DNA of 22,110 nt from the IMG/VR virus record IMGVR_UViG_3300020172_002308, positions 1-22,110 of that record. One strand, 5' to 3'. Source of the stretch: a virus. A program made the translations under genes and the position numbers. The notes beneath the pieces were generated by a model, which worked only from the letters and a program-made list of their open reading frames with translations, ran no database searches and was not told the DNA's origin. Shown here one piece after another: positions 1 to 22,110 of the stretch; positions within the stretch are counted from its first letter, which is position 1, and the number at the start of each line of letters is the position of its first letter.

Positions 1-1934
1 CTGGACCATTTTTCAATAAGAGTCGTTGAAATGTCTGCAATTTTTTCTATTGCTGGCTTTACACTTTTTAGTATGTCGGAAGCAAAAGCTTTAAAGTTAT
101 TTTTTAGAATAGAAATTTGTGTATCAAGTGCTCCCAAAGATACTTCTAATTCTCTTTGAGCAACTTCAGAAGCATTAGCCGCTCCAGCAAGTTGAATAAA
201 CATTGCTCTACCAGCTTCTGTTGCTACTGAGCCGATTAAGTCAACTTGGTCTTCTCTTTGGGCTTTTACAATTTCTTCAGTAACTTTTTTTCTTACTTCT
301 TTTGCAGCATTAATTTGTGATTGAGTTACTTTCCCTTGCATTCCTTCAACATCTTGACCAGCTTGTGCAGTTGCAACTCTTGCAATAATACCAATATCTT
401 TAAAACTTTGAATAACTGGAAGGTTGGCGTTTTTGGTTCTATTAGCTGCTAATACCGCAGTGTTTGCATAGCCTTGCAATCTTTTTTCCGCACTTTCTGT
501 TGCGGGGATAGTTTCATTCTTTAATAATTTGTCAAAAGCTGCTAATTGAGCAATAGCAACTTCCATTCTTGGGCCTTGACGAACGCCAAAAACTTTTGCG
601 AAGAATTCCATTGCGCCTTCTTGACCAGCGGCACTGTCTTTTAATTCATTAAAAGAATCAATAAGACTTTGAATTGCATCAAGACCAGTACCCTTAATTT
701 CTGTAAAACTAGTTCCATACTGCTTTGCTAGTGTTTTAAACATTTCAGCATTTTGCTTAGTTGGTGCTGTTAGTCTTTGAAGTGAAACTTTAATTGAGTT
801 AGCAGACGCTCCAACTTCAAAACCAGCAGATTTCATAGGAGCAAGCAATGCTGCTGCTTCAGTCATTGATAAGCCGAATGATGTGGCAGCAGCAGCAACT
901 TCTGGGAATGCGTCACCAAGATCTTTAAGTGTTAAAGCCGTTACGTTTTCAACAGAGTTAAATAAGTTTAATTGTGCAGTAGCTGCTTTAATTCCTGCAA
1001 GTTCTCTTGCTTCAACTGTTGGGAATAGTCTGCCAGATTGTTGGAATGCTCTTTGTGCTTGGAAGTAAAGGCTCTGTACCAGATCTTTAGCATTGCCAAT
1101 ATCCATATTACCAAGCTTTTCTGTCTTGGCTGTTAGTTCTGTAATTTCTTCAATATTCTTAGTTACTTGAATACCAAGTTCTGCAAAATCTCCAGCAAGT
1201 CCAACTGTTAAGCTTTTTGATACACCATAGGTTCTACTGATCTTAGTTAAACCTTCATCAAGTCTATTGTAATTATTAACTAAGTTATTAACACTATCAA
1301 CCTGTTTTATTGTTGCATTATTTAAATCAACACCAAGTTTTTTAGCAGCAGCATCTGCAGTTGGAGCAACTGTTTCAAGAACCTTAGTTAATCTAACAAA
1401 TTCTCTATCTATTGCAACAAGAGATTGTAAACCAAATCTTGAAAATCCCATGATTGGGGTTGTAAGACCAATAATAAGGCTTCGACCTACGAACTGAGCG
1501 TCTTTACCAAGTCTCTTTTGCTCTTGTGAAAGTGATTTAAGATCCTCAACTAAAGCGCGAACTCTAATGCTCTTTAATGATTGTTCATAAGCTTTTAAAT
1601 CTCTAACAGCAATTTGTCTAAATTCAGAAGATGCTCCTGATGCAAATCTATAAGATGTTCCTAGCCCAGAAATTTCTTTTCTTACTCTAGAAAATTCATT
1701 AGTAAGAATTGCATTATTTCTTGCAACTTCAGAAATGGTTTTTGCATGATTTTTTAAAGATGAATCTGAAGAACCTATGGCAGATGATAAAGCACGACTT
1801 CTTGCTTCAAGGTTTTTAATTGGGTTTGTAGCGCCAACAATAGCCCTGTTTAATTGATTCATGGCATTGCTTAAGTTGTAGACTTTCTCTACACCTTGAA
1901 CGGCTATGCCTAATACAATATCTACATCACTCAT
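1..1934 (-). CDS. Tail tape measure protein, N-terminal 644 codons (3' truncated by window edge)
   Basis: The frame opens at ATG 1934 (MSDVDIVLGIAVQGVEK) and has no stop to base 1. It sets tail length and enters the tube lumen. Residues 1-170 are mostly helical and coiled-coil (SLKNHAKTISEVARNN). The central region carries the TP901-type tape measure core: ELAGIKAATAQLNLF, LGDAFPEVAAAATSFGLSMT, LAPMKSAGFEVGASANSIKV near residues 335-390, then FFAKVFGVRQG. The following part is Ala-rich helical (SVATEAGRAMFIQLAGAAN). This long gene downstream of the tail chaperones is the standard order. Membrane segments and any lytic domain would lie beyond the window. Confidence 0.9.
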   Translation of the reverse strand, partial: MSDVDIVLGIAVQGVEKVYNLSNAMNQLNRAIVGATNPIKNLEARSRALSSAIGSSDSSLKNHAKTISEVARNNAILTNEFSRVRKEISGLGTSYRFASGASSEFRQIAVRDLKAYEQSLKSIRVRALVEDLKSLSQEQKRLGKDAQFVGRSLIIGLTTPIMGFSRFGLQSLVAIDREFVRLTKVLETVAPTADAAAKKLGVDLNNATIKQVDSVNNLVNNYNRLDEGLTKISRTYGVSKSLTVGLAGDFAELGIQVTKNIEEITELTAKTEKLGNMDIGNAKDLVQSLYFQAQRAFQQSGRLFPTVEARELAGIKAATAQLNLFNSVENVTALTLKDLGDAFPEVAAAATSFGLSMTEAAALLAPMKSAGFEVGASANSIKVSLQRLTAPTKQNAEMFKTLAKQYGTSFTEIKGTGLDAIQSLIDSFNELKDSAAGQEGAMEFFAKVFGVRQGPRMEVAIAQLAAFDKLLKNETIPATESAEKRLQGYANTAVLAANRTKNANLPVIQSFKDIGIIARVATAQAGQDVEGMQGKVTQSQINAAKEVRKKVTEEIVKAQREDQVDLIGSVATEAGRAMFIQLAGAANASEVAQRELEVSLGALDTQISILKNNFKAFASDILKSVKPAIEKIADISTTLIEKWS

Positions 1935-1985
1935 CAATTAGTACCTATCAAATTATCCCATTTCATAGTAAAAAATGCAATAAAA

Positions 1986-2623
1986 TTATTGAGAGAATTC
2001 AAAGCCAAGACCGATTGGAATATCAATAATATTGTCTTTAGTAATTGAATTATCATCTACAGGATTCTGGTCGTACCAATCATCATCAAAATCAACCTCT
2101 CCACCAAATGCAACAGCAGATGCTTTAATTGTCTTTGAATATTCATTACCGCATGCACGATATAAAAGGAAAAGTTCATGTAGGAGCAAGGAGTCTTCTA
2201 ATTCTTCTAGATTCTTCCAAGCCCCTATCTGAACAAAAACTTCTGATTCATACTTCAGTAAGGGAAGATCATCCCATGCGATTGGTTCACCAGAACCTGC
2301 TGACCCTCCCTCTACAGGTTTGGGTCGCCACCCATAGCTACTGCCATGAGTTCTTGGAATGAACGAAGATCAAGTGCGTCTTCCAATGCGTCTTCATCAG
2401 CAGCCAACTCTGGGTCTACCTTCTTAAGAGCAATCTTTGCCGCAGCAACCATCTTGTCAATATCCTCATCGGTCATTGCACCTTCATCTGTTGCTTTCAT
2501 ATCATTTGCAACCTTCATGAATTCTCTGAGTGAACGGATTGTAAGGGGCTTAATTGTTCGCACCTTGCCATCAGCAAACACGATATCTGTTCCCTTGTAC
2601 ATATCTACATTCTTATTAGCCAT
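1986..2623 (-). CDS. Tail assembly chaperone, gpGT-like frameshift product (212 aa)
   Basis: A -1 shift at CCCAAAC (2318-2324) avoids the TAG of the short form and reads open for 110 more codons to TAA at 1986. The fused protein is about 212 aa: residues 1-102 of the short form, then PVEGGSAGSGEPIAWDDLP, a helical LEELEDSLLLHELFLLYR region and a C-terminus PIGLGFEFSQ. In lambda the equivalent gpG-T recruits tail tube subunits via its T part. The T-part frame overlaps the G frame and has no start codon of its own with a ribosome binding site (only an internal TTG at 2189), which supports expression by frameshift only. Confidence 0.8.
2312..2623 (-). CDS. Tail assembly chaperone, gpG-like short form
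   Basis: A 103-aa acidic protein starting MANKNVDMYKGTDIVFADG, with a helical LTIRSLREFMKVAND segment and an acidic EDALEDALDL helix. Size, composition and position between tail tube and tape measure match lambda gpG, which coats the tape measure during tube assembly. It ends GDPNL with TAG right after a CCCAAAC heptamer, so part of the ribosomes probably shift to make the longer GT form. Confidence 0.83.
   Translation of the reverse strand: MANKNVDMYKGTDIVFADGKVRTIKPLTIRSLREFMKVANDMKATDEGAMTDEDIDKMVAAAKIALKKVDPELAADEDALEDALDLRSFQELMAVAMGGDPNL
2318..2324 (-). promoter_or_regulatory. Programmed -1 ribosomal frameshift site CCCAAAC
   Basis: Minus-strand heptamer C CCA AAC in the zero frame of the gpG-like gene, exactly the X XXY YYZ pattern; after a slip both tRNAs can re-pair with CCC and AAA. 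It lies one codon before the zero-frame TAG, and the -1 frame stays open for 110 codons. A perfect 5-bp hairpin (GGTTC/GAACC at 2284-2297) follows 20 bases downstream, too far to be a standard stimulator. Confidence 0.8.
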
Positions 2624-2658
2624 TTTAAATGAACCATCCTTTATCTATAAATAGGGAA

Positions 2659-2693
2659 AATCCCCTGTGCAATATAATACCACACAGAGGATT
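2659..2693 (-). terminator. Stem-loop behind the tail tube gene (possible attenuator)
   Basis: In the 97-base gap (2624-2720), minus-strand RNA can form an 11-bp stem with one G-U pair (AATCCTCTGTG with CACAGGGGATT) around a 13-base AT-rich loop. Only TT and CCC follow the stem, so there is no strong U-tract. It may slow transcription or protect the tail tube mRNA, lowering expression of the chaperone genes. The loop contains TATTAT, so a promoter reading is an alternative. Confidence 0.45.
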
Positions 2694-2720
2694 GACCCAA
2701 GTACTAAAGATTAGTGTTTT

Positions 2721-3314
2721 TTATGTCTGATCGATGATCTTACCGTATTCGTAACCAACATCGTCAGATGCTGGGAGTACACGGAACGAAACTGCGAAGA
2801 CCGAAGCTTCTGCTCTCTTCATGCTGATCGTTGATGATTCCATTGAGATTGCTCTCTTTGTTCTGAACTTACGTGTCTTCGTTGTTGCTGCATCAGATCC
2901 AGGTGCATTACCTTCAATCTGAACAGCCTTCTCGAATGGGTACACGCTCTGTCCACCAAACTTAAATGTTCTGGTTCCTGAACCGTCAAGTGTATTAACG
3001 ATATCTGCACCAGCTGCATCAGCGTTTGCAATTTCAGTGTTGTAGCTCCATGCGATTGCAAGGTTTCTCAAAGTGCCTTCAGCCATGGTTGTCTTAACCA
3101 TAACCTTAACTCTTGACTGAATAACCTTAGCAGCGTCACCGAACTGGTCAACTTCAATGTCGACCATATCTGGCTGCCAAGAAATTTCTACACCGCCCTG
3201 TGTGTAGCCAACATCAGTAAGAGCATCAAAGTCGGTGCCTGTCATTGTCAAGTTGGAAGCACCAACTCTAACAACTGCTTCACCAACAACAATATTTGCT
3301 GCGTTAGTTGCCAT
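2721..3314 (-). CDS. Major tail tube protein
   Basis: A 197-aa protein starting MATNAANIVVGEAVVRVG. Rows of such subunits stack as hexameric rings around the tape measure to form the tail tube. Supporting features are size, the TDVGYTQGGVEISWQPDMVDIEVDQFGDAAKVI segment (abbreviated here: GYTQGGVEI, VDIEVDQFG) characteristic of tail tube proteins, and a C-terminal SISMKRAEASVFAVSFRVLP region. AGGAG precedes ATG 3314 by seven bases, implying strong translation. It is followed by a hairpin-containing gap and then the tail assembly chaperones, the usual order. Confidence 0.85.
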   Translation of the reverse strand: MATNAANIVVGEAVVRVGASNLTMTGTDFDALTDVGYTQGGVEISWQPDMVDIEVDQFGDAAKVIQSRVKVMVKTTMAEGTLRNLAIAWSYNTEIANADAAGADIVNTLDGSGTRTFKFGGQSVYPFEKAVQIEGNAPGSDAATTKTRKFRTKRAISMESSTISMKRAEASVFAVSFRVLPASDDVGYEYGKIIDQT

Positions 3315-3329
3315 TATTTTTCTCCTAAA

Positions 3330-3524
3330 TTATTCGAGGAAGAAAATTTTCTTTCCTCTTTTATCACGCCATTTAGCGATCTTTTTTACATGGTCTGGGT
3401 GAACCTCATCCCCTTTTCTACCAATTCCCAAGCCTTTTTGCCATTCAAACTCGTAGGATTTAGCACCCATTCTGACGGTATAACCTTCAGTTTTACCTAT
3501 GTATGTAATAGTAGTATACTTCAT
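3330..3524 (-). CDS. Small basic protein between tail terminator and tail tube (64 aa)
   Basis: A 64-aa basic protein, MKYTTITYIGKTEGYTVRMG and a KKIAKWRDKRGKKIFFLE C-terminus. I do not recognise the family. Short basic proteins of this kind can be found next to tail tube genes. The start at 3524 has no clear ribosome binding site, but the frame fills exactly the space between two tail genes (15 bases to the next start) and shows protein-like composition, so it is probably real. The sequence GIGRKGDEVHPDHV could be a DNA- or protein-binding beta hairpin; that is a guess. Confidence 0.65.
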   Translation of the reverse strand: MKYTTITYIGKTEGYTVRMGAKSYEFEWQKGLGIGRKGDEVHPDHVKKIAKWRDKRGKKIFFLE

Positions 3525-3544
3525 ATCTTATTAGCATACCATAG

Positions 3545-3964
3545 TTATGCGTAAGAAGTTGAATATATCCTAAAATCTAAGTCCATTTGATACCAGCCCT
3601 CTTTTTCTAAAGGTTCTAAAATTGAAGAACCTACAAAGATTGCAGACTTGAATCTATGGTTTACACTCTCAATTCCACCAGATTTAGAAACAGTATCTCC
3701 TCTGCCAAGTAGATAGATAAATCTTTCTGCTATTTTAAATAGTCTATCAGCATCACTATCATAAATTGAGTATCTTATATTGTCATATCTATTCCAAAAA
3801 GCCTCAACTGATGGAATTGATGGGTAGAAATAGTAAACAACAAAAGGTGGAGATTCTGTTCCGTAACCAATTACAGGGAAAAAATTCATTGTTTTACCAG
3901 CAATTGATTGAAGAGTTGCATCTTCTTTTAAGAAAGTATTTACATCGTATACACTAACTGTCAT
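3545..3964 (-). CDS. Tail terminator / tail completion protein
   Basis: A 139-aa protein starting MTVSVYDVNTFLKEDATLQS. An N-terminal helix with a VNTFLKED segment, the beta strand PPFVVYYFYPS and the C-terminal GWYQMDLDFRIYSTSYA are typical of tail terminator proteins, which cap the growing tail tube and contact the neck. Gene order, after the neck protein and before the tail tube, fits precisely. ATG 3964 overlaps the upstream stop. Confidence 0.75.
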   Translation of the reverse strand: MTVSVYDVNTFLKEDATLQSIAGKTMNFFPVIGYGTESPPFVVYYFYPSIPSVEAFWNRYDNIRYSIYDSDADRLFKIAERFIYLLGRGDTVSKSGGIESVNHRFKSAIFVGSSILEPLEKEGWYQMDLDFRIYSTSYA

Positions 3965-4512
3965 TATTGCCCTACCCTTGATCTAACATATGGTAAATCA
4001 GTAAGACCTGAGGTACCGCCTAATGGACCAAATCCAAATCTTTTAATAGCAAACTCAAGATTTTGAATAATAATATTACGAGCTTCTGTTTTAATCTCAT
4101 CACTATGCCCTTTTGAATATGGAATAGAAGCAATTCTTAAAACCCTAGGATACGGAGGAACTGATGCATCTCTCAATACCATCAGATTTCCCCTCTTCCC
4201 TCTTACGGTATAGGCTTTTCTTCCCTTCAATAATATAGAAGCTGCAATATATGCGTCTGCGCCATTGCTTGTTTTTTCATTTTTCATTGGCGTTATTGTC
4301 AGGCTATAACCCAAAGAACCCCTTGTAGAAATTACAAAATCTAAATATCTAGACGCAGGAAATCTATTGTAGAGTTTTTGACCTAGATTATTAGATGTTC
4401 TATAAAGAGCAGACTGCTGTGCCGATGCAATCCTATTAGGGAAGGTATCAATTTTATTCATCAACGCTTCCATTTGTTTAGTTGTATTAGAGTTAATATT
4501 CATTTTAAGCAT
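3964..4512 (-). CDS. Neck / tail completion protein (HK97 gp10-like)
   Basis: A 182-aa protein in the position of neck or tail completion proteins such as HK97 gp10, which help join head and tail. It has an N-terminal helix (MEALMNKIDTFPNRIASAQQSALYRTSNNLGQ shown in part) followed by basic beta structure (RKAYTVRGKRGNLMVLRDASVP) and a C-terminal helix (IIIQNLEFAIKRFG), consistent with that family. Start is uncertain between ATG 4512 and ATG 4503; both lie at the preceding stop. The TAA overlaps the next ATG (TAATG at 3964). Confidence 0.72.
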   Translation of the reverse strand: MLKMNINSNTTKQMEALMNKIDTFPNRIASAQQSALYRTSNNLGQKLYNRFPASRYLDFVISTRGSLGYSLTITPMKNEKTSNGADAYIAASILLKGRKAYTVRGKRGNLMVLRDASVPPYPRVLRIASIPYSKGHSDEIKTEARNIIIQNLEFAIKRFGFGPLGGTSGLTDLPYVRSRVGQ

Positions 4513-4879
4513 TTTCTACCACTCTTCTGGTAACGATCAAAAGATGGTGCAACGCGCCTTTGAACCCCATATATTTACGAATGCTAATAATTTCTAATGG
4601 TCCAACTTCAAGTACATTACCATATCTATCTCTAACATTTTGAATTCTATTATTATAAGTTATATATTGAGCATCTTGATGAGATATATAAAATTCATAT
4701 TCATCAATATTGTCAACATACGGCTCAATTCTTCTTTCGCTTCTTTTTGCTTGGAATACGGCGGGGACAGTCGCTGACTTTGCAAATGTAGTTGTTCTCT
4801 GACCTGCACTATTTGTTGATGTTGTTCTTTCATAAACATCTACTTTATGAACAAATCTTAAATATGTTTTTGCACTCAT
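4505..4879 (-). CDS. Head closure / stopper protein (SPP1 gp16-like)
   Basis: A 124-aa beta-rich protein starting MSAKTYLRFVHKVDVYERTTS. The pattern of an N-terminal VDVYE strand, GQRTTTF, a middle IEPY segment and DRYGNVLEVGPLEIISIRKYMG near the C-terminus fits the head closure family that seals the portal channel after packaging and joins the tail. Its size (110-125 aa) fits. ATG 4879 overlaps the upstream TAA. Assignment is by fold-type pattern and gene order, not by a unique motif. Confidence 0.75.
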   Translation of the reverse strand: MSAKTYLRFVHKVDVYERTTSTNSAGQRTTTFAKSATVPAVFQAKRSERRIEPYVDNIDEYEFYISHQDAQYITYNNRIQNVRDRYGNVLEVGPLEIISIRKYMGFKGALHHLLIVTRRVVENA

Positions 4880-5790
4880 TACACAATATAATCCATCACA
4901 AAAAGCGTATAGTCCATTAAAAGAACATCTGCTTCAATATTGCCAGTAGTTTCATAGAATGTATCTTTCATATAAACAGTAAGAGCATCCATCTCAACTC
5001 TAGTCATTCCATGCGCTCTGTATTCATAATCGTTATTCATAATGTCAGCAATAAGAATGTCACAAGCCTGTTTAACATTTTCAGGAACAAATCTCCAACC
5101 AAAATCTCCAGAAATCTGATATGTCAAATCTGGATCCCATCTTCCTAATACAAAAATTTCTTCTGGTTCGGATGTTTTCTTAAATCTAATGTTGTAAGTG
5201 GTGTCAAAGTTGAATGGTTGTCTAATCTTCTCTACCCTGTCGACAGTCTCGCTAAGAAGTATGAATTCATCATCTTCGCCCGGCTCTTGGATAACACTTC
5301 TTAAAGTCGTTACAGGGATTGGCAATCTTAATGACGAATAATTATTTCCATTAATGGTCATTGTCTTGTTTGGATAGAAGTCAAAAGACTGACCGCAGTA
5401 TGTGTCAACTGCATTTCTAACCCTCTTGGCAATTGACTCAAACTTATTACCAAATTCATCATCCAATTCAGGGTGATTGTCAAAGAATTCAGCAGAAGTG
5501 ATATAAGGGGTAAAGACATTTATATATTTTGATTGGGTATACTGAGTCCCAGAAACGGTATATGTGAAATCAGCCCTGTGTCGCCCTGCTGAATTTAAAA
5601 TATAGATACCAGAGGCTTGTTGCCCATATGTAATTGTATAAGTCCCTGTGCCCGTTCTGGTGGCGCTGGTTGGGCCTGAGACCAGATCACCGAGTTCATG
5701 GTATAGGGATACAGAAACCAGATTTGAAGTCGGGTCAGAAGGCAATGTCAAAGTTAGCGTCTTTGATGTGTTTATCTTAACTTCTTCCAT
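4879..5790 (-). CDS. Head-tail connector (gp6/gp15-like) with N-terminal beta domain
   Basis: A 303-aa adaptor that would bind the portal ring. The C-terminal two-thirds fit the gp6/SPP1 gp15-like connector family: YITSAEFFDNHPELDD and VRNAVDTYCGQSFDFY helices, then a beta segment, then helical YEYRAHGMTRVEMDALTV. The first ~100 residues (TLTLTLPSDPTSNLVSVSLY and YTITYGQQASG) are an added beta-sandwich domain not present in minimal connectors, whose length is about 100-110 aa in HK97. GAGG lies before ATG 5790. The stop overlaps the next ATG (TAATG at 4879). It begins the connector/tail gene block. Confidence 0.82.
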   Translation of the reverse strand: MEEVKINTSKTLTLTLPSDPTSNLVSVSLYHELGDLVSGPTSATRTGTGTYTITYGQQASGIYILNSAGRHRADFTYTVSGTQYTQSKYINVFTPYITSAEFFDNHPELDDEFGNKFESIAKRVRNAVDTYCGQSFDFYPNKTMTINGNNYSSLRLPIPVTTLRSVIQEPGEDDEFILLSETVDRVEKIRQPFNFDTTYNIRFKKTSEPEEIFVLGRWDPDLTYQISGDFGWRFVPENVKQACDILIADIMNNDYEYRAHGMTRVEMDALTVYMKDTFYETTGNIEADVLLMDYTLFVMDYIV

Positions 5791-5821
5791 AATACCTCTA
5801 TTTTATCAGATTTATCGTTAG

Positions 5822-6949
5822 TTAAAAACTACCGCTTCTTATCTCATCAACTTTATCTATTATTGCCTTTTTCTTATTAAAAATGCTTAGTAAAAATTTA
5901 ACCCTGAAAGCAAAGACTGGATTTATTGGCTTGATTATTTCATATACAGCATTTTGATCATAATTACCATAAACTAAAGTCTTCATATCATCTGGCATTC
6001 CAGAGTATACGACTTCAAATTCTTCTGGAATATTTGCCTTTTCAATTTCAAGAACCTCTTGAAAATCCCAAGCGTCTGGGAACAATGACAGGAGAGCAGA
6101 AAGTGAAAGATAGCTAGAATTTTCTTTAACAAAAATTTTCAAATCATCACTCATTGGCTCAACATTTTCAGGTCTAAGTCTTGCTGATGTATTCCCCTTT
6201 AAGAACTCAAATATCTGCATATCAGGTTGATTTGAAACATACAATCTATCAAAGCCAATTTGTTCTAAAAATTGCTTTGCACTTGTAGCAACTTTTTCTT
6301 CATTACTGAAAGGCTCTTCTGAAACATCCGACCATTCTTGAATAACCTTAAATAGTTCAGCAATTGAATATGTATTTAACTGTGTATAAGCATCAGTTAA
6401 AAATTGATCTCTTTTTTCATATTTAGTTTTTCTTTTATTATACATAATGTATCCAACACCATGAACTGACATAATATATTCTGATATTTCAATATCATCC
6501 AAAGAATCATAAATAATCATACTTCCTTGATCTGGCGTAGGGAATGCCCATGCTCCATATTTATCATTATCGCATCTCCAATCAGACTGTTTATCATTAA
6601 TAATTGGGATTGAATCCATAAAAGTGAATGTGCCTCTTTCAGTCGGTTCAACACCAATTTCATAAATATTCCAAAATGTTTCAAAAATAGATGTATTGAT
6701 ATTCTCAACAATTCCAGAGCCTTCGGCTCTTAAACTTCTTTTTAATGTGATATCAAAAGAATTTTTAAATGCAACTAGCACATATCCATTATTCATTTCA
6801 AATAAGTCATAACTGTCAATTTCCTCGTCTTCATTAGTCATCTTATGATAAATGGAAACTGGACCATCGCTGGCTTTAATCTTTTTTAGCATATAAAAAA
6901 GTTTGTAATCGTTTATAACATCAAGAGTAAAATTGTTTATTTCTTTCAT
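5822..6949 (-). CDS. Orphan 375-aa protein between fibre and connector genes
   Basis: A 375-aa protein whose family I do not recognise. It is acidic, with Trp/Tyr-rich segments (WRCDNDKYGAWAFPTPDQG) and no signal peptide, membrane helix, low-complexity or known catalytic motif that I can see. The second half is more helical (FSNEEKVATSAKQFLEQIGFDR, LSLSALLSLFPDAWDFQEV) and ends in a basic segment FNKKKAIIDKVDEIRSG. AAAGGA six bases before ATG 6949 supports the start. It sits 9 bases after the adhesin-like gene and 31 bases before the connector. A virion-associated or assembly role is only guessed from position; an enzymatic role cannot be excluded. Confidence 0.8.
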   Translation of the reverse strand: MKEINNFTLDVINDYKLFYMLKKIKASDGPVSIYHKMTNEDEEIDSYDLFEMNNGYVLVAFKNSFDITLKRSLRAEGSGIVENINTSIFETFWNIYEIGVEPTERGTFTFMDSIPIINDKQSDWRCDNDKYGAWAFPTPDQGSMIIYDSLDDIEISEYIMSVHGVGYIMYNKRKTKYEKRDQFLTDAYTQLNTYSIAELFKVIQEWSDVSEEPFSNEEKVATSAKQFLEQIGFDRLYVSNQPDMQIFEFLKGNTSARLRPENVEPMSDDLKIFVKENSSYLSLSALLSLFPDAWDFQEVLEIEKANIPEEFEVVYSGMPDDMKTLVYGNYDQNAVYEIIKPINPVFAFRVKFLLSIFNKKKAIIDKVDEIRSGSF

Positions 6950-6958
6950 TTTTTTCCT

Positions 6959-8074
6959 TTAAGAAGCGTAGTATTCAAAATATACTAATCCTATTGTACC
7001 GCTTGTGGTTGCCCCAACAGCCGCATCTCCGCCTTTTCCGTATGGTCCAACACCGCTTACTGCTGCTGAGTTTGCGCCTGCTGTTCCTTGTGTAGCACTT
7101 GAATATGCCTCAGCTCCACCACGACCTCCTGCACCATAATTGAATGTTGACAAACCAGAATATTGCAAACCAGCACCACCAGTGCCTCCTGTTGCATTTA
7201 CACCACCACTGGTTGAGCCAGCGCCACCAGTGCCGTTTACACCACCACCACCGCCTCCTCCGTATGCATATTCTGGCCCTTTTGCATTGTAGGTGGCAGC
7301 ATCCGAACCACCATTGTTTGCAACATTGTCTCCTGTTCCTGACGCACCACCACGATAGATAAGATTGTCATTATCACTAAACGGCCTATTACCGCCAGTG
7401 CCCTTTCTTTCTGTAAAGTTGGAAGCAGAAACTGAAGTATTTCCACCATCAGTGTTCTGCCCACCGCCTGCGCCAATTGCAATTGTTAAAGTTGTTGTTG
7501 AGGCATCAGAAAATGTTACTGACGATGAAAAAACTTTTCCTCCACCACCGCCACCACTTCGAGCCGCTAATAAAGTTTGATTATCCCATCCACCTCCACC
7601 TCCAACAACAAGAAGATTATTAACTGTTGGGATTACAGCAGAAGATCCTGTTGGGGTTACTGTTGGGACTGTAAATGTTGTTGAACCAGATGCTGTATCT
7701 GGACTTCCAGACGCACCGTTTCTGTAGAATTTAAGAGACCATGTTGTAAATGTCGTATTTGAACTTGTTACTGAGCCGACAGAGTTTGTAGCAATAGCTC
7801 TTACATAATAAAGTGTACCAACACTTAATGATGGACTGCTATGATTAAAGTAAACTGATTGACTTGCACCAGTTAAACCTGATACTGTACCAGAATCTGT
7901 CCATGTTGATTGGTCTGTACTATATTGAAATTTTACACTCGTTGTTGCACCATTTGGGTTTACAGTTGCATTAAATGTAGCCCTATTTTGATTAAAATTG
8001 GTAGTGCTATTTATTGTTATTGTCGGTGCTGATGCTTGTGGAGCACTACTTGCTACAATACCTAAGTGCCTCAT
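6959..8074 (-). CDS. Receptor-binding-type protein: FN3-like domain plus glycine-rich tip (371 aa)
   Basis: The protein starts MRHLGIVASSAPQASAPTI; the ATG at 8074 overlaps the upstream TGA (ATGA), preferred to an in-frame ATG at 8101 that would overlap the previous gene by 31 bases. After a Pro/Ala leader, residues about 20-115 form an FN3-like domain (RATFNATVNPNGATTSVKFQYS, YYVRAIATNSVG). From about 155 on the protein is glycine-rich with runs of five to eight Gly (LLVVGGGGGW, RSGGGGGGK, YAYGGGGGGG) separated by short polar loops, ending TIGLVYFEYYAS. This polyglycine layout recalls the distal adhesins of T-even phages such as S16 gp38, where Gly-rich helices support variable receptor-binding loops. 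An adhesin role is well supported by type and place; the receptor is unknown. Confidence 0.8.
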   Translation of the reverse strand: MRHLGIVASSAPQASAPTITINSTTNFNQNRATFNATVNPNGATTSVKFQYSTDQSTWTDSGTVSGLTGASQSVYFNHSSPSLSVGTLYYVRAIATNSVGSVTSSNTTFTTWSLKFYRNGASGSPDTASGSTTFTVPTVTPTGSSAVIPTVNNLLVVGGGGGWDNQTLLAARSGGGGGGKVFSSSVTFSDASTTTLTIAIGAGGGQNTDGGNTSVSASNFTERKGTGGNRPFSDNDNLIYRGGASGTGDNVANNGGSDAATYNAKGPEYAYGGGGGGGVNGTGGAGSTSGGVNATGGTGGAGLQYSGLSTFNYGAGGRGGAEAYSSATQGTAGANSAAVSGVGPYGKGGDAAVGATTSGTIGLVYFEYYAS

Positions 8075-8424
8075 GTCGTAATGTCGCCAACAACTACCCA
8101 AGTATTACTTGTCACTTTTATAAGACTACATGCCCCTAATGCGACTCTTATTTGTGGAGTTGCTCCAGATGATGATGTAATAGTTAATCCGCCTGGGGCA
8201 GTATTAAAAATAACATTTGAATTTGCTCTAATAAAATCAAATTGAGATCCTATTGGCAGTGCATTACTGACAGCAATCGGAATGGTTATATACAATGCGG
8301 TTGAATTATTACAGTAGTATATTGAACTACTTTCATTAGATGCAATTGCTATGTTTGCTGTTGCATTTATAACTCTTTGAGCTTTATCTTGACCTCTTAA
8401 TGGGTAGTAATTTATTCCAGACAT
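8071..8424 (-). CDS. Tail-fibre C-terminal-domain-like protein (117 aa)
   Basis: A 117-aa protein that corresponds to the C-terminal domain of the preceding 439-aa fibre: LPIGSQFDFIRANSNVIF matches FPIGTSIDILQVGAGQTTI, and the ends NTWVVVGDITT and NTWVAIGDLSA align. It lacks the attachment N-terminus, so it is a detached receptor-binding or tip domain, perhaps binding the larger fibre or alternative partner. It starts 24 bases after the fibre stop with AAAGG too far upstream to be strong, and its TGA overlaps the next start (ATGA at 8071-8074). Confidence 0.75.
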   Translation of the reverse strand: MSGINYYPLRGQDKAQRVINATANIAIASNESSSIYYCNNSTALYITIPIAVSNALPIGSQFDFIRANSNVIFNTAPGGLTITSSSGATPQIRVALGACSLIKVTSNTWVVVGDITT

Positions 8425-8448
8425 ATATCTATTATACCTTTTAACCGA

Positions 8449-9768
8449 CTAGGCTGACAGGTCTCCTATGGCTACCCATGTATTTGCAGCCCTTTTAATT
8501 AAGGTAGCAGCAGACCATTGCGCTCTTAGTTTAAGACCAGTCGCTCTATTAATTGTAACACCTGAAGCGGGATTTATTGTTGTTTGACCCGCCCCAACTT
8601 GAAGAATATCAATAGAAGTTCCAATAGGGAAATTAACCGTGTTATCAGCAGGCACTGTTAGGTTATTAGCAGTACCAACATTCATTTCAACCAAGTCTCC
8701 ATCATCAGTTAAAGCTAAAGTATAAGAAGCTACTTGTTGATTTGTAATTACATGATCAACAACAGCACCAGTTACAGCGACATTACCAGAAACGGTTAAA
8801 GAGGTTAATGTTCCAACAGATGTTAAACTTGAGCCAACAACTGACGAGTTAAGTGAGGTTCCAGTAAGAGTTGCAGCATTTGCAGTTACTGTCCCAGAAC
8901 CGCCCAAAGAGATTGATGTTCCATTAATTGTTAAAGAAGTGTTAGTCAGAGCAACTGTTGGAGTAGCGCCTTCTCCTGAGTTGTTGGAAAATGTAATTCC
9001 AGTTCCAGCAACAAGTGATGCAACATAATCACCAGTTGTATCTGTGCCAAGATTGATTGGGTCATTTACCCAAAGTGTTCCATTATATTTAAGGAAATCT
9101 CCAGATGCCAAGGTATTTCCAATTGAAACATCATGAAGTTCGTCTAATTCATATCCATTTTGCGTAGCAACATATATAATTCCATTGTTTGTTGCACGAA
9201 CTACAACTCCAACAAAGACAAGGTGTTCTGGCGCAGATGGTTTTGTTTTTGTAAATCCTCCATCTTCTGCAAGCCATAAAACATCGCCAGCCGCATATCC
9301 AACAGATAGATCAATTCCATCTACATATCCACGAGTAACAACAGGACCGTTTTCAGATGCAGCAATATTTGCAGCAACTAAACCAACTGTTTTAGACGAT
9401 GTAGTATCTGAGTCATTATCTGCCCTTTTCACTGTCGCATGATCGCCTGTTGCTCCAAAAAGGTAAACAACAGTACCAGTGGTTAATGTTGTTGATTCAG
9501 CATTTCTAACATATGAAACCACAGAAGAATGTTTATTAACCCAATTAGTTCCATCATAAACCAGAGATTGAAATTCTTCTGGAGAAGTTATCACTACATC
9601 AGTAATTCCATCTAAAGACGATGTGCTGCCAAACGCAACAATAGCATTAGACGAGTTTTTATAAAACAATTTCCCATCAGCGTAATTAAGACCCAATTCC
9701 CCATGTTCGAGGGCAGCAGGTGTTGCAGCAGCTGTTCCTGAATTTTTAATTTTAATGGTATTAGCCAT
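8449..9768 (-). CDS. Tail fibre protein, paralogue of the upstream fibre (439 aa)
   Basis: A second fibre beginning MANTIKIKNSGTAAATPAAL, whose attachment-type N-terminus is homologous to that of the 532-aa fibre. The middle has a folded segment (GDVLWLAEDGGFTKTKPSAPEHLVFVGVV, abbreviated) found in many aquatic phage fibres, followed by TLTSLTVSGN-type Ser/Thr beta repeats. The last ~90 residues (PIGTSIDILQVGAGQTTINP to NTWVAIGDLSA) form a domain that recurs as most of the next gene. Start ATG 9768 has a GGGGGAA ribosome binding site. It is 13 bases from the preceding fibre gene. Receptor specificity cannot be read from sequence. Confidence 0.88.
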   Translation of the reverse strand: MANTIKIKNSGTAAATPAALEHGELGLNYADGKLFYKNSSNAIVAFGSTSSLDGITDVVITSPEEFQSLVYDGTNWVNKHSSVVSYVRNAESTTLTTGTVVYLFGATGDHATVKRADNDSDTTSSKTVGLVAANIAASENGPVVTRGYVDGIDLSVGYAAGDVLWLAEDGGFTKTKPSAPEHLVFVGVVVRATNNGIIYVATQNGYELDELHDVSIGNTLASGDFLKYNGTLWVNDPINLGTDTTGDYVASLVAGTGITFSNNSGEGATPTVALTNTSLTINGTSISLGGSGTVTANAATLTGTSLNSSVVGSSLTSVGTLTSLTVSGNVAVTGAVVDHVITNQQVASYTLALTDDGDLVEMNVGTANNLTVPADNTVNFPIGTSIDILQVGAGQTTINPASGVTINRATGLKLRAQWSAATLIKRAANTWVAIGDLSA

Positions 9769-9781
9769 TACTTCCCCCTAA

Positions 9782-11380
9782 TTAGAAAGTACCGCCATCT
9801 ACTGTATCAGACCATGCAGGTACGCCTGCTACAACCTTAAGGAATTGACCTGCTGAGCCAATACCTAGTTTTGACAATGTATTCCCAGATGAAGAATAAA
9901 TCAAGTCTCCAGTTGTATAAGATGTAAGACCAGTACCACCGTAAGTTGTTCCAATGGCTGTGCCATTCCATACACCAGTCACAATAGTGCCAACAGATGT
10001 AAGGCTTGAGTTAATAACTCCAGAGCCAAGAGTTGTATTAGAAAGAACTGATGTTCCTCCAATTTCAAAAACTTTCCCTGCAAGAAGGTTAAGATTTTCT
10101 GATGAAGTCCAAGCTAGTGTTGCATTAACCCAGTTAAATGTCTTGCCAGTTGAGCCATCTGTTACAGTAATACCAGCACCATCTGCTGTAGTATTTGATG
10201 CAGATGTAACATTGGCAAGAACAATATTCTTATCTTCAACCGTTAGTGTTGCAGTATTTAAAGTTGTTGTATTTCCATTAACAATCAGATCTCCAGTAAC
10301 GGTAAGAGTGTTTCCAATTGTTACATCATCTGGAAGACCAATCGTTACCGCACCAGTCCAAGGACCAGTTCCTGTGCCAGATACAGTAATCTCATTTGAT
10401 GTGCCAGTAACAGATGTTACAGCAGCAGTGCCCAAATCACTAATTTGAGAACCTGTGATTGAGATTGAAGTATTGCCTGCAGCAGTTAAACGGCCTTGAG
10501 CGTCAACAGTGAATGTCCCGACTGTACCAGCGGCACCATATGAGCCAGCAGTTACTGCTGTATTATCAAGATTAACAGTAACAGTATCGGATGTAGCAGC
10601 CGAACTAAGACCAGTTCCGCCAGAGATTGTAAAAGTATCACCAGCAGTAATTGTCTGAGAAGAACCACTATCTGCAGCAGCGGTAAAAGACTGAGATGCT
10701 ACTGAGAAATTAAGCTTAGTATTTGCATCATCATATGTAACAGTGATTCCAGATTGTGTACCACCAGAAATTAATGTTCCAACAGCATCCTGTGCAGCCT
10801 CGTTAAAGTCGCTAACTCCAGCAGATGTAATTGAAATTGATGTGTTTCCAGCAGCAGTCAAGCGACCTTGGGCATCAACTGTGAATGTACCAACAGTATT
10901 TGCTGATCCATAAGAACCGCCAGTTACTGCAGTGTTATCAAGATTAATTGTCAAAGTGTCAGTTGCACTAGCAATTGATGAAAGACCAGTTCCACCAGAA
11001 ATAGTAAGAGTGTCACTTAAACTAACTGTTTGGCTTGAACCACTATCTCCAGCGACTGTGATTGATCCCGAAACTCCGCTAACTGATTGGTCAACATAAA
11101 GTTTTGTCGCAGCATGACTGTTTGCAGTTGGTGTTGCAACAATAGTTGTTCCTGTAAATGTCTTATTACCAGTGACTGTTTGTGCTCCAGAAAGGTTTAC
11201 ATAGGCTCCTGCTCCAGCAATCGCCTCAACAGTGGTAGCAGTTCCACCTGCTCCACCAGTTCCTTTACCGTAATAAAGAACATCATCTACTTCGTTATAT
11301 GCAAGTTCTGCATTTTCAAGAGAACCCGGCGCACCAGCGTTGCCAGAACCTCTTCTTTTAATTCTAATTGTATTTGCCAT
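9782..11380 (-). CDS. Long tail fibre protein with internal repeats (532 aa)
   Basis: A fibre protein probably mediating host adsorption. The N-terminal MANTIRIKRRGSGNAGAPGSLENAELAYNE is an attachment-type domain shared with the next gene (MANTIKIK...LEHGELGLNYADGKLFY). Then come two long imperfect copies (residues 112-185 and 237-309) sharing TISGGTGLSS, VNLDNTAV and TVDAQGRLTAAGNTSISIT. The C-terminal third has the NGTAIGTTYGGTG and SVGT repeats common in aquatic phage fibres. No intramolecular chaperone domain is seen; it ends DTVDGGTF. Start ATG 11380 overlaps the upstream TAA with GGAGG nine bases before it. Confidence 0.88.
   Translation of the reverse strand: MANTIRIKRRGSGNAGAPGSLENAELAYNEVDDVLYYGKGTGGAGGTATTVEAIAGAGAYVNLSGAQTVTGNKTFTGTTIVATPTANSHAATKLYVDQSVSGVSGSITVAGDSGSSQTVSLSDTLTISGGTGLSSIASATDTLTINLDNTAVTGGSYGSANTVGTFTVDAQGRLTAAGNTSISITSAGVSDFNEAAQDAVGTLISGGTQSGITVTYDDANTKLNFSVASQSFTAAADSGSSQTITAGDTFTISGGTGLSSAATSDTVTVNLDNTAVTAGSYGAAGTVGTFTVDAQGRLTAAGNTSISITGSQISDLGTAAVTSVTGTSNEITVSGTGTGPWTGAVTIGLPDDVTIGNTLTVTGDLIVNGNTTTLNTATLTVEDKNIVLANVTSASNTTADGAGITVTDGSTGKTFNWVNATLAWTSSENLNLLAGKVFEIGGTSVLSNTTLGSGVINSSLTSVGTIVTGVWNGTAIGTTYGGTGLTSYTTGDLIYSSSGNTLSKLGIGSAGQFLKVVAGVPAWSDTVDGGTF
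10454..10672 (-). repeat. Tail-fibre repeat, copy B
   Basis: Encodes residues 237-309 of the long fibre with the same order of motifs as copy A, including TISGGTGLSS and TVDAQGRLTAAGNTSISIT. The two copies are about 50 residues apart, separated by a GITVTYDDANTKLNF segment. Confidence 0.8.
10826..11047 (-). repeat. Tail-fibre repeat, copy A
   Basis: Encodes residues 112-185 of the long fibre: GSSQ, TISGGTGLSS, INLDNTAVTGGSYG, then TFTVDAQGRLTAAGNT. Copy B (10454-10672) has nearly the same layout; the last 20 residues are identical. The nucleotide sequences differ at many third positions, so the duplication is not recent. Confidence 0.8.
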
Positions 11381-11655
11381 TAATAATTTCCTCCGTCTAA
11401 TAGCGTGTTTGCAATTGAGTGGACATGATCCGCTCTACTTGCAAGCTCTAAAACCCCAGAACTGCCTGTTCTGGCAATGTCAGATGGCGTTGCATCCGAC
11501 AAAGTTAGTATTCTTTCGAGTGTTATAGTTGCAGGAGTTGAGTTAAGGACTGTAATATCCCCATCTCTAACTACGACATTTGTTACATCAGATTCTGTAA
11601 TTGTAACATTTGTTACATCTCCAGTATCTACTCTTAATGTAGTAATATCAGCCAT
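11380..11655 (-). CDS. Short tail-fibre-like protein (91 aa)
   Basis: A 91-aa protein with a repetitive beta-rich N-terminus (DTGDVTNVTITESDVTNVVVRDGD, shown in part: GDVTNVTI, SDVTNVVV) and the ASRADHVHS sequence near the C-terminus. A D-H-V-H motif preceded by Ala-Ser-Arg is a recurring element of phage tail-fibre proteins where His residues can bind metal within trimers. It ends in LLDGGNY. GGAGA lies 8 bases before the ATG, and the TAA overlaps the start of the long fibre gene (TAATG at 11380). Likely a fibre connector or a separated N-terminal module of the fibre. Confidence 0.75.
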   Translation of the reverse strand: MADITTLRVDTGDVTNVTITESDVTNVVVRDGDITVLNSTPATITLERILTLSDATPSDIARTGSSGVLELASRADHVHSIANTLLDGGNY

Positions 11656-11983
11656 TGCTTATGTCTCCGATAACTGTGACTTTACCTCCCATAAGAGTTG
11701 TCACAACAGAACCATTAATCTCTTCTAAGTCATAATAGTATATACCACTAGAAATATTTGCAGTATTACTAGAAGTCATTGAAAAGGTTAATATGCCGTT
11801 GGCAGCGTTTGTTATTGTCGTTGTAAATGATGCAACTATAGAATCAGAACCTTTTGATTTTTTAATTTGAGCAGCATAAGTACGACCAGATATATTAATT
11901 GCAGTATTTGCAGAGTTTTTTATACGTGCTTCATGCGTATAAGAATCTCCTTGATAAATTGATATATCTCTTGATGCAGCCAT
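11648..11983 (-). CDS. BppU-like baseplate/fibre-attachment protein (N-terminal domain only)
   Basis: A 111-aa protein beginning MAASRDISIYQGDSYTHEARI. The short ISIYQGD strand followed by an alternating beta sandwich (YAAQIKKSKG, GILTFSMTSSNTANI, GIYYYDLEEI) matches the N-terminal domain of phage upper baseplate proteins of the BppU type, which dock receptor-binding proteins to the tail tip. The trimeric fibre body of BppU is absent, so this may be an attachment adaptor for the fibres that follow. It begins two bases after the Cys-rich peptide gene, with no good ribosome binding site of its own, implying coupling to it. It overlaps the next gene by 8 bases. Confidence 0.75.
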   Translation of the reverse strand: MAASRDISIYQGDSYTHEARIKNSANTAINISGRTYAAQIKKSKGSDSIVASFTTTITNAANGILTFSMTSSNTANISSGIYYYDLEEINGSVVTTLMGGKVTVIGDISNG

Positions 11984-11985
11984 AA

Positions 11986-12066
11986 TTAGCAGTCACACGC
12001 CTCACATCCGCAATCGCATTGTTCAACACATTCACAACCACATTCGCATGATTTATTTCTAGTCAT
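11986..12066 (-). CDS. 26-aa cysteine-rich peptide (nine Cys), unknown function
   Basis: A tiny open frame of 26 codons plus TAA. Nine of 26 residues are Cys, in CECGCEC, QCDCGC and ACDC blocks separated by acidic residues. A strong ribosome binding site, GGAGG six bases before the ATG, sits in the short gap after the holin-like gene, and the TAA is two bases from the ATG of the baseplate-like gene, so it fits exactly into the operon. This is strong evidence that it is a real gene despite its size. The C-x-C repeats resemble metallothionein-like or zinc/iron-binding peptides. In a reducing cytoplasm it would bind metal; exported it would form disulfides, but there is no signal peptide. Function is unknown; I know of no named family. 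Confidence 0.72.
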   Translation of the reverse strand: MTRNKSCECGCECVEQCDCGCEACDC

Positions 12067-12078
12067 TTTAAACCTCCA

Positions 12079-12297
12079 TTAATCCTTTGTTTTTCCAGCA
12101 AAGTATCCACCGATAATTCCTATGAGTCCTACAAGAGCATTCTGTACTAATGCAATCGATTCTGGGTTTGTAGCAACCGCTTCACCAGTTTGATTTTGTG
12201 CATACATCATTGCCGTATATTCACCAATAACAACAAGGCCAATAAAACCGAGTATCCCAATGGTAATTATCCACATTAATTTGTCTTTCATTTGCAT
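12079..12297 (-). CDS. Small two-helix membrane protein, holin-like (72 aa)
   Basis: A 72-aa protein starting MQMKDKLMWIITIGILGF. The start at 12297 is chosen because AGGAG lies ten bases upstream and because it follows the endolysin stop; a longer reading frame from 12333 would overlap the endolysin by 31 bases without a better site. Two membrane helices are visible, about residues 7-29 (LMWIITIGILGFIGLVVIGEY) and 49-66 (LVQNALVGLIGIIGGYFAG), with a short loop and a KTKD tail. This is the classic class II holin topology and it may be the actual holin, with the two upstream proteins as helpers or antagonists. It ends 12 bases before the Cys-rich peptide gene. Confidence 0.75.
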   Translation of the reverse strand: MQMKDKLMWIITIGILGFIGLVVIGEYTAMMYAQNQTGEAVATNPESIALVQNALVGLIGIIGGYFAGKTKD

Positions 12298-12302
12298 AAT
12301 AA

Positions 12303-12833
12303 TTATGCTCCTGGTTTTGGAATAGCTTTCCAAGCTGCTTCCATTTTTGCAGCATCTTCAGCAACTTCTTTTTCAAATTCTAGATGCAACCACTGGCCTC
12401 CAAAAGACCCGGCATTCTCTTTTTCATTATAGACCTTTACCCCAGCCATACCTTCACCTCTTGAGCAACGGTAACCTCTTCCATAGCCAGGCTTTCCATC
12501 TTTAGCGTTTGAATCAAATGCATAATCATGAATCTCTACAATTCCTAATTCTTTCGTATGAGTAATGAACCACTCCCACATAGCAAGACCAGTCTTACGA
12601 TCTGGATAGCCGATATCGCAAGCAGCACCCGTTGCATGAACGGACAGCCATTTCTCCATTCCTGGATCTCCAATTTTCTTACCTGCTGTATGAGAATTTC
12701 TCATCAATCTTGGAGAATAGATCCCCATATTTGTTGCCTTCCATCTACGACCACAAGCCATGACGAACCATTCAACGCCAGCGCCTGCCTTTTTTCCGTC
12801 AAAAGCGGGATAATATGGATATTTCCTGGGCAT
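12303..12833 (-). CDS. Endolysin, M15-type peptidase (D-Ala-D-Ala carboxypeptidase/L-Ala-D-Glu endopeptidase-like)
   Basis: A 176-aa peptidoglycan peptidase that would cut the host cell wall at the end of infection. The zinc-binding signature of peptidase family M15 is visible: SVHATGAACDIGY gives S-x-H-x-x-G-x-A-x-D with His66 and Asp73, and GGQWLHLEF supplies the third ligand His150. An EIHDY segment near residue 100 lies where a catalytic acidic region is expected. No signal peptide or separate wall-binding domain is seen, so it relies on a holin. Length fits single-domain M15 endolysins. ATG 12833 overlaps the upstream holin stop. Start codon and motif order are unambiguous; the exact bond cleaved cannot be told from sequence. 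Confidence 0.88.
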   Translation of the reverse strand: MPRKYPYYPAFDGKKAGAGVEWFVMACGRRWKATNMGIYSPRLMRNSHTAGKKIGDPGMEKWLSVHATGAACDIGYPDRKTGLAMWEWFITHTKELGIVEIHDYAFDSNAKDGKPGYGRGYRCSRGEGMAGVKVYNEKENAGSFGGQWLHLEFEKEVAEDAAKMEAAWKAIPKPGA

Positions 12834-13030
12834 TACTTACCTGAACCCTTACCAAAAGCAGTATCCTTTGGATTCAAATAACGCATAATTACTGGCAATG
12901 CCGCAGCCCAAAGAGCATTCAGCGCCAACTTCCAATCCTGTGTTGCTGCATATGTAGATACACCTGCACCCAAAACGCTTCTTCCATATGAGGCGAGCAA
13001 AGCCTTGTTGTTTTCAAAAATCTTATTCAT
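12833..13030 (-). CDS. Putative holin adjacent to endolysin (65 aa)
   Basis: A 65-aa protein starting MNKIFENNKALLASYGRSVL. The start at 13030 is chosen over an upstream in-frame ATG (13057) because AAAGGAGAG lies three to four bases before it. There is an amphipathic N-terminal segment, a hydrophobic stretch from about residue 30 to 50 (LALNALWAAALPVIMRYL) and a basic, Gly-rich tail. This resembles small holins encoded directly before endolysins in actinophages. Its TAA overlaps the endolysin ATG (TAATG at 12833), so holin and endolysin are translationally coupled, as expected for a lysis pair. Only one clear transmembrane helix is visible, though GRSVLGAGVSTYAA may be a second. Confidence 0.72.
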   Translation of the reverse strand: MNKIFENNKALLASYGRSVLGAGVSTYAATQDWKLALNALWAAALPVIMRYLNPKDTAFGKGSGK

Positions 13031-13072
13031 AGACTCTCCTTTGTGATCAAATATCACTAATTACATTATACA

Positions 13073-13321
13073 TTAGTCTGCTTCATCAGGCTTACTTTTT
13101 GCTTTGCTAAAGATTGACTGTATTTCATTATCAGAAAGTTTTCCATCATCAAGAAAGGCATTAGCAAGCCCCTCAACGACTTTTGCGACTCCACCAATTC
13201 CAGCCATAAAAATAGCCTTTGGCAAACTAACGCCAGCAACAGCGCCTGCGCCAATAACCCCAAGACCAGATGCTCCAAAAACAGCTAAGATCCTAAGTAA
13301 GATATTTTTTGTAGTGCTCAT
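13073..13321 (-). CDS. Holin-like small membrane protein with EF-hand-like C-terminus
   Basis: An 82-aa protein with two hydrophobic segments, about residues 11-31 (ILAVFGASGLGVIGAGAVAG) and 33-57 (LPKAIFMAGIGG onward), followed by the acidic LDDGKLSDNEIQSIF. That last part looks like one EF-hand calcium loop or a degenerate copy of it. Small size, two membrane segments and a charged tail fit a class II holin, which permits the endolysin to reach the cell wall. The start has AAGGAG four bases upstream of ATG 13321. It lies just after the exported 545-aa gene and 42 bases before the next membrane-protein gene. It is one of three holin candidates here, so its role as holin, antiholin or something else is undecided. 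Confidence 0.75.
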   Translation of the reverse strand: MSTTKNILLRILAVFGASGLGVIGAGAVAGVSLPKAIFMAGIGGVAKVVEGLANAFLDDGKLSDNEIQSIFSKAKSKPDEAD

Positions 13322-13329
13322 TTTACTCC

Positions 13330-14967
13330 TTATTCATCATTTTTAGCCATTACGCTTAGGTAATGGATTAAGAATGCAATCGATGTTGCAATCAATGTAA
13401 TCTTTCTTGTGTCCCCAGAAAGAGTTGCAAAAACAATAACTGTGCTAGATATTGTGAATGCAAGGGCAGCAGTTTCTCTGCTGAATTTTTTAATGAAATT
13501 CCATATACTAAATTTCTTCATTCCTTCCTCCGTGTATTTAAAAATACTATTTCTTGTAAAGTCACCATCATCTCCTCCCTCTGGGCCTTCGATTTCTGGT
13601 GCCTCCTCTTCCTCTTCAGACTCCTCCTCATCCTTTTTAAAATGAGAATTTGGTCCACCGCCATTATTGTTATTTGAATTCCCTCCAGATGGCGTAGGAG
13701 AGCCACTAGAGCCTCCTACAACCGTTATTGCAGATACAGCGCCCATTGCTGCTAAAAGTGTTCTGCGGTTTTTAACACTTATTTCAGAACCAACGGGAAC
13801 ATATTCATCAAACCCTTCTGCATAGATATTTATTTCGCCCTCAAATGCTTCTTTAACTTCATCTGGTGCATTTTGAACAGCCTCTATAATTTCACCCTTT
13901 TCTTCTTCAGTAATTGTGGATGTATCAATAGCATTAAAAACTTCTTGTGCGTCTTCTTTACTTATTTCCTCCAAGACCTCTGGAGAAGTAGCAACATCTA
14001 CAGCCTGATCTGGCGTAATTTCTTCAGTAATAACTGCTGGCAATGTAGTTGTTGTAGGTGGAATAGTTGTTGTAGACGATGTTGTTGTGGTTGTCGTAGT
14101 TGTTGGTGCAACCGTTGTCGTGGTAGTCGTTGTTGTGGTCGTTGTTACCAATGGCAATTGAAAAAACAAAGTTGTTGTGGTTACTGGTACGGTTGTAGTC
14201 GTTGGGGGCAATGTCGTTGTTGTTGTAGTTGTGGTAGTTGTTGGTAGCGTCAAACCAATGACTTCATTGCTCCAGCCAGAATAAACCGAAAGTGAGTCAT
14301 TGTCAGCTCTTACTTTAAATTTGCATGACTGATCAGATTCAAGGTTTTCAATAATTGCAGATGTTGTTGTTGATGAAATAGCAAAACCAGACTCCCAGTT
14401 GTTGCATGACCAAAATATGGCATAACGCTCAACCTCTACATTTGACTGTTCTGGTGCAGTCCAAGATAGATACACCTTGCTTTCATTTGTTGATGTAACC
14501 TCAAGATTTTGCGGGTTATTTAGATATGGTGCAATAGTGGTAGTTGTTGTAGTAGTTGTCGTGGTAGTTGTAGTCTGATTTGATATTAAAGATGTTGATG
14601 TTTCAAAAGAATAACTCTGTCCATACCATCTGTTTGGATCACCACAGCAAACACCTGTTCTTAAACGATATGTGCCAGGTTGTAGATTAATGGATATATT
14701 TGAATCAAGACCATAATAGTCATCATTTGCAGTTAAGACATTATCCTGAGAGTCATAGAGCCATAGCATTGAGTCGATACCATACTGCTGAGCATAGGTA
14801 CGAACGGTAAAATTTTGAGGCTCATCAAAAGTAAAGTAAAAGTCATTTGCCCCAGATGTTGCATAGTTATCAGCCTTAACAGGGCTTGAAATAAACGATG
14901 TGAGAATAGAAATAAAGCAGACAATAAATAACGGAATAGAACCTTTTCTTAATCTTAACTTTCTCAC
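13330..14967 (-). CDS. Exported, membrane-anchored protein with PPC-like domain, FN3 domain and poly-Thr linkers
   Basis: A 545-aa protein of unknown function with a clear export layout. Residues 1-32 are a signal peptide (basic MRKLRLRK, hydrophobic core, SSPVKA cleavage). About 36-130 resemble a pre-peptidase C-terminal-like beta domain (MLWLYDSQDNVL, LQPGTYRLR). Residue 132-144 is a Thr run; 150-239 is a fibronectin type III domain with an SWTAPE strand and two cysteines; 242-309 is a Thr/Pro linker. An acidic helical region (313-380), a hydrophobic RRTLLAAMG segment (401-419), a Ser/Gly/Asn stretch, an acidic patch (446-470) and two membrane helices (about 499-517 and 523-541) follow. GTG is the only start that retains the signal peptide; a stop lies two codons upstream. 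Such poly-Thr linkers are typical of actinobacterial surface proteins, so host origin is likely. It sits directly before the lysis genes. Confidence 0.85.
   Translation of the reverse strand: MRKLRLRKGSIPLFIVCFISILTSFISSPVKADNYATSGANDFYFTFDEPQNFTVRTYAQQYGIDSMLWLYDSQDNVLTANDDYYGLDSNISINLQPGTYRLRTGVCCGDPNRWYGQSYSFETSTSLISNQTTTTTTTTTTTTTIAPYLNNPQNLEVTSTNESKVYLSWTAPEQSNVEVERYAIFWSCNNWESGFAISSTTTSAIIENLESDQSCKFKVRADNDSLSVYSGWSNEVIGLTLPTTTTTTTTTTLPPTTTTVPVTTTTLFFQLPLVTTTTTTTTTTTVAPTTTTTTTTSSTTTIPPTTTTLPAVITEEITPDQAVDVATSPEVLEEISKEDAQEVFNAIDTSTITEEEKGEIIEAVQNAPDEVKEAFEGEINIYAEGFDEYVPVGSEISVKNRRTLLAAMGAVSAITVVGGSSGSPTPSGGNSNNNNGGGPNSHFKKDEEESEEEEEAPEIEGPEGGDDGDFTRNSIFKYTEEGMKKFSIWNFIKKFSRETAALAFTISSTVIVFATLSGDTRKITLIATSIAFLIHYLSVMAKNDE
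14041..14244 (-). repeat. Long Thr/Pro-coding low-complexity repeat
   Basis: Residues about 242-309 of the exported protein are nearly all Thr with Pro, Val and Leu interruptions (for example TTTTLPPTTTTVPVTTTT). Tandem ACN codons give a GTTGTTGTC-like pattern on the plus strand. This is the longer of two such linkers in the gene and is prone to length variation. It would span roughly 68 residues between FN3 and the acidic helical region. Confidence 0.8.
14536..14574 (-). repeat. Trinucleotide ACN repeat encoding a 13-Thr run
   Basis: Tandem ACA/ACT/ACC codons encode residues 132-144 of the exported protein. The run separates the first beta domain from the FN3 domain and is an extended, probably rigid or glycosylatable linker. 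Mixed codons show the repeat is kept at protein level rather than being a pure nucleotide slippage tract. Confidence 0.8.
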
Positions 14968-14973
14968 ATATTA

Positions 14974-14979
14974 ATAATA
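14974..14979 (-). promoter_or_regulatory. Possible -10 element for a leaderless transcript of the 545-aa gene
   Basis: The minus strand reads TATTAT, then six bases, then the GTG start codon at 14967. There is no Shine-Dalgarno sequence in the gap. This spacing would place the transcription start at the GTG itself, the arrangement of leaderless mRNAs that are common in actinobacteria. No convincing -35 is seen, and the gap is AT-rich, so the call is tentative. Confidence 0.3.
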
Positions 14980-14991
14980 CTTGATTATTAA

Positions 14992-15324
14992 TTAAGCAGA
15001 ATACTCAGCTCCACTTATTGTAAAAGTGCATTTATTATCAGCATTTATAATATGAATTTTATCACTAGCGTTTAAGACAATAGTAGAATCCATAGAGATT
15101 GTTTCATATGCAAGTACTGATAATGATTTAAAAAGTGCATTATTATTTCCGGGAACACCTGAGCCTCCAAGAATATGAACATCACATGTTACTGCTGCAT
15201 TGCTTGTATTACAAATATTAATTGTTTTAATTATTGCATATGAACCACTACTACTTGACACAGTGTAGACATTAGAAGCAGTTTCATTTCCTACATATAA
15301 TGATTTTGGTATTAAATTAGCCAT
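14992..15324 (-). CDS. Putative virion surface/decoration protein (110 aa)
   Basis: A beta-rich 110-aa protein starting MANLIPKSLYVGNETA. An in-frame ATG exists five codons upstream (15339), but 15324 is preferred because its ATG overlaps the preceding TAA (TAATG) and has a GGGGG ribosome binding site 4 bases upstream. The body alternates Ser/Thr and hydrophobic residues (IIKTINICNTSNAAVTCDVHILGG), like an immunoglobulin-like or jelly-roll decoration protein. Its stop is followed by a 24-base gap, after which the exported 545-aa protein starts with no ribosome binding site, so this gene may end a transcriptional subgroup. Function is inferred from composition and position. Confidence 0.75.
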   Translation of the reverse strand: MANLIPKSLYVGNETASNVYTVSSSSGSYAIIKTINICNTSNAAVTCDVHILGGSGVPGNNNALFKSLSVLAYETISMDSTIVLNASDKIHIINADNKCTFTISGAEYSA

Positions 15325-15668
15325 TAGACCCCCATCCAAGTTAAAATTTCAGTATCGTAAACTGTTTTATTCATATCCTGAACAACAACAGCATCAAGAA
15401 CATGGTCAACAATCTCGCCCTCTACATGGGCAGCGGCAGTTGTACCATCATAGCCTCTTGTTTCAATAGTGAAAGTATTGGAAGATCTACTTGCTATCAG
15501 CATTTTTTCTTCAGTTATAGTTCCTCTACCTATTGAAATAACAAACTTATTAAGAGAACCAGTTGGAAAAGAAGAACCATCGGCAACAGAGAATGATGTT
15601 GAAACATTAGTAATATTAGCAGATAAGGTTTGTGGAATAACTGCTCCTGCAACTTCTCTTCTTTCCAT
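15324..15668 (-). CDS. Putative virion structural protein (114 aa)
   Basis: A 114-aa beta-rich protein. The ISIGRGTITEEKMLIASRSSNTF segment followed by RGYDGTTAAAHVEGEIVDHV is a pattern seen repeatedly in phage head/tail genes and close to short adhesin-like domains, but I cannot assign a precise function. It ends VYDTEILTWMGV. The TAA stop overlaps the ATG of the next gene (TAATG at 15324), implying translational coupling. It is most likely a virion surface component. Confidence 0.78.
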   Translation of the reverse strand: MERREVAGAVIPQTLSANITNVSTSFSVADGSSFPTGSLNKFVISIGRGTITEEKMLIASRSSNTFTIETRGYDGTTAAAHVEGEIVDHVLDAVVVQDMNKTVYDTEILTWMGV

Positions 15669-15676
15669 ATTAACCT

Positions 15677-16063
15677 TTAATCAATTGAGATATCAAGGTC
15701 GCCAGTAGCGACTCTAAGGGTATCTCCAGCGTCAAGAACCTTGTTTGCGGTCAATGTCCCGTGAACCAAAAGGTTTCCACCAGTGCTATTGTCCATAATT
15801 CCAATTGCAACAATTGTGCATGCAGGCATTCCAGCAAAGTCAATGTTTGCATTGTTTGATGTAGCACCCGATGATGCAGCAGTAAAAAGACCAGCAAGGG
15901 GCTGTCTTGCATATGAGCCACCAGTAGCCTCTGTTCCTGATGTTGAATCGGTTGGAGCAACTGTGAACAAGGCTAAGTGCGTTGTTGGTTTTGTATATGA
16001 TGTAGTTCCTACAACATGGTCAAGCATTTTATTTTCAGCATAATTGCTAAGACTACCTGGCAT
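15677..16063 (-). CDS. Putative virion structural protein (128 aa)
   Basis: A 128-aa protein beginning MPGSLSNYAENKMLDHVVG, with the THLALFTVAPTD segment and a beta-rich body ending in TLRVATGDLDISID. This layout (short helix with LDH, then KPTTHLALFT, then repeated beta strands) recurs in phage structural proteins variously annotated as head or tail-fibre-like; the exact role is not established. There is no signal peptide or membrane segment. It sits two bases after the 101-aa gene, in the group of small head-region genes, and TTAGGAGGATTAATT upstream of the ATG is a strong ribosome binding site, suggesting high expression. A head decoration role is the most likely reading. Confidence 0.8.
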   Translation of the reverse strand: MPGSLSNYAENKMLDHVVGTTSYTKPTTHLALFTVAPTDSTSGTEATGGSYARQPLAGLFTAASSGATSNNANIDFAGMPACTIVAIGIMDNSTGGNLLVHGTLTANKVLDAGDTLRVATGDLDISID

Positions 16064-16065
16064 AA

Positions 16066-16371
16066 TTAATCCTCCTTAGAATTAAAATATTCTTCAATTT
16101 CAAATTGGTCTGGCAATCTAAAGTTGTCAAGACCGAGCAGAATTTCTGCGTCAGCTTCTGGAACTTCTTGGATTGGATTATCTCTTGTAAATGTTACGGA
16201 ATTGCTTATATAAGAAGCACCGCTTTCAAAAATAATAATCTTAAAACCTTCTTTAACACCCTTAGGGGCAGCATCTGCTTTCTTAGGAGCAGCTTTCTTT
16301 GCAGGAGCCTTTTTTGCAGGCTTATCTGCTTGTTTATTTACATCTGTCGATTTAATAACATTATCAGTCAT
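16066..16371 (-). CDS. Small protein with Lys/Ala-rich N-terminus, putative head protein
   Basis: A 101-aa protein. Residues about 10-40 are a low-complexity PAKKAPAKKAAPKK-type basic segment resembling histone H1-like tails. The remaining ~60 residues form a small folded domain (FKIIIFESGASYISNSVTF, then NPIQEVPEADAEILLGLDNF) and an acidic C-terminus. Small domains of this type are often found directly after major capsid genes in phages and are thought to be head-associated, though I cannot name the family. The basic tail could touch packaged DNA or an acidic partner; that is speculation. Start ATG 16371 has only a weak upstream GTGGT. It is two bases from the next gene. Confidence 0.75.
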   Translation of the reverse strand: MTDNVIKSTDVNKQADKPAKKAPAKKAAPKKADAAPKGVKEGFKIIIFESGASYISNSVTFTRDNPIQEVPEADAEILLGLDNFRLPDQFEIEEYFNSKED

Positions 16372-16407
16372 AAATAATAGATTACCACATATGTTTAAAT
16401 AATGCGA

Positions 16408-16437
16408 GAAGGGAGAGGGTATTTCACCTCTCCCTTC
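16408..16437. terminator. Perfect 11-bp hairpin behind the capsid gene, terminator-like on the plus strand
   Basis: GAAGGGAGAGG (16408-16418) pairs perfectly with CCTCTCCCTTC (16427-16437) around an 8-base loop. On the plus strand it is followed after three bases by T8 (16441-16448), the form of an intrinsic terminator for plus-strand transcripts. For the capsid mRNA (minus strand) the hairpin comes after an A8 tract and is followed only by TCGCATTATTTAA, so termination would be partial at best. It may stabilise the capsid mRNA 3' end or act in both directions. The functional direction is unresolved. Confidence 0.6.
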
Positions 16438-16459
16438 CCATTTTTTTTGATATTAAATA

Positions 16460-17491
16460 TTAGAGGCTGCGAAGCTTAACATTCTTGCCGATTACATAAG
16501 AATCGGCATTTTCAATGTTAGAACCAACACGCATAAATTGAGTATATTCAATTGTGTCTGTCTTTGGCTTGAACTGACGGTAAACAGTAATGTCACGGTG
16601 GATACCGATGATACGGTTATTTGGGAATGTCAATTCAACATGACCATGAGAACCAGTGGTTCCAGAATAGTCACCAGCTGCTGCTTCAGGCATAAGTGGA
16701 ACTTCAATCAGTGGAATACCAAATGGTGCAATACCAGTTGAACCTGCTCCACCATTTCCTCTCATTGAACCTTGCAAGAACGCCATTTCACCAACTTGTG
16801 ACATTGGTGCTGGTGCGCCTGCTGTTGCAGCGGTTGCCGAGTTTGGATTTCCAAGTGAGTAAATCGTATCTTGCACCATTCCCGAACCAGTGAAGAATCT
16901 CAACTCATTTCTGCGCTGGAGATACTTTGTTGGAAGGTTGCGGAGGATACGGTCATATGTAGCGCGGGAAACTTGGTTTCCTGCCTCATCTACTGTACGA
17001 CCATTTGCCTTTGCAAGCTTGATAAACCCATCAAGTGCCTTAATAAGACCATTGTTGGATGAGGTGTTACCATTGATGAACAAATCGTCAAGGTCGTTGG
17101 CTGTCTGACGAGCCATAACCTGTGCGATATGATCTTCAAGGGATGCGCCCTCAATGTTGTCCTCAAGGGACTCTGTTGATACAGACCAGTCAAGACGCAA
17201 CTTAACGGTGCTGATAGAGACCTTGCTGAATGTTACTGGGGCATTTGCGCCAGTGTCGGTTGCCTCAGTTGCCTTTGCAAGCAAACGGGTTCCGACAGAA
17301 ACCTTATCGATTTCCATTTGTGGTGTACGCATACGAACGACTCTTGCGTTCTGCATAAGTACGGACTGATCAATTACGTAGTCAAGGAAGCGGTTAGACT
17401 GTGCTGGCTTTAACAAACCACCAGAATCATTGCCAACAACGCTCGTTGTAACTTCATCAGCCTTTGAAAGAATTTCTTCTTGAGATGCCAT
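16460..17491 (-). CDS. Major capsid protein, HK97 fold
   Basis: A 343-aa major capsid protein that builds the icosahedral shell. Features of the HK97-fold family are an N-terminal helical arm, the LDYVIDQSVLMQNARVVRMR segment leading to the E-loop region, the DLDDLFINGNTSS spine-helix region near residues 130-145, and the C-terminal RIIGIHRDITVYRQFKPKTDTIEYTQFMRVGSNI P-domain strands. There is no long N-terminal delta domain, consistent with a separately supplied scaffold. The start ATG 17491 has AGGAGG ten bases upstream, which fits a highly expressed product. It follows the protease by 18 bases and is followed by an 88-base gap with a strong hairpin. Confidence 0.93.
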   Translation of the reverse strand: MASQEEILSKADEVTTSVVGNDSGGLLKPAQSNRFLDYVIDQSVLMQNARVVRMRTPQMEIDKVSVGTRLLAKATEATDTGANAPVTFSKVSISTVKLRLDWSVSTESLEDNIEGASLEDHIAQVMARQTANDLDDLFINGNTSSNNGLIKALDGFIKLAKANGRTVDEAGNQVSRATYDRILRNLPTKYLQRRNELRFFTGSGMVQDTIYSLGNPNSATAATAGAPAPMSQVGEMAFLQGSMRGNGGAGSTGIAPFGIPLIEVPLMPEAAAGDYSGTTGSHGHVELTFPNNRIIGIHRDITVYRQFKPKTDTIEYTQFMRVGSNIENADSYVIGKNVKLRSL

Positions 17492-17509
17492 ATTATTTAT
17501 TCCTCCTAA

Positions 17510-17866
17510 TCATGACTTATAGCCCAGTGCTTTAATCAAGCCCTGTGGCAAATACATATTTCCCCAAATTGAATCAGACTTGGTGAGTTCTTCCTCATCC
17601 TCATCTGCATCTTCTGGGTCAACACTCTTTTTGATTGCGCCTGCCTCGGCAAAAGCCTTGACCTGCTCCTCTTGCTCGGAAAGTGCCTTTTCAGCAGCTT
17701 CCAGTTTTTCTTGAAGTTCAACCGTGTTGGCTTCAAAACTCTTTGTGATATTGTCGATCTTTTCGTTCAGCGAAGCCTCAACCTCTTCTTTAATAGAAGT
17801 AGCGAAGTTAGCCAGTTTGTCATCAACCACAGCACTAAGAGCGTCTTTAAGGACTTCAATATCCAT
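17510..17866 (-). CDS. Putative capsid scaffold made from an internal start inside the protease gene
   Basis: In frame with the protease, codon 406 is an ATG preceded by a perfect AGGAGG with 5 bases between (17872-17877), the strongest ribosome binding site in this gene. Initiation there would give a 118-aa acidic coiled-coil protein starting MDIEVLKDALSAVVDD and ending with the same C-terminus as the long product. This matches the known arrangement in phage lambda, where the scaffold Nu3 is made from an internal start in the protease gene C. The conserved DIEVLKDAL start and the helical content fit a scaffold. Production as a separate protein is inference. A second, weaker candidate is ATG 18088 (AAGGAG nine bases upstream), whose purines may simply reflect Lys/Glu codons. 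Confidence 0.5.
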   Translation of the reverse strand: MDIEVLKDALSAVVDDKLANFATSIKEEVEASLNEKIDNITKSFEANTVELQEKLEAAEKALSEQEEQVKAFAEAGAIKKSVDPEDADEDEEELTKSDSIWGNMYLPQGLIKALGYKS

Positions 17867-19081
17867 ATCTTCCTCCTGTGTGTATTCAGTAACTTCAACT
17901 GTATTATCTGTTGAAGCATTCTCTTGAACATCTGGAACAAGCCAATTGACAAGTCGCTTTAAAAGCGATAATCTATTTATTTCTTGTTCATTCATGTCTA
18001 AGACCTTATCATAGTTTACATCATTTTGCAATGATTCTTCTTGCGTTTTAATGATTTCTAACTCGTCTTCAAATTTCTTTGAATCCATTTCTTCTTTCTC
18101 CTTTTTCTTTTTAGGATGTGTAGGTGTAGCAAATCTATTTCCTTGTTCTGGATTTTTGATTCCAGAACCCATTCCAGTAGTAGTTACTTCTCCCTCTTTT
18201 TCCATATCTGTTTGAACAGATTTCTTTTTAGTATTCTCATATCTTTCAAGGAGTCTTCTGCCTTTTGCAGCAAGTTCCGCAGCATCTTGCATATTTTGCG
18301 GAACAGGCTCTCCCCATGCTGCAGCCGAAAGAGCAAGCCTAGTTGGGTCTCCATTTGGCTTCTTCATAGGACCAGATGGATTTGTAAAAAATCTTGTTAA
18401 AAAAGAACCTTTTCTACGCATTTTTTCTGGGGTATCTGCTGCACCTTTAACACCCGGCTTAAGATTTGCGCCCTCTGTCTGCTTAAAATGCCTACGACCA
18501 GCGGCAGTTAGTCCACCTTTTGGATCTTTCAAAGGCTGTTTCGCCTTTTCAAAATCAATTCCATCTATAACATCAAGAATGTAATCAAGATTTCCATCAG
18601 TATCCATTTTGATAATATCAACAATTGCTAGAGCATTAGCGGGGTTATCTACCAAACTTAATTCACCCAATGAATATTCTTTAATAATCTTTACTGGTCG
18701 ACCTCTAAACATTTTTTCTGTAGATTCAACTTTTTGCATAATTTTTCCACCAATTGAAAAAGCTTTAAGAGTTCCATCAAGAACTTTTTCCCAAGTGCTT
18801 TCAGCACCTTTTGAAATATAAGCATCAACTTTAATTGCATTATACTTCTTTCCATCTTCACCAGTTATTTCTACTGGTTCATAGTTGATTGCTTTTCCAA
18901 CAGCAATCGGTGCATGCATTTCTCTAATGTTTCCGCCCCAGTTTTTAAAAGCATCAAGAGATGCAGCAAATTCAACAAGATCACCAGACTTGTCAATATT
19001 ATCAGCAGTAGCAATACCGCTTACAATTCTTTCCTCTTTCTTGATTAAATCAATGGGGAAAGATAAATTAAAATTTTCCAT
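17510..19081 (-). CDS. Prohead maturation protease (XkdF/U35-like) fused to a central basic module and a C-terminal scaffold
   Basis: A 523-aa protein with three parts. Residues 1 to about 165 match the phage prohead protease fold: SGIATADNIDKSGDLVEF start, then REMHAPIAVGKA with candidate catalytic His56 and LKAFSIGGKI with candidate nucleophile Ser109. This enzyme cleaves the scaffold and capsid precursors during head maturation. Residues about 188-275 form a separate basic module (LTAAGRRHFKQTEG, MRRKGSFLTRFFTNPSGP, GDPTRLALSAAAWGEP). Residues about 330-523 are acidic and coiled-coil, typical of a scaffold, ending in GLIKALGYKS. The length far exceeds a stand-alone protease (about 180-220 aa), supporting fusion. 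Start ATG 19081 follows GAGGG. The next gene is the capsid, 18 bases away. An internal start at 17866 probably also produces the scaffold alone. Confidence 0.88.
   Translation of the reverse strand: MENFNLSFPIDLIKKEERIVSGIATADNIDKSGDLVEFAASLDAFKNWGGNIREMHAPIAVGKAINYEPVEITGEDGKKYNAIKVDAYISKGAESTWEKVLDGTLKAFSIGGKIMQKVESTEKMFRGRPVKIIKEYSLGELSLVDNPANALAIVDIIKMDTDGNLDYILDVIDGIDFEKAKQPLKDPKGGLTAAGRRHFKQTEGANLKPGVKGAADTPEKMRRKGSFLTRFFTNPSGPMKKPNGDPTRLALSAAAWGEPVPQNMQDAAELAAKGRRLLERYENTKKKSVQTDMEKEGEVTTTGMGSGIKNPEQGNRFATPTHPKKKKEKEEMDSKKFEDELEIIKTQEESLQNDVNYDKVLDMNEQEINRLSLLKRLVNWLVPDVQENASTDNTVEVTEYTQEEDMDIEVLKDALSAVVDDKLANFATSIKEEVEASLNEKIDNITKSFEANTVELQEKLEAAEKALSEQEEQVKAFAEAGAIKKSVDPEDADEDEEELTKSDSIWGNMYLPQGLIKALGYKS
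17872..17877 (-). promoter_or_regulatory. Strong internal Shine-Dalgarno site (AGGAGG) within the protease gene
   Basis: The minus strand reads AGGAGG at this position, five bases before an in-frame ATG (17866). It lies deep inside a coding region rather than at a gene junction, which makes it the deciding evidence for a separate scaffold product. The encoded residues here are QEE, which do not require a perfect consensus. Confidence 0.5.
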
Positions 19082-19100
19082 AAAACCCTCGTAATTAATA

Positions 19101-19106
19101 ATTATA
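19101..19106 (-). promoter_or_regulatory. Possible -10 promoter element upstream of protease/capsid genes
   Basis: The 42-base gap between the 88-aa gene and the protease gene reads TATAAT on the minus strand, a perfect -10 consensus, about 20 bases before the protease ATG. A weak -35-like TTGGTT lies 19 bases upstream. The run between them is extremely AT-rich, so chance occurrence is possible. A promoter here would boost protease/scaffold and capsid expression. Confidence 0.3.
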
Positions 19107-19123
19107 CACTATTTTTTATATTT

Positions 19124-19390
19124 TTAACCAAAAGCCATTACAGCGATTGTTACACCAGATGTAATTACTTCAAACTTTGTATAGTCACCATAAAGCTCAA
19201 CATAACCAGCATTACCCTCGGCGGTTGATGGAATTAAAACCCTTAATGGACCACCATTAACTTGAACAACAGCATCTGTTACATTGTTGGAATTATAAAA
19301 TTTAATAGAAGATGTATGTCTTCCGATACTTACTTCTCCGTCAGCACTTGTGACTGCGGTATCTGAATAAACTAAAGTTTGCTCACTCAT
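19124..19390 (-). CDS. Small beta-rich protein between portal and protease, putative virion protein
   Basis: An 88-aa protein predicted to be almost entirely beta strand, with no signal peptide, cysteine or membrane helix. It overlaps the portal stop by 8 bases and has a good ribosome binding site (GGAG followed by AAAATA before ATG). I do not recognise the family. Segments such as SIKFYNSNNVTDAVVQVNGG resemble small beta-sandwich decoration proteins, and the product is similar in style to the 110-aa protein further downstream (IKTINICNTSNAAVTCDVHI). Head decoration or spike function is inference from size, composition and position between portal and protease. Confidence 0.72.
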   Translation of the reverse strand: MSEQTLVYSDTAVTSADGEVSIGRHTSSIKFYNSNNVTDAVVQVNGGPLRVLIPSTAEGNAGYVELYGDYTKFEVITSGVTIAVMAFG

Positions 19391-21017
19391 TATTTTCTCC
19401 TTCGAATACCTTGACGGTATCTACATTATCGCCAGAATCTTGACTCTGACCTCTTTCTTTTTGGTCTCCAGAACCCTGAACCCCCGTAGGTGTTGAGCCT
19501 GCATCAGACCTAGACTTTGGCGGAATTGAAGCAGCGTTGTTTGAATTGCCAACTGGTGCTCCAGCTCCTTCTTTTTTAACATTGGTTGGGAATGGAAGAA
19601 CATCGTCACCATTTTTACGTTCAGGAAGGCCAACCTTACCTCTAACTTCATTTGGCGACATAACTTCTGTTCTAAGATATCTATCATAGATTCTTGATTC
19701 CATTTCTTCATCCATGAGATCAATTTTCTTTAATTTAAATTGCAAAAGATCTGTGAATTCAGAAACAATTCTGTTTATCTTTTTTTCAATAACAGCTTGA
19801 TCTGGACCAATAACTTGCATTTTAAATGTTTTGTCAGCATCTCTTGAAACAGCAAGGTTTGCATTATCGTAAACTCCGACTTTTGGAGCAGGAACTCTGT
19901 TTGCGACCAAAATCTCATCACGGTTTGATTTACGGTATTTATCGAATGATGCATCTTGCACTCCAGCTTCTAACTTTTCAAACTTAATATCAGTATCAGA
20001 ACCGACAGATGCAGGAATCGGGATAATCAAGGTTCCATGATTACGACCTTTAACTTCATTTCTAAAGTAATTTACAAGTTCTTGTTTTGATCTTTGACTA
20101 ATCTTTGCACCTTTTAGAATGATTGCGTAACGAGGAATTGCCTTATTTTCAAAATAATCAATATTGTATTCTTTAGCAAACTTATCTCCTACAATCGCAG
20201 CAGCAGCAGATACAGCAGATGGAATTCCATAGTATGTGTGATTTGGAGAATACATTTTAAAATGAATAATTTCATTTGGATTTGGGTCCATGTTGATAGG
20301 ATCTGCTGTTTCAGTATCTTGAAAGTTTCTGAAGAATACGGCTTGAATTTTGTTACTTCTTGAAATCTGAACAAAACCATCGCGCTTTCTTCTTACGCGC
20401 ACCATTGTTCCAGGAATATGACCAATATAACCTATTTTTCCAGCATTATTTCTACCGATTTCCAAATAGCCATTGCCAATAGTGAGAACATCTTGCCAAA
20501 CTCTAACCAGAGTTTCAATAAGCGTTTCTTCAACATTCAAATCTTCAAATGTTTCATCAAGTTCTTCTTTTAGATCTTGTAACTGCCTTCTTGTTCTATC
20601 AAGCTTTGAAGGCTCTTGCTGCGCTCTTTCAATCTTTCTTTTGGCTTTTAATGTCTCAGTAAATTCAAAACCAAGACCAACTGTGTTCATAACTCTTGCA
20701 TTAATTGCTGCATAGTGGATTGCGCTTTGATCATAAAGATGAGCCAAATTATCTAAATCGTATGGCGGATTAATAATATCCCATAAAGAATAACCATTAA
20801 CAACCAATGGATCAACATATTTTGTTGAAGTTCCATCTTCACCTTCGTACTTTTTCTGAAGGCGGTTAGCTCTTCTTTTCATCTTTGGGGATAATGTGTC
20901 TATTTTTACATTAAGAAAAGGATCATTAATCTTCTTTTCTGTTACAAATTCATTATATGAAATATCGTCTAGTTCAAATGAATTGTTGTCATCTTCTACA
21001 ACTTCCATTTTTTGCAT
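19383..21017 (-). CDS. Phage portal protein (PBSX/HK97-like)
   Basis: A 544-aa portal protein, which forms the dodecameric ring at one capsid vertex through which DNA enters and leaves and on which the connector assembles. Family-like segments include the NPPYDLDNLAHLYDQSAIHYAAINA stretch near residues 60-90, an IPGTMVRVRR beta segment, INMDPNPNEIIHFKMYSPNHTYYGIPSA and DYFENKAIPRYAIILKGAKIS in the clip/wing region, and a helical stem reaching VMSPNEVRGKVGLPER. The last ~70 residues are a Ser/Gly/Asn/Asp-rich low-complexity tail. Start is ATG at 21017, overlapping the upstream TAA; a second in-frame ATG lies three codons later. Its 3' end overlaps the next gene by 8 bases. Placement just before the protease and capsid genes is standard. 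Confidence 0.92.
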   Translation of the reverse strand: MQKMEVVEDDNNSFELDDISYNEFVTEKKINDPFLNVKIDTLSPKMKRRANRLQKKYEGEDGTSTKYVDPLVVNGYSLWDIINPPYDLDNLAHLYDQSAIHYAAINARVMNTVGLGFEFTETLKAKRKIERAQQEPSKLDRTRRQLQDLKEELDETFEDLNVEETLIETLVRVWQDVLTIGNGYLEIGRNNAGKIGYIGHIPGTMVRVRRKRDGFVQISRSNKIQAVFFRNFQDTETADPINMDPNPNEIIHFKMYSPNHTYYGIPSAVSAAAAIVGDKFAKEYNIDYFENKAIPRYAIILKGAKISQRSKQELVNYFRNEVKGRNHGTLIIPIPASVGSDTDIKFEKLEAGVQDASFDKYRKSNRDEILVANRVPAPKVGVYDNANLAVSRDADKTFKMQVIGPDQAVIEKKINRIVSEFTDLLQFKLKKIDLMDEEMESRIYDRYLRTEVMSPNEVRGKVGLPERKNGDDVLPFPTNVKKEGAGAPVGNSNNAASIPPKSRSDAGSTPTGVQGSGDQKERGQSQDSGDNVDTVKVFEGENNE

Positions 21018-21358
21018 TACATTGACCTCTTATGTGCAAAGTAATTATCAAAGAAGTCCTCATAAGGATCTGCAATTAATCCATTTGATAATCTTTCTGC
21101 TTGGTCATCCCTTTCAGAAGCAGATATTTTTCTAGCGCCAGGAATCCATCTTGCAACTCCAGCACTTGTTCCAGTCCAATATCTTGCAGCTTCAGCAACC
21201 TTGTTTTCAATATCCTTATCATCAACTAGCCCATAGGCTGACAATAAATTGCCATCAGAATCCGAGAGTGGTAATCCGTCTTCTTTAATCCATATACAGA
21301 CACCAGCAGCCCTTTGGGGGATATAGATACTTTTGTGTTTAATTAAATCGTCACTCAT
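21017..21358 (-). CDS. Small pre-portal protein, function unknown
   Basis: A 113-aa soluble protein that I do not recognise. The N-terminal half is beta-like and contains an LPLSDSDGNLL stretch. The C-terminal half is helical and charged (AAEAARYWTG-like segment, then SERDDQAERLSNG). No signal peptide or membrane segment is visible. Its TAA stop overlaps the ATG of the portal gene (TAATG at 21017), so it is probably translated and regulated with the portal. It follows the reductase after a 61-base AT-rich gap; the start at 21358 has no clear ribosome binding site. A role in head morphogenesis is only inferred from position. A terminase-small-subunit identity was considered but no DNA-binding motif is evident. 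Confidence 0.7.
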   Translation of the reverse strand: MSDDLIKHKSIYIPQRAAGVCIWIKEDGLPLSDSDGNLLSAYGLVDDKDIENKVAEAARYWTGTSAGVARWIPGARKISASERDDQAERLSNGLIADPYEDFFDNYFAHKRSM

Positions 21359-21419
21359 ATGTTACAATTTTACATTACTTTCTTTAATTTATCTACCTTG
21401 AAAGATCATTTTTACACAA

Positions 21420-22110
21420 TTATGACTTTAGATTGTCAGTAATAAGTTTGATTTCACAAGAATCTGACGTACAGTATGACTCTCCTACAGCATCAGCAGC
21501 CATTCCTGCATACACACCTGCAAAGTCAATTGGGAATAATTTCATTAACCCATCTTCGGTATATTCCTCTTCAGTTATTTGAGTATAAGGCATTTGTGGA
21601 TATGTAAAGTTTCCTTGTGGAAGGAAAGATACTGTCTTTAACTGTCCATCATACATGTGCAAGACAGTTCCGATATAATCCTTTTCTGTCTCAGAATCAA
21701 ATGAAATAGTTACAGAAACAGAATTATCCGACCAATATCTTTGTGCTACTGATGCAATTGCCATCTTTTCAAAGATTGTTACATCTTTTTCTGATCTTTT
21801 AGCATCTGACTTAATTGGAAAAAATACAACACTTGTTGTGTCTGGTGACTCAGATGCTGGCTCTACACGATAATTTGCCATTCTGAATAGCGGAAGCATC
21901 GGGTCATCATTGGCAAATCGAATTGCACGAAGGAAGTACTCACCACCGGGAGTCCAGTGAACTCCAGGAGATTCTCCAGCCAAAATTGAAACTGTTCCAG
22001 ATGGCTTAACCGTTGTCATCTTGATTGATTCACGAATACCAAACCATTCAGAATAAATATTGTCATATCTCTTTACAGTTTCATATCCACTATCCATCCA
22101 TTCACGAAGA
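21420..22110 (-). CDS. Adenosylcobalamin-dependent ribonucleoside-triphosphate reductase (class II), C-terminal part, 5' truncated by window edge
   Basis: This enzyme reduces ribonucleotides to deoxyribonucleotides using a coenzyme B12-derived radical, supplying dNTPs for phage DNA replication. The frame stays open past the first Met of this fragment to the window edge (residues LREW precede MDSGYE), so only the C-terminal ~229 residues are seen. Recognisable family segments are the KPSGTVSILAGESPGVHWTPGG substrate/active-site region in shortened view (KPSGT...PGVHW), the GGEYFLRAIRFAN stretch, the QRYWSDNSVS stretch and a C-terminal CTSDSC. The last motif has the five-residue Cys spacing of the shuttle cysteine pair of the Lactobacillus RTPR, which relays electrons from thioredoxin. 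Both cysteines are present, so the visible part looks functional. It lies 61 bases upstream of the pre-portal gene on the same strand. Catalytic cysteines of the main barrel and the B12-binding region lie outside the window. Confidence 0.9.
   Translation of the reverse strand, partial: LREWMDSGYETVKRYDNIYSEWFGIRESIKMTTVKPSGTVSILAGESPGVHWTPGGEYFLRAIRFANDDPMLPLFRMANYRVEPASESPDTTSVVFFPIKSDAKRSEKDVTIFEKMAIASVAQRYWSDNSVSVTISFDSETEKDYIGTVLHMYDGQLKTVSFLPQGNFTYPQMPYTQITEEEYTEDGLMKLFPIDFAGVYAGMAADAVGESYCTSDSCEIKLITDNLKS

Follow-up and report, generated by a model that had tools for sequence, protein, structure and literature searches.

The 22,110-nt window, taken from the IMG/VR record IMGVR_UViG_3300020172_002308, contains a very short ORF on the minus strand (12066 to 11986) that encodes the peptide MTRNKSCECGCECVEQCDCGCEACDC and ends in TAA. 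The ORF is 81 nt long and nine of its 26 residues are cysteines (35%), as an earlier sequence-only reading had reported; that reading gave no strand, and the plus-strand reading of 11986-12066 is interrupted by a stop codon. A Shine-Dalgarno sequence, GGAGG (12073-12077, minus strand), lies six nucleotides before the ATG, from which it is separated by TTTAAA. Between the end of the upstream gene (12079) and the start of the downstream gene (11983) is a 95-nt gap (11984-12078), filled by the Shine-Dalgarno sequence and the ORF, with 2 nt between the peptide stop codon and the downstream ATG. The ribosome-binding site and the exact fit between neighbours had both been described before and both stand.

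The downstream gene g11648 (11648-11983, minus strand) encodes a 111-residue tail-fibre-assembly-like protein, which resembles the 'L-shaped tail fiber protein assembly' PHROGs in profile searches (phrog_1084, 3.4e-23; phrog_3304, 1.5e-7). Upstream lies a gene for a small membrane protein of 84 residues (12079-12333, minus strand), holin-like by position and hydrophobicity and with no convincing match in the family libraries searched. This gene is absent from one relative (L002), which is otherwise nearly identical (98% in the endolysin) and in which the endolysin gene directly precedes the peptide gene. By comparison of the window with this relative, the membrane protein gene was apparently inserted into, or lost from, the lysis cassette recently. 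The sequence-only reading placed the peptide between lysis and baseplate genes. The lysis side holds, given the membrane protein and the endolysin described below, but the baseplate assignment is imprecise, and 'tail-fibre associated' is the safer description of g11648 in view of its PHROG matches.

The M15-like endolysin (12303-12833, minus strand) is recognisable by its invariant SVHxT...D and W-x-H-x-E motifs, which read SVHATGxAxD and WxHxE in the window and its relatives; it has no Pfam, PHROG or NCBIfam match. Some of its relatives carry C-terminal peptidoglycan-binding domains. About 80 environmental virus loci (L013-L092) encode this endolysin at 61-98% identity; most of them are without the window's downstream genes, so it seems to be widely exchanged. 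Positions 13330-14967 encode a 545-residue protein with a signal-peptide-like start, long threonine tracts (TTTTTT) and a C-terminal membrane segment; homologues with similar tracts are present in most relatives and are split into two ORFs in some. The head-tail adaptor gene g4879 (4879-5790, minus strand) matches phrog_442 (1.8e-8). At the contig end, 21420-22109 holds the C-terminal part of a gene that by eye is ribonucleotide reductase-like, and a ribonucleotide reductase is also encoded at the matching place in the Streptomyces phage Moab.

Moab belongs to the Stanwilliamsviridae, and its portal and capsid are 44% and 50% identical, respectively, to those of the window. The portal, protease, capsid, adaptor and tail genes are collinear in the two. 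The carrier can be assigned to a Stanwilliamsviridae-like phage lineage, a likeness of identity and gene order rather than of taxonomy rules. Because these same features match Streptomyces phages, an actinobacterial host is likely. The corresponding 35 kb of Moab contain no CxCxCxC motif.

Composition alone is weak support for a gene, as the unlikeliness of one such sequence is modest: one of 100 Markov-shuffled windows contained an ATG-initiated ORF of 20-40 residues with at least nine cysteines. Since a similar ORF would turn up about once in every hundred such windows, the single sequence is no proof of a gene, and against this chance level it is conservation in 36 distinct relatives that decides the matter. 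Relatives were fetched from IMG/VR via the downstream protein and via the endolysin, with the peptide kept out of the query, and the peptide was present at every locus found through these flanks that held both. A pattern scan for the nine-Cys spacing returned 72 stretches. About 63 belong to the family, told apart by a stop codon directly after the last cysteine; the rest are repeats or other frames. The IMG/VR contigs contain 36 distinct coding sequences and, in addition, the variant L041, in which Asp replaces the first Gly. The family aligns as R-x-K-x-C-x-C-G-C-[E/D]-C-x-[E/D]-[Q/H]-C-D-C-G-C-[E/D]-x-C-D-C, with the cysteine spacing C-x-C-G-C-[ED]-C-x3-C-x-C-G-C-[ED]-x-C-x-C.

The pattern scan itself demanded the cysteines, and their invariance is claimed solely from the 13 distinct members to which flanking genes alone had led, all of which (13/13) keep all nine. 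Both TGT and TGC are used at each position, so that the synonymous third-base changes named in the sequence-only reading as confirming coding are seen at nine of nine Cys codons. The lysine is invariant, the arginine near-invariant, and the stop codon follows the last cysteine in 36/36, none of which was imposed by a search. Over all columns, pN/pS is 0.18 for the 13 flank-found members; over the columns fixed by no search (those other than Cys and two Gly) it is 0.41 for the flank-found members and 0.52 for the whole set. Many members have a Shine-Dalgarno sequence of their own (AGGAG, AGGAGG or GAGGT), while in a subgroup without one the peptide ATG overlaps the endolysin stop codon, an arrangement indicative of translational coupling. 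Stops, frameshifts or lost cysteines beside retained flanks were also looked for: relatives bearing the ORF keep every cysteine, and one clade cleanly lacks the ORF. The comparison thus identifies the nine-Cys ORF as a real, strongly conserved protein-coding gene common to the whole phage lineage, and shows it to be under purifying selection at a fixed late-region position within that lineage.

A short Cys-rich ORF just before another gene might alternatively be a regulatory leader, in which translation would respond to the supply of Cys-tRNA and regulate the gene that follows. ORFs of this kind stand before cys operons in Actinobacteria (PMC1262725), and the stop codon of the peptide gene always lies near the next start. 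However, those leaders have runs of Cys codons and precede cysteine-metabolism genes, whereas the Cys codons of the peptide gene alternate with others, without runs, and its downstream genes are virion genes, which vary between relatives. The phage peptide is conserved as a protein, with purifying selection on the non-Cys columns and retention of lysine, arginine, glycine and acidic residues, and no conserved RNA fold was found beyond that of synonymous shuffles. The gene thus lacks the features of a Cys leader peptide or attenuator, having neither Cys-codon runs, nor an amino-acid gene downstream, nor conservation confined to codons, and we regard this explanation as highly improbable.

The peptide gene lies after the lysis region in all relatives that carry it, with the next start no more than about 35 nt away. 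This start is that of g11648 or, in other relatives, of the head-tail adaptor gene, which then directly follows the peptide gene in place of the tail-fibre-assembly-like gene. An apparent rule that g11648 is always accompanied by the peptide (73/73 loci) proved to be a sampling effect: a sample based on the adaptor contained many loci without the peptide and revealed a clade that lacks it. In this clade only 33 nt separate the stop codon of a different endolysin from g11648, too few for the ORF, and the absence is clean, with no decayed copy. It coincides with a VanY-like endolysin bearing a C-terminal peptidoglycan-binding domain (L433, L441 and other loci). A divergent tree of 47 adaptors places the 21 rows without the peptide in a single supported clade, so that one change accounts for presence and absence. 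The tree suggests that the peptide is ancestral and was lost once, although the peptide itself had led to many of the carriers, and non-carriers yet to be discovered could raise the number of changes. One copy is present in each of eight larger carrier contigs, and none elsewhere in two contigs of the peptide-less clade.

Such constancy of position, with the next gene always g11648 or the adaptor, and inheritance together with virion genes on the adaptor tree would suit a small virion part, namely a metal- or disulfide-stabilised peptide in the neck, tail or fibre. The peptide-less clade nevertheless retains g11648, g11380, g9782, g8449 and the adaptor; virions of this kind can therefore be built without the peptide, which argues against an essential virion part. 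The downstream partner also differs between lineages, and a product of 25-33 residues with hardly any hydrophobic ones likewise speaks against such a role. We consider a virion part unlikely.

The upstream side of the locus bears on a second role, that of a lysis helper that withholds zinc from the zinc-dependent M15 endolysin, or hands zinc to it, and so times lysis. The peptide adjoins the M15-like endolysin in the window and in many relatives, and is sometimes translationally coupled to it. Against this, the same endolysin occurs without the peptide at 63 loci (some of them contig ends), and the peptide is also found beside a VanY enzyme with a binding domain, a glycosidase-like lysin or a nuclease. 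A dedicated zinc donor or inhibitor for the M15-like endolysin is disfavoured by this two-way independence, and we deem it very unlikely. In some relatives (L380, L386 and L184) the gene directly upstream of the peptide is small and, by eye, staphylococcal-nuclease-like.

The peptide has no match in Pfam, PHROG, NCBIfam or the PDB, in keeping with the earlier remark that no named family was known for it. None of 32 aligned members matched the Pfam bacterial metallothionein profile (SmtA/Pseudomonas MT) at E up to 10, a threshold at which HMMER composition filters could still hide a weak match. More generally, no sequence match to any metallothionein family was obtained, though composition filters may hide one, and the peptide appears to be without detectable membership of a known family. 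Fungal copper and vertebrate metallothioneins gave no PDB match and differ in cysteine spacing. A tblastn search of isolated phages and plasmids yielded none or chance matches, possibly owing to masking as low complexity, and blastn of the gene yielded chance partial matches only and no isolated phage. The full nine-Cys pattern is present in 0/396 Actinomycetota genomes, while a looser pattern in bacterial genomes gave no family member among the matches listed, which are mostly CGCGCG simple repeats. No phage or viral metallothionein was found in the literature searched, which leaves aside most subscription papers and preprints, and a metallothionein-like phage peptide is described in none of the libraries or literature covered. 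Although its lineage has diverged deeply, the gene has persisted there, at a size that eludes both gene callers and profile searches; it shows that short Cys-rich genes can be overlooked in environmental virus genomes.

Known metallothioneins come from animals, plants, fungi and some bacteria. The 36 members of the phage family share their hallmarks: they are small, about one third Cys and rich in C-x-C motifs, with no Trp and with aromatic residues in only 5/36. Acidic residues lie between the cysteines, and a third of members have His at position 16. A structure look-up starting from the Neurospora sequence gave two solved chains comparable in size and C-x-C arrangement, 1t2y and 1m0j, both metallothioneins of 25-28 residues. 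The same 35% Cys and CxC motifs could belong to a thiol redox buffer or antioxidant that forms reversible disulfides rather than a metal cluster, and metallothioneins themselves scavenge oxidants (PMC7387436). The number of cysteines is odd and constant across the family, however, which makes a purely redox or disulfide-bonded peptide less likely, and neither a thioredoxin-type fold nor a CxxC active site is present; we give this alternative little credence. The sequence-only reading had allowed metal binding or redox function, and of the two metal binding fits best.

We therefore propose, with fair but not high confidence, that the peptide works like a metallothionein, as a late metal-thiolate peptide with a nine-Cys cluster. 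We infer that it would be made late in infection and that, in the reducing host cytoplasm, its nine thiolates would enclose d10 metal ions, either Zn2+ or Cu+, in a single cluster of the M3Cys9 or multi-Cu(I) type. Metal would then be buffered or sequestered late in infection. The phage might benefit because assembly and lysis are protected against metal or oxidative stress, or because metal is withdrawn from the host. The clade without the peptide counts against the metallothionein-like reading, and no metal-regulated promoter or metal gene was seen beside the peptide. The peptide opens the question of phage control over metal in infected cells. More tentatively, and with the balance of our judgement slightly against it, the family may represent a phage-only class of miniature metallothionein, a viral metal-homeostasis gene for which no cellular ancestor was found, inherited vertically in an environmental phage lineage of wide occurrence and acting late in infection to manipulate the host cell's metal pool.

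Several known systems resemble the phage peptide in part. The copper metallothionein of Neurospora crassa (1t2y) is similar in its 25 residues, C-x-C pairs and Gly/Ser spacers, but is eukaryotic, has seven cysteines (C-x-C-x5-C-x-C-x3-C-x-C-x2-C) rather than nine, and shows no detectable homology. Bacterial SmtA/Pseudomonas metallothioneins are longer, at about 55-80 residues, and differ from the phage peptide in having a zinc-finger fold and His ligands. They too have nine cysteines, and PflQ2 MT of Pseudomonas forms Zn3Cys9His and Cd4Cys9His (PMC7387436). In the mammalian beta-domain, nine cysteines are the complement for a cluster of three divalent ions (Zn3Cys9; PMC10243857). The beta-domain structure 1m0j shares with the phage peptide the stretch C-x-C-x3-C-x-C ... 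x2-C-x-C, but the domain spreads its cysteines over about 25 residues as against 20, is less acidic and belongs to a two-domain protein. Finally, MymT of Mycobacterium tuberculosis, predicted to bind up to six Cu(I), differs in being cellular, 4.9 kDa and needed for copper resistance, but is likewise the product of a small, formerly unannotated actinobacterial Cys-rich ORF (PMC7558416).

Follow-up and report, generated by a model that had tools for sequence, protein, structure and literature searches.

A phage protein family with a predicted surface-display architecture: conserved membrane anchor, hairpin partner and exchanged heads

We identified a protein of 545 amino acids encoded in a virus record of IMG/VR (IMGVR_UViG_3300020172_002308, 22,110 nt; the whole of this stretch is called the window here) as a member of a family in which the stalk and the membrane anchor are conserved and the heads are swapped, even between phages with near-identical capsids. 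The family, i.e. the combination of a stalk module and a TLSG hairpin, is defined in this analysis, and the window protein shows its features: a signal peptide, a Thr linker, a YVPxGS membrane-proximal module and a TLSG hairpin, fused or adjacent. We are highly confident in the architecture as described below. As to its function, our best explanation is a lectin-like display protein on the infected cell which would alter adsorption, either by superinfection exclusion or by masking of the phage's own receptor, with a probability of roughly 45%.

The gene, its neighbours and its expression signal

The open reading frame at 13330-14967 is a real gene, as chance is excluded by its conservation across hundreds of contigs. 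A first scan of IMG/VR gave 60 relatives of the protein, the closest being 90% identical, and the relatives in this database number in the hundreds: a search of viral contigs with the C-terminal module resulted in at least 545 confirmed stretches, near-copies included. The following genes and signal of the window are considered.

19383-21017, minus strand: portal gene, upstream, assigned by reading the sequence
17510-19081, minus strand: protease/scaffold gene, upstream, assigned by reading the sequence
16460-17491, minus strand: capsid gene, upstream (Pfam PF05065)
14974-14979, minus strand: putative -10 element TATTAT, at -12 to -7 of the GTG (TANNNT conserved in the clade; no Shine-Dalgarno)
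13330-14967, minus strand: surface-protein gene, 545 amino acids, GTG start (open reading frame and homologous IMG/VR family)
13073-13321, minus strand: hydrophobic protein of 82 amino acids (phrog_26427, 7.7e-21; weak match to the holin phrog_443, 0.032)
12833-13057, minus strand: small hydrophobic protein of 74 amino acids (reading frame kept throughout the clade)
12303-12833, minus strand: M15-like endolysin (SVHATGxxxD...WLHxE motif by reading; homologue in relative L038)

Small virion-type proteins are also encoded upstream on the minus strand (Gp80-like, Pfam). Downstream, the surface-protein gene is followed by the two small hydrophobic proteins, the M15-like endolysin and fibre-type genes, which contradicts the claim of a preliminary description of this DNA that every neighbour builds the virion. 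The neighbouring 82-residue protein is possibly holin-like, based on a weak match; the label "nuclease" of phrog_26427 looks wrong for a protein this short and this hydrophobic. The window endolysin shows no Pfam match of its own, and its homologue in L038 has PG_binding_1 and PHROG endolysin matches. Elsewhere in the window, a strong terminator-like stem of 14 pairs lies between the capsid gene and the next minus-strand gene (16405-16440), and the C-terminal part of a ribonucleotide reductase, class II by reading, adjoins the structural genes (21420-22109).

Of the 18 distinct upstream regions in the window clade, 17 carry TANNNT at precisely -12 to -7, these rows being related and hence not 17 independent events; the letters in and around the motif vary, and none of the same regions shows a Shine-Dalgarno sequence. 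By comparison, 1.9% of positions drawn at random from the window fit TANNNT, and a Shine-Dalgarno sequence precedes most other window genes. Other lineages do not share the signal as a rule (14/82). These patterns suggest that the surface-protein gene is probably transcribed from a separate promoter into a leaderless mRNA, as is common in Actinobacteria. The gene lies among late phage genes; given this expression signal, it is probably not simply part of the structural operon in which it had been placed. A fibre-type gene at window position 8424 shows TATAAT at -12 to -7 of its ATG, the same spacing as in the surface-protein gene, and is possibly a second leaderless or separately promoted gene.

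Domain architecture and the hairpin partner

The protein is composed of the following parts.

14872-14967, minus strand: signal peptide, residues 1-32, cleavage site VKA/D (Ala32 nearly invariant)
14584-14871, minus strand: PPC-like beta-sandwich head, residues 33-128 (AlphaFold; Pfam PPC in relatives)
14524-14577, minus strand: Thr linker 1, residues 131-148, 72% Thr
14254-14517, minus strand: FN3 domain, residues 151-238 (Pfam fn3; SUEL lectin instead in the near relative L003)
14029-14247, minus strand: Thr/Pro linker 2, residues 241-313, 60% Thr
13780-14025, minus strand: acidic helical membrane-proximal stalk module, residues 315-396, ending YVPVGSEIS (alignment and AlphaFold helices)
13720-13776, minus strand: likely membrane helix 1, residues 398-416, weakly hydrophobic (AlphaFold helix 398-414 and hydropathy)
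13495-13719, minus strand: predicted cytosolic acidic linker, residues 417-491, with FTRNSIFKY motif (net charge -11 over residues 424-492)
13333-13494, minus strand: membrane hairpin of two helices, residues 492-545, containing TLSG (encoded separately in most relatives)

The signal peptide, built from a basic n-region, a hydrophobic core and the cleavage site, is called by a simple heuristic in 80 of 81 complete N-termini. Residues 33-128 form a confident AlphaFold beta-sandwich (block pLDDT about 84-96) which contains a conserved CCGDPNRW motif. The Pfam profile PPC (PF04151) has no match in this region of the window protein; it matches 5 of 59 family members (best 2.8e-6), and in relative L006 it reaches 7.6e-5 with 23.9 bits, below the cut-off of 25.9, so that we read the head as PPC-like by family evidence. 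The FN3 domain is matched by Pfam fn3 (PF00041) at residues 151-224 (34.5 bits against a cut-off of 25, E 2.4e-8). In the stalk, the helical part (residues 319-378) is predicted with pLDDT > 90, and YVPVGSEISVKNRR comes after these helices and ahead of the helix 398-414 in the AlphaFold model.

The signal peptide, PPC-like domain, FN3 domain, two Thr-rich linkers and acidic helical part named in the preliminary description were all confirmed, the PPC-like domain by its fold and by Pfam in relatives though not in the window protein. Of its two C-terminal membrane helices, described as the anchor, the hairpin (AlphaFold helices 497-517 and 520-543) is recovered, but a third, weaker helix at 398-416 had been missed and the hairpin is a separate gene in most relatives. 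That the protein would be exported, membrane-anchored and displayed on the surface is supported by these predicted features.

Neither the NCBIfam scan nor the PHROG scan gave a match for the window protein, the large protein being covered by no PHROG; PADLOC gave no credible match, and Foldseek against the PDB generic FN3-type matches only. PDB profile matches look like low-complexity chance similarity, and the matches of Pfam Glycos_trans_3N, GatB and RskA_N in the stalk, short, helical and mostly sub-threshold, were disregarded. A second fold, predicted for the C-terminal part from 8 sequences, was discarded for its low confidence (pLDDT 50.5).

Helix 1 is less hydrophobic than the hairpin helices on the Kyte-Doolittle scale, with 1.64 versus 1.86-1.91 in the window protein and family means of 1.63 versus 2.00, and its insertion into the membrane is likely but marginal. 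We read it as a membrane helix because the basic N-side of the hairpin points to the inside, the charge distribution fitting an N-in/C-in topology, and an exported ectodomain needs one earlier crossing.

The last 55 residues of the window protein correspond to a separate gene of about 55-65 amino acids directly downstream in most relatives, and in these split forms the coupled junctions TAATG and ATGA are common at the stop of the large gene. In L025, the large protein ends with FTRNSIFKYLED, a motif also present in the window linker, and the hairpin gene begins 2 bases past the stop. Among 95 distinct proteins with the C-terminal module, the hairpin is fused in 16 and encoded directly downstream in 74; three of the remaining five are cut by the contig end, and the other two (L050, L055) encode the hairpin in their DNA, where it was missed by the ORF caller. 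A search in the opposite direction, begun with the hairpin, gave at least 600 stretches (at least 547 confirmed), of which 80 loci were kept, 76 with room upstream. The stalk module is directly upstream or fused in 75 of these 76; in the last, L212, it lies about 1.1 kb upstream, the gene of an LPXTG protein being inserted between module and hairpin. The TLSG motif is shared by all 21 hairpins that were aligned. Hairpin proteins encoded by a separate gene match phrog_29041 (best 2.6e-15), and the PHROG scan of the hairpin gave no holin match. One lineage (L044 7059-7472, L046 6972-7385, L051 6648-7061) has a hairpin with about 80 additional N-terminal residues (137 in total) and a large protein with a different membrane-proximal end sequence.

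Exchanged heads, hosts and chromosomal homologues

The heads of 59 members were assigned by Pfam to fn3 (11), PA14 (9), PPC (5), LCCL (3), legume-type lectin (2; best 1e-40) and SUEL lectin (2), and a structure search of viral proteins found uncultured phage proteins annotated as PA14, SUEL lectin and FN3. A comparison of capsids resulted in 20 distinct relatives with a capsid at least 85% identical to that of the window; in 18 of these the head is PPC (41-89% identical), in the other 2 it is PA14, and the middle domain is FN3, SUEL or absent. The replacement of PPC by PA14 occurs in phages with capsids 97% (L121) and 87% identical to that of the window. The window protein and that of L003 agree in the PPC head (85%) and in the stalk (75%), and L003 has a SUEL_Lectin domain (1.6e-9) in place of FN3. 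We take head exchange on a kept anchor as the main sign that the head would meet something variable outside. BLAST clustering of the N-terminal regions placed everything in one group and was dropped.

In seven relatives, a further surface protein, with a sorting signal of LPXTG type, is encoded (L072 6851-8137, L084 6568-7998, L097 7349-8917, L175 4006-5451, L201 5700-7184, L211 3982-5571, L212 2812-4002). In most of these, which are located downstream of the hairpin, the head is conserved (GGPIVLDGMDPVCHSG) and accompanied by a Big_1-like Ig domain; the protein of L212 has a different head, resembling that of the family protein in L133. Downstream of the pair in L026 (7769-10193) lie a glycosyltransferase-like gene, based on a weak Pfam match, and genes read as dioxygenase-like and methyltransferase-like, which perhaps serve surface or DNA modification. 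The only named phage with the protein is DSL-LC01, a metagenome-assembled record in which it is annotated as hypothetical protein, and we found no relative in a cultured isolate.

The gene whiB, regarded as an actinophage marker (PMC10202952), is present in 16 of 28 relatives' records. This supports actinobacterial hosts, from the records of the relatives rather than from the window itself, and, via these relatives, a reading of the window as a virus of freshwater actinobacteria. Phages have hardly been brought into culture from this group, which ranks among the most abundant bacteria of lakes (PMC10202952).

With a narrower alignment, the C-terminal module was found in two named Actinobacteria MAGs; within the Actinomycetota class to which these belong, it is carried by 7 of 395 genomes, and a phylum-wide draw of 397 genomes contained only two carriers, both among the same ones. 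The chromosomal loci are flanked by metabolic and housekeeping genes (relatives of groEL, guaB and tsaD, names by reading), with synteny between L137, L138 and L146. The hairpin is fused or adjacent in every chromosomal copy placed on the tree, and the heads scanned are DUF4082, RCC1-like or DUF285 repeats. A block of RCC1-like repeats distinguishes the heads of the syntenic copies L137 (6858-8747) and L138 (5739-8747), suggesting that head exchange takes place in chromosomes as well. The N-terminal PPC head has no relative in 84,980 bacterial and archaeal species.

These data agree with the actinobacterial-type architecture suggested previously, since the C-terminal module and the hairpin occur in chromosomal surface proteins. 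The same set is also carried by other phages, often near endolysin genes; the heads scanned in the chromosomal proteins differ from those of the phages. Capture from a host, as proposed, would be one of two possible directions of transfer between phage and chromosome, the root of our quick tree being arbitrary. In this tree, six of the chromosomal copies cluster together (SH-aLRT 98) beside fused phage forms, and the seventh copy, L149, is placed elsewhere on a long branch.

Possible function, rival explanations and known systems

The main reading would work as follows. The signal peptide would export the protein, export, topology and leaderless expression being the strongly inferred part of the model, and Thr-rich stalks, possibly glycosylated, would hold the PPC-like and FN3 head off the membrane. 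The C-terminal module, i.e. the helical stalk and the weak helix, may pack with the two-helix TLSG hairpin, which would be supplied as a translationally coupled partner or, as in the window, fused behind an acidic cytosolic linker. The heads, subject to rapid exchange, may bind envelope glycans and thereby cover receptor glycans, so that adsorption to the cell's own receptor would be blocked. Superinfecting phages would thus be kept out and, near lysis, progeny would be kept from sticking to debris, comparable to what is proposed for T5 Llp, a well-studied protein of this kind; such exclusion proteins avert secondary infection and non-productive adsorption to fragments of lysed cells (PMC9586334). 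In 27 of 49 distinct loci, an endolysin gene follows downstream at no more than 3.5 kb (22 had neither of the two types searched), a proximity which suits late expression. Several points speak against this reading: PPC, PA14, FN3 and LCCL domains are not always sugar binders, membrane helix 1 is weakly hydrophobic, none of the relatives comes from a cultured isolate, and, judging by the chromosomal copies, the module is not confined to phage roles.

Among the roles proposed in the preliminary description, lectin-type heads would favour a block of superinfection or adhesion, and a role in release is disfavoured because chromosomal copies occur without lysins. Adhesion, in which the heads stick infected cells to neighbours or particles and progeny are freed beside new hosts, is a serious rival to an adsorption block, albeit a rather unlikely one. 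It would account for the lectin-type heads, for the nearby second LPXTG-anchored surface protein of several relatives, most with a Big_1-like Ig domain, and for the resemblance of the chromosomal homologues to ordinary surface proteins; however, the hosts are thought to be planktonic, and the LPXTG companion is absent at most loci read. The hairpin could instead be a class II-type holin whose ectodomain senses or regulates lysis, as in T4 lysis inhibition, considering its two short helices with predicted N-in/C-in topology and charged tail, the endolysin often next door (27/49) and the order in L043 of surface protein, hairpin and M15-like endolysin. A lysis role becomes less likely, and in our view improbable, because the hairpin tracks the surface protein and not the endolysin (22/49 loci without either type searched) and exists, fused or adjacent, in chromosomes amid metabolic genes without lysin; moreover, it has no PHROG holin match, and other small hydrophobic proteins adjoin the window endolysin.

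Chromosomal homologues with the same anchor and hairpin would also fit a moron, i.e. a captured host surface protein which benefits the host cell, for instance in glycan foraging or protection from grazers, and has no adsorption role. Against this, the complete chromosomal copies scanned have heads (DUF4082, RCC1-like, DUF285) unlike those of the phages, diversity in phages is far above that in chromosomes, and the window gene is placed among late phage genes; we regard this explanation as improbable, too. Finally, the Ig- and lectin-like domains could be a decoration of capsid or tail, in which case the signal peptide and the membrane helices would have been misread. FN3 domains are common in virion proteins, the gene lies between head-type and fibre genes, and Foldseek matches phage minor tail proteins, but a signal peptide kept in 80/81, an obligate membrane hairpin, the lack of any PHROG match and chromosomal homologues outside prophages make this highly improbable. 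A regular-expression search for downstream fibre genes (9/49) was too crude and was not used.

Returning to a display protein which would alter adsorption, we tentatively suggest a model according to which phages of freshwater actinobacteria may possess a dedicated display system, composed of an anchor module with an obligate three-helix membrane base and of interchangeable lectin-type heads, and shared with some Actinomycetota chromosomes. Phages would compete by re-coating their host, and the system would be a widespread Gram-positive-type counterpart of lipoprotein exclusion with swappable specificity. The rigid anchor and partner, the fast head exchange and the presence in hundreds of viral contigs suggest strong selection on the surface of the infected cell. 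If receptor masking were true, mutual exclusion among phages in nature could be predicted from the head type. The family, now annotated as hypothetical protein, could be named by its conserved anchor and hairpin.

Several known systems resemble parts of this family. Like T5 Llp and Cor (PMC9586334), the protein is phage-encoded, predicted to be exported and would act at the envelope on receptor availability, and those proteins are proposed to avoid re-infection and adsorption to debris; we claim no sequence relation, the likeness being an analogy. The window protein differs in being large and modular, with a transmembrane anchor and a hairpin partner, lectin-type heads and actinobacterial hosts, and its cleavage site, without Cys, contains no lipobox. 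With LPXTG sortase-anchored proteins the family shares a signal peptide, an adhesive head, a Thr/Pro stalk and, in split forms, a C-terminal hydrophobic helix with a basic tail; instead of LPXTG it has the YVPxGSxIxV..RR module and the obligate TLSG hairpin. The window protein, whose C-terminus is SVMAKNDE, contains no LPXTG motif, which occurs only in neighbouring genes of some relatives. Class II holins resemble the hairpin in having two short membrane helices and often a nearby endolysin gene, whereas the hairpin always accompanies the surface protein and also exists in chromosomes without lysin. The protein also does not fit the virion or tail-fibre class, showing no structural PHROG match and a conserved export signal and membrane hairpin. 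A likeness in organisation is also seen with the Actinomycetota chromosomal proteins (L137, L138, L146-L150), which have the stalk module, the membrane helix and the TLSG hairpin, fused or adjacent, and differ in their scanned heads, DUF4082, RCC1-like or DUF285 versus PPC, PA14 or lectin; phrog_29041, to which no function is assigned, is common to the separate hairpin proteins. We found no description of the family in the open-access literature. Phage-encoded surface proteins are already known as a kind; the set of anchor, partner and heads described here is new.
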